The notes below the pieces were generated by a model. The model did no database searches, was not told where the DNA came from, and was given only the letters and a program-made list of their open reading frames with translations. From Paracoccus indicus (lineage in GTDB: Bacteria > Pseudomonadota > Alphaproteobacteria > Rhodobacterales > Rhodobacteraceae), in contig NZ_PYWA01000010.1 in NCBI RefSeq assembly GCF_003056335.1, positions 62,001 through 126,000 on the forward strand: a stretch of DNA of 64,000 nucleotides, given 5' to 3'. Below, piece by piece: positions 1 through 64,000 of this stretch. The translations under genes were made by a program, and so were the position numbers. Numbering within the stretch: position 1 is the first letter of the stretch; each line of letters opens with the position of its first letter.

Positions 1-1444
1 CGATGTTCACGCCCAGATCGCCCAGGGTCATGCCCAGCTGGCCGATGACGCCCGGAACGTCCTTGTTGCGGGTATAGAGCATGTGCTCGCCCACCTCGGC
101 GTCGACATTGATGCCGCGGATCTGGATGAAGCGCGGCTTGCCGTCGCTGAAGACCGTGCCCGCGATGGACCGTTCGCGCGTGTCGGTCACGCAGGTCAGC
201 TTGATATAGCCTTCATAGGCGCCGGCCTTGTCCTGACGCGTGGTCGAGACCTGCACGCCACGATCCTTGGCCATAACGGGGGCCGAGACCATGTTCACAT
301 CCGGGTTCGTGGCCTTCATCACGCCCGCGATCACCGCGGCGTTCAGCGCGTTCAGGTTCATGGTCGAGACCGAGCCGTCGTAAAGCACGTTGATCGCCTT
401 GATCGGCTCATCCGTCATCTGGCCGACGAAGGCGCCCAGATGCGAGGCCAGCTTGATCCAGGGACCCATGACCGCGGCTTCCTCGGCCGTGACCGAAGGC
501 ATGTTCAGCGCGTTCTCGACGGCACCGGTCAGCAGGTAATCCGACATCTGTTCCGCGACCTGCAGGGCCACGTTTTCCTGTGCTTCGGTCGTTGCGGCAC
601 CCAGGTGCGGGGTCACGACGACGTTCGGCAGGTTGAACAGCGGGCTTTCGGTGGCAGGCTCGACCGCGAAGACGTCGAAGGCGGCACCGGCGACGCGGCC
701 TTCCTTCAAGGCCTCGGCCAGCGCCTCTTCATCAACCAGGCCGCCGCGGGCGCAGTTGATGATGCGGACATTCGGCTTCAGCTTGGCGATCGCGTCGCGC
801 GACAGGATGTTGCGGGTCTTGTCGGTCAGCGGCACGTGGAAGGTGATGAAATCGGCGCGGGCCAGCAGCTCGTCCAGATCGACCTTGGTGACGCCCAGCT
901 CCTTGGCGCGCTCCTCGGACAGGAAGGGGTCATAGGCCACGACCTTCATGTGCAGCCCAAGCGCACGGTCGATCACGATCGAGCCGATGTTGCCCGCACC
1001 GATCACGCCAAGCGTCTTGTTGAACAGCTCGACACCCATGAAGCGGTTCTTTTCCCACTTGCCGGCATGGGTGCTGACGCTGGCTTCGGGCAGCTGGCGT
1101 GCGACGGCGAACATCATGGCGATGGCGTGCTCGGCGGTGGTGACGCTGTTGCCGAAGGGGGTGTTCATGACGATCACGCCTTTCTTGCTGGCGGCGGGGA
1201 TGTCGACGTTGTCGACCCCGATGCCGGCGCGGCCGATGACCTTCAGATTGGTCGCGGCCTCCAGCAGCTTGTCGGTCACCTTGGTGGCCGAACGGATGGC
1301 CAGACCGTCATACTGACCGATCACCTCGGCCAGCTTTTCCTTGTCCTTGCCCAGATCGGGCATGTAGTCGACCTCGACACCGCGATCGCGGAAGATCTGG
1401 ACGGCGGTTTCGGAAAGCTTGTCGGAAACGAGAACCTTGGGCAT
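1..1444 (-). CDS. serA: D-3-phosphoglycerate dehydrogenase (partial, C-terminus outside window)
   Basis: Oxidises 3-phosphoglycerate to 3-phosphohydroxypyruvate, the first step of phosphorylated serine synthesis, in the cytoplasm. The frame reads MPKVLVSDKLSE from ATG at 1444 and stays open to the window edge, giving about 481 residues of a family usually near 530, so the end of the ACT-type regulatory domain is missing. Visible landmarks are the Rossmann motif GVIGAGNIGS, the catalytic Arg in INCARGGLVDEE, the catalytic Glu in DVFAVEP and the catalytic His in TPHLGAATTEAQ. It lies 108 bp downstream of serC on the same strand, separated by a palindromic repeat, and is probably co-transcribed with serC. 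Confidence 0.97.
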   Translation of the reverse strand, partial: MPKVLVSDKLSETAVQIFRDRGVEVDYMPDLGKDKEKLAEVIGQYDGLAIRSATKVTDKLLEAATNLKVIGRAGIGVDNVDIPAASKKGVIVMNTPFGNSVTTAEHAIAMMFAVARQLPEASVSTHAGKWEKNRFMGVELFNKTLGVIGAGNIGSIVIDRALGLHMKVVAYDPFLSEERAKELGVTKVDLDELLARADFITFHVPLTDKTRNILSRDAIAKLKPNVRIINCARGGLVDEEALAEALKEGRVAGAAFDVFAVEPATESPLFNLPNVVVTPHLGAATTEAQENVALQVAEQMSDYLLTGAVENALNMPSVTAEEAAVMGPWIKLASHLGAFVGQMTDEPIKAINVLYDGSVSTMNLNALNAAVIAGVMKATNPDVNMVSAPVMAKDRGVQVSTTRQDKAGAYEGYIKLTCVTDTRERSIAGTVFSDGKPRFIQIRGINVDAEVGEHMLYTRNKDVPGVIGQLGMTLGDLGVNI

Positions 1445-1496
1445 GTAAACTATCCTTGTCTGGGGACGTCCGGGCTTGGCCACGCTGACATCCTGC

Positions 1497-1543
1497 TTCT
1501 TGGTTGGAAAAATACCCCGGGGGCCCGGGGGCTGGCCCCCGGA
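1497..1543 (-). repeat. GC-rich palindromic intergenic repeat, copy A
   Basis: Read on the minus strand this is a G/C-rich inverted repeat followed by CCCCGGGGTATTT, then CAACC and AGAAG. The same order of blocks recurs at 39653-39708 and inside a gene at 56407-56451. It lies between the serC stop and the serA start. It may form an RNA hairpin between the two cistrons. I believe such elements are common between genes in Rhodobacteraceae; the similarity of the copies is directly visible. Confidence 0.75.
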
Positions 1544-1552
1544 CGGTCCGGC

Positions 1553-2698
1553 TTATTGCGCGGCCAGCTCGGCCCGATAGGCCCATTCGACCCAGGGCAT
1601 CAGGGCTTCCACGTCGCTGGCTTCCACCGTCGATCCGCACCAGATCCGCAGACCGGCGGGCGCATCGCGATAGGCACCGGCGTCCAGTGCCACGTTTTCC
1701 TTGTCCAACCGCTTGGCCACGGCCTTCGCAAAAGCGGCACCGTCCTTGATGGCAGGATCGGTGAACTTCAGGCAGACGCTGGTCGTCGATGCGGTCGCGG
1801 GATCGGCGGCAAGATCCGCGATCCAGTCCTTGTCGGCGATGAAGTCGCGAACGGCCTTGGCATTGGCATCGGCGCGGGCGATCAGGCCCGACACGCCGCC
1901 AAGCGATTGCGCCCATTTCAGCGCGACCAGGTAATCCTCGACCGCCAGCATCGAGGGCGTGTTGATCGTCTCGCCCTTGAAGATGCCCTCGATCAGCTTG
2001 CCGCCCTTGGTCAGGCGGAAGATTTTGGGCAGGGGACGGTCGGGGGTGAAGCTTTCCAGACGCTCGACCGCGCGGGGCGACAGGATCAGCATCCCGTGTG
2101 CGCCTTCGCCGCCCAGCACCTTCTGCCAGCTGAAGGTCACGACATCCAGCTTGTCCCAGGGCAGATCCATCGCGAATGCGGCGCTGGTGGCATCGCAGAT
2201 GGTCAGGCCCTGACGGTCGGCGGGGATCGCATCACCGTTGGGGACGCGCACGCCGCTGGTGGTGCCGTTCCAGGTGAAGACGACGTCGCTGTCGAAATCC
2301 ACCTCGGCGAAATCGACGATATGGCCATAATCGGCCTTGCGGACGGTGGCGTCCAGCTTCAGCTGTTTCACGGCATCCGTGACCCAGCCTTCGCCGAAGC
2401 TTTCCCAGGCCAGCATTTCCACGGGGCGGGCGCCCAGCATGGTCCACATCGCCATCTCGACCGCGCCGGTGTCGGAACCGGGGACGATGCCAATGCGGTA
2501 GTCGGCGGGAACGTTCAGGACCTCGCGGGTCAGGTCGATGGCCTCGGCCAGTTTCGACTTGCCGATGGCGGCGCGATGCGAACGGCCCAAGGGCGCGTCG
2601 GCAAGCATGTCCAGATTGTATTGGGGGATCTTGGCGCAGGGGCCCGAAGAAAAGCGCGGGTTTGCCGGCCGCGTTGCCGGGGTCTTCAGTTCGGTCAT
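1553..2698 (-). CDS. serC: Phosphoserine aminotransferase
   Basis: PLP enzyme that converts 3-phosphohydroxypyruvate plus glutamate to phosphoserine (step 2 of serine synthesis; the family can also act in pyridoxal phosphate synthesis). It has 381 residues and starts [11 protein letters not shown]; the probable Schiff-base lysine is K193 in [14 protein letters not shown]. This is the form usual in alphaproteobacteria and methanogens, distinct in sequence from E. coli SerC. The start at 2698 has a GGAAGG ribosome site 8 nt upstream, inside a structured leader. It is the first gene of a probable serC-serA operon, divergent from serB. Confidence 0.96.
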
Positions 2699-2765
2699 GT
2701 GACTAGCCTTCCAGCTAAAAGCCCTTCGTTGGGGAAGGGTGTCCCGCCGTCGGACTTAGTGGGCG
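2699..2765 (-). promoter_or_regulatory. Candidate serC leader RNA element
   Basis: Immediately upstream of serC the minus strand carries a perfect hairpin CCCTTC/GAAGGG (2722-2739), a second weak stem GTCC/GGAC (2741-2755), and the serC ribosome site GGAAGG (2707-2712). The 5' arm of the first hairpin, which contains CCTTCC, is also complementary to the ribosome site, so two exclusive pairings are possible. Position and layout match the serC leader motif known from alphaproteobacteria. The family assignment is from memory and was not tested with a covariance model. Confidence 0.6.
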
Positions 2766-2829
2766 TCGCTCTCTGGCGCAAGGAAAATCTTTGATCTACA
2801 CCCCGGATCAGCCCAACGAAGGAAGCGCC

Positions 2830-3708
2830 ATGTTCACCGTCTCGCTGATTGCCGCCCCTGCCGCCGCCAACCTGGACGGCGATCTGCCGCAGGGAATTTC
2901 CGCAAGGTGGAACGGGTCCGAACCGCGCTGGCTGGCCCCGGGCATCGCCGCCGAATTCGACATCCCCGACACGCCCGCCGACATCGATCAGATCTGGTCG
3001 GACCTGCAAGCCATCGGCATCGACATGGTCGTCCAGCCCGTCGAGGGCCGCCGCAAGAAGGTTCTGCTGGCGGACATGGATTCGACCATGATCGACCAGG
3101 AATGCATCGACGAGCTGGCCGATTTCGCAGGCGTCGGCCCCCGCGTGGCCGAGATCACCGCCCGCGCCATGAACGGCGAGTTGGACTTCCACGAGGCGCT
3201 GATCGAGCGCGTCTCGCTGCTGGCGGGGCTGGATGAGGGCGTCATCCAACAGGTGCTGGAAAGCCGCATCACGCTGGCCTCGGGCGGGCGGGAACTTGTC
3301 GCCACAATGCGCGCGCATGGGGCGCATGCGGCGCTGGTCTCGGGCGGGTTCACGGCCTTCACCACGGCGGTGGCCGAGCAGCTTGGCTTCGACGAACACC
3401 GCGCCAACGTCCTTTTGGCCGATGGCGGTGTGCTGACCGGCCATGTCGCCCTGCCCGTTCTGGGCCGCGAGGCCAAGGTCGAGGCGCTTCAGCGTATAAT
3501 CGACCGATTCGGCCTGACGGCGCAGGACGTGATGGCGGTGGGCGACGGGGCGAACGATCTGGGCATGATCCAGATGGCCGGATCGGGCGTCGCGCTGCAC
3601 GCCAAGCCCGCCGTGGCCGCTCAGGCGCAGATCCGGATCAACCACGGCGATCTGACGGCGTTGCTGTATCTGCAGGGCTATGCGCAGGCCGACTTCGTCA
3701 CCGCCTGA
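2830..3708 (+). CDS. serB: Phosphoserine phosphatase
   Basis: HAD-superfamily phosphatase that releases serine from phosphoserine, the last step of serine synthesis. It has 292 residues. HAD motif I is ADMDSTM (nucleophile D82, acid/base D84), motif II is SGGFTAFT (171-178) and the metal site is GDGANDLG (238-245). An N-terminal region of about 75 residues precedes the HAD core, as in E. coli SerB. I chose ATG 2830 because GAAGGAA lies just upstream; a longer frame from 2791 has no such site. It is divergent from serC-serA, so all three pathway genes sit together. Confidence 0.96.
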   Translation: MFTVSLIAAPAAANLDGDLPQGISARWNGSEPRWLAPGIAAEFDIPDTPADIDQIWSDLQAIGIDMVVQPVEGRRKKVLLADMDSTMIDQECIDELADFAGVGPRVAEITARAMNGELDFHEALIERVSLLAGLDEGVIQQVLESRITLASGGRELVATMRAHGAHAALVSGGFTAFTTAVAEQLGFDEHRANVLLADGGVLTGHVALPVLGREAKVEALQRIIDRFGLTAQDVMAVGDGANDLGMIQMAGSGVALHAKPAVAAQAQIRINHGDLTALLYLQGYAQADFVTA

Positions 3709-3768
3709 GCCGACCTCGACCGACATTCGACGCGCGCGCCTTGATCGCCCGTCCCGCAAGCGTGGTGC

Positions 3769-4530
3769 ATGATGCTGGACCAAAGCCTTGATCTGCTGAT
3801 CCTTCTGATCGGCGCGGCCTTCGCGGCCGGTTTCGTCGATGCCATCGCGGGCGGAGGCGGGCTGATCACCGTCCCCGTCCTGATGCTGGCGGGCATCCCG
3901 CCCGCGCAGGCGCTGGCCACGAACAAGGTGCAGGGCGTCTTCGGCGCCGCGACCGCCGCCGTCAGCTATGCCGCCAGGGGGCTGGTCGATCTGCGCAGCC
4001 AGTGGCGCTCGGCCTTGCTGGCGGGGGTGGCAGGGGCTGCCGGGGCGGGGCTGGTGACTTGGCTGCCGACCGACGGGCTGCGGCTGATCCTGCCGGTGGT
4101 GCTGATCGCCATCGCGCTGTTCTTCGCGCTGAAGCCGGGGCTGAACGACCTGGACCGCACCCGCCGCCTGACGCCGCTGGTCTTTGCCGCGACCATCGTG
4201 CCGCTGATCGGCTTCTACGACGGGCTGATCGGGCCGGGGGCGGGGGCCTTCTACATGATCGGTTTCGTGACGCTGGCGGGTTACGGCGTCCTGAAGGCCA
4301 CGGCGCATACCAAGATGCTGAACTTCGCCTCGAACCTGGGCGGGCTGGCGGCATTTTCACTGGTGGGCAATCCACTGTGGGGCTTGGGTATCTGCATGGG
4401 TCTGGCGCAGATCGCGGGGGCGGCGCTTGGGGCGCGGCTGGCGACGCGGATCGGATCGCGGCTGATCAAGCCGCTGCTTGTGGCAACCTCGACCATTCTG
4501 GCGCTGCGGCTGATCTGGCAGATGCTGTGA
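3769..4530 (+). CDS. TSUP/TauE-SafE family membrane transporter
   Basis: A 253-residue integral membrane protein with about eight hydrophobic helices and the TSUP opening GFVDAIAGGGGLITVP, followed by TNKVQGVFG; the second repeat has GFYDGLIGPGAGAF. TSUP proteins export or import sulfite, sulfonates, sulfoacetate or similar organic anions. The substrate cannot be told from sequence. Two adjacent ATG codons (3769, 3772) are both possible starts. It follows serB by 60 bp and may share its transcript. It converges on the asparaginase gene across a GC hairpin. Confidence 0.9.
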   Translation: MMLDQSLDLLILLIGAAFAAGFVDAIAGGGGLITVPVLMLAGIPPAQALATNKVQGVFGAATAAVSYAARGLVDLRSQWRSALLAGVAGAAGAGLVTWLPTDGLRLILPVVLIAIALFFALKPGLNDLDRTRRLTPLVFAATIVPLIGFYDGLIGPGAGAFYMIGFVTLAGYGVLKATAHTKMLNFASNLGGLAAFSLVGNPLWGLGICMGLAQIAGAALGARLATRIGSRLIKPLLVATSTILALRLIWQML

Positions 4531-4538
4531 AGGGAAAC

Positions 4539-4564
4539 GGCGCCCCCTCTGCCAAGAGGGCGCC
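4539..4564. terminator. GC-rich hairpin between convergent genes
   Basis: The arms GGCGCC(CC)CTC and GAGGGCGCC flank a 6-nt loop, with a 2-nt bulge. It sits between the stops of the TSUP gene (4530) and the asparaginase gene (4641). There is no T tract, so it is a possible rather than typical intrinsic terminator. Confidence 0.45.
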
Positions 4565-4640
4565 GGGGATTGAGCGGGAACAGGCAAGGGGGACTTGCCC
4601 CGTCATCAGACCATGTTTCTGCGTCGTTTTCGTGACAGAA

Positions 4641-5627
4641 TCAGTTCGGGAAGGCGGCGGCGGTCCGCATCTCGCCCGTGACGATACCGCGGCAGTTCAC
4701 GATGGGGCTGTTCAGCAGCTTGCCCGCGACGGGATGTTTCGCATCCAGAACGCCCAGGTGGATCAACAGCGCGGTGATCGCGGCCTCGCTGGCGCGGGTG
4801 GCGCCATCGGTGATCTTCAACGCGACGCCCAGGCCCTGTTCGGGCAGGATGGCGACGAAGACGCCCTCGGCGCCGGTCTTGACGGTGACCTTGTTGTCCA
4901 TCGCCTCCATCAGCAGGGTGCAGGACCGGCCCGCACCGGCGACCATGTCGGGGTGGTGGCGCATCGCATCGGTCAGGCGGCGCATGGCGCGACCGCGGGT
5001 GTCGTCGCCGGGATTGGCAAAGCGCGCCATCGCGCGGGCCAGTCCTTCAAGCGAGCAGGCCCAGTTCGGGGCCGAGCATCCGTCGATGCCGTATCCGGGG
5101 CTGGTCTCGCCGGTCACATCCTCGAAGGCATCCTTCACGGCCTGCTGGACCGGGTGGTCGGGGTCGACATAGTCCGCGCCGCCGCCAAGATGCCGGTTCA
5201 GCGTGAGGAACCCCGCGTGCTTGCCCGAGCAGTTGTTGTGAAACTGGCAGGGGCTTTCGTCCGAACAGGTCAGCCGCCGGTTTTCGTCAGGATCGCGGGG
5301 CATATGGGTGCCGCAGCGCAGGTCGCTTTCCGACAGGTCCAGCGCGCGGGTCCAGTCGCGCACGGCATCGACATGCATCGCAGCACCCGAATGGCTTGCG
5401 CAGGCCAGGGCCAGCTGGCGGTCGGTCAGCCCCGCCGCATCGGCCGCGCCGCTTTCCACCAGGGGCAGCGCCTGGATCATCTTGCAGGACGATCGCGGAA
5501 AGATGGTGCGGGTCGGCTGGCCCCAGGCCTCGACCAGGCCGTGGGTGTCGCAGATGACGGCGTGGCCGCGGTGCAGGCTTTCCCTCAGGCCGCCGCGCCA
5601 CAGTTCGATCATGTCTGCTGACCGCAT
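4641..5627 (-). CDS. Asparaginase II family protein
   Basis: Belongs to the asparaginase_II family (PF06089 type), unrelated to E. coli AnsA/AnsB; members hydrolyse L-asparagine to aspartate and ammonia and have serine-protease-like or thermolabile-asparaginase character. Landmarks are FPRSSCKMIQALPL, HNNCSGKHAGFL, GIDGCSAPNWACSLEGLARAMARF and GRSCTLLMEAMDNKVTVKTGAEGVF. The frame is open to 5729, but I place the start at 5627, where GGGAGA lies 8 nt upstream, giving 328 residues, close to family length. There is no signal peptide, so it is cytoplasmic. Confidence 0.88.
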   Translation of the reverse strand: MRSADMIELWRGGLRESLHRGHAVICDTHGLVEAWGQPTRTIFPRSSCKMIQALPLVESGAADAAGLTDRQLALACASHSGAAMHVDAVRDWTRALDLSESDLRCGTHMPRDPDENRRLTCSDESPCQFHNNCSGKHAGFLTLNRHLGGGADYVDPDHPVQQAVKDAFEDVTGETSPGYGIDGCSAPNWACSLEGLARAMARFANPGDDTRGRAMRRLTDAMRHHPDMVAGAGRSCTLLMEAMDNKVTVKTGAEGVFVAILPEQGLGVALKITDGATRASEAAITALLIHLGVLDAKHPVAGKLLNSPIVNCRGIVTGEMRTAAAFPN

Positions 5628-5780
5628 TCGCAAATTCTCCCTGACAATTGCGCGATTTGCCTCGTGCACCCTTTCGGGGGCCGCGATTTTCGCTATCCTG
5701 ACCAGAGACGGTTGAAAAGACCACAGCAATCGGGAACAACGCCGATCGAAGTGGCGAAATGAATGTCAGGAGGCCAGAGC

Positions 5781-6302
5781 ATGATGAAAACTACGCTGCG
5801 CGGCATCGGCGCAAGTCTTGTCCTGATCGGCGGACTTGGTTCGGCGATGGCTCAGGAATCGAACAACGTCGTGGCGACCGAGGGTGACTGGACGGTCTTT
5901 GCCGCCGACAACCCCCGCGAATGCTGGGCCGTGTCCCCGCCCAAGTCCACGATCAACACCAAGGACGGCCAGCCGACCGAGGTTCAGCGCGGCGACATCC
6001 GCCTCTATGTCGCCTATCGCCCCGGCCAGGACGGAGAGCTGTCCTTCACCGGCGGATATCCCTTCGCCCCCGATTCGACGGTCGAGGTCGATGTCGGCGG
6101 ACGCAAGTTCAACCTGTTCACCGAAGGCGAAAGCGCCTGGACGGGCAGCCCCTCGGACGATCAGGCCGTGATCAGCGCCCTGCGCGCCGGATCCACCGCC
6201 GTCGTGACCGGCCGTTCGTCGCGTGGCACGACCACCAAGGACACCTTCAGCCTGTCGGGCATCACCGCCGCGACGAACACCGCCCGCGAGCGCTGCAAGT
6301 AA
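5781..6302 (+). CDS. IalB-like secreted protein (invasion-associated locus B family)
   Basis: A small periplasmic protein of 173 residues. The N-terminus (MMKTTLRG, then a hydrophobic stretch ending GSAMAQES) is a Sec signal peptide with likely cleavage after AMA. The mature part has the family features GDWTVFAADNPRECWAVSPP, two cysteines (Cys in RECW and the C-terminal RERCK), and SARGT-like GRSSRGTTTKDTFSL. IalB was named for Bartonella erythrocyte invasion; in free-living Rhodobacteraceae the role is unknown. ATG 5781 is preceded by a strong AGGAGG at 5768-5773, preferred to the upstream ATG at 5763. Confidence 0.8.
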   Translation: MMKTTLRGIGASLVLIGGLGSAMAQESNNVVATEGDWTVFAADNPRECWAVSPPKSTINTKDGQPTEVQRGDIRLYVAYRPGQDGELSFTGGYPFAPDSTVEVDVGGRKFNLFTEGESAWTGSPSDDQAVISALRAGSTAVVTGRSSRGTTTKDTFSLSGITAATNTARERCK

Positions 6303-6414
6303 TCGACGGCACCGGGGGCCTGCCCCCAAACGCATTTCACGAATGGGCGGGGCTGGTTGATTTCCGGCCCCGTTTGGCATATCTGCGTCGTTTCACCCAA
6401 ACTCAGGTATCGTC

Positions 6415-7587
6415 ATGTCCGCCCCGATCACGCAGGATGTTCTGACCATCCCCCGCAAGCTGCCCGAATCGGGCCGCACGAACATCGTCGGTCTGACCCG
6501 TGACCAGTTGCATGACGCCCTGGTCGCCGCAGGCACGCCGGAACGCCAGGCCAAGATGCGTGTGGGGCAGGTCTGGCAGTGGGTCTATTACTGGGGCGTG
6601 CGCGATTTCGCGCAGATGACGAACCTCTCCAAGGACTATCGCCAGCTTCTGGCCGACAAGTTCGAGATCACCCTGCCCGAGATCGTGTCCCGTCAGGTCA
6701 GCAACGACGGCACCCGCAAATACCTTGTCCGCATCGCCGGCGGCCATGAGGTCGAGGTGGTCTATATCCCCGAGGAAGGCCGCGGCACGCTCTGTGTCAG
6801 CAGCCAGGTCGGCTGCACGCTGACCTGTTCCTTCTGCCACACCGGCACGCAGAAGCTGGTTCGAAACCTGACGCCCGGCGAAATCGTCGGCCAGCTGATG
6901 CTGGCTCGCGACGATCTGGGCGAATGGCCGGTGCAAGGCGCCCCCAAGGATGAGACCCGCCTTGTCAGCAACATGGTCCTGATGGGCATGGGCGAGCCGC
7001 TTTACAACTTCGAGAATGTCCGCGACGCGATGAAGATCGTCATGGACAACGAGGGCCTGTCCCTGTCGCGCCGCCGCATCACCCTGTCGACCAGCGGCGT
7101 CGTGCCGGAAATCGCCCGCACCGCGCGGGAAATCGGCTGCCTGCTGGCCGTCAGCTTCCATGCCACCACCGATGAGGTCCGCGACAAGCTGGTGCCCATC
7201 AACAAGCGCTGGAACATCGAGACCCTGCTGAGCGCCCTGCGCGAATACCCGCGCCTGACCAACAGCGAACGCATCACCTTCGAATACGTGATGCTGGCGG
7301 GCGTGAACGACAGCGACGAGGATGCGCACCGGCTGGTCAAGCTGATCGAGGGCATTCCGGCCAAGATCAACCTGATCCCGTTCAACGAATGGCCCGGTGC
7401 GCCCTACAAGCGGTCCAGCAACAACCGCATCCACGCCTTCGCCGACATCGTCCACAATGCCGGTTATGCCAGCCCGATCCGTACCCCGCGCGGCGAGGAC
7501 ATCATGGCCGCCTGCGGCCAGTTGAAATCCGCGACCGAGCGTGGCCGCAAGACCCGCGCCCAGATCGTAGCCGAGGCTGCAGGCTGA
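6415..7587 (+). CDS. rlmN: Dual-specificity 23S rRNA/tRNA adenine-C2 methyltransferase
   Basis: Radical SAM enzyme that methylates C2 of A2503 in 23S rRNA and A37 of some tRNAs. It has 390 residues. The 4Fe-4S cluster motif is C134-x3-C138-x2-C141 in [13 protein letters not shown]. The two catalytic cysteines are C127 in GTLCVSSQ and C367 in MAACGQL, spaced from the cluster as in the E. coli enzyme. It follows the IalB-like gene by 112 bp, which contain a short GGGGGC/GCCCCC hairpin (6314-6327), and converges on the MarR gene. Confidence 0.96.
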
Positions 7588-8079
7588 TCACAGCACCGCG
7601 CGCAGCAGGGCCAGCAGATGGTTCAGCTGCGCGCGGTCGTCCGCGCTCAGCGTCGACAGCAGCCGCGTCTCGTTTTCCGCATGGGGTCCGATGGCGGCGT
7701 CGATCAGCTCCAGCCCCGCATCCGTCAGCGCCACCAGCGTGCCACGCCGGTCCTCGGGATTGGGCTGGCGGCTGATCAGCCCCCGCGCCTGCAGCCGGTC
7801 CAGCCGCGCCGTCATGCCCCCCGAACTGAGCATCGTCGCCTCGTAAAGCGCCGTGGGCGTCAGGGTATGAGGCGCACCCGCGCGGCGCAGCGTCGCCAGC
7901 ACGTCGAATTCCCCCGCCTGCAGCCCGAATCGGTCGAAGCCCGGTTGCAGATGGTCGCGCATGATCAGGGCCGAGACCTCGTTCAGGCGGCCGATGATCT
8001 CCATCGCCTCGACATCCAGATCGGGACGTTCGCAGCGCCATGATGCCGCGGCCTTGGCAGCGCGATCCTTTTCGGGCAT
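7588..8079 (-). CDS. MarR-family transcriptional regulator
   Basis: Winged-helix dimeric repressor type. Features include QAGEFDVLATLRRAG, TPTALYEATMLSSGGMTARLDRL (recognition helix) and the wing PEDRRGTLVALTDAGLELID. ATG codons at 8106, 8091 and 8079 are all in frame. I prefer 8079 (MPEKDRAAKAA, 163 residues), which leaves the repeated half-sites at 8085-8111 outside the gene, but the start is uncertain. It is divergent from an EamA transporter, a usual arrangement for a regulator and its target. The ligand is unknown. Confidence 0.88.
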   Translation of the reverse strand: MPEKDRAAKAAASWRCERPDLDVEAMEIIGRLNEVSALIMRDHLQPGFDRFGLQAGEFDVLATLRRAGAPHTLTPTALYEATMLSSGGMTARLDRLQARGLISRQPNPEDRRGTLVALTDAGLELIDAAIGPHAENETRLLSTLSADDRAQLNHLLALLRAVL

Positions 8080-8084
8080 ATGTC

Positions 8085-8111
8085 TTTCCATCAAGATAGT
8101 TTCCATCAAGA
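8085..8111. promoter_or_regulatory. Direct-repeat half-sites in the marR/EamA divergent promoter
   Basis: The 12-mer TTTCCATCAAGA occurs twice, at 8085-8096 and 8100-8111, 15 bp apart. ATCAAGA resembles the half-site often seen for MarR proteins in alphaproteobacteria. The location between divergent regulator and transporter genes fits an operator. No inverted partner is seen, which is atypical for a MarR dimer. Confidence 0.45.
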
Positions 8112-8139
8112 CATTAGTCCCGAAGGACGAGGTAGATCA

Positions 8140-9042
8140 ATGACCGACCTGCAAGCGCGCATCGTGATGCTGGGGTGCCTGGTGACGGCGGGGGCCGCGC
8201 TGGCGGTCACCATCCTGATATCGCGGATGGCATCCGATGCCGGTGCGCCGATGATCTGGTTCCTGGGCGCGGTGCTGGCGGGCAGCGGTATGGCGCAGCT
8301 GGTGCTGGCGCAGCTGTTGGGGCAGGGACAGGACATGCGGCCGATGCTGGTCTTCGCCCTTGGGGCGGGGGCGCTGCTGGCGGGGCCGACGGCGCTTGGC
8401 TATCTGGCGGTGTCGCATGTGGGGGCGGGCTATATCTCGATGACTTTCGCCTTTCCGATCCTGCTGACATGGGCGATGGCCCGGCTGATCGGGCTTGAAT
8501 CCCGCGACCCCCGCCGTGCGCTGGCCGTTGGGCTTGGGCTGGTGGGCGGCCTGATCATCGCGACGTCCAAGCTGTCGCAGCTGCCTTCGGATGCGACGCT
8601 GTGGCTGCTGGCGGCAACGGCGATGCCGGTGGTGATCGCGGGCGGCAATATCTTCCGCAGCCGCTATTGGCCGAAAGGCGCGCGCCCGCTGACGCTGTCT
8701 GGGCTGACGTTGCTGATGGGCGGGCTTGCCTGCGTGCCGCTGGCGGCGCTGCTGGATGGATCGCCTGCCGCGCTTTGGAATCAGGGGACGCTGCGCCACC
8801 TGCTGGGCGTCGATATCGCGGTCTTCGTCATCCAGTACATCGCCTTCTTCCAGCTTCAGCGCCTTGGCGGGCCGGTGACGCTGTCGCTGCTGGGCCCGGT
8901 CGCTGCCCTGACCGGGGCGGCCGGCGCGCTTTGGATCTTTGCCGAACCGCTGCCGCAGGGCTTCCTGCTGGCGGGCCTCTTGGTCGGGACGGGGGTCATG
9001 CTGATGCTGATGCGCCGCCGCCCCGTCCCAGAAGCGGCCTAG
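8140..9042 (+). CDS. EamA/DMT-superfamily transporter
   Basis: A 300-residue membrane protein with about ten hydrophobic segments in two EamA-like halves (for example ALGYLAVSHVGAGYISMTF in the first and PVTLSLLGPVAALTGAAGALW in the second). DMT transporters export amino acids, metabolites or drugs; the substrate is unknown. ATG 8140 follows a GAGGTAG stretch; an upstream ATG at 8080 would run through the proposed operator. It is divergent from the MarR gene, its probable regulator. Its TAG stop interlocks with the TAG of the convergent LOG gene in the 4-bp CTAG at 9039-9042. Confidence 0.85.
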   Translation: MTDLQARIVMLGCLVTAGAALAVTILISRMASDAGAPMIWFLGAVLAGSGMAQLVLAQLLGQGQDMRPMLVFALGAGALLAGPTALGYLAVSHVGAGYISMTFAFPILLTWAMARLIGLESRDPRRALAVGLGLVGGLIIATSKLSQLPSDATLWLLAATAMPVVIAGGNIFRSRYWPKGARPLTLSGLTLLMGGLACVPLAALLDGSPAALWNQGTLRHLLGVDIAVFVIQYIAFFQLQRLGGPVTLSLLGPVAALTGAAGALWIFAEPLPQGFLLAGLLVGTGVMLMLMRRRPVPEAA

Positions 9043-9872
9043 CCCGCGGGGGCGGACCAGCCGTCGATGATCGCGATCGCCTCCTCGGCGGTCTCGACAT
9101 AGTGGATCAAGTCCAGGTCGATATCGCTGATGGTGCCGGCGCGGGCCAGGGCCTTCCAGTTGATGATCTCCTCCCAGAAGGACTTGCCGAACAGCAGGAC
9201 GGGGACGCGGGCCATGCGGCCGGTCTGGATCAGGGTCAGCGTCTCGAACAACTCATCCAGCGTGCCGAAGCCGCCCGGAAAGACGGTGATCGCGCAGGCA
9301 CGCATCAGGAAATGCATCTTGCGGATCGCGAAATAGTGGAAGTTGAAGCAGAGGTCCGGCGTCACATGGGCGTTCGGGGCCTGCTCGTGCGGCAGCACGA
9401 TCCCCAGTCCGATCGATTCCCCGCCCGCCTGTTCGGCGCCCAGGTTGCCCGCCTCCATCACGCCGGGGCCGCCGCCGGTGCAGATGACGTATTTCCGCCC
9501 GCCGCTGGCCAGGCTGCGTTCGGTCATCTTCTGGCCGAAGACGCGCGCCTGTTCGTAATATTGCGACAGCGCCGCCAGTTCGGGCGTGCGGGCCTGATCG
9601 GCGCGGTCGGGGGCGGGGATGCGCGCGCCCCCGAAGATCACCACGGTCGATTCGATGCCATGTTCGTCCATGATCATCTGCGGCTTCAAAAGCTCCAGCT
9701 GCAGGCGGACGGGGCGCAATTCGTCGCGCAGCATGAAGTCGGTGTCGGTGAAGGCCAGCCGATAGGACGGCGCGCGGGTCTGGGGCGTGTCGGGCGTGCG
9801 CCTTGCCCGCGCCACGTCCTGATCGCTGTGGGGAAGGGCGTGAACGTGGTCGTCTTTGGGCGTGTCGGTCAT
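9039..9872 (-). CDS. LOG-family protein (TIGR00730-like nucleotide 5'-monophosphate phosphoribohydrolase)
   Basis: Rossmann-fold protein with the LOG signature PGGFGTLDE, preceded by [21 protein letters not shown]. Characterised relatives cleave the N-glycosidic bond of nucleoside monophosphates; older annotations as lysine decarboxylase are wrong. With start 9872 ([13 protein letters not shown] 7 nt upstream) it has 277 residues, longer than the minimal family of about 190 because of an N-terminal extension of roughly 80 residues typical of the alphaproteobacterial subgroup. It is divergent from dapD by 107 bp. Confidence 0.88.
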
Positions 9873-9979
9873 CCATGGCCTCATCTGCGGGCCACGCGCG
9901 GATTGCGCGGGCTTTCCCCGATGCTTATAGCCCGACCAAGACGTTTTCCACCCGCACACCCGATCCAAGAGAGGCCATC

Positions 9980-10801
9980 ATGACCCAAGCCCTGGAAACC
10001 GCCATCGAAGCCGCGTGGGAAAACCGCGCCCAGATCAACAGTGGCACCACCGGTTCCGTCCGCGAGGCCGTCGAACAGACCCTGACTCAGTTGGACAGCG
10101 GCGAATTGCGCGTGGCCGAAAAGCGCGGCGACGACTGGCATGTGAACCAATGGGCAAAGAAGGCCGTGCTGCTCTCCTTCCGCCTGAACGACATGGAAGA
10201 AATGTCGGGCGGCCCGCAGGGCAGCAACTGGTGGGACAAGGTGCCGTCGAAATTCCACGGCTGGGGCGAGGCTCAGTGGCGCGAGGCAGGCTTCCGCGCC
10301 GTTCCGGGCGCCATCGTGCGCCGCAGCGCCTTCGTCGGCAAGGGCGCGGTGCTGATGCCCTCTTTCGTGAACCTGGGCGCCCATGTCAGCGAAGGCACGA
10401 TGGTCGACACCTGGGCCACCGTCGGCAGCTGCGCCCAGATCGGCAAGAACGTCCACCTGTCGGGCGGCGTCGGCATCGGCGGCGTGCTGGAGCCCCTGCA
10501 GGCAGGCCCGACCATCATCGAGGACGGCTGCTTTATCGGCGCGCGGTCGGAGGTCGTCGAGGGCTGCATCGTCCGCGAGGGCGCGGTTCTGGGCATGGGC
10601 GTCTATATCGGCCAATCGACCAAGATCGTCGACCGCGAGACGGGCGAAGTCATGTATGGCGAAGTCCCCGCAGGGTCGGTCGTCGTGTCGGGCTCGATGC
10701 CCTCGAAGAACGGCGTGCATCTTTATTGCGCGGTGATCGTCAAGCGCGTGGACGCCAAGACCCGTGCCAAGACCTCGGTCAACGAACTGCTGCGCGATTG
10801 A
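9980..10801 (+). CDS. dapD: Tetrahydrodipicolinate N-succinyltransferase
   Basis: Succinylates tetrahydrodipicolinate in the succinylase branch of diaminopimelate and lysine synthesis. It has 273 residues. The N-terminal helical domain is followed by a left-handed beta-helix of hexapeptide repeats (from about [19 protein letters not shown] to [16 protein letters not shown]), ending in [25 protein letters not shown] 9980 has GAGAGG just upstream. A DapC-like aminotransferase for the next step is encoded at 35173 in the same window. Confidence 0.96.
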
Positions 10802-10819
10802 TCGCGAAAGGGGGCGGGG

Positions 10820-11272
10820 ATGACGACGCTTTACATCGACGCCGATGCCTGCCCCGTCAAATCCGAGGCGGAACGCGTGGCCACAAGGCTGCGCGTTCCC
10901 ATGGTGCTGGTTTGCAACGGTGGGCTGCGCCCGTCGCAGAACCCGCTGGTCACCTTGCAGATCGTCCCCGAGGGTCCGGATGTCGCCGACATCTGGATCG
11001 CCGAGAATTGCGGGCCGGGCGATGTCGTCGTGACGGCGGACCTGCCCCTGGCCGACCGCTGCCTGAAGGCGGGGGCGCGCGTGCTGCGCCACGACGGCGA
11101 TCCGCTGACCATCGCCAATATCGGCGGGCGGCTGGCGACGCGCGACCTGATGGCCGATTTGCGGGCATCGAACCCCTTCATGCAGGGCGGTGGGGCGTCC
11201 TTCGGCAAGGCCGACAGGGCGCGCTTCCTGCAGGCTCTGGACCGGGAGCTGACCAAAGCCCTGCGCGGCTGA
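10820..11272 (+). CDS. YaiI/YqxD (DUF188) family protein
   Basis: A 150-residue member of UPF0178, starting [17 protein letters not shown]. The Asp-rich start (YIDADACP), the [16 protein letters not shown] segment and the end motif [22 protein letters not shown] are family hallmarks, and the acidic residues suggest a PIN-like nuclease fold. No biochemical role is established. GGGGCGGGG lies just before ATG 10820. It follows dapD by 18 bp and is probably co-transcribed. Confidence 0.92.
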
Positions 11273-11333
11273 GGGAAACCCTGCGGCAAGGACCGCGTTG
11301 ACCGCTGATACGATCCAGAAAGCCCGAGGCGAC

Positions 11334-11912
11334 ATGACCGACCACATCAGCATTTCCGATCTGGTCGAAAGGGTCAGTCATGCCTCGAATGAAGAGGAAA
11401 CCAGCGTCGCGCAGATCGTTCAGGCGCTTGGCCAGACGTCCTTCCTGCCGAACATGATGATTCCGGCGCTGGCAGTGGTCTCGCCCTTGTCGGGGGTGCC
11501 GCTGTTTTCTTCGATCTGTGGTCTGACGATTGCCCTTGTGGCGGTGCAGATGCTGATCCAGCGCAATCACATCTGGCTGCCGGATTTCCTGATGCGCAAG
11601 CATCTGCGCACGCAGCGGGTGCGCAAGGCGACCGACTGGATGAAGAAACCCGCACGGTTTTTGGACCGCATCACCAAGGAACGCCTGCGCCTGCTGGTTC
11701 ATCGGCCGTTCCTCTGGGTGACGCAGTTGATCTGCCTGCTTTGCGGGCTGACTATGCCGTTCCTGGAACTGGTGCCCTTCACCTCGTCGCTGATGGGGGT
11801 AGTCGTCTGCCTCTTTGCCTTTGGGATGCTGGCACGCGACGGGCTGTTCACGCTGCTGGGGCTGGGGGCATTGGGCGGCGTGGGCTGGGCCGCGACGCGC
11901 CTGATCGCCTGA
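11334..11912 (+). CDS. ExoD-family membrane protein
   Basis: A 192-residue protein of the exopolysaccharide synthesis ExoD family. The soluble N-terminus contains ISISDLVERV and a hydrophobic stretch FLPNMMIPALAVVSPLSGVPLFS; three or four further membrane segments follow. Rhizobial exoD affects exopolysaccharide production and alkaline tolerance; the mechanism is unknown. I use ATG 11334 rather than the upstream TTG at 11298. A large perfect-looking hairpin (11943-11997) lies 30 bp beyond the stop. Confidence 0.88.
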   Translation: MTDHISISDLVERVSHASNEEETSVAQIVQALGQTSFLPNMMIPALAVVSPLSGVPLFSSICGLTIALVAVQMLIQRNHIWLPDFLMRKHLRTQRVRKATDWMKKPARFLDRITKERLRLLVHRPFLWVTQLICLLCGLTMPFLELVPFTSSLMGVVVCLFAFGMLARDGLFTLLGLGALGGVGWAATRLIA

Positions 11913-11942
11913 CGCAGCGTCGGTGGAGAGCGGAGCGCATGA

Positions 11943-11997
11943 GCCGGCCATCGAGGCCGGCGCATGCGCCGCCGCGGCGTCGGCCTCGATGGCCGAC
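11943..11997. terminator. Long hairpin between convergent exoD-like and crotonase genes
   Basis: Two 21-nt arms, 11943-11963 and 11977-11997, are complementary at all but two positions, which are G-T/wobble changes, around a 13-nt loop. Both arms contain GGCCATCGAGGCC or its complement. There is no T tract on either side. A bidirectional transcription stop for the two convergent genes is the simplest reading. Confidence 0.6.
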
Positions 11998-12015
11998 GAC
12001 TCGGCGATCCTGCCC

Positions 12016-12816
12016 TCAGTCGGCGGGCTTGATCTTGGCGGCGGATCCCGTGGCGAAGGCCTCCAGTCGCTCACGCGCGGCGTCCTGGGTGTTCACGACA
12101 CCGGCCACCACCGATTCGGCATAGGCGGCATCAAGCGCGCTCATGTTCTGCATGTGGCTGATGGCCGAGCAGATGGCGAAGTTCGACAGGGGCGGGTTCT
12201 TGGCGGCGGCGCGGGCGATCTCCCATGCCTTCGCCTCGGCGTCGTCGACAAGATATTGGCACAGGCCGACATCGACCGCCTCGGTCCCACGATAAAGCCG
12301 CCCCGACAGCATCATGTCGATCATCCGCGCCTTGCCGATCAGGTCGGCCACGCGGATCGTTGCGCCACCGCCGGTGAACAGCCCGCGCTGGCCCTCGGGC
12401 AGGCCGAAATAGGTGCCAGGCCCCGCCACCCGGATATGCGCCGCGCTGGCCAGTTCCAGACCGCCACCGACGACCGCGCCCTTCAGCACGGCAATGATCG
12501 GCACTCCGCCGTATTCCATCTTGTTGAAGGCCTCGTGCCAGCGCAGGCACAGGTGCATGAAGTCGCTAGCATTGCGGTTTTCGCGGTGATGTTCCACCAG
12601 ATCCAGGCCAGCGCTGAAATGATCGCCGTTCGACCGCAGGATCGCCGCCCGCACCCCTGCGCGTGGCAGGGTGGTGAAGATGTCGATCAACTCCTCGATC
12701 GTGGCGGCATCCAGCGCATTGCGCTTGGCGGGACGGTTCAGCGTGACGGTGGCGATCTGGTCGTCGTCCACCTCCAGCAGGATGTTTTCCAGTTTCAGAT
12801 CCGCGATGCCGCGCAT
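12016..12816 (-). CDS. Enoyl-CoA hydratase/isomerase (crotonase) family protein
   Basis: A 266-residue crotonase-fold protein acting on an acyl-CoA thioester. The oxyanion-hole segment is [15 protein letters not shown]; both positions that hold catalytic glutamates in enoyl-CoA hydratase are Glu here (GGGLE and GLPEGQRG). The N-terminal [14 protein letters not shown] and SAGLDL are standard. The tail IKPAD is short, and the exact substrate cannot be assigned. A GGAGGAG site precedes ATG 12816. It lies 70 bp below the AEC gene and may be the tail of that operon. Confidence 0.88.
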
Positions 12817-12886
12817 GTTCGGGTCTCCTCCCTCAAAGTGACATGTCGGGGATAGCCTGCCGCCCCGTCGGGGTCGAGAGGCCCCC

Positions 12887-13810
12887 TTAGGCCCCGATCA
12901 GCGTGATAACCACGGGGATCGTCACGATGCTGAACGCGGTCGAGATCAGGATCGCCGCCGAGACCCGCTGCTGCCCCACCCCGAAATGCTGCGCCAGGAT
13001 ATAGACGTTGCCCGCCACGGGCAGGGCTGCGGCAGCGATCATCACGCCCGCGGCAAAGGGCTCGACCGCCAGAAGCCAAGCGGCGATGCCCACCGCCAGC
13101 GGATGCAGGACCAGCTTCGCGACGCTCAGCCACCCCGAGGCCGCCATCCGCCGTAACTGCCGCCCCGCAAGGCTGGCCCCGATGGCGAACAATGCGCCGG
13201 GGGTGGCGGCTTGTCCCAAGATGGTCAGGAATTCGTCCAACGGTCCGGGCATCGGCAGATGCAGCAGCGACCAAGACAGCCCCGCCACCATCGACAGGAT
13301 CATCGGGTTCGCCGCCACTCCGCGCAGCACCGGCAGGATCGCGGCCACCCGCAACCCGCCTTGTCGCGCGCCGTGGATGATCAGCGTGATCAGCGTGGAA
13401 AAGACCAGCATGTCGATGGTCAGCACCATCAGCACCGGCCCCACGGCGCGTTCGCCCAGCAGGACGACCAGCATCGGGACGCCCAGGAAACCGGTGTTGC
13501 CGGTCATGCAGCATTGGGCCTCCATCGCGGCGTCAGGCAGGGGCAGGCCGCGCGCGCGGGCCACCGCCATGCCGATGCCCCAGACCAGCGTCGATCCCGC
13601 CAGATAGGCCAGCACGAAGCGCAGGTCGAACAGCGCGGCCAGATCCAGCCCCGCGGCAAAGCGGAACAGCATGGCCGAGAGCGCGAAGTAGAAGACGAAT
13701 TTCGTCAGCCAGGCTGCGGCCTCGGACGGGAAGAACCGCGATGCGGCGGCGGCCCAGCCAAGTCCGATCAGCCCGAAAAAGGGCAGCGTCTTCAAGAAAA
13801 TCTCGGTCAA
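12887..13810 (-). CDS. AEC-family (auxin efflux carrier type) transporter
   Basis: A 307-residue permease with about ten membrane helices and a central hydrophilic loop; features include [17 protein letters not shown] and a C-terminal half with [14 protein letters not shown] and [19 protein letters not shown]. Bacterial members carry malate, malonate or other organic anions. The start appears to be TTG at 13810 (TTGACCGAG), with GGGGAC upstream and no earlier ATG in frame. It begins 27 bp after mbfA on the same strand, the last clear member of a six-gene run. Confidence 0.87.
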
Positions 13811-13837
13811 TCCAATGGTCCCCGTTGCCGGGGGGCG

Positions 13838-14821
13838 TCATCCGGAGCCGATCAGCACCCCCACGGCCAGCACCAGACCACCGCCCACGACCACTTGCAA
13901 GGTGGCCCGCCAGAAGGGCGTCTGCATCCAGCGGTTCTGGATCCAGGCGATGGCCCACAGCTCGACGAAGACGACCATGATGGCGATGGTGGTGGCGGTC
14001 CAAAAATCGGGGATCAGATAGGGCAGGGCGTGCCCCAGACCGCCCACCGCCGTCATCACCCCCGAGGACAACCCCCGCTTCAAAGGCGATCCGCGACCCG
14101 AGATGACGCCGTCATCGGATGCGGCCTCGGTGAAGCCCATGCTGATGCCCGCGCCGATGCTGGCGGCCAGCCCGACCAGGAAGGTCGTCCAGGGGTCCTG
14201 CGTGGCGAAGGCCACTGCGAAGATCGGCGCAAGGGTCGAGACGCTGCCGTCCATCAGCCCCGCCAGACCCGGCTGCACCCAGGTCAGCACGAAATCGCGA
14301 TGCGCGACGGCATCCTCCTCGGCGCGGCTGTCGTCGTCCAGATGGCGGTCGCTCAGCTCGGCGGCACGGTTTTCATGGCCACGTTCGGCGGCGGCCAGAT
14401 CGCCCAGCAGCTTGCGGGTCCCGGCGTCCAGGCTTTGCTGGGCTGCGCGGGCATAGAAATCGGCGGCGTCGCGTTCCATGCCGGCGGCCTCGGCGCGGAT
14501 GGTTTCCAGCGACAGGTTCTGCATCATCCAGGCGGGACGGCGGGAGAAATAGCCCGCGACATGTTCGCGCCGGATCACCGGGATCGCATCGCCGAAGCGC
14601 CGGGTGAAAGTGTCGATCAGTTGGCGGCGGTGGCCGTCCTCCTCCTCGCTCATGCCGTCGAAGACGGCGGCGGTGGCGGGGTAATCGGCCCGCAGGAAAT
14701 CGGCCCAGCTGCGATAGATGCGGGCATCATCCTCCTCGGAGGCGATGGCCAGGGCCAGGATCTCGCGCTCGGACAGGTCGGTCAGGCGCTTGCGGGTGGA
14801 CATGAAGGACAGGTTCATCAT
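13838..14821 (-). CDS. mbfA: MbfA-type membrane ferritin (ferritin-like domain fused to VIT1/CCC1 transporter)
   Basis: A 327-residue protein of two parts. Residues about 10-165 form a rubrerythrin/ferritin-like helical bundle with iron-ligand pairs such as SEEDDARIYRSW, EEEDGHRRQL, ERDAADFYARA and AERGHENRA. Residues about 180-327 are a VIT/CCC1-like membrane domain (QPGLAGLMDGSVSTLAPIFAVAF, then GAGISMGFTEAASDDG). MbfA in Agrobacterium and Bradyrhizobium exports iron and protects from peroxide and acid. Two adjacent ATGs open the gene at 14821. It starts 6 bp after the TusA-like gene, so it is very probably in one transcript with the sensor-regulator pair upstream. Confidence 0.88.
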   Translation of the reverse strand: MMNLSFMSTRKRLTDLSEREILALAIASEEDDARIYRSWADFLRADYPATAAVFDGMSEEEDGHRRQLIDTFTRRFGDAIPVIRREHVAGYFSRRPAWMMQNLSLETIRAEAAGMERDAADFYARAAQQSLDAGTRKLLGDLAAAERGHENRAAELSDRHLDDDSRAEEDAVAHRDFVLTWVQPGLAGLMDGSVSTLAPIFAVAFATQDPWTTFLVGLAASIGAGISMGFTEAASDDGVISGRGSPLKRGLSSGVMTAVGGLGHALPYLIPDFWTATTIAIMVVFVELWAIAWIQNRWMQTPFWRATLQVVVGGGLVLAVGVLIGSG

Positions 14822-14827
14822 TCGCGC

Positions 14828-15076
14828 TCAAATATCCTGTGGGGAGGAGCTCTCTGCCCCCCGCTGCACCGTGAATTCATGCGCGCCGTCGGGCAGGTCG
14901 CGCTGCGCCACCATGACATGACCTGCCTGCCCGCAGAAATGCGGCACATCGACCACCGACATCGGATCCGTGGCGGTCAGGACGACACGGTCCCCCGGTG
15001 CCACGTCCATCAGCGCCTTGCGCAGGCGCAGCACCGGCAGGGGGCACAGAAGGTCGCGCGCATCGATCCGTGTCAC
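14828..15076 (-). CDS. TusA-like sulfur-carrier protein
   Basis: An 82-residue SirA/TusA-fold protein with the hallmark cysteine in DLLCPLPVLRLRKAL (CPxP motif), followed by GDRVVLTATDPMSVVDVPHFC. TusA-type proteins hold a persulfide on this Cys and pass sulfur to tRNA thiolation, molybdenum cofactor or dissimilatory sulfur pathways. The start is GTG at 15076, overlapping the TGA of the upstream DUF2478 gene by 4 bp (GTGA), so the two are translationally coupled. The location beside MbfA and DUF2478 is unusual for a housekeeping TusA and argues for a dedicated sulfur carrier. Confidence 0.85.
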   Translation of the reverse strand: MTRIDARDLLCPLPVLRLRKALMDVAPGDRVVLTATDPMSVVDVPHFCGQAGHVMVAQRDLPDGAHEFTVQRGAESSSPQDI

Positions 15077-15585
15077 GACAGGGCCGCCGCCTGCCCAAGG
15101 CACCAGTCGGTGACGGCCTCGGGGGGCAGTTCGACCGCCAGATCGCCCGCAAAATCGATGAAGGCGGCACGCTGCTGGCGGGGGACGTAAAGCACCACCG
15201 GCTGTCCATCCGCCGCCGCCTGCGCGATCAGGCTGTAGAAGCCGCGGCCCATCGCCTCTTGCCGGCCGAACTTGGGGATGATGACCAGTTCCGCGCCGGG
15301 CAGGGTGGGGGCCGTGCGGGCGACGACCTCCTCGAGCGCGCCGGTGTCCAGACGACAGCCCGAAGCCCCCGCCCCAAGCGATTGAGAGATGCGCACCGGG
15401 GCCGTCTGATCGCCGATCACCTGCATGTCCATGTCGCAGGCGCAATCGGGGCCCAGGTCGTGGTTGGTCTGCACCGCCCCCGCGATCCGCATGCCGCGGG
15501 CCTGCAGGTCGCGGGCCAGATCCGCGATCAGGCGGTCGGCGGCACCGGGGGCCGCGCTTTCATCAAGGCCGAACCATGCCAGCAT
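15073..15585 (-). CDS. DUF2478-family protein
   Basis: A 170-residue protein starting MLAWFGLDESAAPGA, preceded by AGGGGAA. Recognisable DUF2478 features are the opening domain with GMRIAGAVQTNHD, the CACDMDM segment (two cysteines), ISQSLGAGASGCRLD with another Cys, and IIPKFGRQEAMGRGFYSLIAQA. The fold resembles P-loop-like nucleotide-binding proteins, but no classical Walker A is visible. DUF2478 genes are often seen near molybdate or molybdenum-cofactor genes; the function is not established. It is fused by a GTGA overlap to the TusA-like gene. Confidence 0.75.
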   Translation of the reverse strand: MLAWFGLDESAAPGAADRLIADLARDLQARGMRIAGAVQTNHDLGPDCACDMDMQVIGDQTAPVRISQSLGAGASGCRLDTGALEEVVARTAPTLPGAELVIIPKFGRQEAMGRGFYSLIAQAAADGQPVVLYVPRQQRAAFIDFAGDLAVELPPEAVTDWCLGQAAALS

Positions 15586-15601
15586 TGTCGTTTCCCCTGT
15601 C

Positions 15602-16240
15602 TCAGACGCCGCTATCCAGCGCGAATTTCATCAAGCCGTTGATCCCGTCCACGCCCAGCTTCTTCTTCAGAACCGAGGAGGTGTTCGCCGCCGTCTTGTA
15701 GCTGACCCCGATGCGATCCGCGATGGCCTGCAGACCCTGACCCTGTCCGATCAGCGCCAGAACCTGCCTTTCACGATCCGACAGCGCGCCAAGCGGATCG
15801 TCCGCCGCCCCCGCCCGCAGCGTGGCCAGCGCCATCGCCTGGCGGGCGTCCAGGTAGAACTCGCCCGCCTCCAGCGTGGTGACGGCCTGACGGAAATCGG
15901 CGGGGGGCGCGTTTTTGGACAGGAAACCCTGCGCGCCCTCCTGCAACGCCCGCGCCGCAAACCCCGTCTGGTCGTTCATGGAAAAGATCAGGATACGGGC
16001 ATCGGGGGCCTTGTCACGCAGCGGCGCGATCAGATCCAGCCCGCCCGCATCCGGCAGGCTGATGTCCAGGACGATCAGGTCGGGCAGGGGGGCGTCGATC
16101 AGCTGGGACAGGGCATCCTCGCCCGACATCGCCTGACCGACGGGGTCATAGCCAAGGTCGCGGAGCAGCCTGCTGGCACCAAGGTGGGTGATGGGGTGGT
16201 CGTCGATTACAAGCGCGCGTTTGGTCACGTCAGGGTCCAT
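15602..16240 (-). CDS. NarL/FixJ-type response regulator
   Basis: A 212-residue two-component regulator. The receiver domain (6-125) has acidic D13/D14, the phosphoacceptor D59 in LIVLDIS and the conserved K109 in GFLSKNAPP. The LuxR-type helix-turn-helix occupies about 150-208 (LSDRERQVLALIGQGQGLQAIADRIGVS). Its ATG directly follows the TGA of the histidine kinase gene with no gap. The likely targets include its own operon, because effector genes follow 16 bp downstream; this is an inference. Confidence 0.93.
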   Translation of the reverse strand: MDPDVTKRALVIDDHPITHLGASRLLRDLGYDPVGQAMSGEDALSQLIDAPLPDLIVLDISLPDAGGLDLIAPLRDKAPDARILIFSMNDQTGFAARALQEGAQGFLSKNAPPADFRQAVTTLEAGEFYLDARQAMALATLRAGAADDPLGALSDRERQVLALIGQGQGLQAIADRIGVSYKTAANTSSVLKKKLGVDGINGLMKFALDSGV

Positions 16241-17554
16241 TCATGGTGTCGTCGGGCGAGGCAGGCGGGCCATCAGCCGCGTTCCCTCGCCGCCCGATTC
16301 GATCCGCAGATCGCCCCCCAGCAGGGTGATTCTTTCGCGCATGCCGGTCAGGCCGGTGCCGTCGCGGTGGTCGGGGGCGAAGCCTGCTCCGTCATCGGTC
16401 AGGATCATGCGCCAATGCGCGGGATCGGTCCAGAGCCGGATCCCCACCCCCCGCGCCCCCGCATGGCGCAGCGCGTTCGTCGTGCCTTCCTGAACGATGC
16501 GGAAGAGGGTCAGGGCAGTGGCCTCATCGGGTTCGGGCAGGCCTGCGGCGATCTCCAGGTCGAAGCGGATGTCGGGCATGCGGCGGGCCAGGTCGTCGAT
16601 GTAATCGCGCAGCACGGTCGCCAGCGGCAGCTGCCCCACGGCCATGGGTCGCAGGTCGTTCAGCAGGGTGCGGTTCAGCTGGCCGATCTGCTCGGCGATC
16701 GCCGCGATCTGCCGGGCCGAGGCGGCGGTTGCGGCATCTGGGGCGGCGGTGGCCAGGGCATCGGCCTCGACCCGCAGACCGAAGAGGCAGGGGCCCATTT
16801 CATCGTGCAGGTCGCGGGCGATGGATTTGCGTTCGGCATCGGCGCGACTGACGATCTGATGCTGCAGGCGCTGGCGGTCCAAACGCGCCTGCGCCAGCGT
16901 GTCGGCCAGCTGGTCCACGTGGCGGGCCAAGGGCGCAAGATCCGGCTGCTGCAGGGGGCCTATGCGGCCGTCCAGTTCACCGCGCGTCATCTCCGACAGG
17001 CGCGACCCAAGGGCCGATACCGGGCGCAGCGCCTGCCGCACCGCCCACCAGACCAGCGCCCCTTGCAGGGCCACCATGGCCAGCACCAGCACCATCAGGT
17101 CGCGCATGTCGCGCCATGCCTGCGCGATCTGGCGCGAGGGATCGCCCGCGATCACGACCATCCCCTGCGGCCGCCCCTCGATCACCACGGGCAGGCGCGA
17201 TTCGTTCACCTCGGGGGCGACCAGATCGCGGAACCATGCGGGGACGCCCTGGGGTCGGTCGACAAAGCCCGCCGGGCGGCGCGGCGTGCCGGTGCGGGCG
17301 TCCAGCACCGCGATGCGGGCGTTTGGCGGTTCGGTCAGGCGTTCTGGCAGCAGCGCCATGATGCGGTCGGGCGGCACCGCGCCCTGCATGGTACCGATGG
17401 TGGCCAGCACCAGGTGCCGCGCCGTCTGCGCCCCAAGGCGGTTGCCCGCCGCGATGTCATGGCGCAGCCGGTCCAGACTGCCCACGGCCAAGACCGCGAT
17501 CAGCAACAGCTGCGTTGTCAGGATCACGATCAGGATGCGGGTCTTCAGCGTCAT
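16241..17554 (-). CDS. NarX/HPK7-type sensor histidine kinase
   Basis: A 437-residue membrane kinase, partner of the adjacent response regulator. TM1 is about 6-26, a periplasmic sensor domain of about 125 residues follows, TM2 is about 152-171, then HAMP (172-225). The HisKA_3 dimerisation domain has the phosphorylatable H250 in ARDLHDEMGPC; the ATPase domain shows the N box (TTNALRHA) and DDGAGF. The periplasmic part has no cysteines, so metal-thiol sensing there is unlikely; the signal is unknown. A start at 17554 (MTLKTRILIV) is preferred over an upstream frame opening at 17596. Confidence 0.92.
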   Translation of the reverse strand: MTLKTRILIVILTTQLLLIAVLAVGSLDRLRHDIAAGNRLGAQTARHLVLATIGTMQGAVPPDRIMALLPERLTEPPNARIAVLDARTGTPRRPAGFVDRPQGVPAWFRDLVAPEVNESRLPVVIEGRPQGMVVIAGDPSRQIAQAWRDMRDLMVLVLAMVALQGALVWWAVRQALRPVSALGSRLSEMTRGELDGRIGPLQQPDLAPLARHVDQLADTLAQARLDRQRLQHQIVSRADAERKSIARDLHDEMGPCLFGLRVEADALATAAPDAATAASARQIAAIAEQIGQLNRTLLNDLRPMAVGQLPLATVLRDYIDDLARRMPDIRFDLEIAAGLPEPDEATALTLFRIVQEGTTNALRHAGARGVGIRLWTDPAHWRMILTDDGAGFAPDHRDGTGLTGMRERITLLGGDLRIESGGEGTRLMARLPRPTTP

Positions 17555-17668
17555 GGCCGCAGACTGGCGGCAAGCGGGTGCCGGGGCAATGGGCAAGCGG
17601 GGCCGATATTCGCGCCGCCTGCAAGGGACGGGCTTTCCAGTGCCATGTCGCTGTCATAGAGATACGCC

Positions 17669-18121
17669 ATGAGCGATTATCAAGACCTTGCCGCCCGCAT
17701 CCGGGCCCTGACCGAGGGAGAGACCGACGAGGTCGCCCTGATGGCCACCATGGCCTGCGAATTGCACCATTCGGACGACCGCTTCGACTGGACCGGCTTC
17801 TATCGGGTCGTGGCGCCCGAACTGCTGAAGATCGGCCCCTATCAGGGCGGTCACGGCTGTCTGGTCATTCCCTTCGCGCGGGGCGTCTGCGGCGCCGCCG
17901 CCCGCACGCGCCAGACCCAGATCGTCGCCGATGTCGAGGCTTTCCCGGGCCATATCGCCTGTTCGTCCTCGACCCGGTCGGAAATCGTGCTGCCGGTCAT
18001 CGGGCGCGACGACCGGTTGATCGGGGTGCTGGACATCGACAGCGACCGTCCGGACGCCTTCGACCAGAGCGACGCCGACGCGCTTTCCTCCATGCTGGCC
18101 GAGGTCTTCGGCCGGCTTTGA
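17669..18121 (+). CDS. msrC: Free methionine-(R)-sulfoxide reductase (GAF domain)
   Basis: A 150-residue GAF-domain enzyme that reduces free L-methionine-(R)-sulfoxide. The three catalytic or resolving cysteines of the family are all present: C64 in GHGCLVIPF, C74 in RGVCGAAA and C98 in GHIACSSS, with the family motif RSEIVLPV after them. It is divergent from the sensor kinase (115 bp). It heads a plus-strand run with LysE and RluA-like genes. An oxidative-stress role fits the neighbouring MbfA operon, but no shared regulation is visible. Confidence 0.93.
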   Translation: MSDYQDLAARIRALTEGETDEVALMATMACELHHSDDRFDWTGFYRVVAPELLKIGPYQGGHGCLVIPFARGVCGAAARTRQTQIVADVEAFPGHIACSSSTRSEIVLPVIGRDDRLIGVLDIDSDRPDAFDQSDADALSSMLAEVFGRL

Positions 18122-18170
18122 TCCGAAACGTCGCGGGCGCGCCGCCTGCATGGGTGCGAAAGGGCATCAG

Positions 18171-18797
18171 ATGATCTGGGATACCTTGATGAACATTCCC
18201 GCGGGCCAGATGATGGCCTTCATCGCGGGCGGGCTGGTTCTGAACTTCGCCCCCGGTCAGGATGTCTTCTTCGCCAGCGCCTGCGGCATTCAGGGCGGCC
18301 CCCGCGCTGGTGCCTGGGCGGGCTTCGGCGTGGGTCTGGGCGTGCTGATGCATGTCACGCTGGCCACCATTGGTCTTGGTGCCGTCGTCGCCGCCCACCC
18401 CGAGGCGTTGCGCGCCATCAAATACGCAGGCGCCGCCTATCTGCTGTGGCTGGCGTGGAAAAGCTGGCGTGCCGGTGACATCGACCCCACCGCGCGGGGC
18501 AGCGTGCGCGTCTGGAACATCATCCGCCGGGGCTTTCTGTCCAACGCGCTGAACCCCAAGCCGGTGCTGTTCATGCTGGCCTTCCTGCCGCAGTTCACCA
18601 ATGTCGCATGGGGGCCGATCTGGCAGCAGATCCTGGGGCTGGGGCTGATCTTTGCCTTTACCGGCACGCTGGTGACCATCGGCTATGGCGTCGTGGGCGG
18701 GGTTGCGGGCCATGTCATCGGCAAGCGCTTGGGGCTGGTCAACAAGATCGCCGCCGTGATGTTCGCGGGCCTTGCGATCCGCCTTGTGGCCAAATGA
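18171..18797 (+). CDS. LysE-family amino-acid/metabolite exporter
   Basis: A 208-residue membrane protein with about six helices and the LysE signature GLVLNFAPGQDVFFASACGIQGG near the N-terminus, followed by GRGFLSNALNPKPVLFMLAFLPQF-like sequence in the middle. Members export lysine, threonine, homoserine or other amino acids. ATG 18171 has AAAGGG upstream; an ATG at 18150 is also in frame. Its TGA overlaps the ATG of the RluA-like gene (ATGA). Confidence 0.9.
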   Translation: MIWDTLMNIPAGQMMAFIAGGLVLNFAPGQDVFFASACGIQGGPRAGAWAGFGVGLGVLMHVTLATIGLGAVVAAHPEALRAIKYAGAAYLLWLAWKSWRAGDIDPTARGSVRVWNIIRRGFLSNALNPKPVLFMLAFLPQFTNVAWGPIWQQILGLGLIFAFTGTLVTIGYGVVGGVAGHVIGKRLGLVNKIAAVMFAGLAIRLVAK

Positions 18798-19450
18798 CCG
18801 AAGACCGTTTCATCTATCGCCCGCCCCCCGACGATCCCGTCATCCTGCATGCCGACCACGAGATCCTGGTGGTGGACAAGCAGGCGGGCCTTCTGTCGGT
18901 GCCGGGGCGGGGCGATGATCGCGCCGACTGCCTGATTTCGCGTCTGCGCCGCGCCTTTCCGACCGTGCTTTTGGTCCACCGGCTGGATCTGGACACATCG
19001 GGGGTGATGGTTTTCGGGCTGACGCGCCATGCGCAGCGCAACCTCTCGAAGCAGTTCGAGGAGCGTCAGACCAAGAAATCCTATGTCGCCCGTGTCTGGG
19101 GCCGGCTGGAACCCAAGACCGGCCGCGTCGATCTGCCCTTGATGGTCGATTGGCCGAACCGCCCGCGTCAGAAGGTGGACCATGAACAGGGTCGCCCCTC
19201 GCAGACCGATTGGCGGGTGATGAAGGTGTTGGCGAATGAGACCCGCGTGCGGCTGATGCCCGTGACGGGGCGCAGCCATCAGCTGCGCGTCCATATGGCC
19301 GAAAGCGGCCACCCGATCCTGGGCGATCCGCTTTACGCGACGGGCGCCGCGGCGGATTACCCGCGCCTGATGCTGCATGCGGAAACGCTGCGCATCCGCC
19401 ACCCCGACGGCGGGGTGCATCACAGCTTCAGCGCGCCCGTGCCATTCTGA
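18794..19450 (+). CDS. RluA-family pseudouridine synthase
   Basis: A 218-residue single-domain pseudouridine synthase lacking an S4 domain. The catalytic motif HRLDLDTSGVMVFG holds the active-site Asp; KSYVARVWG and GRSHQLRVHMAESGHPILGDPLY are further family motifs. Size and lack of S4 resemble RluA (23S rRNA U746 and tRNA position 32), but the target is not proven. It is coupled to LysE by an ATGA overlap and runs 23 bp into the convergent TVP38 gene. Confidence 0.9.
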   Translation: MTEDRFIYRPPPDDPVILHADHEILVVDKQAGLLSVPGRGDDRADCLISRLRRAFPTVLLVHRLDLDTSGVMVFGLTRHAQRNLSKQFEERQTKKSYVARVWGRLEPKTGRVDLPLMVDWPNRPRQKVDHEQGRPSQTDWRVMKVLANETRVRLMPVTGRSHQLRVHMAESGHPILGDPLYATGAAADYPRLMLHAETLRIRHPDGGVHHSFSAPVPF

Positions 19451-20123
19451 GCCGCAGCCATCGCATCGCCCAAGGCAGCACCGCCAGCGCCGCGATCAGC
19501 GCCACGACGCGCGGCCCGAAGATGTCCGAGACGCGCTGAACCTCGGCCAGTTCAGTTCCGGCGGCGGTCAGGATGATCTTGTTGGGCAACACGCCCAAGG
19601 CCGTGATCCAAGCAAACCTCTGCACCGACATGATGCTGAGGCCGGACATGATATTCACCACGAAGAAGGGCAGGGCAGGTGTCAGACGCAGGCTCAGCAG
19701 GGCCAAGGCACCGTCCTGCTCGACCCGGGCGTCCAGTCGCTCGATCCGAGTGCTCAGGCTTTTACGCACCCATCCCGACAGCAGATGCCGCGCGACTAGG
19801 AAGGATATGGTCGCGGCCAGAACCGTGCCCAGCAATGACAGGCCAAGCCCCAGCCAAAAGCCGAAAAAGGCGCCGCCCGTCAGGGTCAATGCCACGACGA
19901 CAGGCAGGGGCAGACTGCCTGCGACCGCGAATCCCCCCAGAAACGACAGGATCGCCAGCGCGGGATTGCGCTGGCGCCACCCTGCGCCATGCTGCAGCAG
20001 GTCATGCAAGCGCCCAAGGTCCGACTGCAGGGCGGGCAGCGACGGCCACAGATAGAGCGCAGCCGCCGCCAGCAGGATCACCCACCCCAGCAGGATCACG
20101 ATGCGCAGACCCGCAGCCGGCAT
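19428..20123 (-). CDS. TVP38/TMEM64 (VTT domain, DedA-like) membrane protein
   Basis: A 231-residue membrane protein with the VTT-domain features GSLPLPVVVALTLTGGAFFGFW and the later LRLTPALPFFVVNIMSGLS plus LGVLPNKIILTAAGT. The family has been linked to lipid scrambling or membrane homeostasis; the bacterial substrate is not established. Its last 23 bp overlap the 3' end of the RluA-like gene on the other strand. It follows the metallo-hydrolase gene by 12 bp and is probably co-transcribed with it. Confidence 0.9.
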   Translation of the reverse strand: MPAAGLRIVILLGWVILLAAAALYLWPSLPALQSDLGRLHDLLQHGAGWRQRNPALAILSFLGGFAVAGSLPLPVVVALTLTGGAFFGFWLGLGLSLLGTVLAATISFLVARHLLSGWVRKSLSTRIERLDARVEQDGALALLSLRLTPALPFFVVNIMSGLSIMSVQRFAWITALGVLPNKIILTAAGTELAEVQRVSDIFGPRVVALIAALAVLPWAMRWLRLRMARAR

Positions 20124-20135
20124 TGCCCGGTACCC

Positions 20136-20915
20136 TCAGCCTTCGCTGTGATACCAATCGGCGATGACCACCTGGGTCTTTGCATCGCTTTCGCCGACCA
20201 GTCGCGCGAATTCCTGCACGTCACTGTCGCGGAAATGATAGGGATAGACCGTCTGCGGCGCGAATTCAGCCACGGCGTCGGCGGCCTGCTCGACCGTCAT
20301 CGTATAGGGCAGGTTCATCGGCACGAAGGCCACGGCGATGTCCGTCAGGGCACGCAGTTCCGGCGTATCCTCGGTATCGCCCGCGATCAGGAAGCGCTTG
20401 CCGCCGATCGCCAGGATGTAGCCGTTGTCGCGGCCCTTGGGGTGATACTGCAGCCGATCCTCGGTGATGTTATAGGCGGGAATGGCCTCGAGGTCGTAAT
20501 CCAGCGCGGTGCCGGTATCACCGTTGGCCATGGCGGTGGCACGATCTTGCATGGCTTTCGGCAGCATGTCGAAGACCGCCTTGTTGGTGATCAGCGGAAC
20601 CTCGGCCAGACCGTCCAGCGTCGGCTGGTCGAAATGGTCGCCATGTTCATGGGTGATCAGGATCAGATCGGGCGCGGGCAGATCGGCATAGGCATCAGGG
20701 CCGCCGACCGGATCGACATAGATGACCCCCGCAGGCGTTTCCCAGACCATGCTGGCGTGATCGACGGGATGGATGACCACATCGCCGGCATCGGTCGGAT
20801 GGGTCAGCTTGCTGGGCATGGCTTCGGCATCCTGCGCCATGGCGAATGCGGGAATCAGGGCGCTGCCCAGAAAGGCGGCAGCCAGTTTCAATCCGGTGCG
20901 ACGGCTTATCAGCAT
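20136..20915 (-). CDS. Secreted metallo-beta-lactamase-fold hydrolase
   Basis: A 259-residue protein with an N-terminal signal (MLISRRTGLKLAAAFLGSALI, ending AFAMAQDA) that carries an RR pair and could use the Tat route. The metal motif HxHxDH is H89-E-H91-G-D93-H94 in LITHEHGDHF; the later FLIAGDTEDT and YPYHFRD supply the other ligands. It resembles UlaG-like MBL hydrolases, substrate unknown. ATG 20915 has GAAGGAA 6 nt upstream. The intergenic stretch to the divergent saccharopine dehydrogenase is 139 bp. Confidence 0.88.
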   Translation of the reverse strand: MLISRRTGLKLAAAFLGSALIPAFAMAQDAEAMPSKLTHPTDAGDVVIHPVDHASMVWETPAGVIYVDPVGGPDAYADLPAPDLILITHEHGDHFDQPTLDGLAEVPLITNKAVFDMLPKAMQDRATAMANGDTGTALDYDLEAIPAYNITEDRLQYHPKGRDNGYILAIGGKRFLIAGDTEDTPELRALTDIAVAFVPMNLPYTMTVEQAADAVAEFAPQTVYPYHFRDSDVQEFARLVGESDAKTQVVIADWYHSEG

Positions 20916-21054
20916 GATCGTTCCTTCGGCGGTTGGAATTGCGGGGACAGCAGATGAAACCCCCGGTGGCTTGCCCGGTTCCCGCAGCTTGCGGGCCTGC
21001 GGCATCCTGCCCTAACCTTTGCAATCCGGAATAGAGGCGATGGGATACACGCAT

Positions 21055-22122
21055 ATGACACATCTGTGGGTCAGGGCCGAAAGCCGCCCGAACGAGGATC
21101 GCACCGGCATCACGCCCGACGGCGTGGCCCGGTTGATCGCCCAGGGCATGCAGGTCACCGTCGAGGAAAGCCCGCGCCGCATCATTCCCACCGCGGATTA
21201 CGCCCGCGCCGGTGCCTCCATCGCCCCCGAGGGGTCATGGCCCGCCGCCCCCGACGACGCCATCATCTTCGGCCTGAAGGAACTGCCCGCCGACGGCCAA
21301 CCCCTGCGGCACCGCCACATCATGTTCGGCCATGCCTACAAGGGGCAGCCCTCGGGGCAGGTGCTGCTGCAGCGGTTTCACGCAGGCGGCGGGGCGCTAT
21401 ACGATCTGGAGTATCTAACCGACGACGAGGGGCGTCGGCTGGCGGCCTTCGGGTATTGGGCCGGATACGCAGGCGCGGCGGTGGCGCTGAAATGCTGGGT
21501 CGCACAGGCGCGCGACACGATCTGCGGCCCGGTCGCAGCCTATCCCGACCAGGATCATCTGGTGCAGGAACTGCGCGCCCAGATGGACGCCACGGGCCTG
21601 CCCAGACCCAATGCCATCGTCATCGGCGCCAAGGGGCGCGTGGGGCGCGGCGCCTGCGATCTGCTGACCGCGATGGGGGTGGCCGTCACCCCCTGGGACA
21701 TGGCCGAGACCGCCTCGGGCGGTCCCTTTCCGCAGATCCTGATGCACCAGATCTTCATCAACGCCATCCTTGCCGGGCCGGGCGTGCCGGTCTTCGTGCC
21801 CGAAAGCGCCAAGGGTCCGGCGCGCGATCTGCGCGTCATCGGCGATGTCGCCTGCGATCCCGACAGCGATTTTTCCCCCATCAAGGTCTATGACCGGACG
21901 ACCACATGGGACCGTCCGGCCCTGCGCGTGGCCAATGCGCCGCCGCTGGACGTGATGGCCATCGACAATCTTCCCTCGATGCTGCCGCGCGAATCCTCGC
22001 AGGATTACGCGGCACAGCTGCTGCCGGTGCTGGAGCAGCTGGATCGGATCGAGGCGGGGCCGTGGGGACGGGCGCGGGCGCTGTTCGACCGACATGTCGT
22101 CGCAGGGCAGGAACAGGGCTGA
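21055..22122 (+). CDS. Saccharopine dehydrogenase (NAD+, L-lysine-forming type)
   Basis: A 355-residue protein resembling fungal LYS1: N-terminal alanine-dehydrogenase-like domain (RAESRPNEDRTGITPDGVARL, EESPRRIIPTADYA) and a nucleotide-binding half with VIGAKGRVGRGACDLL. It interconverts saccharopine and lysine plus 2-oxoglutarate. Because the same window encodes diaminopimelate-route enzymes (dapD, a DapC-like aminotransferase), lysine synthesis by the aminoadipate route is unlikely; lysine degradation or another imine is plausible. Start 21055 fits the family N-terminus (MTHLWVRAE); ATG 21040 is an alternative. Confidence 0.88.
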   Translation: MTHLWVRAESRPNEDRTGITPDGVARLIAQGMQVTVEESPRRIIPTADYARAGASIAPEGSWPAAPDDAIIFGLKELPADGQPLRHRHIMFGHAYKGQPSGQVLLQRFHAGGGALYDLEYLTDDEGRRLAAFGYWAGYAGAAVALKCWVAQARDTICGPVAAYPDQDHLVQELRAQMDATGLPRPNAIVIGAKGRVGRGACDLLTAMGVAVTPWDMAETASGGPFPQILMHQIFINAILAGPGVPVFVPESAKGPARDLRVIGDVACDPDSDFSPIKVYDRTTTWDRPALRVANAPPLDVMAIDNLPSMLPRESSQDYAAQLLPVLEQLDRIEAGPWGRARALFDRHVVAGQEQG

Positions 22123-22173
22123 TCCAACCCGCGTTGATTTGGCAACCGCCATGACACCTTGGGAGGGACCACC

Positions 22174-23364
22174 ATGAAACGGATCAGCCAGACGACCACC
22201 TTGCTTGCCACCCTGCTGGGCGCGGGATGCGCCCTGGCGCAGGGTTTCAACGATGCGCCGCCGAATGGGGCTGCCTATGATCAAGAACCGGCGTTTGCTG
22301 GCCAAACCCGCGCGCCCGCGCTGCCCGACGATGTGGCCCTGACGCAGGCCGTGCTGGCCGAGGGACTGGATCACCCTTGGGGATTGGCGGCCTTGCCCGA
22401 TGGCAGCTGGCTGGTCACGGAACGCCCGGGCCGCATGCGGGTGATCGGGGCGGATGGGGCCATGGGCGATCCCGTGCAGGGCCTGCCGCAGGTCGATGCC
22501 CGCGACCAGGGCGGGTTGCACGACGTGGCCGTTGCGGATGACTTCGAGCGGACCCGCCGCGTCTGGTGGACCTATGCCGAGCCACGCGGCGATGGGCAAA
22601 ACGCCACAGCCGTCGCCACAGGCATCCTGTCGAATGACGGCACGCAGATGCAGGATGTCACCCGCATCTGGCAACAGAATCCGGCCTGGGCGTCGACCAA
22701 GCATTTCGGCGCCCGCATCGTCCATGATGGGCAGGGGCATATCCATGTCGGCGTGGGGGAACGTTCCAACCCCGAGCCGCGCCAGCTGGCGCAGGACCCG
22801 CAGGCCACATTGGGCAAGACCATCCGCATCGACGCCATTGACGGCAGCCCCGCAGGTGCCGGGATCGAGGGTGCGATGCCCGAGATCTGGACCATGGGCC
22901 ACCGCAACATTCAAGGCGCGGCGATGGGGCCGGACGGCAGCCTCTGGATGTCCGAACATGGCCCAAAGGGCGGGGATGAGTTGAACCTGATCAAGCCCGG
23001 CCGCAACCACGGCTGGCCTCTGGCGACCTATGGCACCGATTACGACGGCAGCCAGATGGGCCAGACGCAGGTCGAGGGCACGGTGCAGCCGGTCTATTAC
23101 TGGGACCCCTCGCCCGCACTCAGCGGGATGATTTTCTATGACGGGCAGATGTTCCCCGAATGGCAGGGCGACGCGCTGCTGGGCGGGTTGCAGGCCAGCG
23201 CCGTCATTCGGCTGGATATCGAGGGCGAAAAGGTCACCGGCGAGGCCCGCCACCTGCAGGGTATCGGCCGCGTCCGCGATATCGAGGTCGCACAGGACGG
23301 TGCCTTGGTGCTGATCACGGATGAGGACAACGGCAAGCTGATCCGCGTTACCCGCGGCGATTAA
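22174..23364 (+). CDS. Soluble PQQ-dependent aldose sugar dehydrogenase
   Basis: A periplasmic six-bladed beta-propeller of 396 residues (YliI/Asd type). The signal peptide is MKRISQTTTLLATLLGAGCALAQG. The mature protein has GLDHPWGLAALPDGSWLVTERPGRM, the propeller motifs DQGGLHDVAV and GHRNIQGAAMGPDG, and WMSEHGPKGGDELNLIKPGRNHGWP near the cofactor and calcium sites. It oxidises aldoses with PQQ. A GGGAGGG site precedes ATG 22174. Its TAA interlocks with the mutL TAA at 23361-23364. Confidence 0.92.
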   Translation: MKRISQTTTLLATLLGAGCALAQGFNDAPPNGAAYDQEPAFAGQTRAPALPDDVALTQAVLAEGLDHPWGLAALPDGSWLVTERPGRMRVIGADGAMGDPVQGLPQVDARDQGGLHDVAVADDFERTRRVWWTYAEPRGDGQNATAVATGILSNDGTQMQDVTRIWQQNPAWASTKHFGARIVHDGQGHIHVGVGERSNPEPRQLAQDPQATLGKTIRIDAIDGSPAGAGIEGAMPEIWTMGHRNIQGAAMGPDGSLWMSEHGPKGGDELNLIKPGRNHGWPLATYGTDYDGSQMGQTQVEGTVQPVYYWDPSPALSGMIFYDGQMFPEWQGDALLGGLQASAVIRLDIEGEKVTGEARHLQGIGRVRDIEVAQDGALVLITDEDNGKLIRVTRGD

Positions 23365-25190
23365 TCGCTGCGCCCGAACAAGCGTTCGATGTCGGACAGG
23401 CGCAGCTTGACCCATGTCGGACGCCCGTGGTTGCACTGGCCGGAACGCGGCGTCCGCTCCATCTCGCGCAGGAGGGCGTTCATCTCGTCTGCCGACATGC
23501 GGCGGCCCGACCGGATGGACCCGTGGCAGGCCATGGACGACAGCACCGCATCCAGCCGCGCGCGCAACCGGTCGGATGTGCCCTGATCGACCAGATCGTC
23601 CAGGATGTCGTTGATCAGCGCCTTGGTGTTCAGGCGGGCCAGCATGGCGGGCGTTTCGCGGATGGCGATGGCGCCGGGGCCGAAGGGTTCGATCACCAGC
23701 CCCATCTGGGCCAATTCGTCCGTGATGGACAGGATGCGGGTCGCATCCGCTTCGGGCAGCTCGACGATATCGGGAATGAGCATGGCCTGCGCGGGAATGG
23801 CACGGGTCGCGGCCTGCGCCTTCAGCCGCTCATAGACCAGACGTTCATGGGCGGCGTGCTGGTCGACGACGATCAGCCCGTCCTCGGTCTGGGCGATGAT
23901 GTAATTCTCGTGGATCTGCGCCCGCGCCGCCCCCAAGGGGGCATTCGTCGGCGTCTCGTCGGCCACGGGTTCATAGCGGGCCGAGGGTGCCTCGGCGAAG
24001 CCGCCGTCCAGAATGGGCGATTGCAGATCCAGCGCCGCGCGGATGCTGGCGCCGGAGGGGGTGTCGGGTCGCCATGATTGCGGGACGGGCTGCGGTGTGG
24101 GTTGCGGCGCGGGTTCGGGCCGGAAGGCCTGCAGCGTCGCATCGCCCACGGTGGATGAGGCCCGATGCCCCGCATGGGCCAGCGCATGACGCAGCGCGCT
24201 GACGACAAGCCCCCGCGCGGCCTGCGGGTCGCGGAAGCGCACCTCGGCCTTGGCGGGGTGGACGTTCACATCGACCAGCTGCGGATCGCAGGCCAGATAG
24301 AGCACCGCCGCCGCATGCCGCCCCGGCGCCAGCACATCCATGTAACCGGCCTTCAGCGCGCCGGTCAGCAGCTTGTCCCGCACCGGCCTGCCGTTGACAT
24401 AAACATGCTGCGCCACCGCGGCCCCGCGCGAGAAGGTCGGCAGGGCGGCAAAGCCCGTCAGTGTCAGCCCGTCGCGTTCGGCATCGATGGGCAGGGTATT
24501 GTCGATGAAATCCACGCCCATCACCCGTGTCAGGCGGGTCTGATAGGCACCGAACAATTCGCCCTGCTCGGCATCGGCGCGAAAGATGTCGCGGCCATCG
24601 GCGGTCAGGTGGAAGCCGACGAAAGGCTCGGCCATGGCCAGACGGCGAATGACATCGGCGACCGCCTGCGCCTCGGCCCGGTCGGTGCGCAGGAATTTCA
24701 GCCGGGCGGGGGTGGCGAAGAACAGGTCGCGCAGTTCGACCACCGTGCCCTGATTGGCGGCGGCAGGGCGGGGCGGCGTCACCTTGCCGCCCGAGACGGC
24801 GATGACCGCGCCATCCGCACCTTCGGCCCGCGAGGTGATGGTCAGCCGCCCCACCGCCCCGAGCGAGGGCAGAGCCTCGCCCCGGAAGCCGAAGCTGCTG
24901 ATGGCCAGAAGGTCGCTACCGTCGATCTTGCTGGTGGCATGGCGCGACAGCGCCAGCGGCAGATCCTCGGGCGTCATGCCCCAACCGTTGTCGCTGACGC
25001 GGATCAGGCGCTTGCCGCCGGCCTCGATGTCGATGGTGATGCGGGTGGCGCCCGCGTCCAGCGCGTTCTCCACCAGTTCCTTGACCGCCGATGCGGGGCG
25101 TTCGACGACCTCGCCCGCCGCGATGCGGTTGGCGGTCGCCTCGTCCAGCTGGCGGATCATCGGGCGCATGAGGGGGCTTGGCGTGTTCAT
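23361..25190 (-). CDS. mutL: DNA mismatch repair protein MutL
   Basis: GHKL ATPase of mismatch repair, 609 residues. N-terminal ATPase motifs are VKELVENALDAG, VSDNGWGM and GFRGEALPSLGAV. The C-terminal domain has the metal-binding endonuclease motif DQHAAHERLVYE and CNHGRPT, so this is the nicking type of MutL, as expected where MutH is absent. ATG 25190 is the longest sensible start; ATG 25169 or 25160 (MIRQLDEA) would also fit the family. A proline-rich linker (about residues 340-400) separates the two halves. Confidence 0.96.
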   Translation of the reverse strand: MNTPSPLMRPMIRQLDEATANRIAAGEVVERPASAVKELVENALDAGATRITIDIEAGGKRLIRVSDNGWGMTPEDLPLALSRHATSKIDGSDLLAISSFGFRGEALPSLGAVGRLTITSRAEGADGAVIAVSGGKVTPPRPAAANQGTVVELRDLFFATPARLKFLRTDRAEAQAVADVIRRLAMAEPFVGFHLTADGRDIFRADAEQGELFGAYQTRLTRVMGVDFIDNTLPIDAERDGLTLTGFAALPTFSRGAAVAQHVYVNGRPVRDKLLTGALKAGYMDVLAPGRHAAAVLYLACDPQLVDVNVHPAKAEVRFRDPQAARGLVVSALRHALAHAGHRASSTVGDATLQAFRPEPAPQPTPQPVPQSWRPDTPSGASIRAALDLQSPILDGGFAEAPSARYEPVADETPTNAPLGAARAQIHENYIIAQTEDGLIVVDQHAAHERLVYERLKAQAATRAIPAQAMLIPDIVELPEADATRILSITDELAQMGLVIEPFGPGAIAIRETPAMLARLNTKALINDILDDLVDQGTSDRLRARLDAVLSSMACHGSIRSGRRMSADEMNALLREMERTPRSGQCNHGRPTWVKLRLSDIERLFGRSD

Positions 25191-25263
25191 CGGCGGGAAA
25201 CTAGCACCGGGCCGTGAAAGCCGCCAGAGGGTCGCCGCACCCCCGCAGGGGCACGGCGCGCCA

Positions 25264-26571
25264 TCAGTTGGTGGCGTCAAAGCCCTCGGGGCGGCCCACC
25301 AGCACGAAACGCAAATTGGCGGGGTCCAGCAGGCGCTTGGCGACGCGGGATACATCCTCGGCGGTGACGGCCTCGACCTTGTCGTTGCGGGTGTTGATAT
25401 AGTCGATGGGGAAACCGATCAGCTGCATCCCCGCCAGGATCGAGGCGATGCGCCCGTTGCCATCGAAGCGCAGCGGGTATTCACCGGTCAGATAGGTCTT
25501 GGCGTCGGTCAGTTCCTTTTCGGTGACGCCATCGGCCATGCCGCCCCATTCCTGGCGGATCAGGTCCACGGCTTCGGCGGTCGTATCATTGCCCCCGGCC
25601 ATGCCGCCCTGCCACGACTGGCCGAACAGACCCGTCGCCAGCACCGTGCCGACGCCATAGGTCAGCCCGCGCTTTTCACGCACCTCGGTCATCAGACGCG
25701 AACTGAAGCCGCCGCCGCCAAGGATGTGGTTGGCCACGAAGGCCGCGAAGTAGTCCGGATCGTCGAGGCCGATCCCCGGACCCGCGAAGGAGACCACCGT
25801 CTGCGGGCTGTCCCAATCGATGACGGTCGTGCCGCCGGTCAGCTGCAGTTCGGCCTTGTCCGGCAGGGGCGCGGTCGCCTGTTCGGGCAGACCGCCAAGG
25901 ATGCGGTCCAGCAGCGGCCCAAGCTCCTCGGCCGAGATGTCGCCCGCGGCACCCACCACCACGCGGTCGCGCGCCAGGATGCGGTTCTTGGCGGCGACCA
26001 GATCCTGACGGGTCAGCTGCGCGACGCTTTCCTGCGTTCCGTTCAGCGAGGTCGCATAGGGATGGTCGTCCCAGGCCTGCGCCGCCAACTCCTTGGCGGC
26101 GATGCTGTTGGGGTCGGTCGCCTCGGACCGGATGACAGCCTGCACCTGCGCGCGGACACGTTCCACGGCGCTTTCGTCGAAGCGCGGCTGCGTCAGCGCC
26201 ATCGCCAGCAGATCACCCGCCTGATCGCGATTTTCCGACAGGGCGCGGAAGCTGACGCCGAGCGTGTCGTCATCCACGTCGAAGGACATGCGCGCGCCCA
26301 GATCCTCGACTGCCTGCGCGAACTGGGTGCTGTCGCGTTTGCCCGCGCCTTCTTCCAGTAGCGCGGTCATCAGGTTGGTGGCGCCGCGCTTGCCTTCGGC
26401 GTCCATGCTGGCGCCGCCCTTGAACTGGATGTCCAACGCGACGAAGGGGATGCTGTCGTCCTGCACCAGCCACGCCTTGATGCCCTTGGGCGAGGTCACG
26501 TCCTGGATCTCGATCGCATGGGCGGGCAGGGCCAGCAGCGTCAGGACGGTTGCGATTGCGGCACGAATCAT
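25264..26571 (-). CDS. M16-family peptidase subunit, non-catalytic partner
   Basis: A 435-residue secreted M16 protein with signal peptide MIRAAIATVLTLLALPAHA. It lacks the HxxEH zinc motif at the expected position (it reads FKGGASMDAEGKRG) but keeps the C-terminal substrate-binding motif VREKRGLTYGVGT. This matches the heterodimeric M16B arrangement, in which one subunit binds zinc and the other completes the site. Its ATG overlaps the stop of the upstream zinc-binding subunit by 4 bp, so equal synthesis is likely. Confidence 0.9.
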   Translation of the reverse strand: MIRAAIATVLTLLALPAHAIEIQDVTSPKGIKAWLVQDDSIPFVALDIQFKGGASMDAEGKRGATNLMTALLEEGAGKRDSTQFAQAVEDLGARMSFDVDDDTLGVSFRALSENRDQAGDLLAMALTQPRFDESAVERVRAQVQAVIRSEATDPNSIAAKELAAQAWDDHPYATSLNGTQESVAQLTRQDLVAAKNRILARDRVVVGAAGDISAEELGPLLDRILGGLPEQATAPLPDKAELQLTGGTTVIDWDSPQTVVSFAGPGIGLDDPDYFAAFVANHILGGGGFSSRLMTEVREKRGLTYGVGTVLATGLFGQSWQGGMAGGNDTTAEAVDLIRQEWGGMADGVTEKELTDAKTYLTGEYPLRFDGNGRIASILAGMQLIGFPIDYINTRNDKVEAVTAEDVSRVAKRLLDPANLRFVLVGRPEGFDATN

Positions 26572-27974
26572 CCTTGCACCTCGGGGGTCTGGGGTTTGGG
26601 GGGCGCGGATTTGGCCATGGGTTCTTCGGGCGGTTCGGGCATCAGCCAGCCCGTCACGCCGCCGCCTTCGCCCAGCACCTCTCGGGCGGCAGTCATGACG
26701 TCATCGGCGGTCACGGCGGACAGGATGTCGGGCCAGTCGTTCACATCCTCGACCGTCAGGCCGGTGGCCAGTCCCTGCCCATAGTCATAGGCGCGGGCAT
26801 GGGCGCTGTCCTTGGCATAGACCTGCGCGGCCCGGATGCGCGTCTTGACGCGTTCCAGATCGGCCTCGTCGACGCCGTCCTTCAGGAAGGTGGCAATCGC
26901 CTCGTCCAGTGCGGCTTCGGCCTTGGCGGGGTCGCTGCCCTGCGGCGGCACCAGCGACAGGGTGAATTCCGTCGGGTCCAGCGACAGCCCGTCATAGGAG
27001 GCGCCGACCCACAGCGCCTTGCCCGTCAGCATCAGCTTGCGTCCCAGAACCGAGGTCTGGGTCGAACCGCCCAGCAGATCGGCCAGAACCGTCAGCGCCG
27101 CGGCCTTTTCCTGATCGCCGGCATTGCGTTCGGGGGCCAGCACGCTGCGGATCATGCGGGGCTGGGCCACGCGCGGATCGGTCATGCTGATCCGGCGCTC
27201 GGTCTGCTTGGTCGGCTCCTGAGGGCGCATGCGCGGTTCGGCCTCGCCCTTGGCGGGGATCGCGCCATAGTTTTCCTCGGCCAGGCGGCGGGCTTCCTCG
27301 GGGGTGACGTCGCCTGCGATGACTAGGATCGCCTCGTTCGGGGAATAATGCGTGTCGTACCAGTCGATCGCATCCTCGCGCGTCAGATCGGCGATCTCAT
27401 CCTTCCAGCCGATGATGGGGCGGCTGTAAGGGTGGTTGTCGAAGACGATGGCGTTCATCTCCTCGTTGAACAACGCGGCGGGATCGCTGTCGATCCGCTG
27501 CGCGCGTTCGGCCAGGACCACCTGCCGTTCCGCCTGCCAGTCGTCGTCCGAGATCTTGAGGTTCGCCATCCGGTCGGCCTCCATCCCCATGACCAGGGGC
27601 AGGCGGTCGCTGGCGATGCGCTGGAAATAGGCGGTGTAATCCCAGCTGGTGAAGGCATTGTCGCTGCCGCCATTGGCGGTGACGGTCTTGGACAATTCGC
27701 CCGGGGCCAGCTTGTCGGTGCCCTTGAACATTAGGTGTTCCAGGTAGTGGGCGATGCCGGATTTGCCGGGCACCTCGTCGGCGGCGCCGATCTTGTACCA
27801 GACCATCTGCACGACGACGGGGGCGCGGTCATCCTCGATGACGACGGCTTCCAACCCGTTGTCCAGGGTGAAATGGGTGACATCCTCGGGCATCTCGGCC
27901 AAGGCGGAAAACGCGGATCCAAGCACCAATGCCGAAGACAGCATCAGGGCGGGGCGAATGGTCGGGCGACGCAT
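26568..27974 (-). CDS. M16-family zinc peptidase, catalytic subunit
   Basis: A 468-residue pitrilysin-type peptidase with an N-terminal signal sequence (MRRPTIRPALMLSSALVLGS, ending FSALAEM). The inverted zinc motif is H76-YL-E79-H80 in GIAHYLEHLMFKGT; the downstream Glu ligand lies in the NEEMNAIVFDNHPY-type region. It forms a pair with the following non-catalytic subunit, probably degrading or maturing peptides in the periplasm. The start at 27974 has AGGAGG about 11 nt upstream, a long spacing; the frame is open further upstream. Confidence 0.92.
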   Translation of the reverse strand: MRRPTIRPALMLSSALVLGSAFSALAEMPEDVTHFTLDNGLEAVVIEDDRAPVVVQMVWYKIGAADEVPGKSGIAHYLEHLMFKGTDKLAPGELSKTVTANGGSDNAFTSWDYTAYFQRIASDRLPLVMGMEADRMANLKISDDDWQAERQVVLAERAQRIDSDPAALFNEEMNAIVFDNHPYSRPIIGWKDEIADLTREDAIDWYDTHYSPNEAILVIAGDVTPEEARRLAEENYGAIPAKGEAEPRMRPQEPTKQTERRISMTDPRVAQPRMIRSVLAPERNAGDQEKAAALTVLADLLGGSTQTSVLGRKLMLTGKALWVGASYDGLSLDPTEFTLSLVPPQGSDPAKAEAALDEAIATFLKDGVDEADLERVKTRIRAAQVYAKDSAHARAYDYGQGLATGLTVEDVNDWPDILSAVTADDVMTAAREVLGEGGGVTGWLMPEPPEEPMAKSAPPKPQTPEVQG

Positions 27975-28071
27975 GGGCTGGGCAACCTCCTCTTGCTGCT
28001 TGGAAACTTGGACCGGGGCCGGTCGCAGCACAAGACACCCTCGCGGGATTGTGCGGGGGCGTCAGCCCCCC

Positions 28072-28104
28072 GATCCCGGCCCCCTTCGATGGGGGGCTGG
28101 GATC
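28072..28104 (-). terminator. GC-rich hairpin downstream of the P450 gene
   Basis: The arms GATCCCGGCCCCC (28072-28084) and GGGGGCTGGGATC (28092-28104) pair with one wobble around a 7-nt loop. It lies 8 bp past the P450 stop. There is no T tract. It probably limits read-through into the M16 pair, which then needs its own promoter in 27975-28071. Confidence 0.5.
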
Positions 28105-28112
28105 GTGCGCCC

Positions 28113-29330
28113 TTATCGGGTCAGGGCCAGGGGCAGCTCAGTCGGCCCATGCGCCTGCAGGCCCGCTTTCCACAGGACAGGCCCGTCCAGCGCCATGTGG
28201 GGTGCGCGGTCCAGCAGGGCCCTGAACAGGATCTCCATGTTCAGGCGGGCCAGGTTGTTGCCCAGGCAAACATTCGGCCCCGCGCCAAAGGCCAGATGCA
28301 CATTCGGACGCCGCGTGATGTCCAGCCGGTCCGGTTCGGCAAAGGCCGCCGGATCGCGGTTCGCACTGGCATAGAGCAGCCCGAACTTCGTCCCCTTGGG
28401 CCAATCCTGCCCGCAGATGTGCAGATCCTCGGACGCAAAGCGGTGGAAGAAGGGCAGGGGGGCTGCAAAGCGGAACATCTCCTGCACGGCCAGCGGCATC
28501 AGGGCGGGATCTGCCCGCAGCAGCGCCAGCTGGTCGGGATGGGTCAGCAGGGCGTGCAGCCCGCTGCCCATCACGTCGATGGTCGACCCGTGGCCCGCAT
28601 GCAGGATCTGCATGATCGTGGCGATCACCTCGTCATGGGTCATCAGCCCCGCGGTTTCGGCCTGGATCATCTGCGACATCAGGTCGTCGCGCGGCGTGGC
28701 GCTGCGGGCGGCGTGCAGATCCTCCAGCAGTTCCGCGAACAGGCGGGTCGATTCCTCGGCACGCGCCTTTTTCGCGGCCGTCCGGTCGATGTCGAAATAG
28801 CTGACGACATCCTCGGACCAGAGGGTCATCTGCGGCGCCAGTTCGGGGTCCGTGCCGATCAGATGCCCAATGACCTGTCCGGGCAGATGGGCCGCCAGAT
28901 CGGCGATGAAATCGATGCGGCCCCGCGGGATCAGCCGGTCCAGCGCCTGATCGACCCAAGCGGTGACGAAGCCGCGCATGCTCTCCAGCCGGGTCTTGGT
29001 GAAGAAGGGAAAGACCGCACGGCGCAGCTTGTCATGGGCCGGGCCGTCGATCTCGAGCATGGAGGTCTGCACGAAGCGTTCGTGGAACGACATGTCGTGG
29101 AAGTTCTTGGCGATCTGGATGCGGCGCATCTCATCCGCATCGGCGAATGCAGCGGCGCTTCGCACCATGCGCCGGTCCAGCGCGATGGCGCGGACATCCT
29201 CCATCCTGCTGACCAGATGGCCGTCGAAGCTGTCCCAATAGGGCAGCCCCGGCTGATCGCGCAGCGCGGCATAGGCAGGCCAGGGGTTTTCCCCGAAAGC
29301 CGACGCCTGCGGGTCGAAAGGGATCGCCAA
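28113..29330 (-). CDS. Cytochrome P450
   Basis: A 405-residue soluble bacterial P450. The I-helix oxygen-activation motif is HAGHGSTIDVMG, the K-helix ExxR is EMFR, and the heme ligand is C355 in FGAGPNVCLGNNLARL. The start is TTG at 29330, only 3 nt after the TAA of the DUF3035 gene, with GGGAA 9 nt upstream. No ferredoxin or reductase gene is nearby, so redox partners must come from elsewhere. The substrate is unknown. Its place between lipoprotein and peptidase genes has no obvious logic. Confidence 0.95.
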   Translation of the reverse strand: MAIPFDPQASAFGENPWPAYAALRDQPGLPYWDSFDGHLVSRMEDVRAIALDRRMVRSAAAFADADEMRRIQIAKNFHDMSFHERFVQTSMLEIDGPAHDKLRRAVFPFFTKTRLESMRGFVTAWVDQALDRLIPRGRIDFIADLAAHLPGQVIGHLIGTDPELAPQMTLWSEDVVSYFDIDRTAAKKARAEESTRLFAELLEDLHAARSATPRDDLMSQMIQAETAGLMTHDEVIATIMQILHAGHGSTIDVMGSGLHALLTHPDQLALLRADPALMPLAVQEMFRFAAPLPFFHRFASEDLHICGQDWPKGTKFGLLYASANRDPAAFAEPDRLDITRRPNVHLAFGAGPNVCLGNNLARLNMEILFRALLDRAPHMALDGPVLWKAGLQAHGPTELPLALTR

Positions 29331-29333
29331 GGA

Positions 29334-29855
29334 TTACTGTTCCCTGGGTGCCGGAGCCGTCGAGGATATCGCCCCCGCCTTCTGCCAACGCAGCTGTTCT
29401 TCGGCACCGTCCAGCGCCATCGGGGCATAGGCGCGTTGATAGACCGAACTGCCGAAGACCCGCTCCAACAGGCGCGGACCGTTCCGGGACCGCCAGCGCG
29501 CATCCTCGGTCGCCAGGGTCTGGCGGATGGCGGGATCGGTGCCGGTGAGGGTGGCCTGCGCCACCAGCGCCTGATCCGCCGCCCCGATGCCTTGGTCGCG
29601 CAGCCGTTCGGGATTGCCGCCAAGGGCCGCCACCGCGTCGCCCTGCGGATTGGGGTCGGTGATGTTCGACCCGCCCGGCGTCGGCGCGGGCAGCACCGCC
29701 AGGTCGGGCGGCATCGACAGCGACCGCGTCGGCAGGATCGAGAATTCGTCCGGCCCCGACCGCCCGGCCTTGAGGTTGTTCAGCTTCGGATCGCTGGAAC
29801 AGGCCCCAAGGGCCGTCGCAGCCGCCATTCCGATCATCAGCGCGATTGTCCGCAT
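29334..29855 (-). CDS. DUF3035-family outer-membrane lipoprotein
   Basis: A 173-residue lipoprotein with lipobox ALGAC (C19). The family signature is GPDEFSILPTRSLSMPPDLAVLPAPTPGG. DUF3035 proteins of Rhodobacterales have been discussed as beta-barrel assembly (BamF-like) accessories; this is not shown here. ATG 29855 has AGGGGCAGGA upstream. It follows lspA by 28 bp, and LspA would process this very lipoprotein. The P450 start is coupled to its stop. Confidence 0.87.
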   Translation of the reverse strand: MRTIALMIGMAAATALGACSSDPKLNNLKAGRSGPDEFSILPTRSLSMPPDLAVLPAPTPGGSNITDPNPQGDAVAALGGNPERLRDQGIGAADQALVAQATLTGTDPAIRQTLATEDARWRSRNGPRLLERVFGSSVYQRAYAPMALDGAEEQLRWQKAGAISSTAPAPREQ

Positions 29856-29883
29856 GTCCTGCCCCTTCGTCCTTTGCGCCGTT

Positions 29884-30561
29884 CTAGCCCGATTTTCCAT
29901 CGCCGTCACGCCTGCTGTCGCGCGAGGGGCCATGGCTCGCGTCGCGGAACAGATCGCCCTGTTTCTGCATGGCGGGGGCCGGCTTGACGGATTTGGGCGC
30001 GGCCTTCGGTTTCGGCGTGGGCCTTGCCGCTTCGTGCTTCTTCTGCGGCATCAGGACCAGCCCGATGGCACCCGCGAAGATGGCGATATCGGCGACGTTG
30101 AAGCTGTAGGGGTTCTGCCAGCCCGGCAGCGACATGTTCAGGAAATCGGCCACCGCGCCATAGAGGATGCGGTCGACCACATTCCCCAGGGCCCCCCCGA
30201 TCAGAAACCCCGCCGAAACCTTGGCGATGCGCCCGAAGTTCCCGCGCCAGACCCAGATCCAGACCCAGAGGCAGATCGCCACCGCGATGCCCACTAGGAT
30301 CCAGCGCATCAGGAACTGCTCCGAGGACATCAGGCCGAAGTTCACGCCCTGGTTCCACGCCATGCGCAGGTTCAGCCAGGGCGGCAGCACGTCGATCGAG
30401 CGCTTGACGTCCAGCTGCATGATATGGACGACCAGATATTTCAGCGCCTGATCCAGCAGGAAGATCGCGCCCGCGACCCAGGCCACCATCCGCATGTCGC
30501 TGCGCAGCAGGGGTTTCCCCTTGCCGCGCGTGGCCCCGCCCGTCTTGGAAGGGCCGCCCAT
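29884..30561 (-). CDS. lspA: Lipoprotein signal peptidase (signal peptidase II)
   Basis: Inner-membrane aspartyl protease that removes signal peptides from prolipoproteins. Four membrane helices are seen; the catalytic pair is D130 ([10 protein letters not shown]) and D158 (FNVADIAIF). At 225 residues it is longer than the usual 160-170: about 22 extra N-terminal residues and a C-terminal tail of about 50 residues from [14 protein letters not shown] onward, rich in Lys, Pro, Arg and Asp. Its ATG overlaps the purH stop by one base (TGATG), so purH and lspA are coupled. An internal start at M23 would drop the N-terminal part. Confidence 0.94.
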
Positions 30562-32150
30562 CAGTGGCGGAAGTGGCGCTGGCCGGTCAGCACCATGGCC
30601 AGACCAAGGCGGTTGGCGGCGGCGATGACCTCGTCGTCGCGCATCGAGCCGCCGGGCTGGATGACGGCGCGTGCACCGGCCTCGGCCAGGGCCTCGATGC
30701 CGTCGGCGAAGGGGAAGAAGGCATCCGATGCCACCGCGGACCCGATGGTCAGGGGCTGCGAGAGGCCCATGGCCTGCGCCATGTCCTCGGACTTGCGGCG
30801 GCCGATGCGGGTGCTGTCGACGCGGCTCATCTGGCCTGCGCCTATGCCGACGGTGGCCATGTCCTTGGCATAGACGATGGCGTTCGACTTGACGTGCTTG
30901 GCGACGTTCCAGGCAAACAGCAGATCGGCCAGTTCATCCTCGGAGGGCTGGCGTTCGCTGACGATCTTCAGATCGTCGCGGGTGATGCGGCCATTGTCGC
31001 GGCCCTGCACCAGGAAGCCGCCCGCAACTTGGCGGAAGGTCGTGGCTGCAGCCGTCACATCGGGCAGACCGCCGGTGGTCAGCAGGCGCAGGTTCTTCTT
31101 GGCGGCGAAGATGCGCTTGGCATCCTCGTCGGCATCGGGGGCGATGACGACCTCGGTGAAGATCTTGACGATCTCTTCCGCCGTGGCGCCGTCCAGCGGC
31201 TGGTTCAGCGCGATGATGCCGCCGAAGGCCGAGGTGCGGTCGCAGTCGAAGGCCCGCTTGTAGGCCTCCAATGCGGTCTCGCCACGCGCCACGCCGCAGG
31301 GGTTGGCATGCTTGATGATCGCGCAGGCCGGGCCTTGGGCCGGATCGAATTCGGCGACCAGTTCGAAGGCCGCGTCGGTGTCGTTGATGTTGTTGTAGGA
31401 CAGTTCCTTGCCCTGATGCTGGGTCGCGGTGGCGACACCGGGGCGGGATTCGTCGTTGCGATAGAAGGCCGCCTGCTGGTGCGGGTTTTCACCGTAACGC
31501 AGCCCTTGGGCCAGCGTGCCGGCAAAGGCGCGGCGGCGGGGCTGGTCCACACCGATGGCGCCGGCCATCCAGGTGCTGACGGCCGCGTCATAGGCGGCGG
31601 TGCGGGCATAGGCGATCTGGGCCTGACGCTGGCGGAATTCCAGCGTGGTCGCGCCGTCGTTGTCGTTCAGCTCGGCCAGCAGGGCGTCGTAATCCTGCAC
31701 ATCGACGATCACGTTGACGAAGCCGTGGTTCTTGGCGCCCGCGCGGATCATGGCGGGACCGCCGATGTCGATGTTCTCGATGCAGTCGTCGTAATCGCCG
31801 CCCTTGGCGACGGTTTCCTCGAACGGATAGAGGTTCACCACCAGCAGGTCGATGGGGCCGATGTTATGGGCCTCCATCGCGGCCAGATGTTCGTCGTTGT
31901 CGCGCAGCGCCAGCAGGCCGCCGTGAACGACCGGGTGCAGCGTCTTGACGCGGCCATCCATCATTTCGGGGAAACCTGTGACATCGGCCACGTCGATGAC
32001 GGTCAGACCCGCCTCGCGCATGGATTTGGCGCTGCCGCCGGTGGACAGGATTTCCACGCCGCGGGCGTCGAGCGCCCGTGCGAATTCGATCAGGCCGGTC
32101 TTGTCGGATACCGAGATCAGGGCGCGCTTCAGGGCGACGGGACGGGTCAT
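30561..32150 (-). CDS. purH: Bifunctional AICAR formyltransferase/IMP cyclohydrolase
   Basis: Performs the last two steps of IMP synthesis. It has 529 residues. The N-terminal cyclohydrolase domain includes [32 protein letters not shown] and [15 protein letters not shown]; the C-terminal transformylase domain includes [10 protein letters not shown] and [14 protein letters not shown] with [12 protein letters not shown]. Length and motifs are standard. It lies 69 bp below rsmB, past a hairpin that probably ends the rsmB transcript, and heads the purH-lspA-DUF3035-P450 run. Confidence 0.97.
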
Positions 32151-32184
32151 GGGGGCCTCGTTTATCTGGTCAGGCGTCAGTTAC

Positions 32185-32212
32185 CCCTGCTGGGCTTCAA
32201 GGTCCAGCAGGG
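32185..32212 (-). terminator. Hairpin between rsmB and purH
   Basis: Perfect 9-bp arms CCCTGCTGG (32185-32193) and CCAGCAGGG (32204-32212) around a 10-nt loop, directly after the rsmB stop at 32220. No long T tract follows on the minus strand. A weak terminator or a processing stem is likely. Confidence 0.5.
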
Positions 32213-32219
32213 ATCGGGT

Positions 32220-33455
32220 TCAGGCGGGTTTTCGCAGGCAGGCCATGTAGAAACCGTCCATGCCGCCCAGGTCTGCCCAGTAATCGGGCCGCAGGCGCAA
32301 TCCGCCCTCGGGGGTGATCCATTCGGCCTCGATGCCCTCCAGCGTCGGATGTTCGACGGTCAGGCCGGGGTGGCGCTGCAGGGCCTCCTCGATCTGGACC
32401 TCGCCCTCGTCGGGGATCAGCGAGCAGGTGGCATAGACCAGCCGCCCGCCCGGACGCAGCAGCGACAGCGCGTGATCCAGCATGGCGGTCTGCAGTTCGA
32501 TCAGCTCGGCCACGCCGTAACCGTCGCGGATGAAGGGCATGTCGGGGTGGCGGCGGATGGTGCCGGTGGCCGAACAGGGCGCATCCAGCAGGATGGCGTC
32601 CAGCGGCTGATCGGGTTCCCACTCCAGCGCGTCGGCGGCGATGACGGTGGCGGTCAGACCGCAGCGTGCCAGGTTTTCGGTGACGCGCTTCAGGCGGTAT
32701 TCGTTGATGTCGATGGCAAAGACATCGGCACCCGTGGCGGCCAGCTGCATCGTCTTGCCACCGGGGGCCGCGCAGAGATCGGCCACCTTCTCGCCAAGCC
32801 GCGCGTTCAGCATCCGGGCGGGCAGGGCGGCGGCGGCGTCCTGGACCCACCAGTCGCCCGCATCATAGCCCGGCAGCGCCGAGACCTGAACCGATCCGCG
32901 CATCCGCAGCGATCCGGTGGGCAGCAGGTCGCCACCCTCGATCGGCTCGACGCCCGGCTTCAGCGTCAGGTCGATGGGCGCGCCGCGCTGATGGGCGGCC
33001 TCCATCGCGATCATCGTCGCCTCGTCATAGGCATCCAGCAGCGGATCGCGCAGCCATTCGGGCAGCTGCTGCGGCGGCAGATCGGCCCAGCCCTCGAAGG
33101 CCGAGGCCTTGCGCAGCACCGCGTTGGCCATGCCCGCCGCCGCGCGGCCGCGCTGTCCAAGCGTGCGGGTCAGATCGACCGCGGCACCCACGACGCCATG
33201 GGCGGGCGCGCCCAGCTCCAGCATCTCGACCACGGCAAGGCGCAGCACATCGGCCACCTGCGGGGGCGGGGTGCGGTTCACGAGGCCCTCGATCACGCGG
33301 TCGGCGCGGCCCTGGTGGCGCAGCGTTTCCGCCGCCAGCCGCGCCGCGCGGGCCTGGTCTGCCACGGGCAGCGCCCGCAGCGCCCCCGACTGGTCGGACA
33401 GGGACCGCCCGTCGCGGACGCCCTGGATCAATCGCAATGCGCCCTTTCGCGCCAT
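32220..33455 (-). CDS. rsmB: RsmB/NOP-family RNA (cytosine-C5) methyltransferase
   Basis: SAM-dependent methyltransferase of the Sun/Fmu family, probably modifying C967 of 16S rRNA. It has 411 residues from ATG 33455. An N-terminal NusB-like domain (ALRLIQGVRDGRSL to about residue 130) precedes the catalytic domain, with the SAM motif DLCAAPGGKT, the catalytic Cys motif DAPCSATGTIRRHPD and the second Cys in ATCSLIPDEGE. A GTG at 33491 is an alternative upstream start. It is divergent from the DUF1674 gene. Confidence 0.93.
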   Translation of the reverse strand: MARKGALRLIQGVRDGRSLSDQSGALRALPVADQARAARLAAETLRHQGRADRVIEGLVNRTPPPQVADVLRLAVVEMLELGAPAHGVVGAAVDLTRTLGQRGRAAAGMANAVLRKASAFEGWADLPPQQLPEWLRDPLLDAYDEATMIAMEAAHQRGAPIDLTLKPGVEPIEGGDLLPTGSLRMRGSVQVSALPGYDAGDWWVQDAAAALPARMLNARLGEKVADLCAAPGGKTMQLAATGADVFAIDINEYRLKRVTENLARCGLTATVIAADALEWEPDQPLDAILLDAPCSATGTIRRHPDMPFIRDGYGVAELIELQTAMLDHALSLLRPGGRLVYATCSLIPDEGEVQIEEALQRHPGLTVEHPTLEGIEAEWITPEGGLRLRPDYWADLGGMDGFYMACLRKPA

Positions 33456-33546
33456 ATCGCCGCCCGGCTTTGCCAAAACGCTTTCCTTCACCTAGATGTT
33501 GTTCAAGACTGAACGCGACCCATACGCCCATTCGGGGGATGTTTCC

Positions 33547-33735
33547 ATGAGTGATACGACCAAGACCCATAACGCCGATCTGCCGCCCGCCGCGCAGCGC
33601 GCCCTGGCCGAGGCCGAGGCACGCCGCAAGGCCGCCGTCGATCAGCCCCTTCCGGTCGAATACGGCGGTCGCGACGGCCCCGAGGCGGTGCGTTTCGGCG
33701 ATTATGAAAAGAACGGCATCGCGGTGGATTTCTGA
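33547..33735 (+). CDS. SDHAF4-like (DUF1674) small protein
   Basis: A 62-residue protein whose C-terminus RFGDYEKNGIAVDF is the signature of DUF1674, the family of mitochondrial SDHAF4, which helps insert the flavinylated subunit into succinate dehydrogenase. The N-terminal half (LPPAAQRALAEAEARRKAA) is helical and charged. ATG 33547 is used instead of the in-frame ATG at 33496. Its TGA is followed without a gap by the amidase ATG. The sdh genes themselves are not in the window. Confidence 0.88.
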   Translation: MSDTTKTHNADLPPAAQRALAEAEARRKAAVDQPLPVEYGGRDGPEAVRFGDYEKNGIAVDF

Positions 33736-35070
33736 ATGGAGTGGCGTTTCCAGTCCGCCACCCAGCAGGGCCGCGCGATTCTTGCGGGCCTTCTCGACCC
33801 CATCGACCAGACCGAGGCCTACCTGGCCGCCGCCAAGGACCATCCCGACTGCGCGCGCATCTATGCCCGCCTGACCGCTGCCCGCGCCCGCTCCGAGGCT
33901 GTTGCCGCCCATGATCGCGCCAAGCAGGAACGCCGCCATAGCCTGCTGGACGGGGTGGCGATCAGCTGGAAGGACAATATCGACAGCGGCGGCACCGTGA
34001 CCGAGGCCGGATCCAAGCTGCTGGAGGGCCGCGTTCCCCGCAAGGATGGCAACATCCTGGCCCGCGCGGCGCGTCGCGGGACCGTCTGCCTGGGCAAGAC
34101 CCATATGACCGAGCTGGCCTTTTCCGGTCTGGGCCTGAACCCCGTCACCGCGACGCCGCCCAATGCGCTGGACCCGGATCTTGCACCGGGCGGGTCGTCC
34201 TCGGGGGCTGCCGTATCCGTGGCGCTTGGGCTGGCGGCTGCGGCGATCGGCACCGATACGGGCGGATCGGTCCGCGTGCCTGCCGCGTGGAACGGGCTGG
34301 TGGGCTTCAAGCCGACGCATGGCACGCTGCCGGAAAAGGGTGTCGTGCCGCTGGCGCGCAAGTTCGACATTCCCGGCCCCATCGCCCGCACGGTCGAGGA
34401 CTGCGCCGAGCTGTTCGCCATCATGGCCGATCAGCCCGCACCGGACCTGCGGGACGCCTCGGTCAAGGGGTTGCGACTGATGGTGCTGGAGGGGCTGCCC
34501 TTCGACGATGCCGAATCCGGCGTCGTCACCGCCTTTCAGGATGCGGTGGACCGGCTGGGGCAAGCGGGGGCGCAGATCGCCCATGTCTCGACCGATTGGC
34601 TGGACAAGGCGATGGCCCTGTCGCCGCAGGTCTTCGCCCCCGAGGCCTATGGCATCTGGCGCGCCCAGATCGAGGATGCGCCCGAACTGATGTGGGCGCC
34701 GATCCTGGAACGCTTCCGCGGTGGCGCCGATGTCAGCGGTCCCGATTACGTCGCCGCATGGGAAAGCCTGACCCGCATCCGCCGCAAGTGGATCAAGGAG
34801 GTCGTGGGCGGTTACGACGCCGTGCTGGTCCCGACCGTGCCGATCCTGCCCCCCGCCACGCAGAAGCTGATGGAGGATCAGGCCGAATTCGTTCGCGCCA
34901 ACCTGCTGACGCTGCGCAACACCCGCATCGCGAACCTGCTGGGGCTGCCCTCGGTCACGCTGCCGACGGGGCTGCCCGCCTGCGGGATATCGCTGATGGG
35001 GCATGCGGGGCTGGACCGGCACCTGCTGCGCGTGGCGGCGGGGGCCGAAAGGGCGCTGGCCGCCACTTAG
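33736..35070 (+). CDS. Amidase-signature family hydrolase
   Basis: A 444-residue enzyme of the amidase-signature family. The Ser-cisSer-Lys triad is visible: K79 in ISWKDNID, the cis-Ser in PGGSSSGAAVSVA (about S154-S155) and the nucleophile S178 in GTDTGGSVRVPAAWNGLVG. The family includes GatA and amidases for many substrates; no GatB or GatC neighbour is present, so it is probably not the GatCAB subunit. It begins directly after the DUF1674 stop (TGAATG), which implies translational coupling of two unrelated functions. Confidence 0.9.
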   Translation: MEWRFQSATQQGRAILAGLLDPIDQTEAYLAAAKDHPDCARIYARLTAARARSEAVAAHDRAKQERRHSLLDGVAISWKDNIDSGGTVTEAGSKLLEGRVPRKDGNILARAARRGTVCLGKTHMTELAFSGLGLNPVTATPPNALDPDLAPGGSSSGAAVSVALGLAAAAIGTDTGGSVRVPAAWNGLVGFKPTHGTLPEKGVVPLARKFDIPGPIARTVEDCAELFAIMADQPAPDLRDASVKGLRLMVLEGLPFDDAESGVVTAFQDAVDRLGQAGAQIAHVSTDWLDKAMALSPQVFAPEAYGIWRAQIEDAPELMWAPILERFRGGADVSGPDYVAAWESLTRIRRKWIKEVVGGYDAVLVPTVPILPPATQKLMEDQAEFVRANLLTLRNTRIANLLGLPSVTLPTGLPACGISLMGHAGLDRHLLRVAAGAERALAAT

Positions 35071-35172
35071 GCAGCGGCCCGCATGTCCGGGGTGTTTCAC
35101 TGGACGCAAGGGCATGTTCACGCTAAAGTTTCTGCCAAGGAACGGGGCGAAGACCCCGAAAGCGAGGCAGAG

Positions 35173-36381
35173 ATGACATTCCCCGAGCGGTTCGCGAACC
35201 TGCCGGAATACGCGTTCCCGCGGTTGCGGGCGTTGCTCTCCGACATTCAACCCGGGCTTGCGCCGGGCGAATCCCCCATGGTCCTGACCATCGGCGAACC
35301 CCGCCATCCCATGCCCGATTTCGTCGGGCCGGTGATGGCCGACAGCATCGGGCAGTTTGCCAAATACCCCCCGAACGAAGGCGCGCCGGAACTGCTGGAC
35401 GCCATCGCGGGCTGGTTGCAGCGCCGCCACGGGCTGGATGTCACCCCCGACCGGCTGATGGTGCTGAACGGCACGCGCGAGGGGCTGTTCAACGCGGCCC
35501 TTGCGCTGTGTCCGGAAACCAAGAACGGCCAGCGGCCCGCGGTTCTGGTGCCAAATCCCTTCTACCAGGTCTATGCCGTGGCGGCGGCGGCGGTGAATGC
35601 CGATGCGGTTTTCCTGCCCGCGACGCCCGAAACCGGCAACCTGCCCGATTATGCAGCCCTTGATCCCGAATTGCTGGACCGCGTGGCCATCGCCTATCTC
35701 TGTTCGCCCGCCAACCCGCAGGGCGCCATGGCGGATCGCGCCTATCTGGAACAGCTGGTCGCGCTGGCCGAACGCCATGATTTCCTGATCTTCTCGGACG
35801 AGTGCTATTCCGAGATCTATCGCGACACCCCGCCGCCCAGTGCGCTGACGGTCGCCACCGACATGGGTTTGGCCGACCGCGTGGTGATGTTCAACTCGCT
35901 CTCCAAGCGGTCGAACCTGCCGGGGCTGCGGTCAGGCTTCGCCGCAGGGGGCAAAGCCCAGATCGCCAAGATGCGCCAGCTGCGCAGCTTCGCGGGCGCG
36001 CCGCTGCCGCTGCCGGTGCAGCGCGTGTCGCAGGCGGCTTGGTCGGATGACGCACATGCGGATGCGAACCGGGCGCTTTATCAGGTGAAATACGACATCG
36101 CCGACCGGATCTTCGGCAATATCCCGGGATACCAGCCCATCGACGGCGGCTTCTTCCTGTGGCTGCCCGTCGAGGATGGTGAGGCTGCGGCCTGCAGGCT
36201 GTGGGAACAGGCGGGCATCCAGGTGCTGCCCGGGGCCTATCTCTCGCGCGAGGTACAGGGCCATAATCCGGGGCGCGGCTTCATCCGCGTGGCGCTGGTC
36301 GCCGATGCGGAACAGACGGAAACGGCGCTGACGCGACTGCGCGAAGTGCTTTACGATGACACGACCGACGGGAGGGGATGA
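35173..36381 (+). CDS. Class I/II aminotransferase, DapC-like
   Basis: A 402-residue fold-type I PLP aminotransferase. The PLP lysine is K245 in [27 protein letters not shown] and [12 protein letters not shown] are standard cofactor-site motifs. The closest known type in alphaproteobacteria is succinyldiaminopimelate aminotransferase (DapC), which would pair with dapD at 9980; this is inference from family resemblance. ATG 35173 has GAGGCAG upstream, preferred over the frame opening at 35083. ftsK follows 4 bp later. Confidence 0.82.
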
Positions 36382-36385
36382 GCAG

Positions 36386-38941
36386 ATGGCAAGTTGGCAG
36401 GCGAAACACCGCGATCCGCTGTTCGACCAGTCCACGCAGGCGGCCCTGGAACGGCGCGGCAAGGAATTGCTGGGTGCGGGGCTGATCCTGCTGGCGCTGC
36501 TGGTCGGCATGATGCTGGGCAGCTGGTCGGCGGACGATCCCAGCTTCCTCTCGGCGACCGATGCGCCCGCGCAGAACATGCTGGGCAGCTTCGGCGCCTA
36601 TGTCGCGGCCCCCTTGATGATGATCGCGGGCTATGGGTCCTGGATGCTGGTGACTGCCGCCGCCGTCTGGGGTCTGCGCCTGATGCTGCACAAGGGCGAG
36701 GAACGCCTGATGCGCGGCATCTTCACCCCCATCGCCGTCGCGCTGGTCTCGATCTATTGTAGCACGCTGACGCCGGGTCCGGAATGGCAGCAGAATTACG
36801 GCATGGGCGGCCATTTCGGCGACATGATCATGGGGGCCTTCCTGAACCTGCTGCCGATGAAGGCGCAGCTGGGCATCCGCCTGGCCGCGCTGATCGTGGC
36901 GGTGGCGACGGTCAGCGCCGGGGCCTTCGTCCTGGGCTTCAGCAAGGCCGAGCTGATGGCCCTCAGGTCGCGGTTCCTGCGCGGTCTGGCCACGGCGCTG
37001 CATCTGTCGCTGCGTGCCATCGACGGCGGTGCCGCGCTGATCCAGCGTCTGCGCCAACCGCGCACGGCCCAGGATCACCCCGGGCGGGTTGAACCCGCCC
37101 CGTCGCGGGCCCGCGCCACCCCTCCGGCCTTCCAGCTGGAAGAGGAAATGCCCGAGCCCGAGCTGATCGAGCGGGATTCCGATTACGAAGGCGATGCCCC
37201 CACCGACGAAGAGGTTCGTGGCCGCATCAGCGACGCGATCCGCAGTCATGCAACGAAATCCTCGGTCCTGAAGGCGGTGACGTCGAAGCTGGCCCGCGAC
37301 GGCGTTCCCGCGCAGGAAGATGCCGCACCCATGCCGCTGGACGAACCCGCGCCCCGCGTGGTGCCGAAGGCCGCCCCCAAGGCTGCCGCGACCATGACCG
37401 CGCGCGAACTGCCCGCCGAGGACAGCGCCAACGGCTATGAACGCCCGCCGCTGGACCTGCTGTCGATGCCCGATGCCGCTGATCAGGCCCCCATCTCGGA
37501 AGAGATGCTGATGGAGAACGCCCGCGCGCTGGAGGCGGTGCTGGACGATTACGGCGTCAAGGGCCAGATCACCGAGGTTCGCCCCGGCCCCGTCGTCACG
37601 CTCTACGAGCTGGAACCCGCGCCCGGTCTGAAGGCCAGCCGCGTGATCGGTCTGGCCGATGACATCGCCCGGTCGATGTCGGCCCTGTCGGCGCGTGTCA
37701 GCACGGTTCCGGGCCGCAGCGTCATCGGGATCGAACTGCCCAACGCCAAGCGCGAGAAGGTCGCCTTCCGCGAGATCCTGGCCAGCCGCGCCTTCAGCGA
37801 CGGCAAGCACCCGCTGCCCTTGGCCCTGGGCAAGGATATCGGCGGCGATCCCATCGTGGCGAACCTTGCCAAGATGCCCCACCTGCTGATCGCCGGGACC
37901 ACGGGTTCGGGCAAGTCGGTGGCCATCAACACGATGATCCTGTCGCTGCTCTACAAGCTGACGCCGGATGAATGCCGGCTGATCATGATCGACCCCAAGA
38001 TGCTGGAACTCTCCGTCTATGACGGCATCCCGCATCTGCTGTCCCCCGTCGTCACCGACCCCAAGAAGGCGGTCGTTGCCCTGAAGTGGGTCGTGGGCGA
38101 GATGGAGGACCGTTACCGCAAGATGTCCAAGATGGGCGTGCGCAACATCGAAGGCTATAACGGTCGCGTGGCAGAGGCCTTGGCCAAGGGCGAGATGTTC
38201 AAGCGCACCGTCCAGACCGGCTTCGACGAGGATACCGGCGACGCCATCTGGGAGACCGAGGAATTCCAGCCCGAGGCCTTCCCCTATATCGTCGTCGTCG
38301 TGGACGAGATGGCCGACCTGATGATGGTCGCGGGCAAGGAGATCGAGGCCTGCATCCAGCGTCTGGCGCAGATGGCCCGCGCCTCGGGCATCCACCTGAT
38401 CATGGCAACGCAGCGGCCTTCGGTCGATGTCATCACCGGCACGATCAAGGCGAACTTCCCGACGCGGGTCAGCTTCCAGGTGACCTCGAAGATCGACAGC
38501 CGCACTATCCTGGGTGAGCAGGGGGCCGAGCAGCTGCTGGGTCAGGGCGACATGCTGTACATGGGCAATGGCGCGCGCATCACCCGCATCCACGGTCCCT
38601 TCGTCAGCGACGAAGAGGTCGAGGAGATCGTGAACCACCTGAAATCCTTCGGTCCGCCCAGCTACAAATCCGGCGTGGTCGAGGGCCCCGAGGATGACAA
38701 GGCCGATAATATCGACGCGGTTCTGGGTCTGGGTGGCGGCGACAATGGCGACGATGCGCTTTACGATCAGGCCGTGATGATCGTGGCCAAGGACCGCAAG
38801 TGTTCCACCAGCTATATCCAGCGCAAGCTGGCGATCGGCTATAACAAGGCCGCGCGGCTTGTCGAGCAGATGGAGGATCAGGGCGTCGTTTCACCTGCCA
38901 ACCACGTGGGCAAGCGCGAGGTTCTGGTGCCCGAAGTCTGA
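36386..38941 (+). CDS. ftsK: DNA translocase FtsK
   Basis: Septal DNA pump that clears and resolves chromosome termini. It has 851 residues. Four N-terminal membrane helices (about 25-190) are followed by an acidic linker and the motor domain: Walker [15 protein letters not shown] at about residue 505, Walker [14 protein letters not shown], and the winged-helix gamma domain at the end ([22 protein letters not shown]), which reads KOPS sequences. The linker is shorter than in E. coli FtsK, as in many alphaproteobacteria. ATG 36386 is preceded by GGGAGGGGATGAG. Confidence 0.96.
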
Positions 38942-38959
38942 GGCACCGTCAGGAACGAC

Positions 38960-39637
38960 ATGACACTCTGGAACCTGCATTTCCTGAACGCGCGTCACGC
39001 CGTGACGCGCCACATGGCCGAGATCCGTGGGGCTGCCAAGCAGGCGGTCGCGTTGACGGGTCAGCATGCGGATCTGCCGCGGTTCGATCTGGTGATCCGT
39101 GCCCTTCCCGGGGGCGGCATTCCCGATTGGGGCGTCGGTGGTCATGCGCCATCGCCGGGCATCATCGAGGTGACGCTGAACCCTGACCGCTTCTCCGAGG
39201 AGCATCTGATCCGCACGCTGGTTCACGAGATGCATCACCTGATCCGATGGGACGGGCCGGGCTATGGCAAGTCGCTTGGCGCGGCGCTGGTCAGCGAGGG
39301 GCTGGCCGGGCATTTCGTGCTGCAGGTTCTGGGCGGCAGGCCGGACCCGTGGGATGCGGTTCGCCCGGCCTCGGTCGTGGCGCGTCAGGCGATGAATGAA
39401 TGGGCGCGGTTGGATTACGATCATGCGCGCTGGTTCTTCGGGCGCGGTGATCTGCGCAAATGGACCGGCTATGGTCTGGGGCACAGGCTGATCGCCGAGC
39501 ATCTTACATCATCCCCCGAGGATGATGCCGCATCACTGGCCTTGGCGCCCGCCGATGCCTTTCGTCCCGCGATGCGGCGCCTGCTGGCGACCGAGGGGGA
39601 GGAGGGCGAAACCGGGAATGAGGGCGGCGAAAGCTGA
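38960..39637 (+). CDS. DUF2268-like putative zinc-dependent protease
   Basis: A 225-residue protein with a zincin motif H89-E90-MH-H93 (LVHEMHHLIRWDG) and a downstream Glu in LVSEGLAGHF (E113), the pattern of DUF2268 putative zinc proteases. No signal peptide is seen, so it should be cytoplasmic. The tail is acidic (ATEGEEGETGNEGGES). It follows ftsK by 18 bp. The substrate is unknown. A palindromic repeat (39653-39708) lies between its stop and the convergent rhomboid gene. Confidence 0.8.
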   Translation: MTLWNLHFLNARHAVTRHMAEIRGAAKQAVALTGQHADLPRFDLVIRALPGGGIPDWGVGGHAPSPGIIEVTLNPDRFSEEHLIRTLVHEMHHLIRWDGPGYGKSLGAALVSEGLAGHFVLQVLGGRPDPWDAVRPASVVARQAMNEWARLDYDHARWFFGRGDLRKWTGYGLGHRLIAEHLTSSPEDDAASLALAPADAFRPAMRRLLATEGEEGETGNEGGES

Positions 39638-39652
39638 TTGCGTCCCGCGCGC

Positions 39653-39708
39653 GCCGGGGGGCTTTGCGCCCCCCGGACCCCCCGCAGGGTATTTTCGCAA
39701 CCAGGAAG
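39653..39708 (+). repeat. GC-rich palindromic intergenic repeat, copy B
   Basis: A CGGGGGGC/GCCCCCCG inverted repeat is followed by GACCCCCC, GGGTATTTT, CAACC and GGAAG, the same block order as copies at 1497-1543 and 56407-56451. It fills the space between convergent genes, and its hairpin could stop transcription on the plus strand, because GTATTTT follows the stem. Confidence 0.75.
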
Positions 39709-39713
39709 TCTGC

Positions 39714-40331
39714 TCAGCCCTTGCGCAGGCCGAGCGCCAGGCCGATCAGCAGCCCTGCAGCAGCGCCGCCCAGATGCGCCTGCCAGGCGATCGAGGGCAT
39801 CATCACCGTCAGCGCGACGTTCAGCAGCAGGATCAGCCCGACGGATCGGATCAGGGGCGCCAGCGGTTTGTGGCGGCGGGTCAGGTTGACGGTGGCATAG
39901 CCGACCAAGGCACCCGCGAGGCCGAAGACCGCGCCCGACGCGCCGATCATCGGGCCGGCCTGCGGTTGCATCAGTGCGAACAACAGCCCCGCCGCGATCT
40001 GGCAGGTCAGATAGGTCAGCGCCATCGCCCGTGATCCGATCATCCGGGTCAGCTCTCGCGCGATGGCCACCAGCGAGATCATGTTCATCGCCAGGTGCAG
40101 CATGCCGTCGTGCAGCAGCCCGTAGGTCAGGAACATCGTCACGCCCTGGGCGGGATAGAGCCCGACGCCCTGCATCAGCAGCGGCGACCAGAAGGCGCCC
40201 AGCATGAAGGCCGCGGGACGCAGCTGGGGATAGCCTGCCAGATCGGCGAGGGTGAGGACCGCCTCGGCCGCGATGCAGAGGACGATCAGCGCCCGCACCC
40301 AGAGGGGCAGGCGATGTCCGGTGTCAGTCAT
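39714..40331 (-). CDS. Rhomboid-family intramembrane serine protease
   Basis: A 205-residue membrane protease with six helices. The catalytic pair is S132 in [11 protein letters not shown] and H186 in [17 protein letters not shown] in the second helix is the usual HxxxN element. It cleaves membrane-anchored proteins; the substrates are unknown. Its ATG lies inside the 3' end of the Trm112 gene (8-bp overlap), so it is translationally coupled with the Trm112-LON genes. Confidence 0.93.
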
Positions 40332-40512
40332 CGGCGCGGATCTGGCGGGCCTCGTCGATCAGCATGATCGGGATGCCTGCGCGGATCGGGAAGGCCAGCC
40401 CTGCGGCGCTGGAGACCAGTTCCTGCCGTTCGGCGTCGTAGTGCAGGGTCGTATGGGTCACCGGGCAGACCAGCGCCTCGAGCATGTGGCGGTCGTAGTC
40501 GGATTGGGTCAT
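40324..40512 (-). CDS. Trm112-family (YcaR-like) protein
   Basis: A 62-residue protein with the Trm112 core [17 protein letters not shown] and [18 protein letters not shown]. Eukaryotic Trm112 activates methyltransferases; bacterial forms are small zinc-ribbon-like proteins with unclear partners. Only one cysteine of the usual set is present, so it may not bind zinc. It overlaps LON by 4 bp (ATGA) and rhomboid by 8 bp. Confidence 0.9.
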
Positions 40513-41135
40513 TGCAGGCGTTCCTCGGGTTCGTCGCCGCGCAGGGCGAATTCGATCAGGCCGACCAGCAGTTCGCGGCGGTCGACCAGAGTGGGGGATT
40601 CGAGCAGCGCCTGCTTGTCGCCATGCGACAGGGGCAGCATCATCGAGAGGGAATTGATCAGCAGTTCATCCTCGGCCTGGGCGGCGGCGTCCCAATCGGT
40701 CGAGAGGTCGCGGCTTTCCATGTAGCGGGCCAGCAGGTCGAAGAGCGCCTGCCGGTCCATGCCGGGATCATGTTCGGGCTGGCCGCGGTCGCGCGCGAAG
40801 GACGACCAATCCACTTGCGCCTGCAGGTAGGGGGCGAAGCTGTCCTGCACGTCCAGCAGGCGGAACCGCGAGATTGCGCCAAGCGAGATCATCATCCGCC
40901 CGTCGTCGTTTTCGTTGAAGGACACGATGCGCCCCGCGCAGCCGATGGCCGAAAGGCCGTCAGCCTCGGGCTGGACCATGCCGATCATGCGGTGGCCGGT
41001 CTTCAGCGTATCCTCGATCATCTGCAGATAGCGGGGTTCGAAGATATGCAGCGGCAGGCGCGAACGCGGCATCAGCACTGCCCCCGGCAAGGGGAACAGC
41101 GCGATGCGGTCGGGCAGATCGAGGCGCAGCGGCAT
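40509..41135 (-). CDS. LON substrate-binding-domain protein
   Basis: A 208-residue protein that consists only of the LON N-terminal domain ([53 protein letters not shown]). There is no AAA or protease domain, so it is not a protease. Such stand-alone proteins may act as adaptors or chaperones. It lies 3 bp below the CnoX-like gene; both may handle damaged proteins. The operon order is cnoX, LON, trm112, rhomboid. Confidence 0.92.
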
Positions 41136-41138
41136 CGA

Positions 41139-42053
41139 TCAGGCGAAGATCATCGAGGAAAGGCGGCGGCGACCCTTCTGCGCCACAGGGTCCTTGCCCG
41201 GCAGACTGTCGAAGATGGTGATCAGCTGGGCCTTGGCGGCACCCTCGTTCCAGTCGCGATCCAGACGGAAGCTTTCCAGCAGGATATCGATGGCCTGTTC
41301 GACCTGCCCTGCGGCATGCAGGGCCTGAGCCAGTTCCAACCGGGCCTGCTGATCGGCGGGGTCGGCATCGACGCGCGCCTGCAGGTCGTCCAGCGGGCCT
41401 GCGCTTTCGGCCTGCTGGGCCAGTTGCAGCTGGGCGCGGGCGGCCTCGACGGGGTTCGAACCAGCGATGGCGGGGGGGACCTGCGTCAGGGTGGCCGCCG
41501 CCGCCGCGTGATCGCCTGCGGCCAAATGGGCGCGGATCAGACCGCCCCATGCCTCGGGGCTGTCGGGCAATTCGCCGATGATGGCGGTGAAGGTCTCGAT
41601 GGCATCGGGGATTTCATTGTCCAGAACCATCTGTTCGGCTGCGGCGATGGCATCGGCCAGACCGCCATCGTCGCCGCCCATTTCGGCCAGCTTGTCGACG
41701 AACTGCTTGATCTGGCTTTGCGGGATGGCACCTTGGAAGGCATCGACCGGCTGGCCCTTGAAGAAGGCATAGACGGTGGGCAGCGATTGCACCTGCAGCT
41801 GCCCCAGGATCGCCTGGTTTTCGTCGGCATTGACCTTGGCCATGCGGACGCGGCCCTTGTGGCGGGCGACCTCGGCTTCCAGCATCGGGCCAAGCGTCTT
41901 GCAGGGGCCGCACCAGGGCGCCCAGAAGTCGACGATGACCGGCACCTCCATCGAGGCCTCGACGACCTCCTTCATGAAGTCAGCCTGCGACACGTCCTTG
42001 ATGAAGTCATCGGTCTGGGGTGCGTTGCCGGCACCATCGAAAAGCATTGTCAT
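41139..42053 (-). CDS. CnoX-like thioredoxin with tetratricopeptide domain
   Basis: A 304-residue protein: thioredoxin domain (about 20-125) with active site WAPWC48GPC51K, then a helical TPR-like region (about 135-304) with repeats such as PADQQARLELAQALHAAGQ. This matches YbbN/CnoX, a chaperedoxin that holds and shields unfolded proteins from oxidation. E. coli CnoX lacks a full CxxC; here both cysteines are present, so it may be redox-active. ATG 42053 has GGGGA 5 nt upstream; the open frame extending further upstream has no supporting start. Confidence 0.92.
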   Translation of the reverse strand: MTMLFDGAGNAPQTDDFIKDVSQADFMKEVVEASMEVPVIVDFWAPWCGPCKTLGPMLEAEVARHKGRVRMAKVNADENQAILGQLQVQSLPTVYAFFKGQPVDAFQGAIPQSQIKQFVDKLAEMGGDDGGLADAIAAAEQMVLDNEIPDAIETFTAIIGELPDSPEAWGGLIRAHLAAGDHAAAAATLTQVPPAIAGSNPVEAARAQLQLAQQAESAGPLDDLQARVDADPADQQARLELAQALHAAGQVEQAIDILLESFRLDRDWNEGAAKAQLITIFDSLPGKDPVAQKGRRRLSSMIFA

Positions 42054-42194
42054 CTTGTCCCCGGTCATTCGGTTCGCGTGGTTGCGCCTAATATGGGGGG
42101 TGAAGGCGTTGAACAAAAGGGCGGATTGCGCGTTACGACCCCGACGCGCCCTCACGGGCATGTGACGAAAACGACCAGGAGAATGGGGAACCGG

Positions 42195-43697
42195 ATGAGC
42201 GAAACCACAGAAACCACGCGGGAGCTGCCTCCGCTGCATCTGGCATTGCTGCCGATCGTGCTGACATTGGGGCTGCTGGCGATCCAGCTGTTCTATTACG
42301 GCGATTTCACGCCGCATATCCCGCTGGTGCTGGGGCTGGCCATCACCGGTCTGCTGGGTGTCATGCGCGGCCAGAAGTGGATGGACATCCGCGAGGGCGT
42401 CTTTCACGTCATTCATGTATCCATGCCATCGCTCTCGGTGCTGATCGTCGTGGGCATGATCATCGGGGTCTGGATCGCATCGGGCACGGTGCCGACGCTG
42501 ATCTATTACGGGCTGACCCTGTTGAACCCGCAGATATTCCTGGCGGCGGCGATGATCCTCTGTGCGGTGGTTTCGCTGTCCCTGGGGACCAGCTGGGGGA
42601 CGGTCGGGACCATTGGCGTCGCGCTGATGGGCATCGGCGCGGGCTTCGGCATTCCGCCCTATTGGACGGCAGGGGCCATCGTCTCCGGTGCCTTCTTCGG
42701 CGACAAGGTCTCGCCCCTGTCGGATACGACGAACCTGGCCCCGGCGGTCACGGGCGTGAACATCTTCGATCACATCAAGAACATGCTGCCGACGACCGTG
42801 CCTGCCATGCTGATCGCCTTGGCCGTCTATCTGGTGGCGGGATATTCGCTGATCACCCCTGCAGCCACCAGCTTCGAGCGGATCGAGGCCATCACCGACA
42901 CCCTGTCGGCGCAGTTCACACTCGGCATCATCCCGTTGATCCCCGCGCTTGTCGTGGTCGCGCTGGCCATTGCCAAGCGTCCGCCGCTGCCGTCGCTGTT
43001 CACCGGCGTGCTGCTGGGCGCCATCGTCGCGATCTTCCTGCAGGGCGCGGGGCTGCATGACGTCTTCAGCTATGCGCAATCGGGCTATTCGATCGAAACC
43101 GGCGTCGCCGATATCGACAGCCTGTTGAATGCGGGTGGCATCCAGTCGATGATGTGGACGATCTCGTTGATGCTGATCGCACTAGGTTTCGGTGGCGCGC
43201 TGGAACGCACCGGTTGCCTTGAATCGATCATCAACGCCATCATCAGCCGCGTCACCAGCTTTTCCGCCGTGCAAAGCAGCGCCATCGCGACGGCCTTCGC
43301 CACCAACGTCGTGGCGGGCGACCCCTATATCTCGATCGCGCTGCCGGGGCGGATGTATGCGCCCCTTTACCGCGGCATGGGCTATTCGACGCTGAACCTG
43401 TCCCGCGCGGTCGAAGAGGGCGGCACCCTGATGTCGCCGCTGATCCCGTGGAACGCGGGCGGGGCCTTCGTCATCACGGCACTGTCGCTGAACATCATGG
43501 GCGGCGATCTGACCAACCTGTTGTATATCCCGCTGGCCTTCGCCTGCTGGACGGCGCCGGTGATCGGTATCCTTTATGCGCTGACGGGATGGTTCTCGCC
43601 CCGCGCCACGGATGAGGAACGTCAGGACTGGGATCGCCAGGACGAAGATGTCCTGGACCTTGAAGGTCACGCCCTGAGCGACGAGACCACGGCCTGA
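42195..43697 (+). CDS. nhaC: Na+/H+ antiporter, NhaC family
   Basis: A 500-residue integral membrane protein with about twelve helices. NhaC features include LGTSWGTVGTIGVALMGIG, GAIVSGAFFGDKVSPLSDTTNLAPAVTGVNIFDHI and AVEEGGTLMSPLIPWN. It exchanges sodium for protons at the inner membrane in sodium or alkaline stress; some relatives carry malate or lactate. ATG 42195 with GGGGAA 6 nt upstream is chosen over ATG 42183. A strong terminator follows directly. It is divergent from the CnoX gene (141 bp). Confidence 0.9.
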   Translation: MSETTETTRELPPLHLALLPIVLTLGLLAIQLFYYGDFTPHIPLVLGLAITGLLGVMRGQKWMDIREGVFHVIHVSMPSLSVLIVVGMIIGVWIASGTVPTLIYYGLTLLNPQIFLAAAMILCAVVSLSLGTSWGTVGTIGVALMGIGAGFGIPPYWTAGAIVSGAFFGDKVSPLSDTTNLAPAVTGVNIFDHIKNMLPTTVPAMLIALAVYLVAGYSLITPAATSFERIEAITDTLSAQFTLGIIPLIPALVVVALAIAKRPPLPSLFTGVLLGAIVAIFLQGAGLHDVFSYAQSGYSIETGVADIDSLLNAGGIQSMMWTISLMLIALGFGGALERTGCLESIINAIISRVTSFSAVQSSAIATAFATNVVAGDPYISIALPGRMYAPLYRGMGYSTLNLSRAVEEGGTLMSPLIPWNAGGAFVITALSLNIMGGDLTNLLYIPLAFACWTAPVIGILYALTGWFSPRATDEERQDWDRQDEDVLDLEGHALSDETTA

Positions 43698-43703
43698 CGA
43701 CCG

Positions 43704-43734
43704 CGCCGCCCCCGCATCCGGGGGCGGCGTTTTT
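43704..43734 (+). terminator. Intrinsic terminator after nhaC
   Basis: Perfect 10-bp arms CGCCGCCCCC (43704-43713) and GGGGGCGGCG (43720-43729) with loop GCATCC, followed by TTTTT (43730-43734). It lies 7 bp past the nhaC stop, and its T tract touches the xthA stop on the other strand. Confidence 0.93.
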
Positions 43735-44519
43735 CACAGATCGAAGCTGGCCAGCACCGGGACGTGGTCGCTTGGCTGTTCCCATCCCCGGACGGGGCGC
43801 AGCACGCGGCTGCCATGGGCGGCCTGCGCGATGTCGCGGGTGGCCCAGATGTGGTCCAGGCGCCGCCCCTTGTCGGCCCCGTCCCAATCCTTTGCACGAT
43901 AGCTCCACCACGAATAGAGCAGCCCCTGCGGGATGTCCTGACGGGTCACATCGACCCAATCGCCAGCCGCCTGCGCGGTCAGCAGATGCTCGACCTCGAT
44001 GGGGGTGTGGCTGACGACCTTCAACAGCTTCTTGTGCGACCAGACGTCGTCCTCGCGCGGGGCGATGTTGAAATCGCCGACCATGATCGATTTCTCGGGG
44101 CGGTCGGCGTGGAAGACGTCGCGCATCTCGGTCAGGAAATCCAGCTTCTGGCCGAACTTCTCGTTCACCTCGCGGTCCGCGACGTCGCCGCCCGCGGGGA
44201 TGTACATGTTGTGGATGGTGACGCCGTTCTCCATCCGCGCGGCGACATGGCGGGCATGGCCCAGCCCGACGTAATCGCGGTCGCCCGCATCGGTGATCGG
44301 CAGGCGCGACAGGATCGCCACGCCGTTGTAGCCCTTCTGCCCGCGCGCGACCATGTAGTTGTATCCAAGCGCGCGGAACTGCTCGACCGGGATCAGTTCG
44401 ACGGGCGATTTGCATTCCTGCAGGCACAGCACATCGGGGGCTTCCTCGGCCAGGAAGCGGGCGACCAGCCCCTCGCGCAGGCGGACCGAGTTGATGTTCC
44501 AGGTGGCGATGGTGAACAT
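43734..44519 (-). CDS. xthA: Exodeoxyribonuclease III
   Basis: AP endonuclease and 3'-5' exonuclease of base-excision repair, 261 residues. Family motifs: ATWNINSVRLRE, LCLQECKSP (metal Glu), NMYIPAGG, MVGDFNIAP (catalytic Asp/Asn), GRRLDHIWAT and PSDHVPVLASF (catalytic His). ATG 44519 is the natural start; the frame extends upstream to 44582 without a ribosome site. It is divergent from the MFS transporter gene. Confidence 0.95.
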   Translation of the reverse strand: MFTIATWNINSVRLREGLVARFLAEEAPDVLCLQECKSPVELIPVEQFRALGYNYMVARGQKGYNGVAILSRLPITDAGDRDYVGLGHARHVAARMENGVTIHNMYIPAGGDVADREVNEKFGQKLDFLTEMRDVFHADRPEKSIMVGDFNIAPREDDVWSHKKLLKVVSHTPIEVEHLLTAQAAGDWVDVTRQDIPQGLLYSWWSYRAKDWDGADKGRRLDHIWATRDIAQAAHGSRVLRPVRGWEQPSDHVPVLASFDL

Positions 44520-44646
44520 TGCGGCGCTCCTTTGCGGTTCGGGCCGGACCCTAGCGGCGGGTCCGCATCCTGTCGAGGTCAAGGCTTGCCATGTGCGCCC
44601 CTGCCGCTATGCAAGAACCCACAGAGGGGAAACGGGGGATATCGAC

Positions 44647-45963
44647 ATGAAACTGACCATAGACGAGGCCTTGACGCGCGGCGGGACCGGGCTGTTCCAA
44701 TGGCGGCTGCTGTGCATCTTCGGGCTGGTCTGGGCGGCGGATGCCATGCAGGTCATCGCGGTGGGTTTTGCATGGCCCTCGGTCGCGGCGACCTTCGGGC
44801 TGGACCGCGTGACGGCGCTGAACATCGGGACGGTGTTCTTCATGGGCATGTTCGTAGGCGCCTTCGCCTTCGGCAGGCTGGCCGACCGCGTGGGCCGCAA
44901 ATGGGTGCTGATCGCCACCGTGGCGATGGATGCGGTCTTTGGCCTCGCCTCGGTCATGGCGGGCGACTTCACGGTCCTGCTGATCCTGCGCTTCCTGACG
45001 GGCGTGGCGGTGGGCGGCACGCTGCCCGTGGATTACGCCATGATGGCCGAGTTTCTGCCGCCCCGCTCGCGCGGTCGCTGGCTGGTCTGGCTTGAGGGCT
45101 TCTGGGCCATCGGCACCATCGTCGTTGCCCTGACCGCATGGGCCGCCGCCAGCATGGGCGCCGAGGCCCCCTGGCGCTGGATCTTCTTCGTGGCCGCCGT
45201 CCCGGCGCTGATCGGTTTCGGCCTGCGCTTCTGGATCCCGGAATCGCCGATGTACTTGGTCCGCAAGGGCCGCCAGGCCGAGGCGCGCACCGTCATCAAC
45301 CGCATCCTGCGCATCAACGGTGCCTCGCCCCTGCCCGATGACGCGCATCTGCAGGCGGCGCAGGTGCCCTCGGGCAGCGCGACCTCGATCCTGTCCGAGC
45401 CGCTGCGCCGGTCCACCATCGGCGTGATGGCGGTCTGGTTCCTGGTATCGCTGTCCTATTACGGCGTCTTCATCTGGGTGCCGGGGCAGCTGGCCAGCGA
45501 AGGCTTCGGCTTCGTGCGCGGTTACGGCTTCCTGGTCATCCTGGCGCTGGCGCAGATCCCCGGATACGCGCTGGCCGCTTGGGGGGTCGAGGCCGTGGGC
45601 CGTCGCCCAACGCTGGCGGGCTTCCTGCTGCTCAGCGCGGCGGGATGCTTCCTGTTCACCATGGCCGGCGGCACGGCGATGGTCGCCGCATCCCTGATTA
45701 TCATGAGCTTTGCCCTGCTGGGCACCTGGGGCGCGCTTTATGCCTTCACGCCCGAGCTGTACCCAACCCATCTGCGCGGAACCGGCATGGGCACCGCCAG
45801 CGCCGTCGCGCGTCTTGGCGGCATTCTGGCACCCAGCCTGCTGGCCTTTGTCTTCACCCGCAGCTTCACGCTGGCCATCGGGCTTTTCGCGCTGCTGCTG
45901 GTGCTGGCGGCGGCGGCGCTGCTGCTGATCCGCACCGAGACCCGCGACCGCGCCATCGGCTGA
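44647..45963 (+). CDS. MFS transporter (sugar/aromatic-acid porter-like)
   Basis: A 438-residue, twelve-helix major facilitator. Loop 2-3 motif GRLADRVGRKWV, the PESPMYLVRKGRQ motif after helix 6, and GRRPTLAG and ELYPTHLRGTGMG in the second half resemble sugar porters and the SV2/niacin or aromatic acid symporters. The substrate is unknown. A GGGGGA site lies 8 nt upstream of ATG 44647. A transcript could continue into the glutathionyl-hydroquinone reductase gene 58 bp downstream, a possible link to quinones or aromatics. Confidence 0.88.
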   Translation: MKLTIDEALTRGGTGLFQWRLLCIFGLVWAADAMQVIAVGFAWPSVAATFGLDRVTALNIGTVFFMGMFVGAFAFGRLADRVGRKWVLIATVAMDAVFGLASVMAGDFTVLLILRFLTGVAVGGTLPVDYAMMAEFLPPRSRGRWLVWLEGFWAIGTIVVALTAWAAASMGAEAPWRWIFFVAAVPALIGFGLRFWIPESPMYLVRKGRQAEARTVINRILRINGASPLPDDAHLQAAQVPSGSATSILSEPLRRSTIGVMAVWFLVSLSYYGVFIWVPGQLASEGFGFVRGYGFLVILALAQIPGYALAAWGVEAVGRRPTLAGFLLLSAAGCFLFTMAGGTAMVAASLIIMSFALLGTWGALYAFTPELYPTHLRGTGMGTASAVARLGGILAPSLLAFVFTRSFTLAIGLFALLLVLAAAALLLIRTETRDRAIG

Positions 45964-46021
45964 GGGTCGGAACGGAACGATGCGCCATCCGTTGGCGCAT
46001 CACAGCAGGAAAGGACATGGC

Positions 46022-46996
46022 ATGGGCCAACTGGTGAACGGGGTCTGGAAGGACCAATGGTACGACACCGACAGCAATGGCGGTGAATTCAAGCGCGACG
46101 CCGCCAGGTTCCGCGATTGGGTGACGGCGGATGGCAGCGCCGGACCGACCGGAGAGGGCGGGCACAAGGCCGAAAGCGGGCGCTATCACCTCTATGTCAG
46201 CCACGCCTGTCCCTGGGCGCATCGCACGATGATCTTCCGCGCGATCAAGGGGCTTCAGGATCACATCGACATCTCGGTCGTCCACCCCGAGATGCTGTCC
46301 GAGGGGTGGGAGTTCCGCAAGGATTTCGACGGCGCGACGGGCGACCGCCAGTTCGGGCTGGATTACCTGCGGCAGATTTATCTTAAGGTCCAGCCCGACA
46401 TGACGGGGCGCGTCACGGTTCCCGTGCTGTGGGACAAGCAGACCGGCAGCATCGTGTCGAACGAAAGCGCCGACATCATCCGCATGTTCAATTCTGCCTT
46501 CGACGGCATCACCGGCAATACCGACGATTACCATCCCGCCGATCTGCGCGACCGGATCGACGCGGTGAACGACCGCATCTATGACACGGTCAACAATGGC
46601 GTCTACAAGGCGGGCTTCGCGACATCGCAGCAGGCCTATGACAAGGCAGTGGGGCCGCTGTTCGACAGCCTGGACTGGATCGAGGGGCTGCTGGCGGAAA
46701 ACCGTTACCTGACCGGCGATCGCCTGACCGAGGCCGACTGGCGGCTGCTGACCACCATCTTCCGCTTCGACGGGGTCTATCACACGCACTTCAAGTGCAA
46801 CCGCCGCCGCGTGATCGATTACCCGAACCTCTGGGCTTGGGCACGCGAGCTGTATCAATGGCCCGGAGTCGCGCAGACCGTGCATCCCGACCATTTCATG
46901 CGGCACTATTACTACAGCCACGACATGATCAATCCGCATCGCATTGTGCCTATCGGACCTGATGCCGATTGGAACGAACCCCACGGGCGGGAATGA
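46022..46996 (+). CDS. Glutathionyl-hydroquinone reductase (Xi-class GST)
   Basis: A 324-residue Xi-class glutathione transferase (YqjG/PcpF/ECM4 type) that reduces glutathionyl-hydroquinones. The active cysteine is C63 in VSHACPWAHRTMIFRA; other hallmarks are VPVLWDKQTGSIVSNESADIIRMFN, NNGVYKAGFATSQ and YHTHFKCNRRRVIDYPNLW. The start at 46022 follows AGGAAAGG. It converges on cenR; a terminator for cenR lies just beyond its stop. Confidence 0.94.
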   Translation: MGQLVNGVWKDQWYDTDSNGGEFKRDAARFRDWVTADGSAGPTGEGGHKAESGRYHLYVSHACPWAHRTMIFRAIKGLQDHIDISVVHPEMLSEGWEFRKDFDGATGDRQFGLDYLRQIYLKVQPDMTGRVTVPVLWDKQTGSIVSNESADIIRMFNSAFDGITGNTDDYHPADLRDRIDAVNDRIYDTVNNGVYKAGFATSQQAYDKAVGPLFDSLDWIEGLLAENRYLTGDRLTEADWRLLTTIFRFDGVYHTHFKCNRRRVIDYPNLWAWARELYQWPGVAQTVHPDHFMRHYYYSHDMINPHRIVPIGPDADWNEPHGRE

Positions 46997-47026
46997 AAAA
47001 AATGCCCGGTGTGAAAACACCGGGCA
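46996..47026 (-). terminator. Intrinsic terminator of cenR (minus strand)
   Basis: Perfect 10-bp arms TGCCCGGTGT (47003-47012) and ACACCGGGCA (47017-47026) around a 4-nt loop. On the minus strand the stem is followed by seven T (46996-47002 are A on the plus strand), so it terminates leftward transcription from cenR and lies at the very end of the convergent reductase gene. Confidence 0.92.
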
Positions 47027-47170
47027 GTCCAACAGGGAGGGAGGGTGTGGCCGCATCCACCGGCCACTGGGCTTCATGGTTCCAACGTCGAAATCCCGTC
47101 CCGGTTCCCGCCCTGATTGCATCGGCGAAAGCCTGCCGATCCGGGGCCGAACCCGCTTCGGAAACGACCG

Positions 47171-47857
47171 TCAGGCGACCAGACGATAGCCGCCCGATTC
47201 CGTCACCAGCAGCCGCGCCGAGGAGGGATCGGGTTCGATCTTCTGGCGCAAACGATAGATGTGGGTTTCCAGCGTGTGCGTGGTGACGCCAGCGTTATAG
47301 CCCCAGACCTCGTGCAGCAGCACGTCGCGGGGAACGACACCGTCCTGGGCGCGGTACAGGAATTTCAGGATGTTGGTCTCCTTCTCGGTCAGGCGGATCT
47401 TGCGGTCCTTCTGATCGATCAGCATCTTCATCGCGGGCTTGAAGGTATAGGGCCCAAGCTGGAAGATCGCGTCCTCGGATTGTTCATGCGTGCGCAGCTG
47501 GGCGCGCAGGCGGGCCAGCAGGACGGGGAACTTGAACGGCTTGGTGACATAGTCGTTTGCACCCGCGTCCAGACCCAGGATCGTATCGGCATCGGTGTCA
47601 TGGCCGGTCAGCATCACGATGGGGCATTTCACGTTCAGCTTGCGCAGCTTCTTGCACAGCTCTCGCCCGTCAGTGTCGGGCAGGCCCACGTCCAGAACGA
47701 CCAAGTCGAAGATGGCATTCTTGGTGGCCTCGACGGCCTCGGCGCCGGTTCCGGCCTCGGTCACGTCGAAATCATCGGTGGCCACCAGCTGTTCGGCCAG
47801 GGCTTCGCGCAGGTCTTCCTCGTCGTCGACCAGCAGGATTTTTTTAAGTCCGGGCAT
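47171..47857 (-). CDS. cenR: OmpR-type response regulator, CenR-like
   Basis: A 228-residue regulator: receiver domain (5-118) with D11/D12, phosphoacceptor D56 in LVVLDVGLPDTDGRE and K106-type lysine in YVTKPFKF; winged-helix DNA-binding domain (130-226) with VWGYNAGVTTHTLETHIYRLRQKIE. Sequence character matches CenR, a conserved and in Caulobacter essential regulator of the cell envelope. No kinase gene is adjacent, as is usual for CenR. GGAGGCAAC lies before the ATG. It is divergent from ribA and ends at a strong terminator. Confidence 0.82.
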   Translation of the reverse strand: MPGLKKILLVDDEEDLREALAEQLVATDDFDVTEAGTGAEAVEATKNAIFDLVVLDVGLPDTDGRELCKKLRKLNVKCPIVMLTGHDTDADTILGLDAGANDYVTKPFKFPVLLARLRAQLRTHEQSEDAIFQLGPYTFKPAMKMLIDQKDRKIRLTEKETNILKFLYRAQDGVVPRDVLLHEVWGYNAGVTTHTLETHIYRLRQKIEPDPSSARLLVTESGGYRLVA

Positions 47858-47956
47858 GTTGCCTCCTATGGCTTGTTGATACTTGAGTGGGGTGCGCGCC
47901 CTTCTCCGTCCAGCAACATGTCGGAATTCTCACATGGAGTTGTCGGAAACGGGCGC

Positions 47957-47976
47957 TATGTTTCAATATGTTTCAA
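47957..47976. promoter_or_regulatory. Tandem 10-bp repeat in the cenR/ribA promoter region
   Basis: The 10-mer TATGTTTCAA occurs twice in tandem (47957-47966 and 47967-47976), 14 bp before the ribA ATG. A spacing of one DNA turn is what a protein binding two sites on one face would need. No known regulator is recognised. Confidence 0.35.
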
Positions 47977-47990
47977 GAATGCGTGGCACG

Positions 47991-49049
47991 ATGAGCCTGA
48001 TCCCGACCCTTGCCGAAACCATCGCCCGCGCCCGCGCCGACCTGCGGATGGGCCTGCCCATCGTTCTGGGGGACCATATCGCGGCTGCGGTGGAAACCCT
48101 GTCGCCTTTGCGGCTCGCCGACCTGCGGGCCTTGGGTCAGCCGGTTCTGGCGCTGACCGACCGGCGGGCGCAGACGCTGAAGGCGCGTGCTTATGATCCG
48201 GGCGTCGCGCGGGTGATCGTGCCGGCCCATGGCGATCTGGCCTGGTTGCAGGCGCTGGCGGACCCCTCGGGCGATCTGATGACGCCGATGAAGGGCCCGC
48301 TGACCAGCGAGCGTGGCGGCGATGTCACCGCGCATCGCGCGGCCTTGGCACTGGCAAAATCGGCGCAGCTGCTGCCCGCGATGCTGCTGGTCCCCGCCCC
48401 CGCGCCCGAGGGGCTGACGCGGTTGAACCCCGGCCCGGTGATCGCGCAGCTTGCGACCGAAGCCGCAATGGCGCCCGTCGCCGCCGCCCGCCTGCCGCTG
48501 CAATGGGCCGAACGGTCGCGCCTGCACATCTTTCGCCCCGACGATGGCGGTGCCGAACATTACGCAGTGGAAATTGGCGATCCGCCCCGCGACGCCCCCG
48601 TGCTGGCGCGCCTGCATTCGGCCTGCTTCACCGGCGACGTGCTGGGCAGCCTGAAATGCGATTGCGGCCCGCAGTTGCACGCGGCGCTGGATGCCATGGG
48701 GCAGGCGGGGGCGGGGGTGCTGCTTTACCTGAACCAGGAAGGGCGTGGCATCGGGCTGGCCAACAAGATGCGCGCCTATGACCTGCAGAACCAGGGCTTC
48801 GATACGGTCGAGGCGAACCACCGCCTTGGCTTCGAGGATGACGAGCGGGACTTCCGCATCGGTGCGGCGCTTCTGCGCGGCATGGGGTTCACGGCGACGC
48901 GGCTGATGACCAATAATCCGCGCAAGGTGGCGATGATGGAAAGCCACGGCATCGCGGTTCCTGAACGCGTGGCGCTGATCACCCCGCGCAACCGGCACAA
49001 CACCGATTACCTGGACACCAAGGCCGAAAAATCGGGGCATCTGCTATGA
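47991..49049 (+). CDS. ribA: GTP cyclohydrolase II
   Basis: Opens the imidazole ring of GTP, the first step of riboflavin synthesis. It has 352 residues. The catalytic C-terminal half (about 165-352) has the zinc cysteines C212, C223 and C225 in HSACFTGDVLGSLKCDCG and QEGRGIGLANKMRAY. The N-terminal 165 residues are an extra domain found in some bacterial RibA proteins; it is not a complete dihydroxybutanone-phosphate synthase. Start 47991 (MSLIPTLAET) lacks a clear ribosome site. Its stop overlaps the next ATG by 4 bp. Confidence 0.92.
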   Translation: MSLIPTLAETIARARADLRMGLPIVLGDHIAAAVETLSPLRLADLRALGQPVLALTDRRAQTLKARAYDPGVARVIVPAHGDLAWLQALADPSGDLMTPMKGPLTSERGGDVTAHRAALALAKSAQLLPAMLLVPAPAPEGLTRLNPGPVIAQLATEAAMAPVAAARLPLQWAERSRLHIFRPDDGGAEHYAVEIGDPPRDAPVLARLHSACFTGDVLGSLKCDCGPQLHAALDAMGQAGAGVLLYLNQEGRGIGLANKMRAYDLQNQGFDTVEANHRLGFEDDERDFRIGAALLRGMGFTATRLMTNNPRKVAMMESHGIAVPERVALITPRNRHNTDYLDTKAEKSGHLL

Positions 49050-49561
49050 GCGGCGGCGACATGGTCCTGACCCCGATGGGGCTGCGGTTTCATGGGCGCG
49101 TCATTCCGTGCGCCATCGGCAAGACCGGCCTGACGCCCGCCAAGCGCGAAGGGGATGGCGCGACGCCTGTGGGCAGGCATCGGATCACGGGTCTGTGGTA
49201 CCGTCCGGACCGGCTGGCGCGACCGACGCCTTGGGCGAGGCCCATCGGGCCATCCGACCTGTGGTGCGACGCCAGCGGTCATGCGGATTACAACCACCAT
49301 GTCCGCGGGCCCTTTGCGGCCAGCCACGAACGGATGCGCCGCGCCGATCCGCTTTATGACCTAGTGCTGACGACCGATTGGAACTGGCCGGACGCGCGGG
49401 CCGGGGGCGGCTCGGCCATCTTTCTGCACCAGTGGCGCCGCCCGCATTTCGGTACCGAGGGCTGCATCGCCTTCGCCCGCAGCGACCTGCGATGGATCGC
49501 GGCCCGTGCGGCCCCCGGCACGCGGCTGATCGTGCCGCCCTTGGCCGGGCTGTCGACCTAA
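49046..49561 (+). CDS. L,D-transpeptidase (YkuD) family protein without signal peptide
   Basis: A 171-residue YkuD-fold protein. The catalytic His and Cys are H128 in SAIFLHQWRRPHFGTEGC140IAF; the usual SHGC reads TEGC here. GDGATPVGRHRITGLWYRP is the conserved N-terminal core. No signal peptide is visible, which is odd for a peptidoglycan enzyme but known for this short subgroup. It overlaps ribA by ATGA, and its TAA interlocks with the YggS stop at 49558-49561. Confidence 0.87.
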   Translation: MSGGDMVLTPMGLRFHGRVIPCAIGKTGLTPAKREGDGATPVGRHRITGLWYRPDRLARPTPWARPIGPSDLWCDASGHADYNHHVRGPFAASHERMRRADPLYDLVLTTDWNWPDARAGGGSAIFLHQWRRPHFGTEGCIAFARSDLRWIAARAAPGTRLIVPPLAGLST

Positions 49562-50211
49562 CCGTAGTCGCGCGCCCCGAAAATGGCCGAGCCGACGCGG
49601 ATATGCGTCGCGCCCTCGGCCACGGCGGTCTCGAAATCGCCGCTCATGCCCATGGACAGATGCGGCAGGCCGTTGTCGGCCGCCAGTTTGCGCAGCAGCG
49701 CGAAATGCGGCTGCGGGTCCAGTCCCTCGGGCGGGATGCACATCAGGCCGGTGGGGGAGAGGTCCAGCTGGGCGCAGGACGACAGGAAGCCCGGCAGTTC
49801 GTCCATCAGGATACCGGCCTTCTGGGGTTCGTCGCCGGTGTTGACCTGAACGAACAGCTGCGGATGGCGGCCCTGTTCCTGGATCTGCGCGGACAGCTTG
49901 CGGGCCAAGGTCATGCGGTCCAGGGTGTGGATCGCGTCGAACAGCTGGACGGCCTGCTTTGCCTTGTTCGATTGCAGCGGTCCGATCATGTGCAGTTCGA
50001 TGCCGTCATAGCGGTCGCGCCAGCTGGGCCATTTGCCCTGCGCCTCCTGGACGTAGTTTTCGCCATAAATGCGGTGGCCTGCGTCCAGCACGGCCTGAAC
50101 GCGCGCGTTCGGCTGGACCTTGCTGACGGCGATCAAGGTGACGCTGCCCGGGGCGCGTCCTGCGGCGGCTTCGGCCGCGGCAAGGCGGCTGGTAATATCT
50201 GTCAAACCCAT
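49558..50211 (-). CDS. YggS/PROSC-family PLP homeostasis protein
   Basis: A 217-residue alanine-racemase-like barrel that binds PLP and controls B6 and amino-acid balance. The PLP lysine is in LIAVSKVQPNARVQAVLDAG; GENYVQEAQGKW, HMIGPLQSNKAKQAV, FVQVNTGDEPQKAG and SMGMSGDFETAVAEGATHIRVGSAIFG are family motifs. ATG 50211 (MGLTDITSRLA) is preferred to the frame opening at 50226. A two-way terminator separates it from the porin gene upstream. Confidence 0.95.
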   Translation of the reverse strand: MGLTDITSRLAAAEAAAGRAPGSVTLIAVSKVQPNARVQAVLDAGHRIYGENYVQEAQGKWPSWRDRYDGIELHMIGPLQSNKAKQAVQLFDAIHTLDRMTLARKLSAQIQEQGRHPQLFVQVNTGDEPQKAGILMDELPGFLSSCAQLDLSPTGLMCIPPEGLDPQPHFALLRKLAADNGLPHLSMGMSGDFETAVAEGATHIRVGSAIFGARDYG

Positions 50212-50231
50212 GAAGCCACTGAACATAAAGA

Positions 50232-50258
50232 AAAGAGCGGGCGCAAGGCCCGCTCTTT
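50232..50258. terminator. Bidirectional intrinsic terminator after the porin gene
   Basis: Arms AAAGAGCGGGC (50232-50242) and GCCCGCTCTTT (50248-50258) pair over 11 bp around a 5-nt loop. On the minus strand TTTTCTTT follows the GC stem, so it stops the porin transcript before the YggS gene. Confidence 0.9.
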
Positions 50259-50283
50259 CCGCAACTGCGTGATCTGGATCAGA

Positions 50284-51312
50284 TCAGAAGTTGAACTGGA
50301 CGCCCATGTCGGCGGTGACGCGCTCGTCATAGCCGCGCTGAACCGAACCGGCCAGCTTTGCGCCGCCCAGGTCGTAGGAAGCACCCAGACCGTAGGCATT
50401 GTCGGTGTCGTTGGTGTCTGCGTCGTTGTTGGTGACGTAGGCGCTGACGGTGGTCAGCGGTGCGACTTCGTAGCTGCCGTACAGGGTGACGGTGTTGCCC
50501 AGTTCCGAGTCGTCGAACGTGCCATCGTCGTTCAGCTGTTCGCCGTTGTCGAAGTACAGCATGCCGATGTCGGTCTTGTCGTTGAAGGCATACTCAGCAC
50601 CGACGAAGAACTGGTCGTTGTCGTCGACACCGGCGCCGTTTTTCACATAGGCAGCCGACAGGGTCAGCATGTCGTTCCAGACGTAGTCGGCCGAGATGCT
50701 GTATTCCTTCTCGTCGTCGCCACCCAGATCGTCATAGACCTGGTCGGGATCGATGACCGAGGCGCGCAGGTTCACGCCGGCAATGGCATACTTGACCATG
50801 ACGCCCATGTAGTCGGCGCGACGCTGGTTGGTGGCGTCGATGACGTTGGCGTAGGTCGGGTAGCCGTCGGTGTTGTAGGCGAAGAAGTCGCCGCGCGAGT
50901 TACCGAACGAACGCGAGTAGACGCCGATTTCCGAGTTGTACATCAGAGCGGCCGAGTCGTAGGCGGTGTTCGAGTTACCGACTTCGACGGTCAGACCGTT
51001 CGAGGTCACGTAGACGTAGCCGGGTGCAACGGTGGTTTCTTCGTCGCCCTGGTCCCACTGGATGCGGATGCGGCCACCGAATTCAACGTCCTGGTCGGTC
51101 GAGGTCGTCGCGTCGATGTTCATGCGCAGGCGCGACTGAACGATCGCGTCGCTGGCGGAGTAGACGTTGCCATCAGCGTCAACGCGGTCGCCGCGAACGC
51201 CGTCCTCTTGATACAGCACACCGGTGCGGCCGTAGCCCGAGATGGTGACGTCTGCCGCAGCGATGCCGGCCGTCAGGACCAACGCGGTCGTCGCGAAAAG
51301 AACCTTTTTCAT
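50284..51312 (-). CDS. Outer-membrane porin (Rhodobacter/Paracoccus type)
   Basis: A 342-residue trimeric-porin-like protein. The signal peptide MKKVLFATTALVLTAGIAAA is followed by DVTISGYGRTGVLYQ, and the protein ends in F (ADMGVQFNF) as needed for barrel assembly. The mature part is acidic with alternating short strands (for example FGGRIRIQWDQG, EYSISADYVWNDMLTLSAAYV). It gives passive uptake of small solutes. ATG 51312 has GAGGG upstream and a long leader; codon use looks highly expressed. A terminator follows. Confidence 0.92.
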   Translation of the reverse strand: MKKVLFATTALVLTAGIAAADVTISGYGRTGVLYQEDGVRGDRVDADGNVYSASDAIVQSRLRMNIDATTSTDQDVEFGGRIRIQWDQGDEETTVAPGYVYVTSNGLTVEVGNSNTAYDSAALMYNSEIGVYSRSFGNSRGDFFAYNTDGYPTYANVIDATNQRRADYMGVMVKYAIAGVNLRASVIDPDQVYDDLGGDDEKEYSISADYVWNDMLTLSAAYVKNGAGVDDNDQFFVGAEYAFNDKTDIGMLYFDNGEQLNDDGTFDDSELGNTVTLYGSYEVAPLTTVSAYVTNNDADTNDTDNAYGLGASYDLGGAKLAGSVQRGYDERVTADMGVQFNF

Positions 51313-51601
51313 GGTCGTGTTCCCTCTTGTCTCTCTGTTGCCCAAACCGGCCTCCCGCCTTGGGTATGTCTTGTTGTTTCCATCTTTCGAAATCGTGATG
51401 CAACGGAATCACCGGACCCCCCGGGGTTTCCCCGATCCTGTGATGCACAACCGCCACACCTTTCCGTGATCGCGGAACCCCGCGTTTTGCAGGGCTTGGG
51501 CGTGGCCAGAGGTGGTGGTGGCGGCCCGTGGCCAAGGCGCTTGTCGCGGGCGGTCGTTCCGCGTTAAAGCTGGCCCACGCGAAATACGCCCGGGGGACAG
51601 C

Positions 51602-52057
51602 ATGAAGACCGCACGCGCCGCACGCCTGATGATCGTCACGACGCTTTGCGCGGGACTGGCCGCCTGTGGCGGGACGGCCGAACGCGCCTCGCCGCAGGAG
51701 CCCGAACGCGTGACCCGCATTCAGGACGTGCTTCTGCGGTCTGAAAATCCCAGTGCGACGGTCGGCGTGAACAAGTACCTGTGGAACGCCAGCCTTCAGG
51801 TGCTGAACTTCCTGCCGGTGCAGACGGTCGATCCCTTTACCGGCGTGATCCAGACGGGTTACGGCACGCCCCCCGGCGGTGGCCGGTCCTATCGCGCGAC
51901 GATCCAGGTCAGCGACCCGGCGCTGGACGCGCGCAGCCTGCGCCTGTCGCTGCAGGGGCCGGGCGGTTCCGCGGTCGAGCCGGGCACCGTCCGCGCGGTC
52001 GAGGATGCGATCCTGACCCGTGCCCGCCAGCTGCGCATCCAGGACGGCCGGCTTTAA
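51602..52057 (+). CDS. DUF3576-family lipoprotein
   Basis: A 151-residue lipoprotein with lipobox LAAC (C22). The DUF3576 core is VGVNKYLWNASLQVLNFLP, PFTGVIQTGYG and YRATIQVSDPALDARSLRLS. The role is unknown; the family is widespread in alphaproteobacteria and often sits, as here, upstream of leuS and lptE. ATG 51602 lies close after GGGGGACAGC. The 289 bp between it and the divergent porin gene hold only the porin leader and a degenerate GC-rich stretch at 51412-51430. Confidence 0.87.
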   Translation: MKTARAARLMIVTTLCAGLAACGGTAERASPQEPERVTRIQDVLLRSENPSATVGVNKYLWNASLQVLNFLPVQTVDPFTGVIQTGYGTPPGGGRSYRATIQVSDPALDARSLRLSLQGPGGSAVEPGTVRAVEDAILTRARQLRIQDGRL

Positions 52058-52144
52058 GGTCGCGCGCTTGCGGGTCTGGACACTGGACCCGCACTGGTCT
52101 GGGGTATAAACCGCGTGGCAAAACACATGCCCGAAGGTTGACCC

Positions 52145-54671
<2,527 letters not shown>

Positions 54672-54685
<14 letters not shown>

Positions 54686-55175
54686 CCGCCTGTCCCGCCG
54701 CGCGGTCCTGCTGGGCTTGGGTGCGGCCCTGGCCTTGGCGGGCTGCGGGCTGACCCCGGTCTATGGACCGGGGGGCGGCGGGACGAAGCTGTTCGGAAAG
54801 GTGCGCCCGCGCGACCCGGATACGCCCTTGGATTTCGTCTTCAACCAGCGGCTCGCCGAACGGATCGGGCCGGATGACGCGGCCATCTATGATCTGGACT
54901 ATCGCATCAGCGCCACCGTCGCGGCCCAAGCCATCACCCCCGATGAGGTGACGACCCGCTATTCGCTGAACGGCACCGCCGATTTCACCCTGACGGGTCC
55001 GGGCGGGCAGGTGATCACCCAGGGCCGGGTCAGCAGCTTCACCTCCTATTCGACGACGGGGACGACGGTGTCGACCTTGGCCGCCGAAGGTGGTGCGCGC
55101 GAACGGCTGGCGCTGATGCTGGCCGACCAGGTCGTCACCCGCCTGCTGGCGGCTGCGTCGAAATTGCCGGAATGA
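54672..55175 (+). CDS. lptE: LPS-assembly lipoprotein LptE
   Basis: A 167-residue outer-membrane lipoprotein with RR-containing signal and lipobox ALAGC (C25), then [10 protein letters not shown], the usual LptE opening in alphaproteobacteria. It plugs and assembles LptD for LPS export. Start 54672 overlaps leuS by 14 bp, and holA begins 8 bp after the stop. The leuS-lptE-holA order is widely conserved in bacteria and supports the call. Confidence 0.9.
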
Positions 55176-55182
55176 GGTTTGC

Positions 55183-56211
55183 ATGCTGCTGAAAGGCGGC
55201 GAGATCTCGCGCTATCTGTCGCGCCCCGACCCGTCGCGGCCGGGGCTGCTGATCTATGGCCAGGACCCGATGCGGGTCGCGATGAAGCGGGCCGAGGCGG
55301 TGCAGGCGCTGGTCGGCGAAAAGGCCGACGAGGAGATGCGCCTGACCCGCATGCCCGGTGCGGGCCTGCGAAAGGACCCTGCCCAACTGATCGACGCCGT
55401 GCGCGAGGTGGGCTTCTTTCCCGGACCGCGCGTCGTCCTGCTGGACGATACCCCCGATTCCGCCGCCGATGCGATTGCCGCCGCGCTGACCGACTGGCGG
55501 CAGGGGGATGCGGTCATCGTGGTGGCGGCGGGGGGGCTGTCGAAATCCTCGGCCTTGCGCAAGCTGTTCGAAAAACACGGGCAGGCGGTGACGGCACCGA
55601 TCTATGACGATCCGCCCGGCCCCGAGGAGGTGACGCGCTGGCTGGCCGATGTCGGCCTGCACGAGGTGCCGCGCGATGCCATGAAGGAAATGATGCTGCT
55701 GTCCCGCGCTCTGGACCCCGGCGACCTGCGTCAGACGATCGAGAAGATCGGGCTGTACAAATACCAAGACCCCGCACCGCTGACGCCAGAGGAAATCGCC
55801 ATGCTGGCCCCCGCGACCATCGAGGCCGAACTGGACGAGCTGATCCATGTCGTCGCCGAGCGGCGCGAGGCGGACTTCGGCCCCCTGATGCGGCGAATCG
55901 AGGGGCAGGGGATTTCCCCTGTGGCCCTGTGCATCGCGGCCTTGCGGCATTTCCGGACGCTGCATCTGGCGGCGGCGGACCCTGCCGGGCCGGGCGTGGC
56001 CTTGGCGCGGGCGCGACCGCCTGTCTTTGGTCCGCGGCGGGACCGGATGGCGCGGCAGGCGCAAAGCTGGGGGATGGGACCCCTGGAGGAGGCGGTCTCG
56101 ACCCTGCTGCAGACCGACATGACGCTGCGCAGCGCCAGCCGCGCCCCGCAGATGTCGCTGGTGGAACGCGCGCTGCTGCGCCTGTCGATGAAGCCCCGGG
56201 GGCGGCGGTGA
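55183..56211 (+). CDS. holA: DNA polymerase III delta subunit
   Basis: A 342-residue clamp-loader subunit that opens the beta clamp. The N-terminal AAA-like domain begins LLKGGEISRYLSRPDPSRPGL and has LLIYGQDPMRVAMKRAEA; later VVLLDDTPDSAADAIAA and the helical C-terminus (VSTLLQTDMTLRSASRAPQMSLVERALLRLS) fit the family. GAGG lies 5 nt before the ATG. Its TGA overlaps the GTG start of the next gene (GTGA). Confidence 0.93.
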   Translation: MLLKGGEISRYLSRPDPSRPGLLIYGQDPMRVAMKRAEAVQALVGEKADEEMRLTRMPGAGLRKDPAQLIDAVREVGFFPGPRVVLLDDTPDSAADAIAAALTDWRQGDAVIVVAAGGLSKSSALRKLFEKHGQAVTAPIYDDPPGPEEVTRWLADVGLHEVPRDAMKEMMLLSRALDPGDLRQTIEKIGLYKYQDPAPLTPEEIAMLAPATIEAELDELIHVVAERREADFGPLMRRIEGQGISPVALCIAALRHFRTLHLAAADPAGPGVALARARPPVFGPRRDRMARQAQSWGMGPLEEAVSTLLQTDMTLRSASRAPQMSLVERALLRLSMKPRGRR

Positions 56212-57401
56212 CCGAACGGGTCGATGCGCTGGTGATCGGGGCCGGTCCCGCCGGGCTGATGGCCGCCGAGGCCTTGATGGGGCAGGGGCGGCGCGTCGTC
56301 GTGGCCGAGGCGATGCCGACGCCCGCCCGCAAGTTCCTGATGGCGGGCAAGTCGGGGCTGAACCTGACCAAGTCGGAGCCATCGGATGCGTTCTGGGGCA
56401 AGGTCGCCGGGGCGCTGCCCCGGACCCCGGGGTATTTCGACAACCGAGAAGCCTTCGGTCCCGCCGAGGTGATGGCATGGGCCGAGAGCTTGGGCGTGCC
56501 CTTGTTCACCGGATCATCTGGGCGGGTGTTTCCGGTCGGGATGAAGGCCTCGCCCATGCTGCGGGCTTGGCTGGAGCGGTTGCGGGCTGGCGGGGTCGAG
56601 CTGCGGTCACGCTGGCGGTGGGTTGATCTGGACGGCGGTTTCGGCTTCGCGACGCCCGAGGGGCGACAGGTGATTGCGGCGGATGCGGTGATTCTGGCAC
56701 TTGGCGGGGCCAGTTGGCCTCGGCTTGGGTCGGATGCGGCCTGGGAGCCGGTGCTGGCGGGGGCGGGTGTGCCCGTCGCGCCGTTCCGGCCAGCGAACAT
56801 GGGGTTTCGCGTCAACTGGTCGGATGCGATGGCGCGGGTGATGGGCGCTGCGGTCAAGGGAGTGGCAATCCACGCGGGCGATGCGGTCAGTCGCGGGGAA
56901 TGGGTCATCACCCGGCAGGGGATCGAGGGGGGCGGCATCTATGAGGTGGCCGCGGCCCTGCGCGACGGGGCCGCGGGGCGAGTCGATCTGGCGCCCGATC
57001 TGGATATTTCGGCGCTGGCGGCGCGCTTCGGAAAACCGCGTGGCAAGCTGTCGCTTGGCAACTGGTTGCGCCGGGTGCTGGGCGATCCGGTCAAGGTGGC
57101 GCTGCTGCTGGAGTGGGGGCAGCCTCTGCTTGGGGATGCCGCCGATTGGGCTGCGACGGCCAAGGCGCTGCCGCTGCGCCACGACGGCCCGATGGGCTTG
57201 GAGCGTGCGATTTCCAGCGCGGGCGGCATCATGCGCGAAGGCGTGGACGAGGGGCTGCAATTGCGCGCCCTGCCCGGTGTGTTTGTTGCCGGAGAGATGC
57301 TGGACTGGGAGGCGCCGACGGGCGGCTATCTGCTGACGGCCTGTCTGGCCAGTGGACGCCGCGCGGGATTGGCCGCCGTGCGGGCGCTGAGCGGGCGCTA
57401 G
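56208..57401 (+). CDS. NAD(P)/FAD-dependent oxidoreductase, TIGR03862 (BaiN/YhiN-like), carrying an in-frame repeat
   Basis: A 397-residue flavoprotein of the HI0933/YhiN group. The FAD-binding motif is VIGAGPAGLMAAEALMGQG; KFLMAGKSGLNLTKSEP and the C-terminal GGIMREGVDEGLQL with GEMLDWEAPTGGYLLTACLASG are family motifs. The substrate is unknown. The start is GTG 56208, coupled to holA by GTGA. Residues about 68-84 (LPRTPGYFDNREAFG) are encoded by a copy of the palindromic repeat otherwise found between genes. Its TAG interlocks with the GST stop at 57398-57401. Confidence 0.9.
   Translation: MTERVDALVIGAGPAGLMAAEALMGQGRRVVVAEAMPTPARKFLMAGKSGLNLTKSEPSDAFWGKVAGALPRTPGYFDNREAFGPAEVMAWAESLGVPLFTGSSGRVFPVGMKASPMLRAWLERLRAGGVELRSRWRWVDLDGGFGFATPEGRQVIAADAVILALGGASWPRLGSDAAWEPVLAGAGVPVAPFRPANMGFRVNWSDAMARVMGAAVKGVAIHAGDAVSRGEWVITRQGIEGGGIYEVAAALRDGAAGRVDLAPDLDISALAARFGKPRGKLSLGNWLRRVLGDPVKVALLLEWGQPLLGDAADWAATAKALPLRHDGPMGLERAISSAGGIMREGVDEGLQLRALPGVFVAGEMLDWEAPTGGYLLTACLASGRRAGLAAVRALSGR
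56407..56451 (+). repeat. GC-rich palindromic repeat, copy C, inside a coding sequence
   Basis: CCGGGGC/GCCCCGG stem, then CCCCGGGGTATTT, CAACC and AGAAG. Over the last 27 nt it matches copy A (1497-1543, minus strand) at about 23 positions by eye. It is read in frame as part of the flavoprotein at 56208-57401 without a stop. Confidence 0.75.
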
Positions 57402-57985
57402 AGCGCAGCGGCGCGTTGATGCGCCGGGCGTTCGCGCATCCGGTCCAGATAGGTCGTCAGGTCATGTTCCACGATGGGGAAACGCGCACCGAGCGCCCAT
57501 GTCAGGCAATGGGTCAGGATGATGTCGGGAACGGTCATCTGGTCGCCCATCAGGAAGGGGCCTTCGCCCATGCGGTTCACAAGGGTCTTCTGGCTGGCCT
57601 CGAATTCCCACCGCAGGGTGTTCTTGATGGCGCTGAGGCGCATTTCCTCGGGGAGGATGAAGCTGTGGCGGGCGGCCAGCCAAAGGGCCGCATCGAATTC
57701 GTCCAGCAGGAATTGCGTCAGGCTGTCCTGACGGGCGCGGTCCAGCGTGCCTGCCGGATGGGTCAACTGGCCGTGGCGATCGGCCAGATAGGTCAGGATC
57801 GCGGTCGAATCGGTGATGGGCGTGCCGTCGTCGATCAGCACCGGCACCTTGCCCGCCGGATTGAACTGGGCCACGCCCTCGCTGCGGGGATTGGCCGGGA
57901 TATGGGTATAGGGCTGGCCCAATTCCTCGAGCATCCATAGGACGCGGAAGGCGCGGCTTTTCGCGGTGCCGATGACGTTGTACAT
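57398..57985 (-). CDS. Glutathione S-transferase family protein
   Basis: A 195-residue GST. The N-terminal thioredoxin-fold domain includes VIGTAKSRAFRVLWMLEELG, NPAGKVPVLIDDGTPITDSTAILTYLAD (the cis-Pro and glutathione-binding SerThr part); the helical domain follows to FIVEHDLTTYLDRM-like sequence. The likely catalytic residue lies in GTAKSRAFR (Ser type). The substrate is unknown. ATG 57985 has GGGGGTCAG upstream. It converges on the flavoprotein with a 4-bp CTAG overlap. Confidence 0.9.
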   Translation of the reverse strand: MYNVIGTAKSRAFRVLWMLEELGQPYTHIPANPRSEGVAQFNPAGKVPVLIDDGTPITDSTAILTYLADRHGQLTHPAGTLDRARQDSLTQFLLDEFDAALWLAARHSFILPEEMRLSAIKNTLRWEFEASQKTLVNRMGEGPFLMGDQMTVPDIILTHCLTWALGARFPIVEHDLTTYLDRMRERPAHQRAAAL

Positions 57986-58047
57986 GACTGACCCCCTGTT
58001 TTTCCAACAGAAGGCCTGCATGCGGCGGTCGCGTCAAGCCGCGTTGA

Positions 58048-58629
58048 TCAGGCCTTGCGGCAGGCGATCAGCTGCTGGCGGTACATCTCGGACCTCTGGC
58101 CGACCTGGGCCGCGACACGCATCAGCCAACCCTTGCGACGGTGGCTGCCACGGGAAAATCCGCCCCGCCCTTCGTGATAGGCCAGATACTGCGATGTCGC
58201 GTCATGCTTGGACAGGCCCAGCACGCGCTGGCTGCCGTCCATGTACCAGCCCATGAAATCGGTCGCGTCGCGGATGTTGTCGCGCTTGGCGCGGCGGTTG
58301 CCGGTCTTGCGCTGATATTCCTCCCACGTGGCATCCAGGGCTTGGGAATAGCCGAAGGCGCTGCTTTGCCGACCGATGGGAATGACGCCAAGCGCGTATT
58401 GATGGGGGGTGCGGGCGTCGCCGATGAACTTTGATTCCTGGTACATCGTGGCCATCTGCACATGAACCGGAACACCCCAACGGCGTTCGGTCTTCTTCAT
58501 GGCCCGCAGATAGGCGGGGCGTTCCGCCACGATCGCGCAAGCGTTGTTCAACTGGCGCGGCGCGCTGTAGTTGCCACCACCGCATGAGGCCACCAGCCCC
58601 ACGATGGCCAGCTTCAAAAGCGTGTTCAT
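58048..58629 (-). CDS. Lytic transglycosylase-like lipoprotein (SLT domain)
   Basis: A 193-residue lipoprotein with lipobox LVASC (C16). The SLT-like domain has the probable catalytic E65 in MATMYQESKFIGDA, with GYSQALDATWEEYQ and the later YLAYHEGRGGFSRGSH. Members cleave peptidoglycan glycan strands. No secretion-system genes are adjacent, so a general wall-remodelling role is likely. ATG 58629 is used; the frame extends to 58671. It is 98 bp below the ModE-like gene. Confidence 0.87.
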   Translation of the reverse strand: MNTLLKLAIVGLVASCGGGNYSAPRQLNNACAIVAERPAYLRAMKKTERRWGVPVHVQMATMYQESKFIGDARTPHQYALGVIPIGRQSSAFGYSQALDATWEEYQRKTGNRRAKRDNIRDATDFMGWYMDGSQRVLGLSKHDATSQYLAYHEGRGGFSRGSHRRKGWLMRVAAQVGQRSEMYRQQLIACRKA

Positions 58630-58726
58630 CCTGCCCTCGTCCTGCTCTCTTGTCCGTTTTTTCCTGATCATAGGGAAAAATCCCGCTCGGTGAAATCACA
58701 AACCCGGTGGATGGGCGGCAGGTGGC

Positions 58727-59107
58727 CTAGCTGGACCCCTCGGGGTGCAGAAGGGCGTTCAGCGCGTTCAGATCGTCGGCGCCCGCGTCCAGCAGCAGGG
58801 TTTCCAGGGCGCGGTAATGCTGCAGCACCTTCCGGCCGGTTTCCGTGACCGTGGCTCCGCCGCCCTTGGGGCCGCCGCGGGCGCTGTCGATGACGGGCAG
58901 GGCGAAGGCGATGTTCATCTCCTCGACCAAGGTCCAGGCGCGCTTGTAGCTCATGCCCATCTCGCGCGCGGCGGCCGAGATCGAGCCGAGCCGCGCGATG
59001 CGCGACAGCAGTTCGGCCTTGCCCGGGCCCAGGATCAGCGGCGAATCGTATTCAAGCCGCAGCTTGATGCGCAGCCGGGGGCCGGTCTGTGTCATGCGTC
59101 GCCTCAT
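58727..59107 (-). CDS. ModE-like winged-helix regulator lacking molybdate-binding domains
   Basis: A 126-residue protein that matches only the N-terminal DNA-binding domain of ModE: GPGKAELLSRIARLGSISAAAREMGMSYKRAW and LPVIDSARGGPKGGGATVTETGRKVLQHYR. The C-terminal TOBE/Mop molybdate domains of full ModE are absent, as in many stand-alone ModE-N proteins, so a metal response is not assured. ATG 59107 has GGGGAA 8 nt upstream; ATG 59095 is an alternative. It is divergent from a thiolase gene, with a ModE-box-like inverted repeat in between. Confidence 0.88.
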   Translation of the reverse strand: MRRRMTQTGPRLRIKLRLEYDSPLILGPGKAELLSRIARLGSISAAAREMGMSYKRAWTLVEEMNIAFALPVIDSARGGPKGGGATVTETGRKVLQHYRALETLLLDAGADDLNALNALLHPEGSS

Positions 59108-59110
59108 GTT

Positions 59111-59133
59111 CGTTATTCCCCGACAGCATAGCG
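59111..59133. promoter_or_regulatory. ModE-box-like inverted repeat
   Basis: Read on the minus strand it is CGCTAT-N11-ATAACG, directly before the ModE-like gene. E. coli ModE sites have similar half-sites 12 nt apart. It overlaps the ribosome site, so it would act close to or inside the transcript start. The match is by eye. Confidence 0.3.
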
Positions 59134-59256
59134 CCTTGGCGGGCCGCCTGCAATTTGCAGGCTGCGAAAAGACGCGTTCCGCGACGGAACATCGCCGCAT
59201 GCTTGCCGGGACGCGCGTCGCGCCTATTCTGCCCCCGAACCAAGAGGAGGCCCGCC

Positions 59257-60438
59257 ATGTCCGCAAACGATATCGTCATCCTGTCCGGCGCCCGCACCGC
59301 CATCGGCACCTTCGGGGGCAGCCTTGCCGCCATCCCGCCGATCCAGCTGGCCGCCACCGTCACCCGCGCCGCGCTGGAACGTGCGGGCGTCGCCCCCGAC
59401 CAGATCGGGCAGGTGGTCTTCGGCCACGTGATCAACACCGAACCGCGCGACATGTATCTGTCGCGCGTCGCCATGCTGGAGGCGGGCATCCCGCATACCA
59501 CGCCTGCGATGAACGTGAACCGCCTCTGCGGATCGGGGGCGCAGGCCATCGTCTCGGCCACGCAGGCGCTGATGCTGGGGGATGCCGATTTCGCCATCGC
59601 GGGCGGTGCCGAAAGCATGAGCCGCTCGCCCTATGTCGTGCCCTCGGCCCGTTTCGGGGCCAAGATGGGCGATCAGGCGATGCTGGACATGATGACCGGC
59701 GCGCTGACCTGCCCGATGGGCACGGGGCATATGGGCGTCACGGCGGAAAACGTCGCCGCCGAACATGACATCACCCGCGAACAGCAGGACGACTTCGCGA
59801 TGGAATCGCAGCGCCGTGCTGCGGCGGCCATCGCGGCGGGTCATTTCAAGGACCAGATCGTTCCGGTCGAGGTCAAGACCCGCAAGGGCATGGTCGCCTT
59901 CGACACCGACGAGCACCCCAAGGACACCAGCCTGGACAAGCTGGGCGGTCTGAAGGCGGTCTTCCAGAAGGGCGGGTCGGTCACGGCCGGCAATGCCAGT
60001 GGCATCAACGACGGTGCGGCGGCGCTGGTGCTGGCGCGGGCGGATGCGGCCGAACGCGCCGGTCTGAAACCGCGCGCCCGCATTCTGGGCTATGCCGTCG
60101 CAGGCGTCCGCCCCGAGGTGATGGGGATCGGCCCGATCCCCGCCGTCGAGGCGCTGATGAAGCAGACCGGCTTGAGTGCCGCCGATTTCGACGTCATCGA
60201 ATCGAACGAGGCTTTTGCCGCCCAGGCTCTGGCCGTGAACAAGGGTCTGGGACTGGACCCCGCCCGCGTGAACCCCAACGGCGGCGCCATCGCGCTTGGG
60301 CACCCCGTGGGTGCCACCGGCGCGATCCTGATGGTCAAGGCGCTGGCGGAGCTGGAGCGGACTGGCAAGCGCACCGGCCTGATCACCATGTGCATCGGCG
60401 GCGGTCAGGGCATCGCCATCGCCATCCAGCGGGACTGA
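59257..60438 (+). CDS. Acetyl-CoA C-acyltransferase (thiolase)
   Basis: A 393-residue thiolase that condenses or cleaves acyl-CoA and acetyl-CoA. All three active residues are visible: C91 in MNVNRLCGSGAQAI, H349 in ALGHPVGATGA and C379 in MCIGGGQGIA; NEAF carries the Asn. Likely roles are acetoacetyl-CoA formation (polyhydroxybutyrate) or BktB-like ketothiolysis; no phaB neighbour helps to decide. A strong GAGGAGG site precedes ATG 59257, and an intrinsic terminator follows 40 bp after the stop. Confidence 0.94.
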   Translation: MSANDIVILSGARTAIGTFGGSLAAIPPIQLAATVTRAALERAGVAPDQIGQVVFGHVINTEPRDMYLSRVAMLEAGIPHTTPAMNVNRLCGSGAQAIVSATQALMLGDADFAIAGGAESMSRSPYVVPSARFGAKMGDQAMLDMMTGALTCPMGTGHMGVTAENVAAEHDITREQQDDFAMESQRRAAAAIAAGHFKDQIVPVEVKTRKGMVAFDTDEHPKDTSLDKLGGLKAVFQKGGSVTAGNASGINDGAAALVLARADAAERAGLKPRARILGYAVAGVRPEVMGIGPIPAVEALMKQTGLSAADFDVIESNEAFAAQALAVNKGLGLDPARVNPNGGAIALGHPVGATGAILMVKALAELERTGKRTGLITMCIGGGQGIAIAIQRD

Positions 60439-60478
60439 CCTCAGACAAAAGCACGATACAGAATTGACACGTCGTGCA

Positions 60479-60504
60479 ACCGGCCTGCGATGCGGGCCGG
60501 TTTT
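60479..60504 (+). terminator. Intrinsic terminator after the thiolase gene
   Basis: Arms ACCGGCCTGC (60479-60488) and GCGGGCCGGT (60492-60501) pair with one wobble, followed by TTTT and CTC. A second inverted repeat, GCACGA (60451-60456) with TCGTGC (60472-60477), lies just before it. Confidence 0.8.
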
Positions 60505-60564
60505 CTCTTGCCTATGTCACGGCCGCCGCCTCGACTGATCCAGACAAATCGAGGAGGAGACGAG

Positions 60565-62310
60565 GTGTCACAGGGAGTATTCTTCATCGCGGCGGCGCTG
60601 CCCGTCGCGATCGTTTTCGTTCTGCTGGTCGTCATGCGGCGATCGGCCAAGCTGGCGATGCTGGCGGCCTATCTGGTCACCGTGGCCTTGGCGCTGGTGC
60701 TGTGGGGGGCGCCCATCGCACGCATCGCCGGGGCCACGGTCAACGGGTTGGTGACGGCGGTGACGCTGCTCTATATCGTGTTCGGGGCCATCCTGCTGCT
60801 GTACACGGTGCAGGAATCCGGCGCGATCCGGACGATCCGGCGCGGCTTCACCGACATCTCGCCCGACCGGCGCATCCAGGCCATCATCATCGCCTGGATG
60901 TTCGGCTCGATGATCGAGGGCGCTTCGGGCTTCGGGACGCCTGCCGCCGTGGCGGCCCCGCTGCTGCTGGCCATCGGTTTTCCGGCAATGGCGGCGGTCA
61001 TGGTCACGCTGATCATCCAATCGACGCCGGTGTCCTTCGGCGCGGTCGGCACGCCGATGCTGGTGGGCATCAATACCGGCCTGTCGAACAGCGAGGCGGT
61101 AGACACGGCCATCGCGCCGATGACGCTGGCGGAATACGGGCCGGTGGTGGCCGCTCAGGTGGCGCTGGTCCATGCGCTGGTCGGCGTGCTGATCCCGCTG
61201 CTGATGGTGGGGATGCTGACGCGGTTCTTCGGCGCCAGCCGCAGCTTTGCCGAGGGATTCCGCGCGTGGAAGTTCGCCATTTTCGCCGGGCTGGCCTTCA
61301 CGCTGCCCTATCTGCTGGTGGCGAATGTCCTGGGCCCCGAGTTCCCCTCGTTGCTGGGTGGTCTGATCGGGCTGCTGATCGTGGTGCCCGCGGCGCGTGC
61401 GGGTTGGTTCCTGCCAAGCGACAGCTTCGATTTCCCGCCCCGCGATCAGTGGGAGGATGGCTGGCAGGGCAGCGTCCACCCCGAGGAGGCCGATCTTGGC
61501 CCGCAAGGCCGGCAGATCTCGCTGCTGACGGCATGGATGCCCTATGTCATCGTGGCGGTGCTGCTGGTCCTGACGCGGACCATCGCGCCCTTGAAGGCAT
61601 GGCTGACGGGGCCGTCCACGACCATTGCGTTTCGTGACCTCTTCGGGTCGGGGATCAACGCCTCGGCGCAGTTTCTCTATGCGCCGGGCAGCGTGATGAT
61701 CGTCGCCTCGCTGATCTCGGTCGCGCTGTTCCGGATGCGAGGGCGCGATTACAGTCGGGCCTGGGCGATCTCGGGCCGGACGATGCTGGCTGCCGCCCCG
61801 GCGCTGCTGCTGGCGGTGCCGATGGTGCAGGTTTTCATCAACTCGGGGTCGGACGGCATGCCGTCGATGCCGATCACGCTGGCGCAGGGGATGGCCGCCG
61901 CGACAGGCGCGACATGGCCGATCTTTGCGCCGGTGGTCGGCGCGCTTGGCGCCTTCATCGCCGGGTCGAACACGGTGTCGAACATGATGTTCTCGTTGTT
62001 TCAGTTCTCGACCGCCCAAGGCATCGGGCTGGACCTGGCGGGCATCACGGTCGTCGTCGTGCTGCAAGCGGTCGGCGGTGCGGCGGGCAACATGATCTGC
62101 GTGCACAATGTCGTGGCCGCATCCGCCACCGTCGGCCTGACCGACCGCGAGGGCGACCTGATCCGCAAGACGCTGATCACCATGGCCTATTACGTCGTGC
62201 AGGCCGGGCTGATCGGCATGGCGCTGATCGGCGGCGGATTGTGGTGGGCGGCTGCGGTGGTCTGGGCCGTCGTGGTCGTCGGCGCCATGCGCGCCAATCG
62301 CGCCCGCTGA
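60565..62310 (+). CDS. L-lactate permease family transporter
   Basis: A 581-residue LctP-family permease with about fourteen helices. Family features: [35 protein letters not shown] and, near the end, [19 protein letters not shown] with [17 protein letters not shown]. It takes up lactate or glycolate by proton symport. The start is GTG 60565 with GAGGAGGAG 8 nt upstream. No lactate dehydrogenase gene is adjacent. A perfect inverted repeat terminates the gene from both sides. Confidence 0.93.
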
Positions 62311-62316
62311 CATTGA

Positions 62317-62346
62317 AAAGGGCGGTCCGATCGGACCGCCCTTTTT
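62317..62346. terminator. Bidirectional intrinsic terminator after lactate permease
   Basis: Perfect 14-nt inverted repeat: left arm 62317-62330 and right arm 62331-62344, around GGTCCGATCGGACC, with T's following on the plus strand (62342-62346) and TTTT on the minus strand. It can end both the permease transcript and any leftward transcript from 62347-62575. Confidence 0.93.
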
Positions 62347-62618
62347 CTGTGCAGGCAGTTGGGGTGCGACCCGCTCTGCCCGAACTGGAAACGGACCGCC
62401 CAGATCTGGCGGCCCGCGAGTTCCACGGAGATGGTCCGGTTAGGGATGGAAACCCGTCCGGTCCCAATCAGGGTTTACGACCTTCGGGACTGCCCTCAGG
62501 CCACGGCCCCCCAGACTGTTCCGACACCTCTCTCCAATATCACTCTCGACACTGGACCACCTCCTTTCAAAAGTTTGCCGTTATGGGTTGAGGTTGCCAC
62601 AGATCCAGATTCTGTCAA
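62347..62618 (-). ncRNA. Possible structured small transcript region, unidentified
   Basis: A gene-free stretch of 272 bp. On the minus strand it holds a near-perfect complement to the 16S anti-Shine-Dalgarno end (GAAAGGAGGTGGTCC, 62554-62568), a short ORF, stems such as CCGG-based pairing at 62431-62466, and a terminator at its end (62317-62346). This layout suggests a short transcript of about 220-250 nt ending at that terminator. I do not recognise an RNA family; 4.5S, 6S, RNase P and tmRNA signatures were looked for and not seen. Confidence 0.35.
62496..62552 (-). CDS. Hypothetical 18-residue small ORF with very strong ribosome site
   Basis: GTG at 62552 lies 7 nt after GGAGG in a 15-nt stretch almost fully complementary to the 3' end of 16S rRNA. 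The frame reads VSRVILERGVGTVWGAVA and ends TGA at 62496. Such short frames can arise by chance; the ribosome site is the only support. It could be a leader peptide or a small protein. Confidence 0.3.
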   Translation of the reverse strand: MSRVILERGVGTVWGAVA

Positions 62619-63221
62619 TCAGCTTTTGTCCGCGTTGCGCAACAAATTGCGGACGATCAGCCGGAAGGGCACAAGGGCCAGTAGCGCCAGACCAAGTTTG
62701 ACCAACCAATCGGCAACTGCCAGCGAAACCCACAGGGCGGTGACCGGACCTTGGCCAAGCAGCGGAACGGCCTCGGAGGACCAGCCGGTATTGACGTCAT
62801 GGGGCAGGAAGGCCGCGAAGGCGATTCCGAAGAACAGCACCGTGTCCAGCGCCGATCCGATCAGCGTCGAGGCCAGCGGCGCACGCCACCAGCGCCCCGC
62901 CCGCAGGCGGTCGAAGACGGCGATGTCGACCCACTGCGCCACCAGGAAGGCCGTCCCCGAGGCGATGGCGATGCGCAGGGTCGTCGCATCCAGCAGTGCT
63001 GCGACCAACGAACAGATGACACCCACGACGAAACCGGCCATCACCACCCGACGCGCGGCGGATGCGCCGTGGACGCGGTTCATCACGTCGGTGACCAGGA
63101 AGGCCAGCGGATAGGTGAAGGCGCCCCATGTCAGCCAGTCGGCGACGGTGAACTGCACGAGGATGTTCGAGGCCACGACGATGGCGGCCATGGCAAGGAT
63201 GCCGGGCAGAAAGCGGGTCAT
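62619..63221 (-). CDS. yhhQ: Queuosine-precursor transporter, VUT/YhhQ family
   Basis: A 200-residue membrane protein with six helices of the vitamin-uptake-like (VUT/DUF165) family, believed to take up preQ0/preQ1 or queuine. Features: ASNILVQFTVADWLTWGAFTYPLAFLVTDVMNR, ATTLRIAIASGTAFLVAQWVDIAVFDRLR and WWRAPLASTLIGSALDTVLFFGIAF. ATG 63221 is used. The 89 bp upstream contain a TTCCG/CGGAA hairpin but no convincing preQ1 riboswitch. Confidence 0.9.
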   Translation of the reverse strand: MTRFLPGILAMAAIVVASNILVQFTVADWLTWGAFTYPLAFLVTDVMNRVHGASAARRVVMAGFVVGVICSLVAALLDATTLRIAIASGTAFLVAQWVDIAVFDRLRAGRWWRAPLASTLIGSALDTVLFFGIAFAAFLPHDVNTGWSSEAVPLLGQGPVTALWVSLAVADWLVKLGLALLALVPFRLIVRNLLRNADKS

Positions 63222-63310
63222 GCGGAATTTCCGTTTTTGCAAGGTTGCGGAAGAACTCGGCCCATGGCGGCATGGGCAGCGGGTGCCATAAGCGCCCGCA
63301 GCCGGTCTTG

Positions 63311-64000
63311 TCAATTTGCGACGGTGTCGTCCTCGCGCAGGCGGTATTCCACGATCTCGGTCCGCTGGACGAACAGGAAGTTGTCGTCCGATACCATGGT
63401 CAGCCGTGTTCCCGTTCCGTCATCCCAGACCGACAGGCCTTCCAGGTTGTCGTATTGCAGCGGTTTGGTCTGAAGCAGGATCTGGTCGTCCTGCGCGCCA
63501 TCGGGGGTCAGATGCATCCGCCGGACGCGCGACGAAAACCCCAAAATCCCGTGGAAATCACGTTCAAGCAGATAGAACCAGCCGTCCGGCCCGAAATCCG
63601 CGCCTACCGGCAGCCAGCGCGGGTCGCGGCGGATGGTCGAATATTCGGACCATTCCCGATCGGCATAGGAGAGGACGGTAAAGGGCGTGGTCTCATCCTC
63701 GGATTCCTCGGGGATGGCGATGACGGTGCCGTCGGGGCGGATTGCCAATGCCTCGAGACCGGCGTTCTTGCCCATGCCGGGCAGTTCGGGCGGGGGCGGC
63801 AGGGTGACGGCGGGGCGGTCGGGGTCGTCATAGCGCGCGATGCGGTCGAACCCTTCGAAGCTGACCCAGATGTCGCCGCGGCTGCCGATAGCCAACCCCT
63901 CGCTGTCGCCGATATAGCCGGGCGGCAGCGGCTTGCCCTTGCTGTCCTGCAGATGCGCGCGTCCGGCCACCACCATGTCGCGCACGATGCCGCGTGGGTC
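63311..64000 (-). CDS. Esterase-like activity of phytase family protein (partial, N-terminus outside window)
   Basis: The minus-strand frame is open to the right edge, giving the last 229 residues. The sequence is a beta-propeller-like phytase-like domain (PF13449 type): SEGLAIGSRGDIWVSFEGFDRIARYD, GLEALAIRPDGTVIAIPEES, PVGADFGPDGWFYLLERDF and DNLEGLSVWDDGTGTRLTMVSDDNF, repeated blades typical of the family. Members are usually exported, but the signal peptide would lie outside the window. The substrate is unknown. It precedes yhhQ by 89 bp on the same strand. Confidence 0.85.
   Translation of the reverse strand, partial: DPRGIVRDMVVAGRAHLQDSKGKPLPPGYIGDSEGLAIGSRGDIWVSFEGFDRIARYDDPDRPAVTLPPPPELPGMGKNAGLEALAIRPDGTVIAIPEESEDETTPFTVLSYADREWSEYSTIRRDPRWLPVGADFGPDGWFYLLERDFHGILGFSSRVRRMHLTPDGAQDDQILLQTKPLQYDNLEGLSVWDDGTGTRLTMVSDDNFLFVQRTEIVEYRLREDDTVAN

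Follow-up and report, generated by a model that had tools for sequence, protein, structure and literature searches.

The minus strand of the window, by which we mean the whole 64,000-nucleotide stretch of Paracoccus indicus DNA that was analysed, carries a small unit that, to judge by sequence comparison, seems to be a genuine regulatory RNA and to be translated. The unit lies between a YhhQ-like gene (Vut_1, ending at 62619) and a convergent lactate permease gene (ending at 62310), and comprises a putative promoter at about 62618-62591, a site complementary to 16S rRNA at 62568-62554, an open reading frame (ORF) at 62552-62496 and a hairpin at 62416-62392. What a preliminary description had observed in this sequence is real. 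Our preferred interpretation, to which we give an even chance, is that of an independent dual-function RNA whose RNA half would be gated by translation initiation, through binding of the 30S subunit.

The 3' tail of 16S rRNA is single-stranded. A 15-nt stretch nearly fully complementary to it had been reported here, 7 nt from a GTG codon, and both points were borne out. The extended Shine-Dalgarno (SD) sequence GAAAGGAGGTGGTCC, at 62568-62554 on the minus strand, pairs over 15 bases, with one G-U, with the tail GGAUCACCUCCUUUC (duplex energy -29.1 kcal/mol), and the 7-nt gap runs from the end of its GGAGG to the GTG at 62552. We read the tail from a 39-mer listed among the oligonucleotides of a paper on S. 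meliloti (PMC6943124); this 39-mer is taken to be the 16S 3' end of that species. A pattern search for the 16S end of the window genome itself and of 12 relatives did not find it, nor did a search among the collected loci. In the 3.5 Mb genome, the GAAAGGAGGTGGTCC block has a single exact copy and no copy with one mismatch; when up to two mismatches are allowed, 9 matches are obtained, versus 10 for the reversed control.

The unit had been called an orphan, which proved wrong, as it is conserved across the family (Rhodobacteraceae) and has related RNAs across the class (Alphaproteobacteria). Of 101 genus genomes, 100 showed the conservation in sister species on which the preliminary description had made its reading depend. 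The sole genome with no convincing copy (G021, 99% completeness) gave a partial best match with an E value of 0.0027. The unit is single-copy, with one full match in the genome, the remaining matches being short with E values of 0.25 or worse. A model built from 52 family RNAs, R1, matched 135 of 150 family genomes, 29 of which had supplied sequences to it; among the genomes that did not feed the model, 106 of 121 were matched, a few of them weakly or partially. An exact short motif was present in 99 of the 150 family genomes, in 79 of 387 class genomes and in 77 of 397 genomes of a phylum sample, where no match fell outside the class. The reversed motif, used as a control, had no match in the class, family or phylum samples. 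Carriers named among the 80 stretches listed, from a scan yielding at least 119, were Mesorhizobium, Bosea, Bradyrhizobium, Methylobacterium, Sphingomonas, Novosphingobium and Inquilinus. A contig labelled as a Gemmatimonadota metagenome-assembled genome (L157) also carries the exact motif, by either contamination or transfer.

Seven matches were on viral contigs. A tRNA-Gly gene is near the RNA in two of these contigs, both of Bradyrhizobium type, at L247:3433-3506 and L251:10780-10853, within 0.3 kb in both cases; an integrase-like gene, clear in L251, adjoins the tRNA gene there, and another, below the Pfam cut-off, is near the RNA in L250. The RNA in L247 and L251 probably lies next to a prophage attachment site. 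An origin from a plasmid or phage was rejected, as there was no plasmid match for the RNA and the viral-contig copies of L247, L250 and L251 were read as host flanks of prophages.

A reading frame of fixed length

The 18-codon ORF opened by GTG, VSRVILERGVGTVWGAVA, was found as described, at 62552-62496 including its TGA. The only criterion for a Rhodobacteraceae-type ORF was its first seven residues. Of 57 unique ones, 51 are exactly 18 codons long, four have 20, one has 24 and one leaves its contig, and all three stop codons are used. The pattern that yielded the class set fixes RTGTC, so that start codons and codon 2 are biased in this set; a check was therefore made on places lacking the exact motif, namely the 20 best-scoring of 36 R1-positive genomes without it. 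An 18-codon ORF was present at 20 of these 20 places, the stop at codon 19 being TGA in 10, TAG in 9 and TAA in 1, and at two places one base was lost between the ribosome site and the start codon. Because the 18-codon length is fixed and the three stops interchange at codon 19, the ORF is probably translated in Rhodobacteraceae. Judged by sequence comparison only, the unit would thus encode the translated peptide expected of a dual-function small RNA.

Codon changes were counted in ORFs with a stop at codon 19, leaving out codon 2, which is fixed by the motif; related sequences are not independent, so that these counts are not formal tests. Over codons 3-12, synonymous single changes numbered 59 versus 42.0 expected, compared with 19 versus 27.3 and 21 versus 28.0 in the two shifted frames, and much of this excess is supplied by Gly11 (31 synonymous changes to 1). 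Over codons 3-18, the figures were 116 versus 84.9 in the ORF frame, and 71 versus 62.3 and 79 versus 66.2 in the shifted ones. The 20 motif-free ORFs alone gave 15 versus 9.9 over codons 3-12, and no excess over codons 3-18 (21 versus 21.2). Length and frame are therefore the strong signal and the residues a weak one, and selection on the residues is weak.

These counts bear on the idea that the unit is a small-protein gene, with the 18-residue peptide as its product and internal pairing of the ribosome site merely tuning synthesis. The kept frame and length, and the synonymous excess over codons 3-12, are what such a gene would give. However, residue selection is weak, and nil over codons 3-18 of the motif-free set, in which Ser2 is replaced in 5 of 20 ORFs. 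Beyond Rhodobacteraceae, the ORF mostly has 14-36 codons, and no peptide motif common to different families was seen among the class-set ORFs; conserved helices 3' of the stop codon would moreover be unneeded for a peptide. We regard this explanation as unlikely, though it keeps a real share of the probability. Between the dual-function RNA and the small protein that the preliminary description had proposed, fixed length and stops thus support translation and the RNA structure is conserved as well, while the weak residue selection counts against the peptide. In the whole class set (186 unique ORFs), median length is 20 codons (5-95%: 18 to 32; range 14 to 71), versus 3 to 99 and 1 to 130 codons in the other frames.

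Two variants of the ORF were noted elsewhere. At three related sites (L072, L075 and L215) it runs on to 58, 56 and 59 codons, with a hydrophobic, signal-peptide-like start; the mini-ORF may have been extended into a secreted small protein, or such a protein may have taken its place. Six Bradyrhizobium-type loci (L179, L190, L196, L200, L222 and L244) share a near-invariant 14-residue peptide, VSxxKRCHLAGIAR.

Predicted internal pairing of the ribosome site

The stem-forming sequence reported 3' of the ORF is present: in the fold of minimum energy, GGAGGUGGUCC and GGACCAUCUCC form 11 bp, although the fold as a whole is only modestly stable (z -1.77, with 9 of 200 shuffles equally stable). The 3' partner is a predicted internal anti-SD segment, the lock (GGACCATCTCC, 62427-62437, minus strand), with 11 bp possible with 62564-62554. 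In Rhodobacteraceae generally, a post-stop segment reading C[AG][CU]CUCC in most RNAs can pair with GGAGGUG. The commonest of these 7-mers among the 52 RNAs are CATCTCC (25), CACCTCC (9) and CGCCTCC (8), and pairing is full, wobbles allowed, in 50 of 52. The best 7-mer, picked per RNA in the same way for the control, scored 16.6 versus 10.7 for shuffles, the largest of 200 shuffles reaching 11.9; shuffles in this and in the site-hiding and energy tests preserve base composition only. The segment is also present at 19 of the 20 motif-free places.

The GGAGG is predicted to be hidden in Rhodobacteraceae, with a probability of being unpaired of 0.018 versus 0.343 with shuffled tails, and in 61 of 62 RNAs its pairing partner is located 3' of the ORF. 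Such hiding was rejected as a feature of the whole class, the other groups showing little or none of it: the site was no more hidden than in controls in the SHC, MSSD, Sphingomonadales and mixed groups (SHC 0.404 versus 0.267), and the Bradyrhizobium group showed mild hiding (0.183 versus 0.231). Within the family, the 7-bp GGAGGUG part of the lock is kept; of the pairs beyond it, the two in the middle are open in 25 and 40 of the 52 RNAs. Duplex energies were -29.5 kcal/mol for the SD with the 16S tail, -19.4 with the lock and -13.1 with shuffled locks, and in every one of the 52 RNAs the 16S pairing was the stronger.

Helix P2 joins codons 12-15 (62510-62518) to the post-stop sequence CCCTGATTG (62465-62473). 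In a swap test on it, own partners scored 17.38 versus 14.52 for swapped ones, with 0 of 2000 permutations as good, whereas for the control codons 5-10, 1931 of 2000 were as good. In the window, its 62465-62473 pairing has one U-U mismatch, because codon 14 is TGG. Helix P1 pairs codons 2-5 with sequence 5' of the terminator (in the window, codons 2-4 with a possible 3' strand, CTCG, at 62417-62420). Class-wide, its own partners scored 14.18 versus 11.46, again with 0 of 2000 permutations as good (130 unique strands, 217 of 240 RNAs), though in only 22% did the own partner rank within the top tenth of its row. Within Rhodobacteraceae, P1 was rejected as a proven feature, 1247 of 2000 permutations being as good there.

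With lock, P2 and terminator placed on the alignment, double changes occurred in 16 of 29 pairs. Double-change cells numbered 96 versus 32.0 in shuffles, and 89.6% of cells were paired versus 83.7% shuffled (0 of 500 shuffles as good). Pairs with changes on both sides were 7 of 9 in P2, 8 of 9 in the terminator and 1 of 11 in the lock, where most variation falls on the strand that is free to change, as it would if the need to match 16S constrains the other. With one such pair in 11, covariation leaves the lock unproven, and its support from comparison is less direct.

The preliminary description had also proposed a ribosome-trapping transcript, and the same pairings weigh on the possibility that the RNA is mainly a ribosome decoy, occupying 30S subunits through its 16S-complementary block. 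The block does match the 16S tail, at -29.5 kcal/mol, and its exact form occurs in many families of the class. In Rhodobacteraceae, however, the predicted hiding of the block speaks against an always-open trap, and the GATCC end of the match decays, all 15 bases being kept at 4 of the 20 motif-free places. A fixed ORF length would not be needed either, and we consider a decoy quite improbable. Alternatively, the RNA might act as a sponge that takes up regulatory RNAs bearing CCUCC seeds, as CrfA does with SisA-D in Caulobacter (PMC12559287). GGAGG would be able to pair with such seeds; yet pairing of the block with the SisA-D core UUUCCUCCCU is worth -8.7 kcal/mol, versus -29.5 for 16S, and a sponge seems very improbable.

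Transcript boundaries and neighbouring genes

On the minus strand, TTGACA at 62613-62618, directly 3' of the YhhQ-like gene's stop codon, is the likely -35 element, and CAACCT at 62591-62596, 16 nt past it, would be a weak -10 (CANNNT), judging by the genus alignment and upstream sequences. Spacing is conserved: TTG[AC]C lies 51-54 nt from GGAGG in 42 of 52 other Rhodobacteraceae and 53-55 nt from it in 25 of 25 Paracoccus upstream regions, against control rates of 0.25 and 0.4 per 80 nt. Transcription would start near 62584. As a consensus scan of the locus found neither promoter nor terminator, we infer both ends of the transcript from conservation. At the 3' side, the hairpin with a short T run at 62389-62416 (only TTT in the window) is the likely main end, with double-change stem pairs across the family. 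The perfect terminator, shared with the convergent lactate permease gene, that the preliminary description gave to the unit does exist as a hairpin at 62346-62316. It did not hold as the boundary and was rejected as the conserved 3' end, since matches in the genus mostly stop at about 62410-62379, in or just past the 62416-62392 hairpin; the nearest relative (L009) does match further. The shared hairpin may be a second terminator at most.

In six of 14 Sphingomonadales-type upstream regions (L063, L065, L130, L158, L174 and L182), CCGGTGAAA lies about 30-45 nt 5' of the ribosome site, occupying the place where Rhodobacteraceae have TTGAC. These loci are possibly under different promoter control.

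A yhhQ-like gene is upstream in 47 of 83 Rhodobacteraceae loci, a count from which short contigs and a simple ORF caller make some missing. The commonest upstream gene differs between families, which argues for the independence of the unit. Downstream, 19 of the 83 loci (for example L134:1928-2389) have an RF-1-domain gene, which we take to be arfB-like, and no Paracoccus locus is in this cluster. An RF-1-domain gene beside an RNA built around a ribosome site would be intriguing if it encodes a ribosome-rescue factor. Since neighbours vary, the RNA serves no single constant neighbouring gene, and this tells against a leader or attenuator of the next gene, in spite of the ORF, alternative helices and terminator, and of the downstream RF-1 gene in those loci. 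The gene that follows in the window is convergent rather than on the same strand, and clusters other than the arfB-like one have other downstream genes. We thus hold this explanation to be highly improbable. Chance or artefact, for which only the empty consensus scan could be cited, is scarcely credible in view of the conservation (100 of 101 genus genomes), the ORF length and the covariation.

A proposed gated dual-function RNA and its relatives

In the gated model that we prefer, an independent small transcription unit would give a structured RNA, about 195-200 nt long, which doubles as a tiny mRNA. At rest this RNA would be in a locked fold, with the anti-SD segment on the ribosome site. 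A free 30S subunit could open the lock, since the 16S tail pairs more strongly than the lock in all 52 RNAs, as isolated duplexes. Translation of the 18 codons would then unwind P2 and keep the C[AG][CU]CUCC segment free, and the freed segment, the peptide or both may act in trans. The comparisons support translation, P2, the 3' hairpin and, less directly, the lock; gating and action in trans are what we infer from them. Against the model stand the relaxed GATCC in part of the family, the absence of the lock elsewhere, the modest stability of the fold and the weak selection on residues.

A bolder version, in which we place little confidence, would make this RNA a class-wide sensor of translation-initiation capacity: it would carry a near-perfect partner of the 16S tail, kept closed in Rhodobacteraceae by the RNA's own mimic of that tail and opened by free 30S subunits, translation of the 18 codons would register them, and the released anti-SD would damp initiation on other mRNAs. 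If gating is true, the RNA would report directly on how many ribosomes are available; if it is false, a widely conserved small translated RNA is still left. In either case, an RNA present in 135 of 150 sampled family genomes, with near-exact ORF length and a predicted built-in anti-SD imitation, has no function that we found in open-licence papers.

Several known systems can be compared with it. Like rnTrpL/peTrpL of Sinorhizobium, a dual-function attenuator RNA, it is a small RNA with a tiny translated ORF; unlike there, no trp or other constant gene is downstream, the peptide is another one, and rnTrpL is leaderless (PMC10117765). Among 54 non-annotated small ORFs of S. meliloti, that of SEP1, a 23-residue peptide, was the most efficiently translated (PMC10117765). 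The resemblance, by description only, lies in the tiny, highly translated ORF, SEP1 being close in length to the ORFs of the Rhizobiales members, and homology would be a possible lead. CrfA (PMC12559287) is another small RNA of Alphaproteobacteria that pairs through a G/A-rich segment, but its partners are UUUCCUCCCU seeds, whereas here the block matches the 16S tail.

The only Rfam match in the window at gathering score is a serC leader (RF00517), at 2698-2749 on the minus strand. No family reached gathering score at the locus of the RNA, and a known RNA family as its identity was rejected on this ground. The window copy scored 35.7 bits (E 3.6e-6) against RF01867 (CC2171), below the gathering threshold of 75 bits. 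CC2171 is a Caulobacter small RNA, reportedly named by Landt et al. in 2008. In the open-licence papers, as far as term searches reach, CC2171 or RF01867 came up only in a table row of PMC5596092 (Mesorhizobium) and one of PMC11701678 (Rfam 15), neither row giving a function. Term searches of PMC7717549 and PMC4117421 brought up nothing on this RNA, and of the Caulobacter Hfq papers, '2171' did not occur as a term in PMC11005374, nor 'CC2171' in the text of PMC12559287 available.

Both RNAs have GAAAGGAGGUGRUCCAGUGUC and a terminal G+C hairpin. The 5' block of RF01867, GAAAGGAGGUGAUCCAGUGUC, is present in the window copy with one A to G, and so is the G+C-rich 3' terminator hairpin, the alignment using the distal hairpin in the window scan and the proximal one in the genome search. 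RF01867 matched 66 of 289 class genomes, 10 of them above its cut-off, and none of the five family genomes that it matched in this sample passed. R1 matched 27 of the 289, of which five belong to the family; among the remaining 22, the match coincided in place with that of RF01867 in 19. What the two models have in common lies chiefly in the 5' block and the hairpin. Unlike CC2171, the window-type RNA has an anti-SD lock after the ORF and a fixed 18-codon ORF. Because it fails the threshold and adds these two features, we would describe it as a diverged relative of CC2171 rather than a member of the family. This links a so far unexplained Rfam family to translation, its Rhodobacteraceae relatives being probably also tiny mRNAs.
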